Shown: positions 1 through 64,000 of the stretch, one piece after another
Numbering within the stretch: the first letter of the stretch is position 1
How the letters are laid out: every line of letters starts with the position of its first letter
From: Hexactinellida sp. DTS-2022
Lineage: Eukaryota; Porifera; Hexactinellida
DNA: 64,000 bases
Assembly: GCA_028753945.1 (NCBI GenBank)
Contig: JAPNXP010000018.1
Location: forward strand, 1,240,001-1,304,000
Direction of reading: 5' to 3'
Notes under the pieces: generated by a model
What the model was told of the DNA's origin: nothing
The model's database searches: none
Seen by the model: only the letters and a program-made list of their open reading frames with translations
Made by a program: the position numbers and the translations under genes

Positions 1-1600
1 ATCCCACTAGTTTGGACTGTTTTGCTCCATATGCTCGTGAGCATAGAGTATTCACATAGACACCAAATCCCTCTGCGATTGAATAAGCTATCATGATATT
101 CACTGTTTGTCCAATAAAAAGTGCACTTAACTTTGACGCTATATTGTTACCTGATGCTCGTCCAATGAATGTTACTCAATTTCATTTGTAATCCACAGTG
201 GTTTATTTGGACCATTCACAGGAATTAGGTATTTCCAGGTCAGATAGACCTATCAAATGTATTATCTACCAATAGGTTATCGATACCTGTGAATCAATTT
301 ATGGACTCAGAAAATTAGTACGGCTTCTTATTTTTAAGTTACGACGTCATAGTATTTTTTTAGACTCCCATAGTTTCCACAAATATTTGCCAAATTTGTA
401 TTTTCAAATAAACTAGAGCTAATTAATTTATGTGCAACTCTAAATAAATGCATGGTGTAGATATAAATTAAATTGAAAATGTAATTCGAGATCCTAGGCC
501 TGTTAAATAACCAGTTTTATTAACATCAACGATTCGACCAATTTTTTTTGATCCAATTTTGGCATTTGATAACCTTTGCGTTTTCTATTCCATTACAGCA
601 ACCTGTATAGATTCTGCAACCCGTATACTTCTAAATTATTCATTGTAGTTTACTAATAGATGAAATTTCGATAAGAAAAATTAAAATCTTGGTATATGAA
701 TTTTAAAAGCCCCCGTATATAGACAAGTAGATTTTGGTTTGCGCGGGTTTGCGCGGGGTTAGAAAGTGGTTAAAACAGAAGTTTATTAGGTCATTATAAG
801 ATAAAAACGTGTCTGGGTACACGGCACTTGACGGCACCACAAAATTAGGCACTTCCTAAAAAGGTATATATCTGTCCGGACTTTTAGTTGAAACATATTT
901 TGTAATGATCCACTACACTTAGAGTTGACGTGATATATATTTGAAACTCAACTGTTTTAGGATGATCTAAGGTACAATAATATGTATTGAAAGTCTTAGG
1001 TCATAATGAAAGAAGCCTACAGAGAATATGAGCATGATCTAAAGCAAGATTATGAAACCACAAAATTCAAAAATAAAATGATTCTGTTGTGTCATGATTT
1101 GATGCATTATATCTCCTAAACCCTTTCGAATTTTTAGCTGAAATTTATCTTTCCTACGTTTTAGCTTATGCTTAAAACGATAAAAATGGTTTAGTGTGAT
1201 TTGAGAACATTGAAATTTTGCACTACTTCCTGTCAATAAGCCACTGTGTAATCCCTCTGTTAAGCATTCAATTGAAGCAGGTAGTGCTAACACAATCAAG
1301 TATATTATCTCTTTGAGAATCCATGATTTGTTTTCACAGCATAACATTGTGGTTCTTAATATTTAATTGTTAATTATTTTTTTGTAAACGCCTTTCCCAA
1401 TGGATGAATCTTATTAAATGCTTTTGCAACCTTGGAGCCCATTTTCATATTTGTGCATAATTTTTTAATATTTCATTCAATTAACAATGCGCTACATTAC
1501 ATCAGTTTCTCTTTGTTATGATTCACTCTGAAAAATAAACATTTCCATTCAAAAAATATTATATGATACCTACACTTTCTTGTAGCCGTCTTGACCCTTA
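1..1600. other. AT-rich spacer, nothing recognised
   Basis: No ORF with family resemblance and no clear repeat. One open frame of about 100 codons on the minus strand (1039-1347) is lysine-rich and shows no domain I know. I do not call it a gene. Confidence 0.5.
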
Positions 1601-1663
1601 TCTATACTATTAAACACAAACCTGTATGTATGTGTTTATATATCTATATTATTAAAGCTCGAT

Positions 1664-1665
1664 TG

Positions 1666-1707
<42 letters not shown>

Positions 1708-1713
1708 TGTGTT
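1664..1713. repeat. GT microsatellite
   Basis: Roughly 50 bases of alternating GT with one GG interruption, inside the Helitron-like block. It creates the cysteine-valine ORF seen in one frame, which is not a gene. Confidence 0.95.
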
Positions 1714-2042
1714 TGTTTGTCCGGTTGTATTAAAGTGATGGGGGAATATAAACTGCATTTTTATATGAGATAGAAACTAACTTTCAAAGGATACAATATA
1801 TAAACAAGTATGCTGATTTCGAATTTCGCATTTATAAATTTCTAATATGAATATTTGTTGTTGTTGTTTACAAAATAGGTAATCAAATTAATGAAAATTC
1901 AAAATTAGCCTACAAGTTTGCTTTCAACGGGTATTATAGGTAAACAAATCACAGTATAAGTATGGAAAATAGCTAAAGGGATGTATAACTATGACAAATA
2001 TTTAATATGTACGTATGGAGTCAATTGTTTAGTGAGGAGGAA

Positions 2043-2120
2043 TAACGGCCGCTATGCGGCCGTTAACTTGAGGTGCGTAACACCGATCTGTCGCAAATCG
2101 ACCGAGACCGAAGGAATCGT
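2043..2120 (+). repeat. GC-rich hairpin train, copy A
   Basis: Consecutive short stem-loops. The first is a perfect 9-bp stem, AACGGCCGC, with loop TAT (2044-2064). A GGTG/CACC stem follows, then GTCGCAAATCGAC, then a CGAG-type stem around CCGAAGG. The order is the same in the copy at 2416-2490, and the last two hairpins recur at 13400-13430 and 24733-24783. This is the likely 3' end of the Helitron-like family. Confidence 0.7.
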
Positions 2121-2415
2121 TATAAAATACATTGCATTGCATGTTTCCTAAAACTTTTAGATTTTTACATTTAAATATTATGCAGAAGTTAAATCCAGGG
2201 TTAGGAAATTACTTTGCAATACAATTTACTGAAATAATTAATTAAGTATAATTACCAGCCAAAAGTTTCAATTACAATTTTATAATTTGAAATGGTCCAT
2301 AATTTTAGGCGCGCGGATACGAATGAACTAAAGGCCACAAAAATGACTTTGTGGGGAATATATATTCATACGTCAAGCAGATTTATACAAATAAATAATT
2401 GAGCTCATGGCATAA

Positions 2416-2490
2416 AAGGCCGCGCAGCGGCCGTCAGTTGAGGCGTGAAGTGCCTAACCGTCGCGAAGCGACCAAGACCGAAGGACTCGT
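2416..2490 (+). repeat. GC-rich hairpin train, copy B
   Basis: Same hairpin order as at 2043: GGCCGC-GCA-GCGGCC, then AGGCGTGAAGTGCCT, then GTCGC-GAA-GCGAC with a perfect 5-bp stem, then CCGAAGGACTCG. The stretch between the two trains (2121-2415) holds nothing I recognise. Confidence 0.7.
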
Positions 2491-2537
2491 AATTCCATAA
2501 ATATACATTGTTGAATGATAAATGTTTAACATATGGT

Positions 2538-2672
2538 CATAGGCGTCGTAAATGCAAAAGTCAATCCTTCTGGCCGCCCGGAAATTCCGGGTAATGTCCG
2601 GGTAAACTCCGGGTATAGTGTTAGTAGCATAGGGGCAGCCCGGACATTTCCGGGCGGGTTACGACGCCTATG
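2538..2672. mobile_element. 135-bp MITE with CATAGGCGTCGTAA ends
   Basis: Perfect 14-bp terminal inverted repeats, CATAGGCGTCGTAA and TTACGACGCCTATG, enclose a GC-rich body with several CCGGG-type inner repeats. The superfamily is not assignable because no unambiguous target duplication could be read. Confidence 0.7.
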
Positions 2673-3019
2673 ATGATGGTATAGGACAGCCCAAGCTAAA
2701 GCGAGTTTCCAAATACTAACTCTAGCTTTGTCGGAAGAATCAATTGTATCGTATATGTTTGTACCCATACTGGTTATAAATCTTAGCTGCCTGTTAACTG
2801 TTAGTTAATTAAATCTTATACTTGTTATTAGTTTCTTAGTCATGTTATGTATGCAATAATTAAACAAACATTCCTATACTTATCTTAAACTAAACGAAAT
2901 AACTAATGGTTGTGACATATTTTGTATTCACAGTCAAGTAAATGACTTTGCAGTATTATAGAAAAGGGGGGTCCAAATCTGTAGGGGGGGGGGGGGGGCA
3001 TTTCCGGCAAAACAGGCCA
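2673..3019. other. spacer with a 15-G run
   Basis: AT-rich spacer. A run of 15 G lies at 2984-2998 and a shorter G run about 20 bases before it. Nothing else was seen. Confidence 0.6.
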
Positions 3020-3330
3020 CTATACTATAGTATAGTCGGCACAGTAATAATATAATTTATTATCAATACATAAAGATGAATGGCATTAAACTCAAGATGG
3101 TTTATGATAGAAACAAACTTCAAATTTATCTACCGTTCCTTGTGACTCGGACCAATTAACAAATGGTTCTTGACACCTTGAGGCGTTGATGACTGGGCGA
3201 AAAAAAAATCAAAAATTGCAGCCTGTGCCGACAGCATGTTCCATTGGAGGCACTATCAATAAACAACCACAAAAATATAGTGCCAGCAAAGGAACATGCT
3301 GTCGGCACAGCTGCAATTTTGGATTTTTCA
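3020..3330 (+). repeat. truncated copy of the hairpin-ended 0.85-kb unit
   Basis: Contains the TATACTATAGTATA palindrome (about 3020-3035) and then the distal part of the unit that forms the tandem array at 52.8-55.9 kb. It ends in a long hairpin with arms 3207-3256 and 3277-3328 and a loop of about 20 bases. In this copy the right arm carries the extra bases that are missing from the right arm at 53.5, 54.9 and 55.8 kb, so its stem is the best matched. Confidence 0.75.
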
Positions 3331-3954
3331 GTCTTATTAGTTCAAGAGTGAATTACGTGTAATTATAATTGTCAACTTAGAAGTGTGAGAATTATATATT
3401 ATTGGGTTATTAAGTTAATTAAGAGTTAACTTTGAACTTCAGTAAGCAACATTGGCCGGAACCACTATGTCGAAATGACGTCACAGTAATGTCTAATACG
3501 AAAAATATGCCAAAAACTGAATGCATGTAAAATGTTTAATTTCGATTTTTAAAAACAATTGCGTGATTAACCCATCTAGGAGTGATTTTACATAAAATAT
3601 CTCAAAATCAAATATGGAACGTTAATAAATTCCTCTGTTGCCTTGAAAACGTGATTTCAATTATTGATATCTCGAGAAGGAATATAGTTACAGCTTACTC
3701 AATGCATCCAATGATAGCCCATCCTAAACTTCCTATTCAAATGAGAAAATATTTCGATGCTGTATCTCCAAACAATTTTCTGAGAATTGTGATTATTGTA
3801 ATATACATTCAAATGGTTATACACATTTTGCACACAATCAATGCACAGCATGCCGTGATTAAAGCACCGCATGCTGCAAAAAAAGCATCATTGCATATAT
3901 TTAGTTAAATATTCTAACCAATCCCTGGTCCAGAAATTTGAGTGAGTGCCATTG
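3331..3954. other. AT-rich spacer
   Basis: No supported feature. A 108-codon open frame at 3582-3908 has no recognisable domain and AT-rich codon use unlike the genes of this window. Confidence 0.5.
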
Positions 3955-4342
3955 CCTTATTTATGATTTCTAGTCAAAACGTCTACAAACCAAAACGTCT
4001 ACAGTCAAAACGTCTACAAACCAAAACGTCTACAACCAAAACGTCTACAAACCAAAACGTCTAAAATCCAAAACGTCTACAATCCAAAACGTCTACAAAC
4101 CATAACGGGTGCGATTCTATCACCAAGATACAATCCACAAGTTTACGTCGGATTTGTGCTATTTTCTATAACACCTAATATTCTATATGTTTTATATAAG
4201 TTATATAATTATTAATAACCCTTACCAATGCAAAAGTAACTTTGTAATAAGGAGAAATTATTTATTGAAATGAAGGAATGATAAAGAGATCATTATAAGA
4301 AATAATAGAAATGATAAAGAAATCAATACAAGTAACTAGTTA

Positions 4343-5275
4343 CTAGATCTGTGGCCCATTTAGCCTAGAACAAGCACGCAGCATGTGATTTACCGATATT
4401 GTTCCATGCGAATATTCTTCCCAAAGTGCTAAGATTTTTGCTTGCATATTTCTGTAGGTTTTTCTTTGATAGCGCTTCAGTTTATTTTGTGAGACTAGAT
4501 TTAATTGTAGAGAGATTATTTGAGATTCTTTGTGTAGAAGTTCTATTAATACATAAAACTGTAATTGACTTCGCCGGGTATAGGTCACTTCGTACCCAAC
4601 ACCCTTTCGTACCTTAATCACGACAACTTCGTACCCAATACTCTTTCGTACTCAACACTTTTTCGTACCCGAAACTATTCCGTACTTGACATTACTACAT
4701 TTAGGTAGTATAAAGAAAGTTTAATTATTAATAGTGTACTTCTAAATCTAAATCACTAAATTCTCTATCAAAATCAAGTTAGTCAACACAGCAGATTTAT
4801 CCTGAAACAGGTCCGTTCAAATGGCCGACTGCTCTTAGTAATTGGGACGTGGAGATCTCGTTGTCCTGATAGCGTCGCCAAATTTCAAATATCTTTCCCT
4901 GAAGTTTTTTGTGTTGTGTCTGTGTCCGTTGATGTCGCCACAGTTTCCTTTCTGAAATTAGCCGAAGTCTCACATTTCTCGACTCGGAGTATAGAAGTGA
5001 GATTAAAACATCAGCTGCAGATTTCCTTTATCTGCAGCTTTGGAGTTCAATCGACGATGGTAACCTTCTAAATCATTGTTTGTTCTTATGCTCTGCATGA
5101 ATACACACCAGTTTGAAGGTTTAAACACCGTTGAAAGAATCCATGTGTTTTCTACATACTGGACTAGGGGCTGCATATGTGTTGTGGCTTGTTCCTTAAG
5201 TGTATTGAACACAGGGATTATATGTGTATTGAACACAGGGATTATTGACTTTCTTGCATACGATGCATAGGTCAC
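4343..5275 (-). pseudogene. MULE transposase C-terminal remnant
   Basis: Two minus-strand open pieces. The first (5275-5003) reads YVENTWI..., then NWCVFMQSIRTNNDLEGYHR, the conserved end of the MULE catalytic region (the family motif is R-T-N-N-x-x-E-G-W/Y-H). The second (4621-4343) reads FYVLIELLHKES...QRKTYRN...ALWEEYSHGTIS...SRLNGPQI-stop and matches the end of the same protein. About 380 bases of unrelated repeat and stop codons separate them. The N-terminal zinc finger and most of the DDE core are missing, so it is dead. A sister copy of the final 50 codons lies at 9213-9369 on the plus strand. Confidence 0.8.
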
Positions 5276-5593
5276 TCATAGTTATTGATTAAGAGTATTT
5301 AAAACAGTATTTATACTCAAACATTTGTTTCGTCGATTCGAGGCATGGATCAACGACAGTTCCATTATGAGAATTTACGAATAGTGAATTATTAGACATA
5401 AAAATAGATAAATTATTGATACTTTGCCTACCTTACGATAATAAATATATATATATGCGTGTATCAATGAGTTTGTAAAATAGCCCTATAAGTTAAGGGT
5501 GTTATCAGATATACTATCTATAATTGCTCATCAATTATATAGCTTCAGGGTGTTATCGAATAAACATAGATAGAATGGTTCATTACTTAGATA

Positions 5594-5767
5594 CAGTCAA
5601 CATCCGCTATCTCGAATGCCCGTTAACTCGAACATTCGCTAATTCAACCAAATTTATTTTTCCCTTGGAAACCCCTGCCATACAAAATCCGTTCGATAGC
5701 TCGAACATTCGCAATCTCGAATAGATTTTGATTTCCCCTGAGGGTTCGAGATACCGAATGTTGACTG
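5594..5767. mobile_element. TA-flanked CAGT MITE (pogo/mariner type)
   Basis: Ends CAGTCAACATCCGCTATCTC and its near-complement at 5748-5767, flanked on both sides by TA (5592-5593, 5768-5769). The body repeats the CTCGAACATTCGC theme. It is inserted in the MULE just inside the right tandem-repeat terminus. Confidence 0.8.
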
Positions 5768-6153
5768 TATTTCGGATTATAGACGTTTTGCTTAATATAC
5801 ATTTTGGTTTGTACACGTTTTGCTTTGTAGACGTTTTGCTTTGTAGACGTTTCGGTTTGTAGACGTTTTGGTTTGTAGACGTTTTGGTTTGTAGACGTTT
5901 TGGTTTGTAGACGTTTTGGTTGTAGACGTTTTGGTTTGTAGACGTTTTGGTTGTAGACGTTTTGGTTTGTAGACGTTTTGACCTGCACCCTTATTTATAG
6001 AATGCTATATGGTTAAATACTTTTGTCTGTAAATATCCCGCTATTAGAGAAACGTTCATTGAAAAAGTATAATATGAAAAGTGAAAAGTTGAGAAGTACA
6101 AGGTAGAATAAAAAGAGACTGTGTTACTAATATGATTCACAGCTGAGTATCAG

Positions 6154-7224
6154 CTATGCGAGATTCCGTCTCTTGATCAGAGACTCGACGATGACGCAGG
6201 ACATCTCAAAGAGCAGCTGTGCCCCCAGCAGGCCGGTGCCCCCTGTCGGGTCGTAGTGCGGAGACACCTCCACGAGGTCGCCCCCTATCAGGTTCAGCTC
6301 TGTCAGCTCTCTCAGCAACATCTGGGCCTCTATCGGCAGGATACCGCCGATCTCCGGGGTCCCAGTTCCTGGTGCGAACGTCGGATCGATAGCATCGATA
6401 TCGAACGAAATGTAGGTGGGCTGGTCTCGCCCACACACGCGGTATATCTCGTCCACTACTCCCTGAACTCCTGCGTTGCTGTGCACGAGCTTGTAGAACT
6501 CCTCAATCATCATGACGCGCATGCCGCTGTCGTAGCTGAACTGCCAGTAGTCCGGCTCGCTGACGGTCCCGCGGATCCCGATCTGGATGGTCCGCTTGGG
6601 GTCCAACACTCCCTCCTCCACCGCGAGCTTGAAGGGAGACCCGTGGGATAACTTGAATCCCTGGAAGGCCCCCCCGGTGTCTGCGTGCGCGTCTATATGC
6701 ACCAGGCCGACCGGCCTGTCCTTGCCCAGGACCCGGAGAATGGGGAGAGAGATCGAGTGGTCGCCGCCTGCGGTTATCGGCACGATGCCCATCAGGTTCA
6801 GTTTGGAGTAGAAATCCTCGATGTTCTTGTGCGCGCCCTCCACGTCGAAGCGGGAGATTATGGGGACGTCCCCCACGTCGCGGACCCTCAGGGGGGTGGA
6901 GTGCGGACTGACGTTTGTGATTAGGTTCACAGCTCGGAGCTGGTACCCAGACTGCACACGGAGCTCTTTGGGACCGAAGCGCGCCCCTGGTCTGTGAGTG
7001 ACCGCGAGGTCGATCGGGACTCCTACCATCGCTACGTCCACCTTGGAGAGGTCTGTCTCGAACGGGGCTCTGATGAGGGAGGACTCGCTGATGGACCGGG
7101 GCTTGAGCACCGATTCAGGTGGCAATTCTTTGCTGTACTTTGGTAGCTTGGATACATCTCTCCGTGTGTATTGGGACAGCAGAGATGTTGTGAGATAGCG
7201 AGTCAGTCTGGTGGTGAGTGCCAT
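6154..7224 (-). CDS. AGMAT: agmatinase / guanidino-acid hydrolase, mitochondrial
   Basis: A 356-residue single-exon member of the ureohydrolase (arginase/agmatinase) family. These Mn2+ enzymes split a guanidino group to urea and an amine; animal AGMAT proteins act on linear guanidino acids in mitochondria. The first 25 residues are rich in Arg, Ser and Thr and lack acidic residues until Asp23, fitting a mitochondrial presequence. All metal-binding motifs are present: GGDHS at 153-157, DAHAD at 178-182 and SFDIDAIDP at 273-281. Length equals the vertebrate protein (about 350). The ATG at 7224 is preceded by TAACTAG plus one base, an acceptor-like context. The substrate cannot be decided from sequence between agmatine and guanidinobutyrate-like acids. 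Upstream and downstream neighbours are unrelated. Confidence 0.93.
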   Translation of the reverse strand: MALTTRLTRYLTTSLLSQYTRRDVSKLPKYSKELPPESVLKPRSISESSLIRAPFETDLSKVDVAMVGVPIDLAVTHRPGARFGPKELRVQSGYQLRAVNLITNVSPHSTPLRVRDVGDVPIISRFDVEGAHKNIEDFYSKLNLMGIVPITAGGDHSISLPILRVLGKDRPVGLVHIDAHADTGGAFQGFKLSHGSPFKLAVEEGVLDPKRTIQIGIRGTVSEPDYWQFSYDSGMRVMMIEEFYKLVHSNAGVQGVVDEIYRVCGRDQPTYISFDIDAIDPTFAPGTGTPEIGGILPIEAQMLLRELTELNLIGGDLVEVSPHYDPTGGTGLLGAQLLFEMSCVIVESLIKRRNLA

Positions 7225-7517
7225 CCTAGTTAGCTACGCAGGAGGGAGTGGATATAGATAGTTTGTAAACACCAACAAAAGTGCGGTATTTATACTAATT
7301 TAGGTATTTATGCCTATTGTACTTGTTTAGTTTCCTAGCTATTTGATTGGTAGCATTTTATTCCCAAATTCTAAGGGTGTATGTGAAGTTTGATTCAACT
7401 AGAAGCCTTCCAACAGTGTTCGTATCGTGATTTGATAATTATGACAGCTATTCGGTTCTGTCGCTTCAAGATGGATTACTCAACCGCTACGCGACTGGCT
7501 TTAAATATTAAAGTTAG
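7225..7517. other. AGMAT 5' spacer
   Basis: AT-rich; no recognisable promoter motif. It borders a hAT-type element at 7526. Confidence 0.4.
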
Positions 7518-7525
7518 TATTTTAT

Positions 7526-8668
7526 CAGGGTTGCCAATCCAATCCAATCGAGAATATTTTCGATTGCCGATTGCTGCATTTTTCATCGATTGGATTGTCG
7601 ATTGGATTGCTGCATTTTTCATCGATTGGATTATCGATTGGATTGCTTCGATTTTTAGTGTGCTTCTTCTAGTAAAAACGTTATAGTAGGGTCCTACTAT
7701 AGTTTTATATTATAAGTGCACACTATTGAATTTACCTCTGTCGGACTTCCGGCCGGCCGGCCGGCCGTACGCGATGGCCTGACTAAACCATTGGTGATAG
7801 AGATTTAAAATTTGGACAGGAGATATAGAATTTCCTGGAGATGATCACCTCGAAGCCTGATTTCTCAATTTCGCTTTTGTTCGTCAGTTATATCGAAATT
7901 TGTATTCTGGTCCAGTGACTCTTTAATAATTCGAATTAGTTATTGAAAATATAGAGGTTGTATTCTCCTAAGGATGTTCTTTTTATATATCATTTAAAAT
8001 TATTAGGTCGCTAATCAATTCTTCGTTTTATTAACGATTATTTACATAAATCAGCCATCTTCTCCATATTGTAATTACTCTATTCTATAGTATACTGAAT
8101 ACAATAGAACATATCTTGGAAGTTGGAATATTTTACAAGTTGATGATGATGATGTCAATTCTATTATTCAAAATAGTAACGTAAATACTAGCACGTATTC
8201 CTAATTTCTATTTGTAATAATTAATCTTTAATTAATTTAATTAAACATTTGAAGTCTTCACATTTCAAACATTAATTAAATTGTATTACACTAAGATGAA
8301 ATGTAATTTGAATATTGAAATTCTAGTTAAATTAAACATTGGGGAAGTGTAATCAGAAGGAGCACACTCCCATCCCGTCTGTGAGGGGTTTTTTTAAATT
8401 TTAAAATATATAAATAATGCCAAAATTTAAAATGCTAAATTGCTCGTTAATTAAACCGAATAATATAAGTTTTAAGTTTGAACATATGATGAAAGTTCAT
8501 GAAACATAACTCTTTTTGATATAATACTGAGGAAGTAAACGATCGAAAAAAATCGATGATATTTTGGATTGTCGATTGCGATTGGATTGTCATCCGAATA
8601 ATCGATTGTCCAAATTTGGATTGCCAATTGTCCAAATTTGGCTCGATTGGATTGGATTGGCAACCCTG
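7526..8668. mobile_element. non-autonomous hAT-type element
   Basis: 1,143 bp with inverted ends CAGGGTTGCCAATCCAATCC and the complementary GGATTGGCAACCCTG. Flanks TATTTTAT (7518-7525) and TATCTTAT (8669-8676) are an 8-bp target duplication with one mismatch, as expected for hAT. Both subterminal zones are filled with degenerate CGATTGGATT repeats in opposite orientation (7527-7655, 8560-8660), probably transposase binding sites. A (GGCC)n palindrome sits near 7749-7767. No transposase frame is visible. Confidence 0.8.
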
Positions 8669-8730
8669 TATCTTATCCATAGAAATTTAGTCATTTTTTA
8701 ATAATCTGATATTTACAAGCAATTATAATG

Positions 8731-9574
8731 GACGCAGGTCAAAACGGCTACAAACCAAAACGGCTACAAACTGAAATGGCTACAGACTGAAACGGCTACA
8801 AAACCAAATATTGTCGATTGTTTTAAATGAATTCCGCTTTGAAATTAATTGAAGAAAATACAGTTATTAATTAACACCTAAGAAAGTGTCGTCATTCGTT
8901 TGAATAAAGTGATTTAGCAAAACAAGAGGTGTCAATTTATCAATTGTTATAAATTGATAGCTTGAATTTCTAAAATTTGACAAGTATCTTTAAATTTTCA
9001 AATTCTAACAGATTATTCATTATTCATAACAAATTATTCATTATTCATAACAAATTATTCATCATTTAAATTCTGGTCTATTTTTAACCAATCCGTCCGT
9101 ACAAATAACGACGTAGAAGGTTGGCATATGAGAATCAACACTAGGGCACGATATCGATGAGGACTGTTTCATCAAGAAGCTAAATTAGTTTAACTTCAAA
9201 AGTTCAATTACATTTAGTATCACAGAACAAGTTAATACGATATCAGAGAATAACTTATAGGAAAATTCAGGCTGCAATTTTTGCACTATGGGAACAATAT
9301 ATTGATGGCACAATTTCAGTGAACCATATGTTGCGGGATTGCTCCAGGCTAAATGGACCGAAAATTTAGTACAGTACGTCTAAATAAAACATCTCTTTAT
9401 TTTGTTAGCTGTAGTTTACTAATTATTTATCATTGTCCTTTACTTATTTATTAAATAATCAAACATATATCTGCATAATTCCTAATTTCTAAATCACTTT
9501 TCCCAAACGAACGACCAACACTTTCTTTATAACGATTGGTAATATTTGGTTTGTAGCCGTTTTTACCTCTAATC
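8731..9574 (+). mobile_element. MULE deletion derivative with CGGCTAC terminal repeats
   Basis: 844 bp flanked by a perfect 9-bp direct repeat, ATTATAATG (8722-8730 and 9575-9583). The left end carries four degenerate copies of CAAAACGGCTACAAAC, one base different from the CAAAACGTCTACAAAC unit of the MULE at 3965. The right end has a single inverted copy. At about 9213-9369 the plus strand still encodes the transposase C-terminus (QRITYRK, ALWEQYIDGTIS, SRLNGPKI-stop), so this is a shrunken sister of the 3.9-6.0 kb element. Confidence 0.85.
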
Positions 9575-9583
9575 ATTATAATG

Positions 9584-10157
9584 GGGGCGCAGCATTAGTC
9601 CGAATTTCAATGTAGTCGTTAGTTCGAATACATGATATTAAATAGTTGTGAAGAAGAATAAATGATAATAAATAATGAAAAATAAATGGTTATTGAAAAA
9701 TCTGAAGTCTACTCTCTATGGAAGTACTCTCTATGGAAGTGAAATCTCACAGAATTCCAAGGTTGTACGAGGAATTCGTGGTTGAAGCAATCTCCGCTAA
9801 CGAAACATAGCTGATTCGCATTCATTGAACGAGATATGAGATGTTGATGGATCTGATCTTGTAACATCATTAAATACTTGCCTCAAGCTATCACGCGAAT
9901 TCTGTGCACCTCGTTTGTATTTTGTTTTCAACACATACATTTCAGAAGTATAATTTTTCAAAGGATGATTATGTCGGGTCTTGGATATATTAAATTTATT
10001 TCTAGATCTAATTTAGCAGTCCCTTTGCAGCTCTTTCTAAAAGGGTGCATTTGAGATAAATTCTATTTCCTTCAACTTTTGAAGAAAAATATTTGTACCC
10101 GTCAGAAGAAATTCGAACTAATGACTACATGGGAATTCGGACTAATGAATGCGCCCC
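9584..10157. mobile_element. TIR element inserted at the edge of the MULE
   Basis: 574 bp with ends GGGGCGCAGCATTAGTCCGA and the inverted TCGGACTAATGAATGCGCCCC. The inner 50 bases of each end are also complementary (ATGTAGTCRTTAGTTCGAAT). Flanked by TTATAATG at 9576-9583 and 10158-10165, an 8-bp target duplication. The left flank is also the right target duplication of the preceding MULE, so this element landed exactly at that junction. No coding frame. Confidence 0.8.
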
Positions 10158-10165
10158 TTATAATG

Positions 10166-10534
10166 CTATATTACATTTTCTAGGGGTTCTTATCTTGGGG
10201 GCGTCACACCCCCAGAAAATGCAAAAGTTTTGTGTGTCACTGTAGTCAGAAGTTAGAGGGGGCGTGATAGTTCATAGATTGGTCAAGGGGAGCATGGCAT
10301 GGGGTTTAAATTATCCTCAAATAGTCAAGTGTTCGAAGTACGGCATATCTAAGCCTAAAAAGTTTACAATTATTATATAGTCGACGATTATATAATTCTG
10401 TTTACTCGTATCCAATTCATATTGAGCGGTTTAAATAAGCGAATTCAAATGATAATCGTTTAGAAGAGTGAAGATAAAATAAAGATACTAAGTGAACAGG
10501 TAAAATAAGAGATAGAGCACGGTTAGCAGTTGGG
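10166..10534. other. spacer downstream of NADSYN1
   Basis: 3' flank of the NAD synthetase gene. Only AT-rich sequence seen. Confidence 0.4.
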
Positions 10535-13308
10535 CTATATTTGACTAACTTTCTTAGCCGGAGACTTGGAGGGCGCGGAGGGAGAGGGAGAGGGAGCAGC
10601 AGTAAACTTAACTTTCGGAGTTGTTTTGACTTCTGGGACGGATTTAGTTTCCGGGGTGTATCCGGGCTCCGGGGCCGGTTTGGCGCTAGCGGACTTGAGA
10701 ATGGGCGCCAATACAGAGGGAGGCTTAACAGCTGTCGCCTGAGTGGACAGCGAGGCCGCTATCTTGTCTATGAGGCCAAACTGGAGGTCCCAATCTGTGT
10801 TGTAGAGGAAGGGCCTCAGATCGAACCTGTTGTCCTCCGGGGAGTAATTCTCCGCGTGGTAGGAGGGCGTGAGCACCGTGGCCTTGTGTCTGTTCGCGCT
10901 GTAGCTCCTGAAGAACAGCTTAACCTTGTCAGCCGTCTCCACGGGCGTGTACTTGTCCTCCCACTTGGGAACCAGGTTTACGAACACACTGACAGGGCCA
11001 CAGTTCTTTATCTTCCTCTCGCGACCAATGTCGCCCAGCTCTTCGTAGGTTAGTCCCATGTCCGCCTCGTCGGTCTGTGTGTACCCCTCCGTGATGGGTT
11101 CCAGTTCCGCAGTGGGAGGGGCTTCGTACACGCTCCGTAGAGACGGGTACTTAGATTGGAATGTGAGGACGAACTCCCTCAGGTCGATCTTGTTGATGCC
11201 GCCGATAGGGTTGATGTCTGCGCTGGAGCAGTCGTACTTTGTGAGATATCCGAACAGACACTCGTCCACGTTTGCTGCCCCCAGCACCAGGTAGGAGCCC
11301 TCCCGGCCGGCCGCCCAGGGGCCCAGCTGCGCGAACAGATACGCGTGCACCATCCTGGCGCGCGCCTGTACGTTCTGCAGAGCCAGGTTCTCGGCGCGGC
11401 AGCCCCCGTGCGCGCGGAACCGCGGCTCCTTATCCGCCGCCTTCTTGAAGGTGTCCAGCAGCGCCTGCACCGTCCCGTCTATCTCCACCGCCATGAAGGT
11501 GCTCCCGATGTCTGAGGAGAGCCCCCTGGCCCGCTCCAGGGACTGAGGAGAGGAGTTCTCAGTGCCCATGTAGAGGGTGGTGAGCAGTCTCCCGCAGACC
11601 TCTCTGGGATCAGCCGGGCAGAAGTCCGCTCCGGAGTCTCCGGTCGCTATCCGCCGCAGGTCCCGCCGCACCTGCAGGTCCCCCGCCTGGAACGCGGCGA
11701 ACACCAACTCAGACATGAGCGCGACAATAAGCGCAGAGGAGGAGCTGTCTATCCCGCCGCTGAGCGGCAGCAGATACCCGCGCTGTCGGCTGCGGCGCAG
11801 ATAGTCCCAGCACCAACAGGCCGGGCCCAGGCCCACCTCCTCGCTTGGGGAAAGGTACCGGATCTGTATGGGGAGGGAGGGGGAGGAGCCGCAGCAACGG
11901 GAGAGGGAGAATGGAACGTGGATCTTGCTGTAGAGCTCCGGAGACAACGGCTGGCTGGTCATCTTGATATTGCTGCGGTACGATCTGACGTCATCGAGGT
12001 TAACCGTGCTGGTGACGACCTCGACCTCGGCGAGAGAGAACTGGGCCCCGATAGCGAGCAACTCCCCGTTCTTGAGAATCATAGAGGCTCCGTCAAAGTA
12101 GAGCCTCTCTCCGTCGCACCCCCTCAGGTTAGCGTACAGATACACGCCCCCTGTCTTCAGGGTGGCGGTCTGGATCAAGCTGTATCGGGTGTCGAGCTTC
12201 CTGAGCATGTGGTGACTGGCGCTCCCGTTGGCTATCACCTCCACGCCCTGTGACGTCATCGGGATGTGAGGACTGTTGCAGTTGAAGAGCTCTTCGCACA
12301 GCTCGAAGCCGATGCTCGTGTCCTCCGTTATGAGAATGCCAGTGCCGAATGGAACTCGGTGTTGGCCTGTCGCCTCCACCAGAATACCTGTGGGAAGTCA
12401 GTACAATATAGAGCGACGGCAATTCGGTGGAAAAATATATCAAAGTTATCTAAAATAACAATTTTAACCATTTATGGGATGAGAGATTTGTAACATAAAA
12501 CTCTAAAAATAACTTTAATATTATCTCAACTTTCATAATATATATGTCACAGGCAGAAGTATAGTAATTCAAATTATCGCGTAATACTCTATGTTAAAAT
12601 ATGGGTTTTGGTTAGTTTATCATTATGAAGCCAAGTCCCGTACTTCTGTTATATTCCGTGAATCTGCACAAACCTGGAACTATTCAATGAAATCTTGAAA
12701 TTTGTAGAAATTAAACTTAGGGCTTCATGGGATATTTCAAAGATTATTTCTCTTAATTTGAAACCAACTTTGTATCCCCACATGATTCTTACAGTTGGGT
12801 TGACGTAAATAACTCAGTTGTAAGGAGAGAATAGTACAAATATTTACTGTCTAACTACTGTCTACTGCAACTCACTAGGCAGCACGAACTCGTCCATGCG
12901 AGGGTGCTGAGTCCACGGAGAGAACCACCTGGCCTCTCGGTAGTTCCCGGATATGGCTAGCATCATCTTGGGGCGGATCAGCAGTATCTTCCCATTCAGA
13001 AATATAACCCTGCAGTTGTAGTTACGGCCCGCATGCATCACAGGCATTCCCACGTCGCACATGACGTCACTACACGCCTCGCTCTTGAGCAGGCGTGCCA
13101 GTATATCGTACGAGTGGTTGTACGTGTCTGCTTCTAGGAAGTGGTCCCCACAGCTGTACCCCGTGACCTCGAGCTCTGGGCCCAAGCGGTACCTGGCGCC
13201 TCGCGCTTTCGCGATCTTGATACTCTCGTGGATCCGCGTGAAGTTCCCCTCGAAGTCCAGCGCCCACTGGTTGAGAGTACACGTGGCAAACACTGCTCGC
13301 CTCAGCAT
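10535..13308 (-). CDS. NADSYN1: glutamine-dependent NAD+ synthetase (2 exons)
   Basis: Converts nicotinic acid adenine dinucleotide, ATP and glutamine to NAD+ in the cytosol. Exon 1 is 13308-12876 and exon 2 is 12387-10535. The 488-bp intron starts GTGAGT and ends TTCCCACAG, giving a 761-residue product (human 706). The N-terminal nitrilase-type glutaminase has its catalytic triad at the human positions: Glu45 (RLGPELE), Lys114 (IRPKMM) and Cys175 (GFELCEEL), the last read across the splice. The synthetase domain has the ATP loop LSGGIDS near residue 354, and [18 protein letters not shown] and [21 protein letters not shown] further on. The last 55 or so residues are a Pro/Lys/Ser-rich tail not typical of the family. 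Exon 2 begins with GT, so the acceptor is AG|GT. Confident. Confidence 0.95.
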
Positions 13309-13332
13309 ACTTATGCTCTATGACAAATTATA

Positions 13333-13540
13333 CAGGGAACTCTCGTTATTACGAAGTACTTGTAAATCCCTTCGTTATATACGGATATTCGTTATATTTG
13401 TCGCAAAGCGACCGAGACCGAAGGGCTCGTTCGTTATAAGTGGATAATAATTAATGCATTTAGTGCTCTGGGAGAAAATTTCCATTTCGTTATAAGCGAT
13501 TATTTCGCTATATCCGACTTGTTATAACGGGAGTTTACTG
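13333..13540. mobile_element. TA-flanked MITE carrying the GTCGC hairpin motif
   Basis: Ends CAGGGAACTCTCGTTATTAC and the inverted GTTATAACGGGAGTTTACTG, flanked by TA. The body holds four CGTTATA phrases and, at 13400-13430, one copy of the two-hairpin motif GTCGC-AAA-GCGAC then CGAGACCGAAGGGCTCG that is otherwise found in the Helitron-like family. It lies immediately upstream of NADSYN1 (ATG at 13308). Confidence 0.75.
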
Positions 13541-13778
13541 TATTAGTCAAACCTTTCTATAGTGACAACTTCGGGACTATTAATGTGTTCATTAATCAAA
13601 AGTTCATATAACAATTATGAAAATTATACCGGAAATTCTATTCACACTATCGAGATGTTCAGTAATCTGTATGTTTGTAATGTGTACTTATTCAATAAGA
13701 ATTAAACTCGAATAAATTATATTATAAGTTTGGAACAGTTGATTAATCGATTAATAATTAATATCGCCATTAATCCTA

Positions 13779-14153
13779 TCACAAGTTTTTCATTCCCTGA
13801 TTGAATCTGTCCATGAATCTATTGGGAGGCCTCCTCCTGGTGTCCTGGAAGTACTTGAGCACGTGAGTTCTCTGTTTCCACATGAACACGCACTCATCCA
13901 GCTCAAGACGGCCCTTGAACACCAACAGGTCGATGGCTCTCGGGTCTCTCACGTGGGAGTTCTCACGGAACTTTTCTTTCAGTTTAGCCAGGCACTGAGC
14001 TCTGCTGTACTCAAGCGTGAATTGCTCCTGGAGTCGCGGCATTTCCCGGATCCACATGCGGTACAGTCTGAGCACCAGCTTCCTAGCGCTGGGAAGGTCT
14101 ACGGAAGCTATCGGCTTAGCCACCTTCGTAAAGTGAGTCAGACCTGAACTCAT
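13779..14153 (-). CDS. NDUFA6: NADH dehydrogenase 1 alpha subcomplex subunit 6 (LYR protein)
   Basis: A 124-residue single-exon protein of the LYR (complex1_LYR) family, an accessory subunit of mitochondrial respiratory complex I that binds acyl carrier protein. The LYR tripeptide is at 30-32 (LVLRLYRMW), after SARK. The C-terminal half has the NDUFA6-specific stretch RDPRAIDLLVFKGRLELDE and a W-K-Q-R-THVLKYF segment, and the length matches the family (about 125-130). Acceptor-like CCGGCCAG directly precedes the ATG at 14153. Confidence 0.93.
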   Translation of the reverse strand: MSSGLTHFTKVAKPIASVDLPSARKLVLRLYRMWIREMPRLQEQFTLEYSRAQCLAKLKEKFRENSHVRDPRAIDLLVFKGRLELDECVFMWKQRTHVLKYFQDTRRRPPNRFMDRFNQGMKNL

Positions 14154-15376
14154 CTGGCCGGTCTATCTATACTTTATTCTAGCAATACAATCTGACACAC
14201 ATTGACAATGTACAATTCCCCTAACGGCATAACCTATACAAATGCATGTAAATGAATCTGGCTAATACGAATTCCGGATAATACGAACAAAGATACTGTA
14301 CTGTACATAATTCATCATAGTTCCTTCAAATTATTATTGAGTTTGAAAAGATTTAACAAACAAAGAATTCGAAGCCTGCCCAGATGCTAGTTTGCTCAGA
14401 TCAGAGTTGGACTCGTGTGGCCTAACCTAACTACGTCATGTAGCACAAGGTATTTGTAGTGATTTGTGATAACTTAAGAGAGGAGATTAATTTGATCTAT
14501 AAAATTAACTCAGATTAGGTTGCACTGCATTGCTTGAATTAAAATAGATTTTAATTAAGAATTACGAGTCATGTGCTGTTCAAAACAACTTCTAGAAGAA
14601 ATATTTCTAAATCAAAATTAATACTTTATTACATAAGGCCTTATTTGCTAGAATATTCACATATTATTAGATAATATTAGCTAGGTACATTGTGATTAAG
14701 GTGTTGAGGTATAAATCCTCACTAATTAGTAATTAATAATAAGACTCCTACAAGCATGAAGGAATAAACAATTAAATTAAAATCTCAAAGGGCACGAAGA
14801 AATACTATAACCTCGAGTTCAGTTAGTTATTTGAAATAACGATTCAGTAAATAATAATATTTTATGCAATATTCGTGATGAGATTATGTTTAAGTCATGG
14901 CAATAACTAAATTGAATAAGTGCAGCAATGAATTAGTCGATTCTGCTATTGACGTTCATACAATATTATGCTTAAGACAACTTACATCAAAATTAAATCT
15001 AACTAGTATAGCCCAGTTTGAAATTAGTTATCGCCTGCCTGGCTACTAAGTTACTAGGAAATACGGTATTCAAGTTCAAATTCAAATCAGTTGAGGACAT
15101 TAAGTCCCAAATAAAACACTATGTAGCTATAATTTATAATCTATTTATAGTATGTCAATCAAGAAATCCATAAAGCCTCATGAAAATACAGTGTTAGAAT
15201 TGGTTAAATAAAACACTTAAGTACCAACAGGAACGCCACTAGTATAAAATGGTACTCTATGGTACTACAACATTACAGCACTACTTACTGATACTCAATT
15301 AATATGTACGTATGGTATGTATTACTCTATAGCAGGTCAGTAGGATAATTTACAGCTGTTAAGTAGACACATAACT
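14154..15376. other. AT-rich spacer between NDUFA6 and RAB7
   Basis: About 1.2 kb. A short CTAATACGAATTCCGGATAATACGAAC stretch near 14259-14285 resembles the inside of TA-flanked MITEs elsewhere in the window, but no complete element could be delimited. The rest shows nothing. Confidence 0.45.
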
Positions 15377-15994
15377 TCAGGTGCAACAGCTGGACTTATC
15401 CTTAGCTGGCTCGGGCTGTATGGGGATGTTGGGCTCTAGCCCGATGTCGCAGGAGGTCTTGGCGTCTTGCTCCAGAGCTTTCCGCGCGATGGCTTGGAAC
15501 GCCTGCTCCACGTTGATGGCCTCTTTCGCGCTTGTCTCGAAATAAGGAATGTTGTTCTTGGTCTCGCACCACCCCTGTGCGCGTCGCGTGGGGACCGCGC
15601 GGTTTTCGAGGTCCACTTTGTTTCCGAGGACCACGAACGGGAAGTTCTCTGGGTCCCGCGGACTGGCTTGGATCAAGAACTCGTCTCTCCAGGAGTCGAG
15701 GGTCTTGAATGTGTTGGGCTGTGTGACGTCATACACTAGCACACAGCAATCGGCGCCGCGGTAGAAGGCGACGCCCAGCGACTGGAAGCGCTCCTGGCCA
15801 GCTGTGTCCCAAATCTGCATTGTCACCAGACGATCGTCAATCATGACCTCCTTGGTGAGGAAGTCAGCCCCAATTGTGGCCTTGTACTGTGTTGTGAACC
15901 TCTTGTTGACGTACTGGTTCATTAGCGAGGTCTTGCCTACCCCGGAGTCGCCCAAAATAATAACCTTCAAAAGAACCTTTCTTCTTGCAGACAT
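15377..15994 (-). CDS. RAB7A: Ras-related GTPase Rab7
   Basis: A 205-residue late-endosome/lysosome Rab GTPase, single exon. GTPase boxes are all intact: GDSGVGKTS at 15-23, switch region with T at 40 (YKATIGADF), WDTAGQE at 62-68, NKVD at 125-128 and TSAK at 154-157. Rab7-type sequences include [30 protein letters not shown] and [14 protein letters not shown] chose the ATG at 15994 because the protein then begins [10 protein letters not shown] as Rab7 orthologs do; the 19 codons upstream are not Rab-like. The C-terminus is SSCCT: a Cys-Cys pair plus one residue, where vertebrate Rab7 has Cys-Ser-Cys at the very end. That is still a plausible double geranylgeranylation site. Confidence 0.95.
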
Positions 15995-16681
15995 GTCGCG
16001 TGAGTTAGCTAGGATTAATGGAAAGTACTGGGTTGAGAGATAAATGGGCAATCAGTTAAGTTGTTTGAAATGTAACTTTAGATTTTTAGATGAGACATAA
16101 CCCAGGTATATATATACGTGAGGTAGGTAGGATTTGAAATAGATGTAATATAATTCTGTACAAATGCAAGGCCTAAACATAGCTATTGAGTTTGTACAGT
16201 TTCTTACTATTTGCATTATTGTAAGGGAATATCTCATAAAGTAATCTGCTGTATATGATTATAGTAGAGTAGAAAAATCTGTATTTATTTTATGAAATAT
16301 AATATCCGAGTAATCTATATAATCTGCTATTTACTGGTTGTAAATAACAAATAATGTTTTATTGAATGACCACATACTTTCCAGTATCATCCAACATCCA
16401 TAATTTCCAGTAGTATAATAAGGTAAACTAATTGTGATTCATTTCAATTCAGACCAGGGTAGTAGATTTCTGTGGAAAATTAATTATATTGTATATAATT
16501 TAAATTTTGTAGACACGTGTCAATTACAATCTTTTCAGGCCTAATGGAGCATAAGGCAAGTTCTTATGATTTCGATGTGTGCTATAAATGAGAAATTAGT
16601 CCTTGTTAAGCTAGGGCAGTGGCGCTTTGATAAATATAAATTCATATTCGCTATTAAAAACATTAAAAAACAGAACTAAAC
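15995..16681. other. AT-rich spacer
   Basis: No supported feature. If the upstream unrecognised gene is spliced at its apparent end (ATGTAAGT), a further exon might lie here, but no GC-rich coding-like block was seen. Confidence 0.35.
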
Positions 16682-17302
16682 TTACATGATGATATTAACG
16701 TAAGCGAGTTGTTGCCTCGGAGAGAGCAGTGCGTCCGGCTGGAGACAGGCACCGGGCCGAGAGGCCACGTGTCGGGAGTACAGGGAGCGCATGGGGGAGG
16801 GAATGTTGCTGCGAGAGGCGTAGGAGGAGAGGGAGGATCGGGCCAGGATGTCGTGCTGGAGGAGCCGCTGGGTCTCGTGGGGCGTGTCTGAGAATCTCAG
16901 CGGGAGCGGCGTGTGCTTGAAACTCTGTTTGTATTGGAATGCGGTGTTAGAAGCATGCAGGACAAATGGGTTTTGTTTGGGGGATAGCATCTCGGGCGTG
17001 GGGGGCAGGGGCGCAGAGGAGCCGAGTGGGGCCCTGAGGAGCTTGTCCCGCCCACTCTCCATGTCCGACATAGCCTTGAGCATCAGTTTGTCATACAACC
17101 TCTGGTTTCTGTTCTGCGTGTACAACTGCCGGGGAGATGATGGCTTTTCAAGTCGAATTTCGCCGTATTTAGGCGCCACTCGCGGTTTCCTGATTGACGA
17201 GAGTCGTCCTGTGTTGTCCGGTTTTCTGAGATAAGCCGTGTTGATGAAATAACTCGGAAAATTTCCCCCCTGGTACATGCTAGGCAGTAAAGTAATCGCC
17301 AT
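16682..17302 (-). CDS. unrecognised 206-residue basic, Ser/Pro-rich protein
   Basis: Product not recognised. The frame is GC-rich like the neighbouring genes and unlike the spacers, which supports real coding. The protein has no signal peptide or membrane segment. It is rich in Ser, Pro, Arg and Leu, with short phrases such as RKPRVAPKYGEI, LPPTPEMLSPKQNPF and SYASRSNIPSPMRSLYSR. It looks like an intrinsically disordered, possibly structural protein. The reading frame ends AT|GTAAGTTT, a perfect consensus splice donor overlapping the stop, so this may be the first exon of a longer gene. It is divergent with proline dehydrogenase (535 bp between start codons), so the two may share a promoter region. 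Confidence 0.55.
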   Translation of the reverse strand: MAITLLPSMYQGGNFPSYFINTAYLRKPDNTGRLSSIRKPRVAPKYGEIRLEKPSSPRQLYTQNRNQRLYDKLMLKAMSDMESGRDKLLRAPLGSSAPLPPTPEMLSPKQNPFVLHASNTAFQYKQSFKHTPLPLRFSDTPHETQRLLQHDILARSSLSSYASRSNIPSPMRSLYSRHVASRPGACLQPDALLSPRQQLAYVNIIM

Positions 17303-17836
17303 AAATCAGAAAGTAACTAGTGTGTGCTAAATGGACCTCTGAAGAAAAGGAAATCTGCAAATGAATAATATCGGAATTAGTCGGATTTCATAGATAACGA
17401 TATTATGCCTTCCCAAACGACAGCGTATACAGAGGTATAAATGAAGTCTGTGCCTAATATAATACAAAGTTATTTAGTGGGCAGAGCATACAGTTGTGCA
17501 ATTCTATACTCTAGTGGCAGAGTATAAAGCTAATGAGCTTACAGCAACCCGTGATGGACTGGGAGTTGAATCTAAAGTTATACGTGTGTAAGCTAGCAAG
17601 TGCTAATTTTAGGCATTACGTCTGTTATTTGTGCAATAATTATAATCAAATGGATAATAACTCTAGACAGGAAATTGGTAATCAGTCAAGTAATGAAGTG
17701 CATAATCATTCGCATTAGGCGTATACAGTATTTAGGAGGGTCTGGCCTATGAAATTATAGAAATAGCTTATAAGCAACGGAATCTATAGAACACAAAAGC
17801 AGCTATCTCGCCAGCTGCATTATCTGCTCTACTAAG
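17303..17836. promoter_or_regulatory. divergent intergenic region
   Basis: Separates the start codons of the unrecognised minus-strand gene and PRODH and must hold both promoters. No TATA box or other motif can be assigned with confidence. A 61-codon frame at 17533-17718 would be upstream of PRODH but has no recognisable content. Confidence 0.35.
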
Positions 17837-19600
17837 ATGTTGGGGATTCTGAAACAACTGCGATCACTACAAATCTACACGGCATCTAATGCCAATCAAC
17901 AACAATCTCTCAGCTACAAAAATAGCATTGAACCAACTGGAATATTGAGAGAAACAAATTCAGCAAATAACGACAAAATATTTTCTGATAAAAACATCAA
18001 GGAGGCCATGCATTCGAAGAGATTTAGTGAAATTCTACGGGGATGGTTTGTATACAAACTGTTTACATTTGACAATATCGTAGAGAACAGCGAGACTCTC
18101 ACTAAGATATTGCAGGCATTTGGTACGAGGTTTTACGATAAATTAATGAAAATGACAATTTATGGCCAATTCGTAGCTGGAGAGGGAAGAAGCGAGGTAG
18201 CCCAGTGTATTTCTAAACTGAAGGAGAGTGGGATCAGATGCGTATTAGATTATTCTGCGGAAGATGACGTGTCAGACGAACAAAAAGTTTCGCAGGAAAT
18301 GAGAACAAAGTTGATCCACACTTTAGTTACCGCAGAGGACGTCCAGTCGCTGACCAAAGAATTTCATACAACAGAACAAACGGGAGAGTCAGTGAAGCGA
18401 GCTACTGCTAGAACATATTTCTATGAAGATGAAATGAAACGTGATAAAAACCGCGATATTTTTATGGAGTGTATCACGATGGCAGCGGAGGGAACTGAAG
18501 AGGGAAAAGGATTTGCAGCCATAAAGATCACAGCCTTGAGCGATCCAAAATTATTGCTAAAATTTAGTGAAAAAATAAAACTGAAACAAGATCTCTTTTC
18601 CAAACTTGCAAGTGACACAAACCGCGGTTCTCCCTACACCAGTCCAGCTACCATATGCCAGGAGTCTTTCTCACAAGGCTTAGTCGGGCTAGGCTTTGCT
18701 GTATCCTCCCAAACGCAGCAAGATATGTTCTCTCAGCTGAAGGCCAAAACCAGTTCCGATATCCACTCGGGGGCTTGGCACGACTTGTACACAGAAGAGA
18801 CGGAGCTTTATAAACTAATGGAGACGAAAGAGAGCAGCAGACTCTACGCGCCGGTTCTCCGGCCCTTCAGACAGCTGCAGTATAAGAACGTCATGTCCCG
18901 TCTGTTGGCCTTATCGGAGCATAGCCAGGCTGTGAAGGTTAGGCTCATGGTGGACGCAGAACAGTCATACTTCCAGGACGCTATCAATCACATCGTAGTG
19001 CACTGTCTGATGCCGAAATACAACCAACACTTCCCTACCATATACAACACGCACCAGTGCTACCTAAGGACAGCCTGTCGGCAGGTGCTCACAGATCTGG
19101 AGTACGCAGAGAGCCGCGGGTTCCTGTACGGTCTGAAACTGGTGCGAGGCGCCTACATGCACCTGGAGAGAACTCGGAGCAGAGACCTGGGCTACAGGGA
19201 CCCGATCCTACCGGACATTGATGCGACGCATGAAATGTACCACACTGTAATGGAAGCTTGTTTGCAGAAAGTTAAGCTTGGGACAGCGAACTTAATGATC
19301 GCGTCACATAACAAAGATTCAGTGGAGAGGGCAGTGGCGCTAATGAAGGGTCTCTCCATCTCGCCAAGAGAGGGCGTGGTGTTCGGACAGCTGCTGGGAA
19401 TGTGTGACTATCTCAGTCTGCCGCTGTCCCGATCTGGGTACCAAGTGTACAAGTACACCCCGTATGGACCTGTGAAGGAGGTGGTGCCCTACCTCGCTAG
19501 ACGCGCTCTGGAGAACAGAGGAATGTTGAAGGGAGCTGATTTCGAAAGAAAGGTTTGGGGAGAAGAACTGAAACGAAGAATCTTACCCTGGTTTAACTAA
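17837..19600 (+). CDS. PRODH: proline dehydrogenase, mitochondrial
   Basis: A 587-residue FAD enzyme that oxidises proline to pyrroline-5-carboxylate at the inner mitochondrial membrane. Single exon. The C-terminal beta/alpha barrel carries the family blocks: KVRLMVDAEQSYFQ, GLKLVRGAYM with GYRDPILPDIDATHEMYH, SHNKDS, GQLLGMCD and the terminal GYQVYKYTPYGPVKEVVPYL then RRALENR, which contains the FAD/proline-contacting Arg pair. The first 30 residues have few acidic residues and suit a mitochondrial presequence. The product could be the hydroxyproline-specific paralogue (PRODH2); the block GLKLVRGAYM is shared by both. The start ATG is preceded by TCTACTAAG. It is the only plus-strand host gene in the first 57 kb. 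Confidence 0.93.
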   Translation: MLGILKQLRSLQIYTASNANQQQSLSYKNSIEPTGILRETNSANNDKIFSDKNIKEAMHSKRFSEILRGWFVYKLFTFDNIVENSETLTKILQAFGTRFYDKLMKMTIYGQFVAGEGRSEVAQCISKLKESGIRCVLDYSAEDDVSDEQKVSQEMRTKLIHTLVTAEDVQSLTKEFHTTEQTGESVKRATARTYFYEDEMKRDKNRDIFMECITMAAEGTEEGKGFAAIKITALSDPKLLLKFSEKIKLKQDLFSKLASDTNRGSPYTSPATICQESFSQGLVGLGFAVSSQTQQDMFSQLKAKTSSDIHSGAWHDLYTEETELYKLMETKESSRLYAPVLRPFRQLQYKNVMSRLLALSEHSQAVKVRLMVDAEQSYFQDAINHIVVHCLMPKYNQHFPTIYNTHQCYLRTACRQVLTDLEYAESRGFLYGLKLVRGAYMHLERTRSRDLGYRDPILPDIDATHEMYHTVMEACLQKVKLGTANLMIASHNKDSVERAVALMKGLSISPREGVVFGQLLGMCDYLSLPLSRSGYQVYKYTPYGPVKEVVPYLARRALENRGMLKGADFERKVWGEELKRRILPWFN

Positions 19601-20085
19601 CCTGATTTTACAAACTTATACTAAACCCTCGCCCCAACCCTTTGTATTTACTTCTCCTATTTAGCCATGAGTTATCACCTGCTTGTATTCACATGTAATT
19701 TTAATTTCTTTTTTATCAGCTTTTGAACCTTTATCATTTGTATATTCAATTAAACTTAATTCACCAATTACTAAGTGATCATTACACTCGACTTCACATA
19801 AACTTGTAGTATTGGTGTGAATTCCGAACACGCGTATTGCTAACTTTTAGTCTCAAATGAATTGCTAAATTCTAGTGATCATTCTCACCTTTCAAATTGT
19901 TCTGGAAATGGACGGTCGAATTATGGAGCAGTATTTCTGTGGGAAAACTTAGATAAAATACATCATGTAATTACCACGTAGAGAAGCTTATCAGTGAAAT
20001 TAAGAATTCTACATTAAAATACACTGTCTTTTCCAGTGAATTCTCGAGTTTCTATTTCTGTTCATTCCAAATATGGTTGTGTTCT
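19601..20085. other. PRODH 3' flank
   Basis: AT-rich, no coding. Sequence up to the transposon nest shows no supported feature. Confidence 0.4.
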
Positions 20086-20120
20086 GCCGCGAAGCGACCT
20101 AGCAAGCGAAGCGCGCTAGT
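20086..20120 (+). repeat. variant GCGAAGC hairpin motif
   Basis: GCCGCGAAGCGACCTAGC followed by AAGCGAAGCGCGCTAG: a CTAGC/GCTAG stem next to a GCGAAGC hairpin, related to the hairpin trains at 2043 and 2416. It abuts the left target duplication of the outer nest element. Confidence 0.45.
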
Positions 20121-20639
20121 TCCAAATAAACCTAGAGCAAGGCTGGATTCGGTTAACCGTTGCTGACATCGGTTAACGGTTAGAGATTTTATTAACCAGT
20201 TAGCCGGTCTGTTGAATAACAGCAGAGTTATTGGGAAATTAATGTATAAAGTATTAAAATTTTTTGAATTTTATCAGAATATGTAGTCCAAAATCCATTT
20301 CTCATCACCACTTAATAAATTTTATTGGACAACATTGATTTAAATTTACCTAAAGCACGAAATGTATCAGTTAATAGAATTATTCCCATTTTGCCTACTA
20401 ATTTGAAAATAGTGCCATTTCGCCTACTCATTCTTCAAATGAGATTTGTTATATCCTATATGTACGTGTAATTAACCAGGTTTCATTAATTAATACTGAA
20501 TATAATCTGCTTGTTTAATTAGAATTCAACTATTATAGTACCTATATTGTATATTATAAGAATAATTATATGTAGTATTATAAATGTAATTAAAGAAATG
20601 TAAATATTTGAGGAAAATCGGAGTTTAAAATATAGTTAG

Positions 20640-20915
20640 TAATGAAAGTCCCTGTAGATATTCACCCATAGTGATCAGGTTTGCCACGAAATATTCTTTA
20701 AGTTTTTGAATTCTATTATCTTTTTGAACACTCTTGTTTGCTCTCTTGTCAGTGTAGCACCTGATGCCAATTGTGCAATACTGACTTCCGTAAACGCTTG
20801 CTCTTGTTGAAAATCGTTACGATTTCGTAAATATTTGGGTGAGCCTTTCGAGCTATTCTTTTAAGTTTATTATGCCATCCGTCTACATGATTATTTGTCC
20901 TTGGGTTGTGTGCGT
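20640..20915 (-). pseudogene. FLYWCH-MULE transposase, C-terminal remnant
   Basis: Minus strand reads HHAHNPRTNNHVDGWHNKLK then RKAHPNIYEIV, the conserved MULE C-terminal motif R-T-N-N-H-V-x-G-W-H. A one-base frame change follows, after which QEQAFTEVSIAQLASG continues the family pattern. It joins directly to the fragment at 27554 once the Merlin-like element and one copy of its 8-bp target duplication are removed. Confidence 0.75.
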
Positions 20916-22314
20916 GGTGCAACTTCAGTAATAAACACCTCCAAGATTTCGTGGAGTTAGGCTAAAACACTGTATGCACACGTCTAGAACTCGATAAATG
21001 ATGAAGATAGACCAAAAGAAACCCAAAATCGGACAATAATTGATAAAGTTACGGCCAAAATCAGTTATAAGCCAAACCCTATGGAGAAAATTGATAACAT
21101 CACAGAAGCCTTTTATACTGTAAACAATGCTATTACAGTAGTTACTCTTATGCATACAAGCTAAATTTGACTATTACAGAACACATATCTTTATATGTGT
21201 CAATTTCAACTCTCTATTTTTTACTTTTCAAATTTCTGAAGATATCAATTTGTTGCAATCATATCCTAATTATTGCCTACAACATTACTAGATATTTGAA
21301 ATCAATTTTTAATTGCACCATCATCAGTTAGACTACCCGTATTTTAATAAGAATATTGATCACTTACCAAAGTAACTTCGACAAATAACTAGTACAATTA
21401 TTTGATGGGGGTACGCTACCTAAACGTAACAATTAAATTAAAAGTTAACTGAGGTAGGCAAGCAAGCTAATCGTCTGTAATTAATAACTGTTGGAGCTGC
21501 TAATGGGCGTACTATCGTACATATGGATAAAATATACAAATTGCATATATTGGTATGCGCTGTCATATTGTGCTCAACCACCTAGGAAGCGTTAATTAAG
21601 CTATAATTCTACATTAAAAACTATATTATAAATGCATTTCTAATGTAATACTTTTGGATGAATCAACTGCATTACATTTAATTCTCTCTAATAGTACACT
21701 TTCTAATACTCTAGTTCTCTACTGGTCCACTTCTATAATTTCTTACTTTTCTCATCGTGTTTATATGAATTTAGTGATTGTATGTGTATGCGAGATTATA
21801 TTTGAATGTACTAATACTCTGACAATACCGTATATTAGTTACATTACCTTTGATGTTACTTAATTAAGACTAAATTCTTTATTAGTCCATGTTCTCTAAT
21901 AGTCCACCTGTGTCGTTTTCCCACTGGTGGACTATTAGAGAGACAATACAGTACTGAAGTAAATAACTACTCTAGACAGTTGAGAATCTTGAGATATACG
22001 AGGTATTTCAGATAGCCTTTGCAAATCTGCTCACCTTTGGGTTCGCAAATTAAACTATTTCTTATCTAAACAATACTAAAATCCCTATTTGTCTAGCTGA
22101 ATGGATATGGGAACGATAACAAATTTGTAGTTGATATATAGCGCACCCAGATGAAAGCCTGATAATATGATATAAATATATATATATATTCTATTCTGTA
22201 GATCTGTACTCACCCACCCTGTTTGCACTTGAATTGATATATAACTAGACAATTGTTGTAATTAATATTTTATTGATAAATTAACACATAATATATATAC
22301 ATATTTACAAATTT

Positions 22315-23201
22315 CCAACTGACTTTCTTCTCTTGACCTGTATTTTCAAACATCAAACTACCAACACACAATTAACTGGTTACGGGATTATGGCCTTATA
22401 GCTCGTGCAATGCAATGCAAATGTGGGGAAGAAATGTATGAGGGTGCCTACGCCAACTCCCAGGATGGTTACAAGTGGAAATGTCGCGCATGCAAGAGTT
22501 CCTGTTCAATCCGTTTTGGTTCCTTCTTTCATCCTTCCAAACTCTCGCTTACTTCGCTTCTCCAATTCATGTATCTCTGGTGTGAGGACATTCAGTCACA
22601 CGCTATTATGGAGAAGCAGTTGCAGTGGGCACCAGCTACTGTTGTTGATTGGAAGAACTTTATGAGGGATATCTGTGTTGAAGAGATCATACAAGATGCT
22701 GAACCCTTAGGTGGTCCCGGGATTATCGTGGAGATTGATGAATCCAAGTTCGGCAAACGTAAATACAACCGCGGAAGATTAGTAGTGGGGACTTGGGTTT
22801 TTGGAATAGTCGAGAGAGATTCAGGCCGAATGGTTATGTTATGTGTACCAGATAGATCTGCTGCAACTCTGCTACCCCTTATCCAGCATTACGTCCTACC
22901 TGGCTCCGTAGTATACTCAGATGAGTGGGCTGCATACAATATCTTGGCTCATACACCCCAGTACACGCATCACACTGTGAACCATAGTGAGACATTCGTG
23001 AATCCAACTACTGGTGTGCACACTCAAGGAATTGAAGGTAGCTGGAACATTGTTAAGAAAAGAATGAGAAGAGGATCAACTACTAATCCTGATGAACTGT
23101 TGGAAACACATCTGGCTGAGGGTTGTTGGAGGAGGAGAAACAAGGATAACATCTTTAACAACATCATAAAAGGGATCCGAAACTTATATCCAGTGTTTTG
23201 A
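22315..23201 (+). CDS. Merlin/IS1595-type DDE transposase, copy 1
   Basis: From the ATG at 22410 the product has 263 residues. A zinc ribbon (CKCGEE...WKCRACKSSC) comes first, then the ISXO2/IS1595 DDE domain: first Asp in VEIDESKFGKRK, second in VVYSDEWAAYN, the Glu in TQGIEGSWNIVKKRM. All catalytic residues are present. In-frame sequence upstream of that ATG still looks like the family (INWLRDYGLIARAM) back to a TGA at 22320-22322, without another ATG. The natural start is therefore missing, non-ATG or on another exon. It lies in an 880-bp block (22315-23194) repeated in inverted orientation at 24901-25780. Confidence 0.85.
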
Positions 23202-23349
23202 CTCAGTATCTAAACGATTATATATATATTATTAAAAGTCAAGTGCTGTGAGGTTGCTTGTTTGTTTGTCGGGTTGTATTAAAGTGATGGGGGAATTGAA
23301 ACAGCATTTAAATTGAAACAAACTTCCAAATCTCCTAATAGGTACATAA

Positions 23350-23768
23350 CAAGGGTGGGGTTGGTTAACCGATGTGAAGTTACGGTTACATTTCATTTTC
23401 TCGCCACGGTTAACCGGTTAACCGCCCATCCTACTCAATACAATAAATCCTTTATAAAAATTTGATTATACTACAGAATAAGACTCAGATGTATAAAGTA
23501 TAACCGCATAAGTATATTAACTAATACATTTCGTGCTTTAGGTAAATTTAAATCAATGTTGTCTAAGAAAATTTATTAGTGGTTTGAGAAATGGATTTAG
23601 GACTAACATATTCTGATAAAATTAAAAAGATTTTAATACTATATACATTAATTTCCCAATAACTCTGCTGATATTCAACAGACCGGCTAGCTGGTTAATA
23701 AAATCTCTAACCGTTAACCGATGTCAGCAACGGTTAACCGGTTAGCCGGTTAACCGAATCCAGCCTTG
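23350..23768 (-). mobile_element. internal-deletion derivative of the outer nest element
   Basis: 419 bp with both termini of the outer element (CAAGGGTGGGGTTGGTTAAC at the left, inverted CAAGGCTGGATTCGGTTAAC at the right) and a perfect 7-bp target duplication, TACATAA (23343-23349, 23769-23775). Its body joins the outer element's left arm (near 20376) directly to its right arm (near 28245) at an AGTTAATA sequence present in both arms. It is a microhomology deletion derivative. Confidence 0.85.
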
Positions 23769-23825
23769 TACATAATTATGCTGATTACGACTACCGCATT
23801 TTCAAATTTATAATACATATGTATA

Positions 23826-23893
23826 CAGTGTACTCCGCTTAATTGGGACAATTGGCCTGGAACATAGGTGTCCCAATTAAGCGGAGTACACTG
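23826..23893. mobile_element. 68-bp palindromic TA-flanked MITE
   Basis: CAGTGTACTCCGCTTAATTG and its inverse, with only about 14 bases between the arms, flanked by TA. It sits between TACATATG and TTATG of the Helitron-like copy. Confidence 0.8.
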
Positions 23894-24439
23894 TATTTAT
23901 GTTGTTGTTTACAAAAATAGGGAAGCAAATTACGGAAAATAAAATAAAAACCCAAACTTCAGCTTGCATCGGGAATACAGGTAGACAAGCCTAAACGATG
24001 GGAAATGGTAGAAAGGGATGTATATACGTCCCTTTCTACTTACTTCATAGTAGAAATGGTGATGAGTAAAGCAACTTCCCTATTAGCAACTATTCTTGCA
24101 ACGAAACCAGAGTTCTTAATGAAGGAACTCCATTGTATCATTAGCAAGGAATTATCCAGGAGCGCGAGACGCTCCTTTTGGAGCATGATATTAGGAAAAT
24201 TTGAATTTAGGAGCGCGAAAATTTGGAATCTTCTCCTATACCGTAACATTAATTTGTGATTTAGGCGTATGGAAATTGGATCATACCAGGATTAGGAGCG
24301 TATTTACAAATGGCTGTATAATACACTGATCATTAGTATTAACATAGGCAAATTTAGAAGTGGACTACTATATAAAACTCACCGAAATAAAATAACTGTT
24401 CCAAATACAGAGTTTTAAATCTTGATATATATATATATA

Positions 24440-24580
24440 CAGTGGAGTTGCTTTATTAGCAACCGCTTTTAAGATCCCGAGCGTGAAAACTGTTAATTTC
24501 ATTCCCCAATTAGCAACATTCGCCTATTAGCAACCAGATTTATAGACAAACACGGGTTGCTATTAAGCGAACTACCACTA
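24440..24580. mobile_element. TA-flanked MITE with TTAGCAACC motifs
   Basis: Ends CAGTGGAGTTGCTTTATTAG and the inverted CTATTAAGCGAACTACCACT, with TA on both sides. The terminal G on the right is mutated to A. Confidence 0.65.
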
Positions 24581-24893
24581 TAAATTTATTTCTTAGTTTG
24601 TTAACAATTTTGTTGAGATTGTACTAAGGTTATATGCAAATAGAAAGAGCAATTATAATTGGAATGTAGAATAGCTTTCAAATTGTTACAATAGGTAAGC
24701 ATATTGAGATTTCTTGTCTATTAAAAAAAGAGAAACCGCGTAGTGGTTGTCCGTGGCGAATCGACCGAGACCGAAAGGCTCGTTGACATTATAATAATAA
24801 TATTTCATCAATTCAATTTCCGGTCGCAGTACTCGTATTTAAGAATAATATAATAGAATGCTAATATAGATTAACGAACCTAAACCGATGAGA

Positions 24894-25780
24894 TCAAACG
24901 ACTGGATATAAGTTTCGGATCCCTTTTATGATGTTGTTAAAGATGTTATCCTTGTTTCTCCTCCTCCAACAACCCTCAGCCAGATGTGTTTCCAACAGTT
25001 CATCAGGATTAGTAGTTGATCCTCTTCTCATTCTTTTCTTAACAATGTTCCAGCTACCTTCAATTCCTTGAGTGTGCACACCAGTAGTTGGATTCACGAA
25101 TGTCTCACTATGGTTCACAGTGTGATGCGTGTACTGGGGTGTATGAGCCAAGATATTGTATGCAGCCCACTCATCTGAGTATACTACGGAGCCAGGTAGG
25201 ACGTAATGCTGGATAAGGGGTAGCAGAGTTGCAGCAGATCTATCTGGTACACATAACATAACCATTCGGCCTGAATCTCTCTCGACTATTCCAAAAACCC
25301 AAGTCCCCACTACTAATCTTCCGCGGTTGTATTTACGTTTGCCGAACTTGGATTCATCAATCTCCACGATAATCCCGGGACCACCTAAGGGTTCAGCATC
25401 TTGTATGATCTCTTCAACACAGATATCCCTCATAAAGTTCTTCCAATCAACAACAGTAGCTGGTGCCCACTGCAACTGCTTCTCCATAATAGCGTGTGAC
25501 TGAATGTCCTCACACCAGAGATACATGAATTGGAGAAGCGAAGTAAGCGAGAGTTTGGAAGGATGAAAGAAGGAACCAAAACGGATTGAACAGGAACTCT
25601 TGCATGCGCGACATTTCCACTTGTAACCATCCTGGGAGTTGGCGTAGGCACCCTCATACATTTCCTCCCCACATTTGCATTGCATTGCACGAGCTAAAAG
25701 GCCATAATCCCGTAACCAGTTAATTGTGTGTTGGTAGTTTGATGTTTGAAAATACAGGTCAAGAGAAGAAAGTCAGTTGG
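24894..25780 (-). CDS. Merlin/IS1595-type DDE transposase, copy 2
   Basis: Same 263 residues as the plus-strand copy from the ATG at 25682, except for the last residue (Val for Phe). I saw only two base differences across 880 bp: GAG for GAA in the zinc ribbon and TTA for ATA just upstream of the ATG. Zinc ribbon and D-D-E residues are intact. Such identity between inverted copies means either a very recent duplication or ongoing gene conversion. Neither copy has inverted repeats of its own at the block edges. Confidence 0.85.
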
Positions 25781-27553
25781 GATGTCGGAAATTATAGTTG
25801 GGATTTGTAATGGGATGTAATCCATTTAAAGTTTAGAATAAAATTAATCTGTGTTTATATACTATTTTTTTCCTAACGTAGTAACAATATTTAATGTTTG
25901 GAATGCACTGTGGTTGCTAGAAGAAACAATATCTAGTTAGTAACGACAATTTTGCACATTACAATGCAAACACATTCTTTACGCACAGACTCGTATCTAA
26001 AGTCGATTATCTAGACAATAATCTGTTTTAATAATTTTATTTATATTATTAAACTAAGACTGTGTTAATTAATAAGGCCAGGTAAAATGAATTAATTGTA
26101 TATCAATCAGATTGTTTCATAAAATACCGATTGCGGGCGGGATTTTTATTTTATTTTGTATTTCAGTAATATGCAAATACACGTATCAGTATCCTATACT
26201 AAACAATATTAATTTTAATTTAATTAGAATTCACATGACAATGCCAATTAATTAAACGTAATGCCCTCAATACATGACTTATTAAAAATTGATACAATAG
26301 GAGTACTTTACACAAGTTTATAGCTAATATTTGTACAATTTGGTTCAGAAGATACTAAAAGAAATATCCGGACGGGGGTGAATTTTGGGACGGACGGGGA
26401 TTATAAATTAGTTATTTTGTTAATATGGCCTAAAATAATATTTTAATAGAAATAGTCTCTACGCGATTTTAAAAGATTACACTGAGCAGGCGGTTTCAGA
26501 AAAGTATTATTGCTCATTTAAGTAATTGATCTTAGTATAATTTTGTGATTATTATTAGAATTAAGGAGACGTTGTCAATTAACTGTAACAGATTATTCTA
26601 CTCCTGGAAATAATTGTTGCATAATTTATCATATGTATGGAGTGTAGCTTTACCAAATTATACAGTTACATGAAAGATATTAGCTGTGGAGCGGATTAAA
26701 TAGTGTAATAAATAATTATAGAATATGATACCACTCAAATAATTATGTTCCATTTATACTCTGTAAGAATATGATACCACTCAAATAATTATGTTCAATT
26801 TATACTCTGGTAGAATTTGGACTTGGATACTAGGACAATAAAAGTATTATAAGTGGCAGCGACGCCTGTTATAAACATTACCTTATCTATCGTCTCGTCC
26901 TTGTATTATAATTTCAAGCTATTTAGAGAATAACAAATTCCTTAAAGAATCTTAAATTATAGGATAAACCATCTAGATTTGATGACCGATTGAAGCAAGT
27001 GCAGGAGCAGTTGCTTCACTATTTGTAGATACAGTAGTGTCCGCCTAATATTAATGTCTATAAAAAGGAATGTTTTATTATTATCACCATATTTTTTATA
27101 TAATTATTACTTCTAAACGGTCATTTATTGTTATAATATAAGGTATATATGTGGAAAATAGCAAGTTTGCAGAAGTCAAGGAGTAAAATTGTAGCAAAAT
27201 AGAATTGATAAATTTGTGATTGCGTAATGACAGTGTAATTGGAATTCAACATGAAACCTCAAAATCGTCACTAGTAAATGAATAAAGATGTATAGTCATT
27301 AGGAATAGCTTGTATGCATAAGAGTAACTACTGTAATAGCATTGTTTACAGTATAAAAGGCTTCTGTGATGTTATCAATTTTCTCCATAGGGTTTGGCTT
27401 ATAACTGATTTTGGCCGTAACTTTGTCAATTATTGTTCGATTTTGGGTTTCTTTTGGTCTATCTTCATCATTTATCGAGTTCTAGACGTGTGCATACAGT
27501 GTTTTAGCCTAACTCCACGAAATCTTGGAGGTGTTTATTACTGAAGTTGCACC

Positions 27554-28039
27554 GTGTGCGTCTTGGTTGAATACATTCCACAAAACGGGTGGAAACTGGC
27601 CTACCAACCAAGTATCTTCAAAATAATTCATGAATTCATGTATCTCTGGACGAATAGGTGCCATGGTTTTAACCATATTCCAGCCAAAGAAGACTAGATC
27701 TGGAAGACTAGATCTGGATCACGATTATAACGAGCTGATATTTCAATCATATTCCTTTGATAGATACTTGGTACAGGGTCAATACTTTCCCTAACAGTAG
27801 TTTTTTATCGTCTCGAGTGTTTTACAGGCGGATATTTCTGAATCATCAGCTGGGTGGCTGTGTTCATTTGCTCTGTTAGAAATGATTTCCCCATTGAGCG
27901 TTGTAAGTGTTCCGCTACAAGTTCGGGATTTGGAGCATCTCCAGAAAATCCGACCATCTAGCCCTCGTCTATTAATTTGGTATTTGTAGCCTTCATAAAC
28001 AAGAGCACGAGCTCCTCGATTGGTAGAAATAAACTCCAT
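27554..28039 (-). pseudogene. FLYWCH-MULE transposase, N-terminal and C-proximal remnant
   Basis: Starts ATG at 28039. Residues 1-60 form a FLYWCH zinc finger: a G-YKYQINRR core, FWRCSKSRTC, then HSHP with its two histidines. The frame stops after 82 residues. In neighbouring frames the linker PVPSIYQRNMIEIS is followed, after a duplicated CTAGATCTGGAAGA-type sequence, by MAPIRPEIHEFM and YFEDTWLVGQFPPVLWN, a C-proximal segment of MULE transposases. The catalytic middle is therefore deleted. The sequence continues at 20907 on the other side of the Merlin-like element. Confidence 0.75.
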
Positions 28040-28428
28040 AAATAGATAATTATCACTCTCAATTACTGTTTATATATTTGGGCAGTATGTTATTTGTTGT
28101 TGTACTACCTATCAATAACAAAATTGAGATACCTTAAAATACTTGCTAAAAAAAACAACAAATCTCATTTGAAGAATGAGTAGGCGAAATGACACTGATT
28201 TCCGATTAGTAGGCGAAATGGGGGTAGGCGAAATGGGAATATTCGAGTTAATATACGTACTTATGCAGTTATACTTTATACACCTGAGTCTTATTCTGTA
28301 GTATAATCAAATTTTTATAAAGGATTTATTGTATTGAGTAGGATGGCGGTTAACCAGTTAACCGTGGCGAGAAATCGAATTGTAACCGTTGCCTCAGATC
28401 GGTTAGCCAACCCCACCCTTGCCTAGAG

Positions 28429-28850
28429 GATTGCTCCTATCAGGTATAATAGCTAAATAAATACAGATGTTGAATCCGAATTTGGCTTGTATAAAATGTA
28501 CTGTGAATATTTATTATTGTTGTTTACAATATATAAGTACGTAGGTAAACGAATTATCGAGAATTCGTGAATCACACCTAGAGTCTAGCTCCCAACGAAT
28601 TCAAAATATAAATTAATAAACTGATGGGGAATATTGCATTTACAAATATATACCTTGAATATTGATTGATATCTTCGTGACAAAATAGTGGTCAAATATT
28701 CGAACTTACCTATACAATAGCCAGTCCAGTCTCAATAATAAAATCTCTTCGTAGACGCACAATCCAAACCAAATATGAGTACGTAGTAGAATGTAAAACA
28801 ACAATGTTGCTGTTCCTTCAAGGTACAAATGAGAGACAAAGAGAGAATAA
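28429..28850. other. spacer with a possible third Helitron-like fragment
   Basis: GATTGCTCCTATCAGGTATA, then GTTGAATCCGAATTTGG, TTATTGTTGTTTAC and GGTAAACGAATTA follow the same order as the Helitron-like copies. No hairpin end was found. Confidence 0.35.
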
Positions 28851-30707
28851 CTAATCGGAAGTTCTAACTTGTTCCCATTCTAATCTGAAAAAGTTCCAAA
28901 TAAACCGCCTGAACATTTCTCCAAATGCCAGAGTGGTATACAACAAGTCAGCGTCAACTCTAGTTTGAATAGCGAGACTCAGCTTCATTATAAAACTGAA
29001 TCGTAGCACCAAATCTACTAAAATCGCTAGGTAGTAATAATGTTTAAATTTATATATTCGTTCTTTGCGAATACCGATCCATCCTACTCCCTGCTTAATA
29101 CCCCAGTCTCTAAGAACGTCCCATAGAAATGTGTACAACGCGTGGATAATGCCAGCCACAGCCCATATGTAGAGAAACACGTTTTCATACAAATGTTCCA
29201 CTCCCATGTTCTCCTGGGTCCGGCTGAGGAGAGCAGCCAGGATCACTACGGGAAATGTAGTCACGTACTTTATTCCGTTCAAAAAGTGCGAAAAGTCGTT
29301 TGTATCTCTGAAATTTCGCAGACATTGTAGGAGCCGCCAGAGCGCCGGAAAGCAGGCTATGGCCGGGCGGATATAGCTGGAGTGCGAGGAGCAGGAATCT
29401 GCATTTAACGAGGAAGAGAACTCAAGGAAACAGTAACAGAAGAAATACTGAAAGTCCAACAATATAACGACCAAGCTGTTCAACTGGTCTGCGAACCAGA
29501 AATCACCGAAATACACAGTATGCGCTGGAGATGTCAGTATTCGCAGGAGCACACGTGCGAATGCCCACCTGCTAGACTTGGACCAGATGAAGACAGGGTT
29601 CAGCATGAATGCTAGGTAGAGTCCCCATAGAACCATAGCCATTCCTTTGACGAAGTAGAAGCTCCAAGAGAGCTGCACACAAAGCGTGTAGAATATAGCA
29701 ACCACGAATAGAAGCACACTAAACATATTACAGATGTTCAGCAGGAAACGAAGGGTAGGAACTTTTCCAGGACGTCCGAAATCGAAAATCTTAACATACT
29801 TAACTCCGCTTTTTGTCCAACCGATAATGTTAACTACGATGAGGTAGATGAAAGCCAATAGGAACAAGGGGCCCCGGAAGAGACGGAAGGCTACAATCCA
29901 CTTAGTTGTTGTCTGCACATTCAAGAAGGAGAGCGATAAGAACAGGACACAGGTGACTAAGAATAGGAATAGGAATACCGTGTCTAGGAATAGAAACGAC
30001 ATAGTGGGCATATGTACACTGGGCCCGTACTCCTCACTGTGTAGACAGTTCTGCATGTGTTGAGCTATCTTAGCAATGAGACTCTCTGTTGCGGATATAA
30101 GGATAGATGTTTCCGGCTGTTTGAAGTGCGTAGACTGTTTTATAAAGACAGAGTATAGGTCGGGTTCCTCGTGCTCCGACAATAGGATTGATAATAACAT
30201 TGGGTTTGTGCTGTTTTGATAAAAAGCAAGGAATTTCTTGATCTTCTCGATATTCTCGTTGTGAATAGAAGCAATCTCAGACAGCATGTCCCGTATCTTG
30301 AGGCAGCTCACTTTATAGGCATTGAATTCGTCACAAAAGTCTAGGCTTGTTGTAGTGAACCTGTTTGTGCCATAGCTCTGGATGTCCACATACCCGCGAC
30401 CCGTGACGTCAATTCTCTGCTCAAGAACCTCCAGCACTGTTCTAATGGCAGAAAGCAGCTCACTGCAGTGAACAGAGACGTACTTTAACTCAGAGTCGCA
30501 CACAACAAATACACTCTCTATCTCGCTATTAACGGGAGGAGTAAACACTATAGTTCGGAGTTCATTTTGGTCTGTGAGCTCTGCACTGTTTATCCCCGCA
30601 TACAGGACCTCTTCCCTGACACGCGCCAGGTCAAAGTTAAGCTCTGGAACCTCGACATTCAGTCCGTAATGCACTGGGCCACAGGTCTGTGTTTCTACTT
30701 CTGCCAT
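28851..30707 (-). CDS. XPR1: XPR1-like phosphate exporter with a degenerate SPX region
   Basis: A 618-residue EXS-domain membrane protein of the XPR1/PHO1 family, which exports inorganic phosphate at the plasma membrane. The start is the ATG at 30707 (MAEVETQ); the eight codons before it begin with GTG. Residues 1-210 replace the SPX domain. A diverged SPX-like helix (NIEKIKKFLAFYQ) remains, but the usual N-terminal MKF-type helix and the basic inositol-pyrophosphate pocket are not evident. About ten hydrophobic membrane segments follow from about residue 235. The C-terminal EXS domain is well kept: FGDFWFADQLNSLVVILLD, LQCLRNFRDT, GIKYVTTF, YTFLWDVLRDWG and FRRFIWNFFRLEWEQ. Single exon; a missing 5' exon could supply a normal SPX start. 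Confidence 0.88.
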   Translation of the reverse strand: MAEVETQTCGPVHYGLNVEVPELNFDLARVREEVLYAGINSAELTDQNELRTIVFTPPVNSEIESVFVVCDSELKYVSVHCSELLSAIRTVLEVLEQRIDVTGRGYVDIQSYGTNRFTTTSLDFCDEFNAYKVSCLKIRDMLSEIASIHNENIEKIKKFLAFYQNSTNPMLLSILLSEHEEPDLYSVFIKQSTHFKQPETSILISATESLIAKIAQHMQNCLHSEEYGPSVHMPTMSFLFLDTVFLFLFLVTCVLFLSLSFLNVQTTTKWIVAFRLFRGPLFLLAFIYLIVVNIIGWTKSGVKYVKIFDFGRPGKVPTLRFLLNICNMFSVLLFVVAIFYTLCVQLSWSFYFVKGMAMVLWGLYLAFMLNPVFIWSKSSRWAFARVLLRILTSPAHTVYFGDFWFADQLNSLVVILLDFQYFFCYCFLEFSSSLNADSCSSHSSYIRPAIACFPALWRLLQCLRNFRDTNDFSHFLNGIKYVTTFPVVILAALLSRTQENMGVEHLYENVFLYIWAVAGIIHALYTFLWDVLRDWGIKQGVGWIGIRKERIYKFKHYYYLAILVDLVLRFSFIMKLSLAIQTRVDADLLYTTLAFGEMFRRFIWNFFRLEWEQVRTSD

Positions 30708-30946
30708 AACAGATGTGCTTACAGTACACACTAGTAACAGACAGTATTAATCAAACGGTAGATATACTACTATATAATCCCAGTTAAGATAGGACAGCTT
30801 AGAATGATAAGATAATCTTAAAATCAAACAAACAGTCGTGTAATATACTACTTCTAATGGCGCAATGTCAATGACAATGTAAGGGAGCCAATTAGGCCAC
30901 TTGGTATTCAATCAGTAGTCGTAGAGATGTGAAGTGCTCTCAGCTG

Positions 30947-33752
30947 TTAGTTCATACAGATAGGTGGCAGGTGTTGATGACGTAGCACCCCTACCCCTCC
31001 CCCCAGTCTCCGGTATATCATAGAGGCGCAGTACTTCCACTGGCCGCTGCTCACGTCCAGCCACTCCACGCTCTTCAGGTACATGGACCCGTCGAACCCG
31101 CCCACTGCGTACAGCTTCCCGTTCGCCACCACGAGTCCCACGCCGCTGCGACGCGAGTTCATGGACACGACTGGCTCCCAGCGGTTTGTGGTCGGACTGT
31201 ACTTCTCCACGGTGTTGAGCTCTGTGGTGTCGTCACGCCCCCCCACCGCGTACACGTGTCCCTCCAGCACCGCGGCGCCCAGGTGCTTGCGCGAGGTGCT
31301 CATGGGGGACACGAAGTTCCACGTGTTGGTGATGGGGTCGTACCGCTCCACGCTATTGAGGGGGTTGGCTCCGTCCGACCCGCCGATCGCGTAGAGGTAG
31401 TCCCCGATGACCGCCAGAGACACGCCCAGTCGCCGCGTGTTCAGAGGAGCCACCTAGTAACAGCTGTAAACATTCGCGAAATTACTCACATACAATAGTC
31501 GGTATCTAGTTATTTTCAGTCCCAAGCCTAAGCGAGCATTTAATGTTAATTTTATTGCTCTAATAGCAAGTTCGCCTAAGTTAATTAATATTTCTCACCT
31601 GCTCCCACTCTCCCCCCAGGGGGTCCAGCCGCTCGACCACGCTGAGACAGGAGACCCCGTCCTGCCCCCCCACAGCGTACAGCATCTTCTTCAGCACAGC
31701 CACACCCACGCTGGTGCGACACGTGCTGGTGGGGGCTATTATGGTGCCCCATTGGGAGGTCTTGGGGTCGAACCTCTCCACGCTGTTGAGGTAGTTGTTC
31801 CCGTCGTGTCCCCCCACTGCGTACATGCAGTCCTCCACCACGCCCACCCCGACCCCGCAGCGGCGCTTGCTCATCGGAGACACCACCTAGCGACACGTAG
31901 TGTAACGTAACAGGGCATACTGTATACGTATACATGTACAGTAGACTCTCGTTATACGAACACATGGGGACCGTCCAAATTAGATCGTATTTCCAGGAAT
32001 TCGTATTAAGCGGAGCCGAGCTACTTGCATATAGTTAGGGGAATTAAAATTTTACTCCTTAACCAAATAGTTCGCCTTATTCCTGTTCGTACTAACGAGA
32101 GTCAATGTAGAATAAATAAATTATGATACTATTTAATCAAGTTACTATGTTATCTGAGCAACGGAGATTAGTAAACTGGTGAACCCCTGAGGTACCATTA
32201 CACTGTATAGCGAACCCCTGAGGTACCATTACGCTGTGTAGCTGTATAACTAACTTACATCCCACTCGTCCTTCATGGCGTTGTATCTCTCCACAGTGGC
32301 GATGGCGTCCCCCGAGCACCAGCCGCCCACGGAGTATATCATCTCCCCGTAGAGAATCGGGTTCCGGGGCCGTGTCCGTGGTCCGTCCAGCTTGTCCCGC
32401 ATGTCCGGCAGCAACAGGTAGTTCTTGGCCTCGTCCACGAGGTCCCTGCACTCCTCCAGAGACTTGATGAGTGTGTTTGTGCCCACCACGGTGACCAGGA
32501 AGGAGGGCGAGACCAGCGGCAGACGCACGTGCGCGAGCAGCTCTGTGAGGAACTGCTTGCGCTCCTCCGCTCTGTAGCAGATCCACTTCATCAGCGACTC
32601 GTACACCTTCAGTTAATAACATTATAACTTATAAATAGATAGAGATTATTAGTGTTAAAGGTAACTTCGGAAATTCGGATATTCGAGTTTTGTTAACATA
32701 GGCGTAATATTTTCAATTTTTCAAAAAACCTGAGAGGCTCTGAAGTCGAAAGGTCCGAGGTCAAATTTACTGTAGGCTGCTTCCGCTCCGAAAGCACGTC
32801 GCTATGGTAGCGAGTATATTCAGCAAATACAGTATATTATATTTACACTGATGGGTATATGTACTTAGGTACTTAACGCCTGGTAACGAGTATATTCAGC
32901 AAATACAGTATATTATATCTACACAGGTGGATATAGGTACATATGTACTAGCGGTATACGTACCTGCTCCTCCCCCTCTACGTAGAGCTCGTCCGACTGC
33001 AAGAGGTTGGACAGCTGGAGGTAGGAGAGGTCCAGGAACTCCTCGCAGTTGAGCACCTCCAGGTAGTGCTTCTTCGCGAACTCGTCAGCCGCCTGCACCA
33101 GCTCGCGGCACGAGAGGGTGTCTGCGAACGCGCTGAATCCGAGACAGTTGTTGGAGTCGATCTGCGTTTTTAGGAACGTGCAGCAAGCTTCCTGCACCCC
33201 GTCCATCTGCAGGAGACAGGCGGCAGTCAGTAGCTCCTGCACGTTGTGCTCGTCCACTACGATGCGGGAGGTGTAGCAGTACTCCACCTACACAACGCAA
33301 TCGTACAATAGCTATGCACAGTAGAACCTCGTTAGTACGAACACCAGGGGACCGCAAGATGCGTTAGACTTATCAGGGATTCGTATTAACCAATATCATT
33401 CGTATTGAAAGGCTTTGAAGGGGACTTAAATTTTATTCGTATTAACCGGAATTTTGTATAACCGTATAATGAGGTTTTCTGTACTATGAAATTAGAGACT
33501 CACAAGCAGGGCCAGGGCCTTGTTACTGATGCTGTGTATGTTAACAACCGACTGAGACTTCTCTTCCATGTTCATTGTGAACATAGCCTTGAAGTAGGGA
33601 CTGCTGCCAGCCAGCACCAGTCTGTGTGCGTGCAGAGGCGGTCCGTCGCTAGTCTGTAGAGAAATATCGCAGAGCAACTCCTGTCTCCAGAGGTCGTGGA
33701 ATATCTGGAATAGCTGTTGCGGCCTTTCCTTCGTGATGTGCTCTAGAACCAT
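30947..33752 (-). CDS. KLHL20: KLHL20-like BTB-BACK-Kelch adaptor (5 exons)
   Basis: Substrate adaptor of a Cullin-3 E3 ubiquitin ligase. Exons: 33752-33504, 33287-32964, 32606-32259, 31886-31599 and 31453-30947. All introns are phase 0 with GT-AG ends, giving 571 residues. The BTB domain spans about residues 15-125 ([29 protein letters not shown]) and the BACK domain about 130-230 ([29 protein letters not shown]). Six Kelch blades from about 270 carry the GG doublets: [47 protein letters not shown] and [26 protein letters not shown] before the propeller is KLHL20-specific. The start is the ATG at 33752; the nine-residue earlier frame begins with TTG. Exons 2-5 all start with GTG (Val). Introns 1 and 3 hold TA-flanked MITEs. 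Confidence 0.93.
31939..32107. mobile_element. TA-flanked MITE in KLHL20 intron 3
   Basis: Ends CAGTAGACTCTCGTTATACG and the inverted GTTCGTACTAACGAGAGTCA, flanked by TA. The intron is 372 bp, so the MITE is nearly half of it. Beside it, 32180-32240 holds a 2x tandem repeat (GAACCCCTGAGGTACCATTA). Confidence 0.8.
32814..32950. repeat. tandem duplication in KLHL20 intron 2
   Basis: Two copies of a unit of about 75 bp beginning CGAGTATATTCAGCAAATAC, partly diverged. The second copy runs up to the splice donor side of the intron. Confidence 0.75.
33319..33481. mobile_element. TA-flanked MITE filling KLHL20 intron 1
   Basis: Ends CAGTAGAACCTCGTTAGTAC and the inverted GTATAATGAGGTTTTCTG. TA follows the right end and CA (a mutated TA) precedes the left. 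It makes up 163 of the 216 bp of the intron. Confidence 0.75.
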
Positions 33753-34361
33753 TCTGCTGTAGGACAACTAGGTATTTGTGGAAGTAAGATATAGATTCAT
33801 GTTACTAGGCGTATTTATATACTTTTTTTTGCTTCAAAGTAAATATTTGTGGGCGATATGCAGCTAATTTAATTTCCACCTATTACCAACGTTTGTACGG
33901 AGAAATTTAAGTCAGTGAGATCAGTTCACAAAAAGTTCTAAACATAAAGTACACGTGTTGTAACCTATAAATCTTCTAATTCGTGAATCATTATCAAATG
34001 TAAGATAAACTTGATTAATTAATTAAGTTAATATTGAACAAAATGTAAGAAATTAGATCAAACCTCAAAGCTTACATGTTTCTGAGAAAATAATGTATTA
34101 TTTGAAAATTTGCATTAAAATGCTATGAAATTTGAATGATTTTGCTTTTTGCTTCCATAAAGACCAACAGTATGCCAAGACTGCCAAGTCATTATAAGAA
34201 GCACTAAGAGAATTGTAGGATGACCAACCCCAAGCTCAGAATTTCTTTACAATAAAATATTTGCTGAAATTCGACCTATAGAATTCAAATTTGATGACAT
34301 CGATTAACACTAACTATTGCTAAAGAAATAAATCTACACTAATCAGCCTAGCGCGCAGGTG
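33753..34361. other. AT-rich spacer
   Basis: 5' flank of the KLHL20-like gene and 3' flank of WDR77. No supported feature. Confidence 0.4.
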
Positions 34362-35468
34362 TCACTCCGCGTGCTTTACGTGTGAGTACAGCATCTCACA
34401 GTTGAGAGCAGCTGACAGCAGCAGACTCGACTGGGGGTACCACGCGACAGTCGGCACCATGTCTGAGTGCCTGAATGGCCCCGCTATCAGCTCCCCGGTG
34501 TCCACTGACACAACTCGAGCTGTGTTGTCGTGCGAAGCTGTCGCCAAGAGGGACTCGTTTGTGGGACAGAACGCGAGTTCTCGGATGACGTCACCGTGGG
34601 GCTGCACGCTGAGCAGATGCACGTCTGAGTTCAGATTCCGAAAGTCGTGTGTAACGAGGTGTCCGGTCTCAGTCCCGATAACTAGCCTGTTGGGGCTGAG
34701 GGGTCCCCAGGCTAGGGAGCTCACACTGAGACAGGAAAGGGGGACCCCGCCCACAGAGAGCTTCTCCCTCCGATCCCACACACGCAGCGGCCCGCTCCGG
34801 TCTGCGGCGCCGGTAATGAACACACTGGCGCCGTCCGGCTGGCAGGCGACGGCTTGCACGGGCCCCAGGTGGGCTCGGTAGCAGTCCGTGTGGACATAGG
34901 TCTTCAGACTCCAGAGCAGACAGCAGCCGTCCAGAGAGCTGGTGACCAGGGTGTCGGGGTCTGCGGACCAGCGCCGCACCGAGCTAACCATGCTGTCGTG
35001 TCCGTACATGACGCTAATCGCCTCAAAGGGGACCCCGGCCCAGTCCCCGGACGGGAGGGGGCGGGTCTCTGGATGCGGCACCTGCTGCCAGACCTCCACG
35101 GTCCCCCGCTCGGTGGAGGCCGCGAACTCAGTGGCGCTGATCCAGCAGCCACCAGTGTTGCCGCCCACGGTTCTCTGCGCGTTGGTGGCAACAAACGAGT
35201 TGAGGTGAATGGGACTGCTGCCGATGAGGGCAGGGGTGGGAGGGGCGTGCGTGGACTGCAGAAGGAATATCTTACCGCCCAAGAAGTCCCCTGTCAAACT
35301 CGATGTGAGAATAAGCAGATGGTTTGTTTCAGGGTGGAATAAGAGAGACTCGATGTGAGTGTACGTGTCAACCGAGTGTTCCAGGTCTGTACGGGGCAGT
35401 GGAGGATTAGACGCTGTTAATTCCATGTCTGTTAATTCAGTGTCAGGGCATTGCGCGCGTATGGCCAT
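34362..35468 (-). CDS. WDR77: methylosome protein MEP50 (WD repeat)
   Basis: A 368-residue WD40 propeller matching MEP50/WDR77, the obligate partner of the arginine methyltransferase PRMT5, which presents histone and Sm-protein substrates. Recognised by order and wording of blades: LLILTSSLTGDFLGGKIFLL, CWISATEFAASTERGTVEVW, MYGHDSMVSSVRRWS, SSLDGCCLLWSL, YRAHLGPVQAVACQP, WGPLSPNRLVIGTETGHL, HGDVIRELAFCP, ASHDNTARV, and FRHSDMVPTVAWYP at the end. Single exon; ATG at 35468. Length is slightly above the vertebrate 342. The alternative, another WD40 adaptor such as EIPR1, fits less well. Confidence 0.8.
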   Translation of the reverse strand: MAIRAQCPDTELTDMELTASNPPLPRTDLEHSVDTYTHIESLLFHPETNHLLILTSSLTGDFLGGKIFLLQSTHAPPTPALIGSSPIHLNSFVATNAQRTVGGNTGGCWISATEFAASTERGTVEVWQQVPHPETRPLPSGDWAGVPFEAISVMYGHDSMVSSVRRWSADPDTLVTSSLDGCCLLWSLKTYVHTDCYRAHLGPVQAVACQPDGASVFITGAADRSGPLRVWDRREKLSVGGVPLSCLSVSSLAWGPLSPNRLVIGTETGHLVTHDFRNLNSDVHLLSVQPHGDVIRELAFCPTNESLLATASHDNTARVVSVDTGELIAGPFRHSDMVPTVAWYPQSSLLLSAALNCEMLYSHVKHAE

Positions 35469-35855
35469 TTGAGTCTTGTTATTATTAGCTTAGGCTTGTG
35501 AAACTTTAATACAAACGCCATGCTAAAGAATACTCATAGATGTAACAGAATGTACCAGAACAAGTATACTATTTGAAGCTTTAACGGGCTCAGGGAAGTC
35601 AATCTGAGGAAGCCCAATGAAATTCGTAATCAAACCGGCTTTGAATTATTGGTACGTACCATATAGTATAGTGGAATAGCAATAGGCGGTTCATTGAACC
35701 ACGGCCCCCAAGGGTTCAAAAATTCCCCTATGCAGATATACTTCAATCATACTTCATGATAACAGTTATGTTCTATTATAATTTTTTGTATTCTAATACA
35801 ATCCCCGACCAAGGTACAACTAAAATTATTTTATAAATAGTTTTTAGCATCAATA
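35469..35855. other. WDR77 5' spacer
   Basis: AT-rich; nothing recognised before the MITE at 35856. Confidence 0.35.
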
Positions 35856-36012
35856 CAGTAGATGTCGGATATAAGCACACCGGTTATAAGAACATATCGG
35901 ATATAAGCACACTATGTTGGAAAACGGTTGCCATATACTCTGTATTATTTATGTCGGTTATAAGCACATCAAGTGCAGTTCCCGACGATGTGCTTATAAC
36001 CGGCATCCACTG
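35856..36012. mobile_element. TA-flanked MITE with ATAAGCACA motifs
   Basis: Ends CAGTAGATGTCGGATATAAG and the inverted CTTATAACCGGCATCCACTG, flanked by TA. Internal GGATATAAGCACA is repeated. Confidence 0.8.
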
Positions 36013-36299
36013 TATTACGTTTGTACCTGCTTCTACATCAGTGGTTCCCAACCTGGGAGGAATTCCTCCCTGGGGAGGAATTCCACATAGGTATACTAGA
36101 TATATTAATGAAATTTTCTGGATTACTTTGTCTCGTTGAATGATATCATATAAACCACTGAGTAATAAAAAATACCTAGTATTGATAATATTGACAGTTC
36201 TCATTGACAGTATTATTTAGATTTTCACTTAGTTTTTCAGTTATTTCATTACCAAATTGTACATTGTAGTGCTGGGGCCTGGGGGGAATTATACGTGGT

Positions 36300-36550
36300 A
36301 GGGAAAATATGCCACTTCATGGATATTGGCTGAAAATGATCAAAATCGCAATGCTTTAAAATTCATAAATATAGCAATATATTGAAAATGATCAAAATCG
36401 CAATATTTTAAAATTCATAAATACGTATAGCAATATATATTTAAATCATTTCAGGATCGCAAAAATTACCTTTAAAATACGTTGTTAGAAAATTATTGTG
36501 TCTGCGTTACAATTCCAGATATTCAAAACTTTTGGCCAGGGAGTGTACAT
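36300..36550. repeat. partial copy of the Tc1-like MITE
   Basis: Shares ATGCCACTTCATGGATATTG, TTGTGTCTGC...AATTCCA and an end CTTTTGGCCAGGGAGTGTA with the right half of the element at 46486-47047. The left half is missing. Just before it, at about 36040, CAGTGGTTCCCAACCTGGGA looks like a hAT-type terminus without an identified partner. Confidence 0.6.
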
Positions 36551-36720
36551 ATAACTATTTGTCAGCACTGACAAATACTTTATCAAATGTATTTTGCTTC
36601 ATAGCTACATTTCTTTTGAGACTACTTGAGTGTAACATGGAGGGGAGTTTAAGTTTCTGTTTATGCAAAACGAGTAGAAACAATTACAATTTTATTAACC
36701 ATATACATTTTGTCTAAGCA

Positions 36721-36850
36721 CAGGCGTAGCACGCGGTCCTTCTTTGGCCGGACAAGTTTTCTTTTCTTATATTATATAGGAGGGTCCGGCTTTGGCCGGA
36801 CCACTTTAACTGTTGGGCCGTAGAGTTTTCAGAGCCGTGCGACGCCCCTG
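36721..36850. mobile_element. 130-bp hAT-like MITE
   Basis: Ends CAGGCGTAGCACG and the inverted CGTGCGACGCCCCTG. Flanks CTAAGCA and CTAAGTA (6 of 7). The body is a second inverted pair built on GGTCCGGCTTTGGCCGGACC. A related GCTACGCCACTG end and a GGGGCCCC hairpin lie at about 36948-37010 and may be part of a second such element. Confidence 0.6.
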
Positions 36851-37010
36851 CTAAGTAATGTCAAACTTAGGTAAATGTAATTCCAGAACCCAATTTACCT
36901 AGATGCATGCACTCCTTAAATTTACTACTCAATTTGAACTAGTGCATCCAGGGGCCCCGCCTCATACTTTTGCACGGGGCCCCCGAACCTTAGCTACGCC
37001 ACTGATTGTA

Positions 37011-37503
37011 CATGCCCAGTTTGTACATCTACAAAAATTGGCCTACCATTGGTCGGTGTCGTAATCTTCTCCAGTAGTTTCTTGTGTTTTTTAATTAAAT
37101 AGTACATGTATATAATTCAGTAAATTCAGTTCAACCGTGTTTTGTATGAAACTCACTACAGTAGTTTTTGCAAACTTGATAATTAATCCTTTCAGAAAGT
37201 ACCCATCTCGAGGGGTAGAGTAGAACAATAGATGTAATATAAAAAGTCGTAATATCACTGTCCTCATAAAGACAGTTTGTTTCGCATAACAACAACAATA
37301 ACACAACAGTCATAGATACAACATAGTACCAAAGTATTGAAACAAATTCTTATGTCATTGTCAGATATATACACAGTAGTATTTAGAGTGCAGTTCTTAT
37401 TGAATGTACATTGGAGTACACTGGTGCCGGCGCTTGCCCGACAAGTGATAAGAGATATAAGATACGAGGCTATAGAGTACGGTAATGTAAGAGAATAAAG
37501 CGC
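37011..37503. other. BCAS3 3' flank
   Basis: AT-rich, no feature supported. Confidence 0.4.
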
Positions 37504-40011
37504 TCACTGATCCGAGCTGAAGAGGTCGCTAGGAGGCGTGCTGCGGTCCTCCAGGCTGTGCATGGAGTCCGATATTCCGTCCGGACTGTTGGAGCCTGTC
37601 AGCGGCGAGTCGGTCCGCGTGCTCTGGTACATGGTGTGCACCATGGATATCTTCTCGTCCGGCTCCATCGCGTCTGAGATCAAGTCGCGGACACTCCCCC
37701 CTATCTCCCCCAGCACCGAGGTGGGCTCGTAGTCCTTCCAGGAGCCGTACACCTCCAGGATCTCGTCACTGGGGGTCCCCTCGGCGCTGGCCCAGCCCTC
37801 CGGGTGAGAAGAGGCAGCCAGAGCCTCGGAGCGACGCACGTGGATAGGCAGGGAGTGCGTGGCGGTGACGTCATCGTGTACGAGGTCGATGAGAGGGGGT
37901 ACGTACCTGTACCCCTCCTCGGAGGTGTTGCTCCGGGGAGAGGAGGAGTACACCAGGGTGGAGAAGTCCACGGAGGGGGGTCGCTGGAAGGTTTTGAAGC
38001 AGAACTGGGGTCCCATCCAGAGGCGGCGGCCGGGGGGCGCGTAGGTGACGAGTTCTACGTTTGTGAGCCACTCCTTGTTCTTGACGGGCTCTATGGGCGT
38101 GTGCAGCTCCTCTGTGGACTCGCCGAGGTCCGAGCGCGCCAGTAGCAGGTCCCGCGTGATGCAGGAGGTGACCAGGAGGGGCGAGTGTCGGGAGAGCGGC
38201 GGCTCGAAGGCAGCGGCGTCTCTGTCGCGGAGCAGACACCACTCGCTGAGTCCGTGCATCTTGAGCTGAATGGGGGAATCCTGACTGACTATGCCCTGCA
38301 CGGGGGGCACGGGGACAGGGGTGAGTTTGTGCTCCAGGAGGGACCCCGAGCCCGTGAGGAGGAAGAGGGACTCGCAGACCGCGGGCTCCGGCGGGGGGCA
38401 GCTGCCGCCGCTGGGGGAGCGGCCCTTGGTGAGGGAGGTGCTGAAGTAGGCGTTGAGACAGACCCCGCCCTCCTGGGGCCGGAACTGCCGCTGCGGGGGC
38501 TTGGAGGCGGTGGCGGGTTTCTTGTCGGGGGACCTGTGGGAGGAGACAGGCGGCTTGATGGCTAGGGACTCCACACGGACGGGTCGGGCCGACTCCCCGA
38601 GACAGGGGTTAGCCCAGCTGGCGATCAGCTGCTCGGGGACGACAGTGACGTCAGAGCCGGACCTGGAGAGGAGGTTGGCCTCGTCCAGGCCGGCGGTGGT
38701 GTGGAAGCGGGAGAGCTTGTTGGCCACCAGGGGGTCCGTGTGGGTGCGGACGGAAATGGGGCCGCCGTAGGGCGTTATTGGGAAGGTGTGCGCAGTGCCC
38801 CTTAGGGTGGACACGGTTATCCACCTGCTGTCAGTGCTGAAGTGTATGTCCTGGACTATGGACGAGGTCTCTCCGCGGTGCAGCACATACAGGTGCTGCA
38901 CGACACAGCCAGAGGAGCTCCAGGGGTGCGGCTGGATGTTGAACACGTTGAAGCTGCGTCCCTCCACGCAGCACGTGACCAGCAGCTGTCCCGCCTGGTC
39001 GAACTTCATGGCAGAGAGCGGCGAGCAGTGGGCCTGGAAGTGCGCCACCACGCCCCGCTCCTCCGCCGCCTTGCCCAGCTCCACCTGCTGCTCCCTCCGC
39101 TCGAACACCAGTTCGTAGTCCACCACGGAGACGACCCCCACGTGTCTCTGGGAGCTCTTCCTTTGGCCGCCGGTCTCGGTCTCGTGCGGGGGCCCGGTCC
39201 CGAGCAGGCGGCCCCAGCCCTCCCCCAGCGCGGTGCTTATCGTCTTGGCGGCGTCCAGTACCGTGGCCGTGTAGGAGTGCCCGCCCTCCCGCGAGCCGCC
39301 GCCCGCCGACCGGAGCTTCTCGTGCAGGAGCACGTCCGGATACGCCAGCCAGCGGTCCCCCAGCGCCACCGGGTTGGAGAGGGCCGGCTCGGGTTTGGGG
39401 TGCGTCTTTATCCAGAAACGCGGGAGGAAGGAGTCCGCGTCGATGCAGATAATCTTGTCGGAGAGAGTAACCACGATTATTCGCTCGTTCGAGAAGAGAC
39501 CGAGCACCTCTGTTTTGCAGTTCAACTCGTGCACCTCCTCTCCTGTTGCCAGCGACAAAAACCGCAGAACATCGCTCCTGTTGGCTTCATTCACAACGAC
39601 GAGTGGTCGATGGTCGCGAAACTTGTCATTGGTTGGGTTCTTGGGAGTCTTGAGGACGTCGAACACGTGGGTGTACGCCCCTTCTAGCGAGAACACCTCC
39701 TGGGCCTCCCCCTTAGTGGCTATAATTAGAAACACCACAACCGCGTGGCTGTAGCCGAGAGAGAACAGCAGCGGTCTCTGCGGCAGCGGGGAGTCGGTCT
39801 CCGTGTGCTCCAGCAGGAGAGGGTCGTTCACGTCTGCCTCCAGGAACTTGACCCAGTACACGGGGTCTGTCCCCTCCACTGCCGTCTGCGAGTACGAGGA
39901 GGGGATGGTCGTGTGGAATAGGTCGATGACGTTGTCGAGATAGGATTTGTCCGTGATTCCTCGCGGGACCACGCTCTGCGAGTGAGTGGCAGATTGCGGA
40001 TTCTTTGCCAT
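37504..40011 (-). CDS. BCAS3: BCAS3 microtubule/autophagy-associated cell-migration factor
   Basis: An 835-residue single-exon protein of the BCAS3 family (human about 910-930), a seven-bladed propeller protein that acts in directed cell migration and, with PHAF1, on phagophore membranes. Recognisable blocks: VVPRGITDKSYLDNVIDL near the start, DPVYWVKFLEAD, PLLFSLGYSHAVVVFLI, GVVSVVDYELV, VAHFQAHCSPLSAMKFDQAG, LLVTCCVEGRSFNVFNIQPHP, LYVLHRGETSSIVQDIHFS, DSRWITVSTLRGTAHTFPI, and the BCAS3 domain around NAYFSTSL, KMHGLSEWCLLRD and NVELVTYAPPGRRLWMGPQFCFK. The tail is Ser/Pro/Asp-rich. The ATG at 40011 is the first in frame and starts a family-like N-terminus. Confidence 0.93.
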   Translation of the reverse strand: MAKNPQSATHSQSVVPRGITDKSYLDNVIDLFHTTIPSSYSQTAVEGTDPVYWVKFLEADVNDPLLLEHTETDSPLPQRPLLFSLGYSHAVVVFLIIATKGEAQEVFSLEGAYTHVFDVLKTPKNPTNDKFRDHRPLVVVNEANRSDVLRFLSLATGEEVHELNCKTEVLGLFSNERIIVVTLSDKIICIDADSFLPRFWIKTHPKPEPALSNPVALGDRWLAYPDVLLHEKLRSAGGGSREGGHSYTATVLDAAKTISTALGEGWGRLLGTGPPHETETGGQRKSSQRHVGVVSVVDYELVFERREQQVELGKAAEERGVVAHFQAHCSPLSAMKFDQAGQLLVTCCVEGRSFNVFNIQPHPWSSSGCVVQHLYVLHRGETSSIVQDIHFSTDSRWITVSTLRGTAHTFPITPYGGPISVRTHTDPLVANKLSRFHTTAGLDEANLLSRSGSDVTVVPEQLIASWANPCLGESARPVRVESLAIKPPVSSHRSPDKKPATASKPPQRQFRPQEGGVCLNAYFSTSLTKGRSPSGGSCPPPEPAVCESLFLLTGSGSLLEHKLTPVPVPPVQGIVSQDSPIQLKMHGLSEWCLLRDRDAAAFEPPLSRHSPLLVTSCITRDLLLARSDLGESTEELHTPIEPVKNKEWLTNVELVTYAPPGRRLWMGPQFCFKTFQRPPSVDFSTLVYSSSPRSNTSEEGYRYVPPLIDLVHDDVTATHSLPIHVRRSEALAASSHPEGWASAEGTPSDEILEVYGSWKDYEPTSVLGEIGGSVRDLISDAMEPDEKISMVHTMYQSTRTDSPLTGSNSPDGISDSMHSLEDRSTPPSDLFSSDQ

Positions 40012-41765
40012 GTGTCCCGCTCCGATAAGCTACTACCACGAGGTGCATACTTATGACAGCGTTACAGTACATTAGCCAGAGCATGCAAGTTACTTATAGT
40101 AGTTAGACCACCTGAATAAATATTTGTATTATCTTACATGTTTGCAGATGTTCTATAGTTTGTTTGAAGTACCAGGGAAATGGCGAAATGTGTCTCAGAG
40201 CGTATCAGTTTGACATGTATGGGGTATACTGTTAGTTACGACTATTCTAATACTTTAGAAATCTCAAACCAAGGAATGAACTGATCAAAGTTCCAAAGTG
40301 CATTTAAAATTCTGATCATTAAAACGGCCTTGTATCTAAGCTGATAAATTATGCTCTGCGAATTGATAGCGAAATTACCGTACATAATTTTTAGAATCCA
40401 TTAAAAACTAAGGCATAAATGGAAGATGACAAATGAGAATACTAACATAGAATACACATTTATAGGAGGTTAATAAGCTGAAGCCTGTATTGATGATCTA
40501 ACTCATCACGCATAAACCACTTGCAATTAAGTCCAACTTAGTTTCTACCGATCGAACTGACTATGTAACAACAAGAAGAGACTGATTTCTTAATTTTGCA
40601 ATTCATTATAAAACTTGCGGAAGCCCTCAACAATCAATTCCGATTTGCACTGCACTAACTTACAAATGTATTTAAATCAGGCTTGTGGAAAGTTCATATG
40701 ATGATTATTGCATTGATGATCCATTAAAAATAAATTCAGGATTATCCTTCTATAATTAAGTCTGTTTACTTACCTCAAATATCGTCAATTCGGCCAGTGT
40801 TAATCAAATGGTAATATTATTTCAGCTCCACAGTCTATATGAGGCGGTATATTGCAAATTTTGTCAAGTGTATGTTAGTGTCATAAATATGCAATTTTTA
40901 AGTAATAATGCTTGTAATAATATATTTACTTATCATGTACTTGCTAATAATGACTAATTATTGTTTTAATAATTAATCTTATCATATTTGACAAAAATGA
41001 CAATAAAGTGCAGAAATAAAATATGATGGGGCGGTGGAGCTGATATAAGCTTTCCACTACAATGGCCTTTGACTTCACTTAAACAATTAACTTTAATCCG
41101 AGGGTACTTTGATCAATTTAACCGAAATTCTAAATATAAATTGTATTCCGTTCAGTAAATCCTGTGAAATGTTGAATAAACTGAACCGCAATATTTGATC
41201 ATGGCCTAAAATTAACTGCCCATATATTTTGAACTTTTAACTGACCAAACCTAACAATGTATTAGAGACTTTTCATTCCACATTTGATACAGCATACAAT
41301 ATTTATGTAATCCACTCAACAAGCAAAAAATTAAAAAAATGGGAAGAATCCTATTATAATCAAGTTATATAGCTGATACGATTATAGTTACGAAGAAGTT
41401 CGGAGACTTGAATAACATTTCTATAATTAGCATATAATTAGCTAATCAGAATACAGCTATACACGTAGACTTAGTTGATAAGGAATCTATCTGGTAATTA
41501 TATTTTACAATGAAATCCCTCTGTTCAGATAGCTCAACTAAATCTAACTAGTAATTAGATAAACACTTGGTTACAATAAAATAAATAACAACAGGTTTAA
41601 CGATTAATTAAGTAAACAAATTTCCTCAGACTCTATCTAATCTCAAACCAATAGATAATTAGGTAAGAGAAGTACGTCATCACACGCAAGTGAATAGCAA
41701 CAGTATTAGCCATGTAAAGAGATAATAGGAAGTGATACAGGTTACAGTAACAGAGTATAATAGAG
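40012..41765. other. 1.75-kb AT-rich gene-free spacer
   Basis: Lies between the start of BCAS3 and the end of RSPH3. No open frame of interest, inverted repeat or tandem repeat was noticed. Confidence 0.5.
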
Positions 41766-42200
41766 TTAGATGTCCCCTTCAGTAATAGTGGGCTGATCCC
41801 CTTCAGTAATAGTAGGCTGATCCTCTATAATAACTGGAGGTTGGTCCTCTATAATAACTGGAGGTTGGTCCCCTTCAGTAATAGTAGGCTGATCTTCTAC
41901 AATAACTGGAGGTTGGTCCTCTACAATAATAGGGGGCTGGTCTCCTTCAACTACAGGGGGCTGATCTCCTTCAACTACAGGGGGCTGGTCCCCTTCGACT
42001 ACAGTAGGTTGATCCTCTACAAAAATAGTGGGTTGGTCCTCTATAATAACTGGAGGTTGGTCCTCTACAATTATAGGGGGTTTATCCCCTTCGACTACAG
42101 TTGGTTGATCCCCTTCGACTACAGTTGGTTGATCCTCTACAGTAACTGGAGGCTGATCCTCTACAACAACAGGGGGCTGGTCCCCCTCAACTAGAGGGGG
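41766..42200 (-). repeat. in-frame tandem repeat in RSPH3 tail
   Basis: About 19 units of 21-27 bases, each encoding (V/I)(V/I)E(G/D)(D)QP(P/T). Unit length varies in whole codons, so the frame is kept. The antisense open frame here is a shadow of the repeat. Confidence 0.9.
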
Positions 42201-43262
42201 TTCGCCCCCCTCTGACACTTGCTCCCCCTGGTCCCCCTGAGGCGCAGACTCAGGAGCTGCGGGCGCTGCCTCAGTGGCCTCTTTAAACCCGAGAGCGTCC
42301 ATGATGAGGAGATCCAACATGCGCCTCGCCTCAACTGAATTGCTCAGGTCTCCCTTGACCTCGCCCATCAGCCAGGGGATGAAGTCCTCCACGATCTCTC
42401 GCTCCACGTGGTCGTAGAAGTACCCGTGCGCAGTCAGCGCGTCGAACACGGAGGGGACCAGGTCTGTGAGGTACGACTTAGCGAACGCCCTGGCTGCTAT
42501 CTTCTTGGCGGTCTCCCTCTCCGTGAGGAGCGCCTCCCTCTGCTGCTGCATGCGCTTCTCCTTCTCGTGCGTGCGCCGCCGGTCCTGCTCCTCCAGTCGC
42601 TGCGTCTCCACGGTCTCGGCGTGTCGCTTCTGCTCGAACTGCCGCTGCTGCTCGCGCAGGGCCGCCAGCTCCTCCTCCTCCAGCACCTCCAGCAGCGCCT
42701 GCTCCACCGTCTTCCCCACCAGCACCTCCACCACGGGTCTGCTCTCCAGCTCGAAGTCGAACAGCTCCCCCTCCTCGATCTGCGTGTTCACGTCGCGGCC
42801 CGTTTTGGCCGGCACGAACAGCGGGGTGGGAGGCCTGTCCAGAAACGCGTCCGTCTGAGTGAAGTTGTCGGCGTCCTCCACGCGGTCCGTCAGCTCCTCC
42901 AGGTACAGCTCCGTCTGAATGTCCATGTGCTTCCGGCCGGAGATGGCGTCCGGACTGGCGACCCTGGCCTGGTCCCGGGCCCGCCTCCGGGCCGCGGACC
43001 GACGCCGCAAGTCGTCCTGGTGCTGCAGCTCCGCCGCGTCCGGCTGCGCGCCCGCCGGCAGCGTGTGCAGCGCGTACGTGTTCCCGCGGATAACCCTGCG
43101 GTCGTACATGATGTTCCCGTAGCCCGGCTGCTTGGGCCCGGGGGGCGCGGGCGGGGCGGGGGCCTTCTTCGCGCCGGAGCTGGCGGCTGTGGAGCGCGGC
43201 TGCGAACTGAAGGTGTAGGTCTCGGTGCCGCGAGACGGCCCGCTGGCGGCTAATGTGGTCAT
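41766..43262 (-). CDS. RSPH3: radial spoke head protein 3 with acidic repeat tail
   Basis: A 498-residue axonemal protein that anchors the radial spoke stalk to outer doublets of motile cilia and binds PKA regulatory subunits. Family core: NIMYDRRVIRGNTYA, MDIQTELYLEELTDR, TQTDAFLDRPPTPLFVPAKT and GRDVNTQI, then EEGELFDFELESRPVVEVLVGKT (written here in pieces), a Glu/Arg coiled coil, and ARAFAKSYLTDLVPSVFDAL with an amphipathic helix. From about residue 360 a Pro/Gly/Glu linker leads into some 19 head-to-tail repeats of 7-9 residues of type VVEGDQPP or IIEDQPP that run to the stop. I chose the ATG at 43262 (MTTLAAS); ATG 43280 is possible. Single exon. Confidence 0.9.
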   Translation of the reverse strand: MTTLAASGPSRGTETYTFSSQPRSTAASSGAKKAPAPPAPPGPKQPGYGNIMYDRRVIRGNTYALHTLPAGAQPDAAELQHQDDLRRRSAARRRARDQARVASPDAISGRKHMDIQTELYLEELTDRVEDADNFTQTDAFLDRPPTPLFVPAKTGRDVNTQIEEGELFDFELESRPVVEVLVGKTVEQALLEVLEEEELAALREQQRQFEQKRHAETVETQRLEEQDRRRTHEKEKRMQQQREALLTERETAKKIAARAFAKSYLTDLVPSVFDALTAHGYFYDHVEREIVEDFIPWLMGEVKGDLSNSVEARRMLDLLIMDALGFKEATEAAPAAPESAPQGDQGEQVSEGGEPPLVEGDQPPVVVEDQPPVTVEDQPTVVEGDQPTVVEGDKPPIIVEDQPPVIIEDQPTIFVEDQPTVVEGDQPPVVEGDQPPVVEGDQPPIIVEDQPPVIVEDQPTITEGDQPPVIIEDQPPVIIEDQPTITEGDQPTITEGDI

Positions 43263-43403
43263 GTCCGCTAGAGGGTGCATGGATATAATACAGACAAGCC
43301 ATGCTATACCTAGGGACCACAATGGTATTTCACATTTCTCGTGCTCCTGACTCCCGTATATCTACCTTTAATTAATCTACTATAATTATAAAGAGAACAA
43401 CTG

Positions 43404-44531
43404 TCACTTGTAGATCGATTTCTGATCTTCGTCGATGAGAGAGGCGATGGAGGCAGCTCGTAGCGAGCAGACCTGGCTGGCGAAGTTGTCGAGCTCCCAG
43501 CGGAGCTTCGCGCCTGTGAGCATGAGAGAGGACTCTATTTGCTCCGGGTAGGTGAGGTTGAGTCTCTCCATCAACTTGTTGTTGATCTCTTTCTCGGTGT
43601 AGTCTATGAGCGGGGAGGAGAAGGGGTATATGAGGGACATGTTCATGAGCTCGCGGTCGTAGAGGAGCTCGGTGGGGGAGTCCGGTATGACGATGTCCAC
43701 TGGGGCTATCCTGTCGGAGTTCGAGATTATCTTGAGAGTCTCCTCCGAGGCATTGGCGCTGGACAGGAGTTTCTTCCTTATCCGGATCCCGGGGGTGTTT
43801 GCGAACTTCTCCAAGTTAGACGAAAAGCTGGACAGCTGATGGTTCAGGCTGGATGCTGGTTTCGCGAGAGAGTTGCTAGTCGCCGCGAAGTCCGTTCTAA
43901 CGGGCAGAGGGGTGTGTCTGGCCTCGGGACGCAGGAGGGGCGGGAAGGCCAGCTCCGGGGGGGACAGCGGGTTTGAGTCAGCTGACCCGACCGTGGAGGG
44001 GCTAATGGGGAGAGTCTGTGGGAGCGTCGAGTGCTGCAAGCGGTTCTTAACAAGCAGCGCCTGCTGCAGGGGGTGCAGCGAGGTGATGAGACTGGCGCGA
44101 GGGGACCCGGGTTTCGCGAGAGAGGACTTGTCTACGTCATCGTCTCGCTTCCTGGGACTAGACACGTGGCTGGGTTTCCTGCCGGAGCCCGAGTAGTAGG
44201 GCGGCGTGAACTCCTTGCTCTTGGTTGTCTCTCTCTCCCTGCTGCGCTGCAGGAGAATGGCCTTTGGGACCTCCCATTGGGACTTCTCGGTGCGGACGTT
44301 GAACCAGTACTTGCGGCCCTGCGAGCTGAGACATTCGTTCCAGTTGAGCGGATTCTCCTCGTAGCTGGCTCGCTTGGCGTCTGCCTCGCTGCTTGGATAC
44401 CGCTGGTGGTGTTTGGAATGCTTCTTGTGTATATTCCGCTTGGCTGTCGAGTGCCGAGACTGAGACTTCTTCCAGTCGGAGTCAGACGTCTGCTCTCTGT
44501 AGTAAGGGAGCCCGCGGTCTCGCTTCTCCAT
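43404..44531 (-). CDS. WW-domain protein, probably WAC-like
   Basis: 375 residues. The N-terminus is rich in Arg, His, Ser and Lys. One WW domain at about 57-90 reads NPLNWNECLSSQGRKYWFN then VRTEKSQWEVPK, with both Trp and the YWFN aromatic core; the wording is close to WAC, the adaptor that links RNF20/40 H2B ubiquitination to RNA polymerase II. The middle is Ser/Pro-rich and low complexity. The C-terminal 60 residues are helical (WELDNFASQVCSLRAASIAS) and loosely resemble the WAC coiled-coil end, but the length is little more than half of human WAC (647). Other single-WW nuclear proteins remain possible. ATG at 44531, TATTTAG one base before it. Confidence 0.6.
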   Translation of the reverse strand: MEKRDRGLPYYREQTSDSDWKKSQSRHSTAKRNIHKKHSKHHQRYPSSEADAKRASYEENPLNWNECLSSQGRKYWFNVRTEKSQWEVPKAILLQRSRERETTKSKEFTPPYYSGSGRKPSHVSSPRKRDDDVDKSSLAKPGSPRASLITSLHPLQQALLVKNRLQHSTLPQTLPISPSTVGSADSNPLSPPELAFPPLLRPEARHTPLPVRTDFAATSNSLAKPASSLNHQLSSFSSNLEKFANTPGIRIRKKLLSSANASEETLKIISNSDRIAPVDIVIPDSPTELLYDRELMNMSLIYPFSSPLIDYTEKEINNKLMERLNLTYPEQIESSLMLTGAKLRWELDNFASQVCSLRAASIASLIDEDQKSIYK

Positions 44532-44716
44532 CCTAAATACATACTATAATATACATGTTATGCTTGTAGATGTGACTTCAAAATTCCCTGCGAAAAGCAG
44601 ATTATATAAAAATTAAAGAATATAATACACAGAAGAAAGCACACAGAAAGATAAATATGTACACAATGAGCTCAAAACTAGTTCGCGAAGCTTGTAAAAA
44701 GACACCAGAAGATGTA

Positions 44717-45334
44717 CTACGCTAACTCCCCACAATCGTGAATACGATAGCACTTGGTCATGCGGCCAGATCGACGGGAGTTTGAGTTCATCCTCTCAAG
44801 CACATCGATCCCACCGACCACATTCCCAAACACTACGTAGTGTTCATCCATCCACGGAGCCTCCGTCAACAGGATGAAGAATATGCACCCATTGGTGTTC
44901 GGCCCGACATTGGACATGCTGATGGTGTGGGTCGCATGCTTCAGGTCAAAGTTCTCATCATCGAACTCTACACCGTACAGGTTCTTCCTCCCCACTCCGT
45001 CCTCGGTCTCCACGTCCCCGCCCTGGACAGCATAGTCCTTCACAATTCGATGGAAAACCTTCCCTTTGTAAGTGCCAACGTCCTTAATGCCATAGATCAG
45101 CTCCCTAAAGTTCCTGCAGGTCTGTGGAACCACGTCATCTCTCAGGTGGATAACGATGCGTCCGATCACCTCATTGTCCTCAGAGACCTCCAGGAAGCAG
45201 TCCGGACCAGGAGGGATCTTGGGCGGGAGCTGGAAAGGCGTTTCTTCGGGTTTCTTCTCAGTTGGCTTGTCCTTCTTGGGCTCTATTTGTCTATCACCGT
45301 AGCCTCTTTCTATTGCGGGCTTATCTGTTGCCAT
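44717..45334 (-). CDS. divergent cyclophilin-type peptidyl-prolyl isomerase
   Basis: 205 residues. A charged Lys/Glu/Pro N-terminal extension of about 45 residues precedes a cyclophilin domain: EVIGRIVIHLRDDVVPQTCR, GKVFHRIVKDYAVQGGD, NFDLKHATHTISMSNVGPNT, GCIFFILLTEAPWMDE, HYVVFGNVVGGIDVLE. Against human cyclophilin A the catalytic Arg55, Gln63, Phe113 and Trp121 are kept, while Phe60, Met61, Ala101, Leu122 and His126 are Tyr, Ala, Ser, Met and Tyr. Activity and cyclosporin binding are thus likely reduced. No signal peptide or retention signal. Single exon, ATG 45334. Confidence 0.88.
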   Translation of the reverse strand: MATDKPAIERGYGDRQIEPKKDKPTEKKPEETPFQLPPKIPPGPDCFLEVSEDNEVIGRIVIHLRDDVVPQTCRNFRELIYGIKDVGTYKGKVFHRIVKDYAVQGGDVETEDGVGRKNLYGVEFDDENFDLKHATHTISMSNVGPNTNGCIFFILLTEAPWMDEHYVVFGNVVGGIDVLERMNSNSRRSGRMTKCYRIHDCGELA

Positions 45335-45757
45335 GTATATCTCTAGATTATGGAATCACTAATGACTAATTTACCTAACTAATTGGTATATAATGATTCT
45401 ATCTGCAGGGTCTAATAGTAACGCCACGATTATGGACCAAGGATGAACTAATAATATTTTTGGGCACATGAAAGTTTCATGAACGAACTTATTGAACTTG
45501 AACTGAACGAACTGAACGAATCACGGAATGCCACCGGTTGCCTGAACGGCAGTAAAGGAACTGAACCAACTAAACGAACTAACTAAATGAACTAAACTGA
45601 ATATTGATAAATTACAAATACTGAATACTAATCCATACTACGTATTAATCATTTTCGTTCGTCTGGATTTTTTGAAATTCTAATTTTAGCTTCCATTGAA
45701 TATAATACAACGTGAAACAATTTTTCCTGAATTCAATTATTAGGAGGCTCTAGTAGA
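45335..45757. other. spacer
   Basis: AT-rich. 45480-45600 is a loose run of GAAC-TGAAC-AACGAACT phrases. Otherwise empty up to the target duplication at 45758. Confidence 0.4.
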
Positions 45758-46485
45758 TTCTAGCCCAGGGTTTTTAAAGGTTGAGACCTTGGTGTAACTC
45801 AGCGCTGCAGCGGCCGCGGCCACCCAAATCGTGGTGTAAATCCAAAAAATCTTGGTGCAAAATATACACCAAGTTCAGTGAAGTTAGCAGCGAAATCAGC
45901 AGCGAAATCCGAGCACACTTCTGTAGCTAATAAAATGGAAACTAAGACAAATATCAATTAGTCCTTCAATATTAATAGAGCCTACTTGTGGTACATTGGC
46001 CCATCAAATTTTCAAAACATTTTGAGATTGGGTCACCCCATGATGAGTTTGCAAAAAAGGTAATTTTTTACGAATTTTGGCATTTAAGTTCTATACTGAG
46101 CACACTTGTTAACGTTATACAATGCAAACCAAGTCACTTATATAGTTCTCCTTTGGCAGACTTTGAGACTAGTAGCGGTATATTAGCTCAGGAAATTTTC
46201 AAACTTATCCGAGATCTGCTTATGCCATGATGACTTTGCTGACACATGTCTGATTCCCTCTTCCAAACATACATTTTGTTTATTAATATTCTAATACTAC
46301 AGAAATGTTAATTCTAAAAGTTTATAATATACTTCTTTCTAAAACTAAACTGTGTTCTATTCTATTCTACTGTTGCTCCATTCTCTAATATAAAGTCTCG
46401 GTATGGTTTCGGATTCGCATTGTACTTCATCCTTTGAATTCACTTTGATAATAGGTTGGAAATGGTTCATAAATAGTCGAATATA

Positions 46486-47047
46486 CACTGACCGGCCAAC
46501 AGTATTTGAACAGCAATAATTTGTATTTATCACATTCAAGCTTCTAGCAGCATAATAGCATTGATGGATTAATCAACACTGCTATTTACATGATACAATA
46601 TTAAAAGTAGAATAAAATAGCAAATTTTTTGAATTTACATTTATATGGAGGTGTTAAACTCATTAACTACATAATTAGCTAATTAAATATATATTTTCTG
46701 ATCATCAAGATGTAATGAGAATATACAAGTTCTGATTGCAGATTTGAATTCCACATGGTCGAATTACTCTGGGTGCATAATTTCAAATCATTATGATCAT
46801 TTTCTACTGAAATACAGCCACATTCCCATTTGTGCCACCTGTGCCACAGGTGACACGTGGCAGATACACTTATGCCACTTGATGGATATTGACTAAAATG
46901 ACGTAAATAAAACTATTTTTAATTTATAACTATAGCAAGATATTTATTGTCATTTCAGAGTAGTTTAAACAGCCGTTACTAAGTTACCAGACGACTATTG
47001 TGTCTGCAATAAAATTCCAATTGTTCAATACTTTTGGCTGGTTAGTG
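46486..47047. mobile_element. Tc1-like non-autonomous element
   Basis: 562 bp flanked by TA with ends CACTGACCGGCCAACAGTAT and the inverted ATACTTTTGGCTGGTTAGTG, a terminus typical of Tc1/mariner elements. No transposase. Related partial copies at 36300-36550 (right half) and 60448-60680 (left half). Confidence 0.8.
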
Positions 47048-47096
47048 TATATTCTTTTTCCCGTCAATTTATGTGAATCGCGTTTATCTATGAATC

Positions 47097-47230
47097 CAGT
47101 GCCCGATTAACCATGAGGCACCTGAGGCACAGGCCTCAGGCCCCCAGCCTCTAGGGGCTCTATCGGGAGGTCTAAGGGGCCCCCAAATTGAGCTGTGCCT
47201 CAGGCCCCCATCTAGCTTAATCGGGCCCTG
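47097..47230. mobile_element. 134-bp hAT-type MITE in the OTU region
   Basis: Ends CAGTGCCCGATTAACC and the inverted GCTTAATCGGGCCCTG, with a perfect 8-bp duplication TATGAATC (47089-47096, 47231-47238). It interrupts the OTU reading frame after KFSGYGFI. Internal CCTGAGGCACAGGCCTCAGG palindrome. Confidence 0.9.
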
Positions 47231-48045
47231 TATGAATCCATAACCAGAAAATTTATTCCAGCAGTGATAAGCCTCTTGATAAACAAATATGTCTGTTTTT
47301 AATATTTGTGCGGCCAAAAACAGTCCATATCTGTACCCCACGATCCCATTCGATCAATCATACTTGCATTTATGTATTGTTCAATTGAATGGCAATGGAC
47401 TTCTAATAGTAAATCTATTTTACTGTGACAGTAACCACTGCATATTTCTCGGTAAGCACCTTTCATATTCTCTACTAACAGTTCCCTAACTTCTTTGTGA
47501 AAATGATCGCTATCAGTGATAAGAGAGTGAGCTAAAGAGACAGTTTCCATCAGGAGAAATTCTCTTTTCTTTAGAAGGCCTTAGCTCTCGGATTTCCAAA
47601 CTTCTGTCTTTTGATTCATTAGTATATAATATTCCACTGACATAAGATAGTTTCAAAGTCTTGCATTTCTCCCTTTGCCAAATTTGATCTACTGGACAAA
47701 ATTGACCATGATTATATAATCTAACACCTTGAGGATTATCATTTATCACAACACTGTCATCGCTTGATATTTCTGCACTAAAATCTGGTATAAGAGACTT
47801 GCTCATTCTATTTTTTGTTGCTATATTGTCCTTAAACATTTTTTTGCTATTAGGCTTGTTCTTAATTTTAGAATTTGGATGAGTTTTTTTACATTCAAAA
47901 GTCTGTTTATAGTTTCTCTTGTCACTGATAGTTTTAACACCTTCGGATTTGTGTAGAAAATTCAAGCTAATGTTTGGGGATACTTTTATCAAAATATGTA
48001 CTCTTTTTTTTCTTTCGCTTTTGCCAGATCTCTTCTACTAATGTA

Positions 48046-48219
48046 CAGTCGAAATCGGGGTTTTTTTGCCTTATCGGGTTATTTTGCCTCCTTGCTTCTC
48101 CTTGTTTCTTCATAACCTCATAGACCTGTATATTGTTAAATACGGGTTTTTTTGCGTATCGGGTTTTTTTGCCTCTTTTTCCATGCATTTAGGGGGGCAA
48201 AAAAACCCAGTTTCGACTG
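48046..48219. mobile_element. TA-flanked MITE in the MULE coding region
   Basis: Ends CAGTCGAAATCGGGGTTTTT and the inverted AAAACCCAGTTTCGACTG, flanked by TA. Inside are three ATCGGG-TTTTTTTGCC phrases. Lies between the transposase and OTU parts. Confidence 0.85.
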
Positions 48220-50769
48220 TAGTATCTTGAAATGTAGAAAAATCTTTGTTCTCTTAAAAACTTTGTCACTTATAGGCTCAAATCAAAATTTGAAAGCATT
48301 TATTCTCCCTTCTAGACCTCCTCGCAATTTTCTTAAGAAATCACCTGGTCTAAGTTTATTCTCGTTGTTAAGAATATTCGATTTAAGAATTCTCATCCAA
48401 TTTTCTACGATTGCATTACTATGCCTTACATTGATTTCACCTGGTGACATAACTGGACCTAAAATCAGACTACTCCAAATAGGACATATTGGCATATAAT
48501 GTATGACTAAAAATTCAGGTAACGCTGGTAGATAATAGTTCTTGTTTTCCTCAAAATATGTGGTCTTATATCTAATTTCTAATTCATTAATTCGTTCTTG
48601 ACATTTTCTTAGTAAAGTATCAAAATATCTACCAAATGGAGATCTATCTTTGTAACTTTTACCATCCCAAAGTCATTGGGAAGTTCTTCATCTATTTCAT
48701 CTAAATAATCAAATTCATTAGTAACTTCTTCCTCTCGAAATCTCAGTGCATTTTCAATTGTATTCACATGAAGGTTGATTTCTGGAAATTTTCTTCTCGA
48801 CAAACACAGCATACATAGAGCAATGAAAAGTTGTTCAAATTTTTCAAATTTTGTTGACGATACTAGCCTAGCCATTACAAACATAATGCATCTTTTGACA
48901 ACTTTACTAGTTCTCATATTACGTTCTAGTTTATAGCTGATGCGGTGCATCAAATGAGCTGAGCATATATGTAGTACGCTTCTATTTTTCTCAAATTTCT
49001 GTGGTGAATTGTGAATAAAATCCCAACAAGCATCAAGATAATCTTCAAGTTGTTCTTCATTAAAAATCCTGCAGATACTATGCAGCATTACCCAACTAAA
49101 ATCCACTTCGATGTGAGCGGGGCAGATTTCATGGTTCAATACCAACTTCACATCATAGCTCCATTTGTGTAAAAAGTGTGTAATTTCTACATTAGTATGG
49201 CTGCTGCTCAGCATCTCAGCAAGGGGTATAGGGCTTATTTTCATTATTGGGTGCTTTAATGTTAGAGCATAGTATAGAAATTTTTTTTGGTCTCTATATA
49301 TCTTTCTAACTACAGAACCTGTTGCATCCAAATGTAGAGATAATTTAGTCTTGTCAATTGACTTTAAGATAAGCAATTGTTCCTCACTATACATGTGTAT
49401 GACAATAGGATATCTTGATATCTTTTGTAGGTACCCATCAATAACTTTCCCTTTTATTGCACTGTCATATGTTTTCTTTGTAATAATAATATCCTCCCAC
49501 ATATCATCATCGAGCCGACGTTTTGAAAAATGTTGAGACTTAATTTTTCGTAGCACATGCGTTGAATGCAACTGGTTCATATTTCCGTGCTTGGCAGTTT
49601 CTAAAGCATCTGAGTTCTTGAAAAGGTCATAATGATAATTAATAGCTGAAATGCTTGACATATTTTCGCCTATTGATTCTCGCTGTTGCCCTGATATTTT
49701 TCGACTGTATGCAGTTCAATTATCAAAGTGTTCATTTGAAAGAACACCTTCTGCAAAAAAATTAACTGTCAAATAATCCAATTCAAATTGAGGCGCTTCA
49801 TCAATCCAAAGTGAAAATTTAACACATTCAGCAAATTTGCAAACTGCTTGAGCTACAATAAAACGACATTCGCGAAAACTCGAATTCACATTAATTCTGC
49901 GGTATATAAATTTGATTACACAATAGGGGAAAAAACGCTGAGCTTCTGGTTGAAAATATAGGTCCAATTTGAAAGTAATTTGTTGCATCCAATTTTTGGC
50001 TTAATAGATATCCATTCTTTAGGAGTGAGTATAAATCGGTTAGATTGTTGAGTTTCAGAATTGAAAGAAAATAAATTATCATCAGCTTCAATGATACCAG
50101 ATCCTTTTTCATTAATAACCGGTGATGGAAGACTATTTTGTGGACTTGTAGAGATCAGAATTGAGTCATTTGATTGTTGGATTGTCGAAAGAAAAATACT
50201 ACCCAAGTTTGATCGGCCAAAACTAACAATTAATTGAATTTTATCCTGATCTAAATCCATAGAATCGTACTTCGCATTTACTTTGTCCTGAATATTACAA
50301 TTGTTGTTATGCCAAAAATGCATTAGCTTTTTCCTCATAGTTGTTCGATTCCTATTAAATATTATTTTAGATAACATACCCCAAATTGAGAAAGAATCGC
50401 GCCAATTACAATAACTGAGTTTGGGTCGGATTTCAGACCATGGTAAATCCAATCTTGAGATTGCCTGCTCGAATTTCTCAGAAAAATCTCCGCCCATGAT
50501 CTCGGGCAAAGGGACGCAATTATAAATAAAACAACAAATATCACAGAAGCACTTTATTGATTACATAATTCTGGTCTTATAAATTATTCGAGATGCAACA
50601 CTCAAGATGCAAATTTGTGGAAAAATTATGAAGGGCCTAATCTAAATTAGGACAATCGAATAACTTGGTGTATGAATCAATAGAGTAAGATTTAACAAGT
50701 TATATCAATATACTTATTACAAGTTGAAACAATAAAATTATATTTAACACTTTCAATTGAACTGAAGTG

Positions 50770-51090
50770 TGAGTAAACAGAGAAATTTCAACCCCCATTT
50801 GTGGCATGAATTAAATCCATTGTGAAAATTTATCTTCTCCCATCAGACGCAGAATTTTATGGTGAATCCAATGGTGCAATAAAAATTTGGGGTTTAGTAA
50901 AACATTTTTTGAGTTATGGGCCAGACAAATTTTGAAAGGTATCAAAACTGTGTCCAAAATGTGTTACTCAAAAATCGTAACCCCAGGTGCAAATTAGACG
51001 GTCACTCCGCACCTACATGCCAAGTTTCAGCCCATAATGTATACAAGTATGGCCAGGGCACCTGTACGGAGAAATTAAAAAAAAGAAATA
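50770..51090 (-). repeat. inverted fragment of the hairpin-unit family
   Basis: Reverse complement of the first 310 or so bases of the units at 52.8-55.9 kb: TTTCAACCCCCATTT, CATCAGACGCAGAATTTTAT, CAAATTAGACGGTC, ATGCCAAGTTTCAGCCCAT, CTGTACGGAG. It sits inside the MULE just internal to its right inverted repeat. Confidence 0.75.
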
Positions 51091-51759
51091 ATAAAAATCA
51101 CATAAAGAAAGAATATCTAATTAAGGTTGTCAATATGAAACATGATGACCGCGTTTTTAAATGGAGCAACAGTAGAATAGAATAGAACACAGTTTGGTTT
51201 TAGAAAGAAGTATATTATAAACTTTTAGAATTAACATTTCTTTAGTACTAGAATATTAATAAACAAAATGTATGTTTGGAAGAGGGAATCAGACATGTGT
51301 CAGCAAAGTCATCATGGCATAAGCAGATCTCGGATAAGTTTGAAAATTTCCTGAGCTAATATACCGCTACTAGTCTCAAAGTCTGCCAAAGGAGAACTAT
51401 ATAAGTGACTTGGTTTGCATTGTATAACGTTAACAAGTGTGCTCAGTATAGAACTTAAATGCCAAAATTCGTAAAAAATTACCTTTTTTGCAAACTCATC
51501 ATGGGGTGACCCAATCTCAAAATGTTTTGAAAATTTGATGGGCCAATGTACCACAAGTAGGCTCTATTAATATTGAAGGACTAATTGATATTTGTCTTAT
51601 TTTCCATTTTATTAGCTACAGAAGTGTGCTCGGATTTCGCTGCTGATTTCGCTGCTAACTTCACACTCGTACCAAGTTCGGCCTTTAAAAAAAAACCTGT
51701 TCTAGCCAGCTTTCTATTGCATGTCCCTGTCACTGGAAAATTGGTCCCGGTGTAAGCGC

Positions 51760-52020
51760 GCTTTGGAGACGCCCAGCGTTAAGGGATCCCGTCCCTAAAG
51801 CCCTAGCGTTTTAGGGACCCCCGTCCCTAAAGCCCAAGCGTTTTGGGTCCCCCGTCCCTAAAGCCCTAGCGTTTTGGGTCCCCCGTCCCTATATCGCTAG
51901 TGGTTTAAAGCCCTGGGTGCCCAAAACGCTAGCGATTTAGGTAAGGGGATCCCTAAATTGCTAGCTTTTTGTGGTCTTGGGGTCCCTAAATCGCTAGTGG
52001 TACAGGTACGCCAGTGTTTT
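51760..52020. repeat. minisatellite of CCCTAAAGC-CTAGCGTTTTGGGT units
   Basis: Six or more degenerate 30-33 base units, each with CCCGTCCCTAAAGCCCTAGC then GTTTTGGG. The later units run in partly inverted form (AAAACGCTAGCGATTTAGG). Confidence 0.8.
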
Positions 52021-52149
52021 GGGTATCCTCGTTTCTGTCTCAAATTATAGAGATTTAGGGACCTAAGTTTACATAAAGTTAGTATATCCTAAATTAAAAC
52101 GTCTAAAGTACCGGTGTAACAGCACAGATTATACCCCCCTCCTCGAATA

Positions 52150-52365
52150 TTCCCGGTGTCATAGTAGATCCTGTTCCCCCATCTTTTTGTTCCCCCGAAC
52201 AATATTTACTAGGAAATCCTGTTCCCCACACCATATTTCCTAGGGAATAATGTACCCCCCGAGTGTTTCCCCCTGGTTAATTTTGTTCCCCCGAACAATA
52301 TTCACTAGTAAATATTGTTCCCCCGAACAGTATTTGCTAGTAATATTGTTCCCCCGAACAGTGCA
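52150..52365. repeat. GTTCCCCCGAACAATATT repeat cluster
   Basis: Five degenerate copies of a unit of about 30 bases, GTTCCCCCGAACAATATTYA followed by CTAGTAAATATT. Inverted relatives occur at 61530-61690 and weakly at 63915-63950. Confidence 0.75.
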
Positions 52366-52409
52366 GATTCACTAGAAAATTATCTTCCCTTTCAATACAA
52401 AATGGAATT

Positions 52410-52545
52410 AAAGCCGACCATACACGATGCAACAAAGTTGCATCGTGTATGTTAAATTTTCCATGCAACAAAGTTGCACCGTGTATGTTGATTGTTGCAT
52501 GGAAATTGAACATGTTCAATTTTCTTGCACATTTGTTGCACGAAA
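52410..52545. repeat. TTAA-edged palindromic GCATGCAAC repeat, copy 1
   Basis: Starts TTAAAGCCGACCATACACGA and contains GATGCAAC-AAA-GTTGCATC and further TTGCATG/CATGCAA palindromes. Related, inverted copy at 56630-56827. TTAA edges suggest a piggyBac- or Kolobok-type MITE. Confidence 0.6.
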
Positions 52546-52566
52546 ATATGGAAATTCAGTACATAT

Positions 52567-52760
52567 TTTTACTGTGCCGACTATACTATAGTATAGTGGC
52601 CCAGTATTGGAATCACTGCCTTTATTATTATTTTTTTTTACTGTGCCGACTATACTATAGTATAGTGGCCCAGTTCTAATCTCACTGCCTTTATTTTTAC
52701 TGTGCCGACTATACTATAGTATAGTGGCCCAGTATTGGAATCACTGCCTTTATTTTTATT
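52567..52760. repeat. 3x tandem unit with TATACTATAGTATA palindrome
   Basis: Three copies of a 57-70 base unit: ACTGTGCCGACTATACTATA, then GTATAGTGGCCCAGT, AATCACTGCCTTTATT. A single inverted copy is at 3015-3045, next to another hairpin-unit fragment. Confidence 0.85.
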
Positions 52761-52775
52761 TTTATTATTATTTTT

Positions 52776-55700
52776 TCTCCGTAGACGGTGCCCTGGCCAG
52801 AGCTTTATAGTTGATGGGCTGAAACTTGGCATGTAGTTGCGGAGGGACCGTCAAATTTGCACCTGGGGTCACGATTTTTGATTAAGAAATTTTTGACACA
52901 TCTTTAACACCTTTCAAATTTTGTCTGGTCCATAACTCAAAAATTGTTTTACTAAACCCCCAAATTTTATTTCATATTTGGATTCACCATAAAATTTTGC
53001 GTCTGATGGGAGAAGAAAACTTTTAATAAAGAGTTTTATTTCTGCCATAAATGGGGGTTGAAATTTCTTTGTTTACTCACACTTCAATTTCAGTAAAACT
53101 GTGAAATCTAATTCCATTGTTTCAACTTGTAATATTTATATTGATTTAAGTTGTTAAATCTTACACTATTGTTTCAACTTGCTACAATTATATTGATTTA
53201 ACTTGTGAATTCCAGCTGGCTTCTATTTAATTCTAGTATTACTATACAATGGATTAAATAAATTATAATAATATAAGGAATTTGTTGACTCAACTCAACC
53301 AACCGTGGATAACATTGCTAAAATAAATTCCTGATAATATATTTTATTATCAATACATAATGAATGAATGGCATTAAACTCTTGATGGTTTATGATAGAA
53401 ACTAACTTCAAATTTATCTACCGTTCCTTGTAACTCCGACCAATTAACAAATGGTTCTTCACACCTTGGGCGTTGATGACTGGGCGAAAAAAAATCCAAA
53501 ATTGCACCCTGTGCTGACAGCATGCTCCTTTGGAGGCACTATCAATAACCAACCAATAAAATATAGTGCCACCAAAGGAACATGCGTCGGCACAGGGTGC
53601 AATTTTGGATTTTTTTTATTTTTTTTTCTCCGTAGACGGTACCCTGGCCAGAGCTCTATAGTTGATGGGCTGAAACTTGGCATGTAGGTGCGGTGGGACT
53701 GTCTAATTTGCACCTGGGGTTACGATTTTTTATTAAGAAATTTTTGACACATCTTTAACACCTTTCAGATTTTGTCTGGTCCATAACTCAAAATATGTTT
53801 TACTAAACCCGCAAATTTTATTTCATATTTGGATTCCCCATAAAATTCTGCGTCTGATGGGAGAAGAAAACCTTCAAAAAAGGTTTTATTCCTGCCATTA
53901 ATGGGGGTTGAAATTTCTTTGTTTACTCACACTTCAATTTCAGTAAAACTGTGAAATCTAATTCCATTGTTTCAACTTGTAATAATTATATTGATTTAAC
54001 TTGTTAAATCCTACTCTAGTGATTCAACTTGCGATAATTATATTGATTCAACTTATAAATTCCAGCTGGCTTCTATTTAATTGTAGTATTACTATACAAT
54101 GGATTAAATAAAATATAATAATATAAGGAATTTGTTGACTTAATTCAACTTAACCGTGGATAACATTGCTAAAATAAATAACTAATAATATAATTTATTA
54201 TCAATACATAATGAATGAATGGCATTAAACTAAAGATGGTTTATGATAGAACCGTTAAGATTTTACATTCCACAACAACGACAGATTAAGTGAATATATT
54301 TGTTTCGGCGAGAAAATTCTTGCACAATTAATGTACTGACGTAATTAATTATAATTAATTCCTTTTGTATTTAACTTATAGACGGTTCCAATTAGATTAT
54401 TGGGGTTATCGAGTGCGTGGAATTCAAACATTATAGTGAAATTCAATTTAAATTAATAATAATTGCAAATAATTGAACTTAATTTATTTTGCTGTATATA
54501 ATAATGGTGTTAAATAATTAATACATTAATTAAATTTTTAAACTAAATAGCTAAGTTTCATTAATCTCAGAGATGATACAAGATAGAAACAAACTTTCAA
54601 TTTATCAATTGATCCTTATGCCAGGTACCACCTATACAAGTGGGTCTTGACACCTTGAGGTGATGATGACATCGTTAAAAAAATTTATTTTTACAATTTT
54701 TTTAATTTGACTTTTAAAATGGGTTAGTTGGTGTTGGGTGATGACCCAACACTCAAATAAAAATTGCTGACTCATCACTTATTATATTCTACTGAAACTT
54801 GAATATCTTTGAAATGAAGTGAGCAAAATGGAAACTTCCACGACTCTAAGGGTCGATGCCTTCTGAAACACCTTTCTGAAATAATTTAATCCCTTCAATG
54901 TGATGATGACATGGCGAAAAAAAAATCCAAAATTGCAGCCTGTGCCGATAGCATGTTCCTTTGGAGGCACTATCAATAAAGCACCAACAAAATATAGTGC
55001 CACCAAAGGAACATGCGTCGGCACAGCTGCAATTTTGGATTTTTTTTTTCTCCGTAGACGGTGCCCTGGCCTGAGCTTTATAGTTGATGGGCTGAAACTT
55101 GGCATGTAGGTGCGATGGGACCGTCTAATTTGCACCTGGGGTTACGATTTTTCGTTAACAAATTTTTGACACATCTTTAACACCTTTAAAAATTTGTCTG
55201 GTCCATAACTCAAAATATGTTTTACTAAACCCCCAAATTTTATTTCATATTTGGATTCGCCATAAAATTCTGCGTCTGATGGGAGAATAAATTTTACAAT
55301 AAAGGGGGCAATTTCTGCCATAAATGGGGGTTGAAATTTCTTTGTTTACTCACACTTCAATTTCAGTAAAACTGTGAAATCTAATTCCATTGTTTCAACT
55401 TGTAATAATTATATTGATTTAACTTGTTAAATCCTACTCTATTGATTCAACTTGAGATAATTATATTGATTTAACTTATAAATTCCAGCTGGCTTCAATT
55501 TAATTGTAGTATTACTATACAATGGATTAAATAAAATAATATAATATAAGGAATTTGTTGACTCAACTCAACCAACCGTGGATAACATTGCTAAAATACA
55601 TTACTAATACTATATTTTATTATAAATACATAATGAATGAAAGGCATTAAACTCTTGATGGTTTATGATAGAAACTAACCTCAACTTTATCTACCGTTCC

Positions 55701-55884
55701 ATGTGACTCCGACCAATTAACAAATGGTTCTTCACACCTTGGGCGTTGATGACTTGGGAGAAAAAATCCAAAATTGCAGCCTGCGCCGACAGCATGTTCC
55801 TTTGGAGGCACTATCAATAAACAACCAACAAAATATAGTGCCACCAAAGGAACATGCGTCGGCACAGGCTGCAATTTTGGATTT
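52776..55884 (+). repeat. three tandem hairpin-ended units of about 0.85 kb
   Basis: Each unit starts CTCCGTAGACGGTRCCCTGG and runs through TTGATGGGCTGAAACTTGGC, CATAAAATTYTGCGTCTGAT, GGGGGTTGAAATTTC and GGCATTAAACT. It ends in a long hairpin (53491-53612, 54922-55043, 55762-55884). Units: 52776-53612, 53628-55043 (enlarged by an insertion of about 0.6 kb) and 55049-55884. A T-run joins each hairpin to the next unit. Short open frames here come from the hairpin arms and are not genes. Confidence 0.85.
54330..54663 (+). repeat. left arm of a 340-bp inverted repeat
   Basis: Pairs in inverted orientation with 56826-57165: GTACTGACGTAATTAATT, TTTAACTTATAGA, GATTATTGGGGTTATCGAGT, CTCAGAGATGATACA, CAAGTGGGTCTTGACACCTT. 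It is the insertion that enlarges the middle tandem unit. Confidence 0.75.
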
Positions 55885-56629
55885 TCAGATTATTTTCTTT
55901 TGCATTTTTCACATACTCAAAACAATTGAAAAAATCACATGTTCATGAGTCAAGACTTTCTAGTGTACCTATTTAATTTACTAGTTACTTTCTCAAGACC
56001 CTTAATCAAGCCACCTATGATGGCGAACACAAATGTATATATTATAATTTTTATCACGGTTTTAAAAACACTGATCGTATTGATGTATATTCTTTTCCTA
56101 GAAATACTACACATCTTAAATTATCCACGACCCGTTAATGACGTTTTTTGATTTTTGAATGAATCTAGAAAATATGGATTATAAACTTAGGGATTGCACA
56201 TGTACTAACCATTGTATTTCTAGATCCGAGTAAATTCTAGTTATGGGCAGCTTCAGGACGACAGTGCCCGTATAAGGGAGTTTGGATGTAGTATATAATT
56301 ATCCAGTTCTAACTAAGAATACCAAAATGGCTATACCTTTATATAATTATCACTGGACACACGATCCATCCTTACAAAATTTCTATAACTGGATATGTCA
56401 ACTAAAAAATTTATTTTTCATCAATAGATGAAATGCACTTTGCGTCTCTCGATTTTGATCCAATCCTTAACCCATGAGATCTCAATTTGCGTTGACGGAT
56501 CAAATGCAATTTCCTCCGGCGAAGTATAATAATTTGGAATGTGGAAACGACAACTTGTGTTTTATCCACAATAATGAATTGGATTATATTGGGATCATTC
56601 GCATAGTACTGATATGAAATAATATTTTA
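55885..56629. other. AT-rich spacer
   Basis: A 70-codon hydrophobic frame at 55939-56151 has no recognisable domain. No other feature. Confidence 0.4.
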
Positions 56630-56827
56630 CCATGTGTAATGAAGTAATTTCCATGCAACAATGTTGCACGAAAATAAATGTTGCATGCAACTTGTCGCAC
56701 GAAAACTGTGTTGCATGCAACATATTGCTTGCAACATTGTTGCACCGTGTATGTTACCTAGTTACATGTAGTTTGTTGCGCGCAACAGTTGCATGCAACA
56801 ATGTTGCATTGTGTATGGTGGGCTTAA
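56630..56827. repeat. TTAA-edged palindromic GCATGCAAC repeat, copy 2
   Basis: Many TTGCATGCAACA and TGTTGCACG palindromes, ending GCATTGTGTATGGTGGGCTTAA, the inverse of the 52410 start. Its TTAA edge touches the right arm of the 340-bp inverted repeat. Confidence 0.6.
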
Positions 56828-57165
56828 GGTGTCAAGACCCACTTGTATAGGTGGTACGTCGCATAAGGACCAATTGATAAATTTAAAGTTTGTTTTTATA
56901 ATGTATCATCTCTGAGATTAATGAAATTTAGCTAATTAGTATAAATATTTAATTAATTTATTAATTATTTAACACTATTATTATGAACAGCAAAATAATT
57001 AAGTTCAATTATTTGCTTTAATTATTAATCTATTTTGAATTTCACTATCATTTTTGAATTCAGCGCACTCGATAATATCCCCAATAATCTATTTGGTACC
57101 ATCTCTATAAGTTAAACACAGAGCGAATTAATTATGTCAGTGTATATGTGTTGCCCATCTACATA
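56826..57165 (-). repeat. right arm of the 340-bp inverted repeat
   Basis: Complement of 54330-54663 with scattered differences. The spacing between arms is about 2.16 kb and contains the third tandem unit. Confidence 0.75.
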
Positions 57166-57285
57166 CACTTCCTATTATAATACACCTATATTACTAATGT
57201 ACAAGTTTCCTATGATAACCAATTTGAATTATTATTTACAATAAACTTCACCTTTCAATTTGTTCCTTGAATATTCTATCATTTC

Positions 57286-58820
57286 ATGTTTCTATCGATC
57301 TTATCGATTCCTATTTTCCTGCTACTCTGCAGTTATACCCCTGTGGTACACGGAATTTGCGATGAGCCAGAATTCACTTGTGATATTCAACCTGCCTACA
57401 GTATCTGTACTATCAGGGCAAATAACGGAACCCAGACAAGCTACCTTATCGAGAAGTGTTCTGGTGAAGTAGCAGAGTCTGGAATAACTCAAATATACCT
57501 TTATGTGTATTTGACGGAGAATAATGAAACTATAACACTGGATATAGCTGGAGGTATAACCAGATTCTTTTTGTATGTTTATGATACAATCTCGATTGAA
57601 TTCAACAAGACTCAAATTGACATCCGATATCTACAATTATATGGATACAATCCGGCTGTTATATATTGTCCTTATGATTTCTTAAACCATTTCCCAAGCA
57701 TTATAGAACTCTTTATACGAAGTGCTGTATTCGATCGCTTTCCATACTTAAACTCGACAAGTTTAACATATCTGTATCTCCACTACCTTACGCTACCTAA
57801 TGTAGTAACCATTCTACATCGATGCTTATTCTACCTAACTTGGATTGGTTAGAATTGTATCAATTAGAAGACGCACTGTGGTATCATGCTATTCTCAGCA
57901 GTTTCCATAATACTACTCGTATTGAGCTTTTAGAACTGATCGGAATACAACACCTCTATAGTTACCAGTTTGCTAACTTGACACGTTTGAGAAGATTGTA
58001 TTTGTCCAGACTTTTCACTGATTTCACATTTGAAGATAACGCACTATCCGGATTGGATGGATTGACATATTTATATATTCGGAACTTGCAAACAAATTTA
58101 GATTTCATTTCCAAAGAGACCTTTCCTAGTCTAACACAATTCGATTTAAGCTCTTCTTCTCTAACTACACTCGAACAGAGATTTTTTGAAAGACAAAAAC
58201 AATTAGACACACTATTGGGTACTACTAATCCATTCTATTGTGACTGCGACATGGCATGGGTTAGTTATGTTGCTAATAATCTTGGTTGGACAGTCACTGG
58301 CACGTGTGCAACCCCTTCTAACTTGAATGGGAACTCAATTGCTGATAGTTCCAATTACGTTAACTGTCCTAATAATCAATCCTACCATTGCTTTAATGAT
58401 AGTTTCATTTGTCCTTCGGAGAGCAACTGTATTAACACAGCAGATAGTGCGTACTGTGAATGCATAGATGGATACACACTAAATGAAACCAACAACTTAT
58501 GTTTGGATACAAACGAGTGCACTGGTACCAACATTTGTGAACAGAACTGTTTAAATACAATAGGTTCCTATACATGTTCCTGTTTATCTGGATTTACTCA
58601 TAACCCCCCTCACTCCTGTGAAGATACAAACGAGTGTTCTACATCCAACAACAACTGCGAACACAACTGTACAAACACAGTAGGTTCCTATACATGCTCC
58701 TGTATGTCTGGTTTCGCGCTACAGTCAGATATGTCATCCTGTGTATCAGGAGTTAGTCAGCTGATGGCTCCTATACTCCTTGCCCTCCTCTCTCTACTCT
58801 TGCAAGCCTCACTTCTTTGA
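57286..58820 (+). pseudogene. secreted/GPI-anchored LRR-EGF protein, frameshifted
   Basis: Two overlapping frames form one protein of about 500 residues. The first (57286-57852) has a signal peptide (MFLSILSIPIFLLLCSYTP) and Cys-capped N-terminal leucine-rich repeats. The second (57822-58820) continues the repeats (LPNLDWLELYQL, LTRLRRLYLSRL, LDGLTYLYIRNL, FPSLTQFDLSSS), then an LRR C-cap (FYCDCDMAW). Three EGF modules follow, two of the Ca-binding type (DTNECTGTNICEQNC, DTNECSTSNNNCEHNC), and the tail MAPILLALLSLLLQASLL suits GPI attachment. A one-base shift in 57797-57852 separates them. With everything else intact it may be a sequencing indel, a very young pseudogene or a small intron. Cell-surface receptor or adhesion role is inferred from domains only. 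Confidence 0.7.
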
Positions 58821-60447
58821 TTCTCGTATAGGACTAACTCTATTTATTCTTATTTATTTTCTAAACTTATTTTATAGTTCCTCTTCTTTTCGAATTCCTA
58901 TCTTTTATTCATTCAATGATTTCATTGACCCCTCTCTTTCTATTATTATTATCTCTTTTTATTTTTTCATTTACTCACTAATATTTGATAATAAATCTCT
59001 ATTCGCTATTTGTTACTTTATATTCACATATTATTGGGAATCTCAGTGTTCCCTCTAATTTTCGGGGTGCAGGACTTCTGAAAATTCCGTGTGACAACAC
59101 TGACAAACATTTCCAAAATGAATTTTCTGCAAGTTCACTTTAAAAATGAAATTTATATAGTAATTTGGGTAGAAGAAGCAATTTAATTGTTGGCCTTAAT
59201 ACATCTAATTTCGGTGACATTGATAAAATCCTTACAGGCAACACTGATTGGAATATTATCTCATGTGATTTATATCACTCATTATATAGACGGTCTATTT
59301 CTGAATGGCCTCTAAAAGCCCATACACCTAAATTAAAATTTCTACACCGTCTATATATTTTGTAGAGCAACAGCCCCTGTCGCTTATGGTAATACTATAT
59401 TACTAAGAAGACCTGTCTAGAAATAGACGGTCTATATATTAGCTAAAGCACATAACTGGCTTGTTATAAAGGTTAGAAATTAACTGAATATAATTACCGT
59501 AATAGGAATATTATTAGAAGAATTACAGTAATTATATCGTTATTATTTTATTATTTGCCTCGGGTAATTATGCTAGCAACAGGTTAGGAGATATGTTATT
59601 TAACTTTGTAGAGTATAACAGCAACTTGTCCAAGATATAAATATATAAAATTATTATTTGTTTGTAGTTGAAAATCCCCGAAATCCTTCCTACAAGACAA
59701 TGCCAAACTGGGTTGTTATTTCAAATCAAATTCATTTCTTATATAATCGGCTATCTCTTGTTCCATATCGAATTTCTCTAAAGCAAATCTTGCTGTGTTT
59801 TTAGCTTCATGTTGCATTTCTTCACTCATCGACATTCTTAATTTCTGCTTTTCGTTCTGACATAATACGTTGGAAATATGGTTTTATTTTTTATCCATAT
59901 TCGGGGATAATCTTGGTTTAATGGGAATATTAAATGCGACATAAACCACGTTTTGCTTCAAGAATTTGGAACAATTCATCTGTTTAACTGTCAATTATAT
60001 TCATTTATAATTAACTTTCATTTTGTATTTAACTCTGTAACAATAAAGTGCCTTTGTTATGTTAGACGCTTAATTCGGACTCCTTTATGACACAAGTCGC
60101 AATAATTAAATACTCCCTATTGTAGGGGCTTTTTGCCTGGTATTGTTTATTAATATAGGAACGTCTCCTAAATACAAGTATACAAACGGTCTCTTCTCAT
60201 AATTAACTATACTATGTACCTACGTCAATCTTGCAATTCCAAACAGGGATTTATATTTTATATAAAACTGTAGTCTCATTGTAGTATTTTGGGAAAATAT
60301 AAGCGAAAATATAGTAATTGGCTGTAAACTTTGATAAACTACTCTTGATACTGCTATTCTAATTTGTTCCATTTTTGAGGTAAATAGAACTAATAAATTG
60401 GGAAAGTTACCCTACATAGAAATACATACTGCTTTATAAACATAGTT
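58821..60447. other. 1.6-kb AT-rich spacer
   Basis: Short TATAGACGGTCTAT palindromes at about 59285-59300 and 59415-59435. No coding content seen. Confidence 0.45.
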
Positions 60448-60680
60448 TAAACACTAGCAGGCACAAGTATTTGAACAGCAATAATTTTTATTAAATTAAT
60501 ACATTCAAGCTTCTAGCAGCATAATAACATTATTAGATGCTTCAACATGGCTACTTACATAAACGATATGAAAAGTATAATAAATTAGCAAAAGTTTTGA
60601 ATTTTACATTTTTATGGAGGTGTTGGCTAATTATATAGTTAATGTGTTTAAATATCTAATTTCTGATCATTAATTTGCAG
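60448..60680. repeat. left-half copy of the Tc1-like element
   Basis: Matches 46490-46715: CAAGTATTTGAACAGCAATAAT, ATTCAAGCTTCTAGCAGCAT, TTTATGGAGGTGTT, TTTCTGATCAT. The right half is absent; the GC-rich patch begins where the match stops. Confidence 0.75.
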
Positions 60681-60689
60681 TGTTTTATC

Positions 60690-60930
60690 AAGGTTGGATA
60701 CGGGGGATCCGGTCAAGCCATGGCCTGACTACTTTATAACTGCTTCCGCCGGATCTGCGGCAACGGTTAGTCCGGCCGGACCATCCATGGCGTAATGGAT
60801 GGTGCGGGGGACCTGTACGGTGGCACCTACGGTTCCGTGGATCGTTCCCTTCCGCCATATAAGGTCCCCCTGGACCGTCCATGGCAGCGTACATGGTCCC
60901 CCGGAACCATTTGGGGTGCTCTCTGCTCTG
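60690..60930. repeat. GC-rich patch with CCATGG phrases
   Basis: About 240 bases of clearly higher GC in an AT-rich spacer. Repeated phrases include CCATCCATGG/GGATGG, GGACCGTCCATGG and GGTCCCCC. Open frames on both strands have no domain. Function unknown; possibly the body of an element. Confidence 0.5.
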
Positions 60931-61529
60931 AATCTAATCTGCTGTGTAATGTATATGTGCAGTGCAACCTCTATAAGTAGGGGAGCATGGGATGGGCAAA
61001 ATTTTAATTCAAACTTGAGGCTGAAGTTTCTCAATTATTTTGTCAATTTCAGCCTAAATTTCAGTTTCGAAGGGGACATCCAGGCCCCCTGGGGCCCATC
61101 CCCCCCTGGATCCGCCTCACAATATAAATATTTTCGCACACGTAATTTGACACAATGAAATACTATTAATCCAATTAGTTGAAATTTTGGATTTTTTAAA
61201 GCGAATATTGAGTCAATCAAAGTGAATCAATCCAAATTTGGCCCAGAATAACCAAATTTGTACTCAAATTAATAATTTTGACCCATTAACAGAAAATATT
61301 GTGTATTAGCTTGAATAGCTTCTATTGGCATGTTTCTGTTCATGGAAAAATGACCCCATTGAGCAGTTGACCCCAATAAGCAGTGACCCTATTAAGTGGA
61401 GTTGACCATATATTATATCCGATATGACACTATCTAGCAAAGTGAAAGTGTAAGAATGTCTTAGGTAACTCACAACTTTCTACATGTTCATTAACTTAAC
61501 CATAGTATGATTTTGTAATGAGGGGAAGA
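60931..61529. other. AT-rich spacer
   Basis: Contains CAGGCCCCCTGGGGCCCATC near 61080 and a run of TTGACCCC-type phrases at 61350-61410. No element delimited. Confidence 0.4.
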
Positions 61530-61690
61530 GAATTTGCTAGTAAATATTGTTGGGTGAACAATATTACTTTGGAAATACTGTTGGGGGAACAATATTTTCT
61601 ATTAGACAGAGAGGAACAAGATTCCCTAGAGGTAACAAGATTTCCGAAGAAATAATGTTTGGGGTACAGGATTTATTCTGACAACTGCCG
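61530..61690. repeat. inverted cluster of AACAATATT-GGGGGAAC repeats
   Basis: Degenerate, opposite-orientation relatives of the cluster at 52150-52365. Confidence 0.55.
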
Positions 61691-62210
61691 GACATATATG
61701 ATACTGACGAATTACGGCAAGGAGGAGTTGCACCCGCCACTTCAGTAGTGTTCACCTAATAGAAATTGCTTCAATAGCAATATTGCTCTATTCAGTCCCC
61801 AAGCGAGAATATATAAATGTTTATTATGTTCTTCAGTTCTAATAGCAAATTCGCTTATTCGCAAACAATTTTTTTGCAAAATGCGACTTGCATGCGAGAT
61901 GCGACACTACTGTTTATACGTGCATATAGCTAATATTTAGTATCTACATGTTCGAGAGATAGCAATAGTCACTAATAGGGTAAAAATTTGGAAGAACGGG
62001 CTAGAATGGGCCGATGGGGTATAAACATTGTTGCAGCATAAAATTGCGTTTTTGCGAAAATTTTTAAACATTAGCTTTCCAATTTCAGATGCTTCAGAGC
62101 ATAATGTTTTTGCAATAGTTTTAATTTTGTGGAATTTAAATTCGTACTAGATACGAAAGTAGCAACACACAGTAATAATGTAATATAATAGGACCAGGAC
62201 CAGAGACGGA
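61691..62210. other. AT-rich spacer
   Basis: No supported feature. Confidence 0.4.
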
Positions 62211-62330
62211 ACCGGTCGGGTCGGGTCGGGTCGGGTCGGGTCGGATCGGATCGGGTACCAGTCGGAATCTTGACCGGCCGGTCGAACCTTGACCGGCCAG
62301 TCGAACCCTGACCGGCCGGTCGAGATTTCT
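62211..62330. repeat. GGTCG pentamers and CCGGCCGGTC minisatellite
   Basis: About seven tandem GGTCG/GGATCG pentamers, then three to four 18-20 base units of the form TTGACCGGCCGGTCGAACC. Confidence 0.9.
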
Positions 62331-63169
62331 ATATGATCTATTCGATATCATAATGTCATAATTTGTTTTGATTGAATCTGGCTCCAATAGCCCTTGAGAG
62401 CTTAGTACTAAGTAGTCTTAATTAAATGGTCTATGACCATAATATTTATTAATATTTATTCCTAAATTATATGACATGACACTACAGACTACAGCATGGC
62501 CTACTTAATATACGGCTAGATATGTCACCGAGGCCATAAAACGAGAAGGCCAGTTTCTAATTTTCATTTTAGGATAAACTATGCCTCCTATTGTTGTTAT
62601 TTGGGGTAATCAACCATTGCGAGTCCATTAGAATCACTTTTGAGAATCTCATATTTGTGGTTAAGCTATTTAGTGTAATAATGGAAATAATGACAATAAT
62701 GACAATATTCGTGAGGGAGTGAAATCTGACGCGGGCGGTGGAGCTGAAACAATATTCCAACAAACAGTGGCCTAATAGGTTTGTGGTGAGCATGAGACAC
62801 CGTAAATGTATCTCACACCCACCGGGATACGACATGTGGTGGAAGTGGTTTCGTCCTATCACAAGGACTCATCAGGAGGGTAACCCTCGACCACACTACA
62901 ACTGGTCTACACCAGTTCTAGTTACCAGTGAGCCATGCCGTTCTCCTACCACAGGTACTAAGCATAACCCACCTACACTAGGACCCCTCTAGTGCACTCC
63001 TGTCAGCCCGTCATCACAGGTTATCTGTACTTTACTATCCTATTACAACAATTGATATGACAATTCTTACTGAACCTTAAATTTCTTCCTATTTGTCTCT
63101 TATTAATACTCACAGATTATAATTTCTTTACTTAGTATTAGATTCAAATTATTCTGTAAATTGCCCATT
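62331..63169. other. PPIA 5' spacer
   Basis: The part 62740-62995 is less AT-rich and has an 84-codon frame (62738-62992) without recognisable domain. It could be an exon or a non-coding transcript, but nothing else supports it. Confidence 0.35.
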
Positions 63170-63661
63170 ATGCCTTTGATCGTATTTTTTGACATGACTA
63201 TCGGTGGAGATCCTGCAGGGCGAATTATTATGGAGTTGCGAGATGATGTAGTACCCAAAACTGCTGAGAATTTCCGCGCACTCTGCACTGGAGAGAAGGG
63301 ATTCGGATTCAAGGGGTCCTCCTTCCATCGTGTTATATCAAATTTCATGTGCCAAGGTGGAGATTTCACTAAAGGTGACGGGACAGGCGGCAAAAGCATT
63401 TATGGTGAGAAGTTTGCTGATGAGAATTTTACCCTCAAACACACTGGGCCTGGTGATCTTAGCATGGCCAATGCAGGTGTAAACACTAATGGGTCTCAAT
63501 TCTTCCTCACCACCGTCAAAACCTCCTGGCTGGATGGTAAGCACGTGGTGTTTGGCAGAGTTACCGATGGAATGGATGTTGTCAAGCAAATTGAGAAAGT
63601 AGGGAGCGATAGTGGCAAAACTTCTAAGAAGGTCGTGGTTGCAGATTGTGGACAACTATGA
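63170..63661 (+). CDS. PPIA: cyclophilin A-type peptidyl-prolyl isomerase
   Basis: 163 residues, cytosolic. Catalyses cis-trans isomerisation of prolyl bonds and would bind cyclosporin. ATG at 63170 gives [19 protein letters not shown], the classic start; the three codons upstream begin with TTG. All active-site residues are present with numbers one below human: Arg54 (SFHRVI), Phe59, Met60, Gln62 (NFMCQGGD), Phe112, Trp120 and His125 ([10 protein letters not shown]). It ends ADCGQL. Single exon, no targeting signals. It is close to the canonical sequence, unlike the cyclophilin at 44.7 kb. Confidence 0.97.
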
Positions 63662-64000
63662 ATTTGTCGGCTAGTTTGAACTAATTAGACTTCGTTATTT
63701 CGGTTAGATTTCTTGTCTAGTGCCTAGGCTCTACGTATTTAGATGTAGTCATGCCTCTAGTTTATATTATATATATATTACCGTACCGTACTTAATTTAT
63801 ATGGGATAATATTATCTGGGAATTAGGTACGTAGTAGGCTAGTAGCTACGTAGTAGAAACACCAGTGGCAGTCGAAATGTATTTACCCTTATCGGAACTA
63901 TATATACCGTTCCTCCCAACATTATTCCCTAGCCTAAGGAATAATGTACTGCCACGAAGTAAAGTGTCCGCTATGGGCAAATGACTTAGAAGTAACTTGT
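63662..64000. other. PPIA 3' flank
   Basis: AT-rich 3' flank. 63915-63950 (CCCAACATTATTCCCTAG) faintly recalls the GTTCCCCCGAACAATATT family. Confidence 0.4.

Follow-up and report, generated by a model that had tools for sequence, protein, structure and literature searches.

Does the transposon found in this sponge DNA (Hexactinellida sp. DTS-2022) carry an OTU protease as a genuine part of its transposase, and is it a MULE? In the window, i.e. the whole stretch of 64,000 nucleotides analysed here, the DNA transposon occupies positions 45877-51670. Its preliminary description rested on a perfect 9-bp target duplication, inverted repeats of about 505 bp and a transposase-like region followed on the same strand by an OTU signature, and all three hold. 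The target duplication (TSD) is the exact 9-bp sequence ACCAAGTTC on both sides (45868-45876 and 51671-51679), and the inverted arms (45878-46382 and 51160-51664) measure 505 nt each and are identical at 501 of 505 positions, with 4 differences. Open reading frames (ORFs) of the minus strand hold all the named motifs in the described order, as mutually out-of-frame pieces of an N-terminal region, a transposase core and an OTU domain. The features of this copy are as follows:

45868..45876, no strand: left TSD, ACCAAGTTC, same letters as 51671-51679
45877..46382, plus strand: left terminal inverted repeat, 501/505 identical to the right arm, tip 5 bases short compared with relatives
46357..46572, minus strand: ORF, OTU piece with the catalytic His (IRLFMNHFQPI), sharing residues with the relative L010, in which the OTU scores above the Pfam cut-off
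46486..47047, no strand: nested small transposon 3, presumably Tc1/mariner-like, with inverted ends and TA flanks, within the OTU-coding region
47097..47230, no strand: nested small transposon 2, presumably hAT-like, with the 8-bp TSD TATGAATC at 47089-47096 and 47231-47238
47231..47353, minus strand: OTU piece FLAAQILKTDIFVYQEAYHCWNKFSGYGFI, a portion of ORF 47084-47353, collinear in L010
47299..47580, minus strand: ORF, OTU piece with GSWGTDM, sharing residues with L010
47513..48034, minus strand: ORF, linker and OTU piece with the catalytic Asp/Cys (SPDGNCLF), ending SPDGNCLFSSLSYH; at least 101 genome matches
48046..48219, no strand: nested small transposon 1, presumably pogo-like, with inverted ends and TA flanks
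48283..48672, minus strand: ORF, C-terminal part of the core with the Glu (SNAIVENWM), invariant in 14/14 aligned cores
48609..49715, minus strand: ORF, transposase core with both Asp (LHLDATGS, EVDFSW) and CxxH (CSAH), containing LHLDATGSVV, LAEMLSSSH and EVDFSWVMLHS; at least 113 genome matches; assigned from invariant columns and the modelled fold of L019
49716..50000, minus strand: ORF, cysteine-containing region upstream of the core, possible zinc finger
49916..50560, minus strand: ORF, N-terminal part of the transposase, 26.5% identical to residues 20-246 of the 1096-aa protein of L019
51160..51670, minus strand: right terminal inverted repeat with the complete tip ACGAGTGTGAAG, from comparison of arm and tip
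51671..51679, no strand: right TSD, identical to the left TSD

The window copy is dead, because three small transposons interrupt it and its frames are shifted. Its left tip, AGTGAAG, is 5 bases shorter than the full tip ACGAGTGTGAAG; the arms of relatives start with ACGAGTGTGAAGTTAGC. The genome search covered 112.4 Mb in 18 contigs and scored only the best candidates, so that all genome counts are lower bounds. The arms recur there with 72 matches, the window's own included, and the 21-base tip occurs 63 times, against none for its reversed control. Tips and TSDs were scanned in the window and 16 further loci. Eleven relatives have both tips exact and separated by more than 1 kb; among them the TSD is exact over 9 bp in eight, matches at eight of nine positions in two (in one of these, L013, the flanks holding it are mutual inverted repeats) and at three of nine in the last. 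A further locus, L023, has both tips only 826 bp apart and falls outside this count by the 1-kb filter, and L014, L021, L022 and L024 are without one or both tips in the scan. The arms of other copies contain units of 187-188 bp arranged in arrays (L012 has one array of 7.3 copies, L015 has 3.9 on either side), which gives some copies a foldback-like design. At L060 the inverted arms span 313 nt at 97% identity and extend to the edges of the examined stretch; inverted arms were not found inside the stretches examined at L058, L059 and L061. The TSD and arm evidence thus comes mainly from the window's own subfamily and L018-L020. The same genome also contains four matches to nuclear-receptor ligand-binding domains, which points to an animal. 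A search for Wnt gave no match, in a setting where the control genomes were equally silent; glass sponges are described as lacking Wnt (PMC10282587; PMC10280926).

Comparison with 12 other loci (eight full copies, four partial) bears on whether the OTU domain belongs to the element. All eight other full copies (L009-L013, L015-L017) keep it: their transposase and main OTU stretches are collinear and 96.7-98.1% identical at the nucleotide level, with none of the three nested insertions, and the last OTU piece with the adjoining arm stretch is 88-99% identical across copies. L015 carries an additional insertion, particular to it, inside the OTU gene region. Among the partial copies, L022 keeps a transposase piece and the OTU stretch, L024 has the OTU stretch and no transposase match, and L014 and L021 have arms and match neither transposase nor OTU, L021 also sharing bits of nested transposon 1. 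At the genome scale, 101 core matches include 68 that extend to the C-terminal end, and 59 of these 68 have an OTU downstream on the same strand at a median gap of 304 bp, compared with none upstream and one on the other strand; all these counts use one list of OTU places (102 of 153 matches, mostly short fragments having been dropped, plus 8 of 101 and 8 of 150 picked for nearness to cores), which tilts the result somewhat towards downstream positions. In at least 29 cases a single open frame runs in phase through core and OTU, a lower bound since this count drew on 31 OTU places and on 42 of the 68 cores; 22 of these frames, on ten contigs, reach at least 1,000 aa.

Six relatives have single frames (1,077 to 1,349 aa) that span the N-terminal region, the core and the OTU. 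The preliminary description had proposed a search for copies with the same inverted repeats and an unbroken frame. At L019, exact tips bracket a frame of 1096 aa, and the 9-bp TSD is exact as well. The 1077-aa frame of L057 likewise has an exact tip on either side (C13:4675591 and 4681342). Several copies appear under more than one locus name (L010/L027, L019/L033, L018/L042, L016/L049 and L017/L030/L052, among others), separate ORFs of one copy may form separate rows in the alignments, and L025 is the window copy.

The eight full copies, together with the 59 cores followed by an OTU, rule out the OTU as a chance neighbour. Transposons of the MULE kind are described as capturing fragments of host genes (PMC6431247), but the same two observations, and the divergence of the OTU in step with the core, make it barely credible in this genome that the domain is a piece of host gene adjoining or captured by single copies. 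Across eight proteins, the distances of the core correlate with those of the OTU (0.90, a value reached by 80 of 40,320 permutations), so that the acquisition of the OTU most likely predates the split of these subfamilies. One subfamily, which includes L060, has protein-identical OTU stretches at 9 places and identical cores at 6, on several contigs; these identical copies point to probable recent movement, segmental duplication being the alternative.

The transposase of the family is predicted to consist of an N-terminal region, which may include a zinc finger, a DDE core, a linker and a C-terminal OTU cysteine protease. The candidate zinc finger corresponds to the cysteine region that precedes the core, in which CKFxxC and a later His are invariant in five aligned relatives. 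For the OTU, the search against PF02338 suggested in the preliminary description gave a divided answer: none of the seven broken ORFs of the window taken alone matches the Pfam OTU profile, but the close relative L010, a C3 copy that can be aligned to two of the window pieces (at 88% and 91%), reaches 37.6 bits against a curated cut-off of 23.3. Six of seven long ORFs of relatives exceed this cut-off; the long ORF of L059 lies below it, at 19.8 bits. The modelled fold is that of an OTU domain, and the nearest solved structures are OTU domains acting on ubiquitin or ISG15.

The assignment to MULEs is partly supported. In its favour are the TSD (8-11 bp in MULEs, mostly 9; exact in the window and in 8/11 relatives), the long terminal inverted repeats (common although not universal in MULEs; here 505 nt at 99%), and the DDE triad with the CxxH motif, whose residues D, D, C, H and E are invariant in 14/14 aligned cores. 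The MULE profile does not fit: PF10551 matches none of the 7 window pieces, 7 long ORFs and 14 cores, whereas all six MULEs taken from this genome as positive controls match. Profile-profile comparison with six MULEs gave 0.3-0.4%, in a test of low sensitivity whose true-MULE controls gave 5% (L062) and 99.8%. No match to NCBIfam was obtained with four proteins, and outside the host 22 pattern matches on viral contigs and 47 on prokaryote contigs yielded no confirmed relative.

Because the model of the full-length protein (mean pLDDT 53.4) is poor in the core, the core was folded alone. For L019, the modelled core ranks the ISCth4 transposase first, with the P element transposase near, at 6-9% identity over about 220 residues; Foldseek found no match to it at E 0.001 or better in the PDB or among viral models. 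This model suggests a possible RNase H-like fold and points weakly to a place in the IS256-P-hAT group. We take the ISCth4 transposase to belong to the IS256 family, on the IS256/Mutator side, and we know of no OTU in either the ISCth4 or the P element transposase. The element could belong instead to another DDE lineage near P/hAT/Transib, or to an undescribed one, with no kinship to MULEs. We regard this as a real but minority prospect. The control of the profile-profile comparison is weak, even the true MULE L062 having scored only 5%, and the first rank of ISCth4 and the combination of a 9-bp TSD with long inverted arms, found in many MULEs (PMC6446971, Table 1), speak against it.

The reading that we favour, with some confidence, is that of a family of cut-and-paste transposons of MULE-like architecture, whose transposase and OTU would form a single polypeptide with deubiquitination acting in cis at transposition. 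The N-terminal region would bind the arms, and the DDE core would cut them and join them to the target with a 9-base stagger. The OTU, carried in cis, would strip ubiquitin either from the transposase to which it is attached or, at the transposition complex, from proteins of chromatin or of repair, and this removal may prolong the life of the complex or the repair window. Deubiquitination of the transposase or of proteins at the complex is the most likely role of the OTU.

Self-processing and a non-catalytic role are possible and rank below deubiquitination. Viral cysteine proteases frequently process polyproteins, and the OTU, fused to the transposase in one frame, could likewise split the long protein in cis into transposase and protease without being a deubiquitinase; this seems improbable, given that its nearest solved structures are OTU domains acting on ubiquitin or ISG15. 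In addition, the linker between core and OTU is among the least conserved parts of the protein (amino acid identity of 0.24-0.29 in three pairs, 0.75 in L060/L059), and no constant cleavage site is seen in the alignment of relatives. Slightly less probable still is a binding or scaffold domain devoid of catalysis. The residue that follows the catalytic His is non-canonical and no activity is known for the OTU here, but Asp, Cys and His are invariant in 11/11 aligned rows even though the subfamilies are only about 28-40% identical within the OTU. Moreover, the OTU is under purifying selection in the single measurable pair (dN/dS = 0.15; values for all domains come from L060/L059 only, most divergent pairs being saturated). 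Beyond the deubiquitination reading favoured above, we tentatively entertain a bolder version, at less than even chances: a separate, recently active DDE lineage beside MULE, with an obligate C-terminal OTU deubiquitinase under selection since before the subfamilies split, and whose movement would require that ubiquitin be removed locally, at the transposition complex.

Plant KI-MULEs carry Ulp1, and the preliminary description saw in an OTU-bearing animal MULE a parallel case. The present family is not the first such case, since the cnidarian MuDR-6_HM, a MULE of group 14, is already tabulated with an 'Ovarian Tumour Gene' (Dupeyron et al., 2019; PMC6446971, Table 1) and Ginger1 transposases have a C-terminal OTU or Ulp1 (PMC2836005). 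Compared by its table row only, MuDR-6_HM resembles the present family as an animal MULE with this gene and one ORF, and differs in that its TIR entry reads 'None' and no TSD length is given (PMC6446971). The DDE transposase of Ginger1, from Hydra, Aplysia and aphid, likewise carries its OTU C-terminally (PMC2836005). Its core is a Gypsy integrase, however, and the integrase profile has no Pfam match in the 7 long ORFs and 14 cores of the present family. The Phantom or Foldback-like MULEs of animals, e.g., Tm1 of root-knot nematodes, share the 9-bp TSD and have composite inverted repeats that contain tandem units (PMC3169594), the units being here 187-188 bp long in up to 7.3 copies. For the transposases of Phantom, a FLYWCH finger and a MULE domain are described (PMC3169594), whereas neither profile matches the 7 long ORFs of the present family, and Table 1 of PMC6446971 lists no OTU for Phantom. 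Helentrons are also animal transposons with an OTU domain (PMC6431247; PMC9741609); they have Rep and helicase, for which the same 7 long ORFs give no Pfam match, and the long inverted arms and TSD belong to the present family.

The catalytic activity of transposon OTU domains was untested as of 2022 (PMC9741609), and the words OTU and ovarian are absent from the main text of a 2026 survey of arthropod MULEs (PMC13359780). No description of this element family was found in the literature covered, which lies outside subscription journals and Repbase. The present family is not the first transposon with an OTU, a few of this general kind being known before. Ginger1, Helentrons and one cnidarian MULE, although unrelated, all have domains of the ubiquitin-removing type. 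The present family adds core and OTU as one protein, with 22 counted frames of at least 1,000 aa, copies identical to one another, and selection on the OTU that can be measured. Why transposases carry deubiquitinases can thereby be tested directly, on a natural protein with a single-residue control.

The host genome (112.4 Mb, 18 contigs) contains at least 150 matches to the classical MULE domain, which are separate from the transposase-OTU family. Six classical MULEs were fetched from this genome; all of them match the MULE transposase domain profile PF10551, and five of the six also match FLYWCH (with E up to 0.1). A separate high-copy group of OTU domains is present as well, represented by more than 20 rows among the matches listed; its frames are 227 aa long, too short to accommodate the transposase core. 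Examples of this group are found on three contigs:

C1:6523387-6523761, OTU domain
C2:4116119-4116493, OTU domain
C11:6700479-6700853, OTU domain

Within the window, the G+C content varies from about 30% to 65% among 2-kb blocks, and the host-type genes neighbouring the element include those for arginase, proline dehydrogenase, NAD synthase, a Ras-family GTPase and two cyclophilins. A type III hammerhead ribozyme (62843-62896, minus strand) scores 58.3 bits, exceeding the Rfam gathering score. The window also harbours two ISXO2/IS1595-type transposase ORFs (PF12762, 292 aa each), which lie within an 899-nt inverted repeat (99%) whose copies are 1.7 kb apart:

22303-23201, repeat copy 1 with a transposase ORF
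24894-25792, repeat copy 2 with a transposase ORF

Two further loci carry the repeat tips of the transposase-OTU element. The flanks of L013 (C1:7431301-7436634) are mutual inverted repeats, as if this copy had been placed in the middle of a palindrome. In L023 (C7:1290000-1297000), two exact repeat tips are separated by only 826 bp (1077-1902), possibly corresponding to a short non-autonomous relative.
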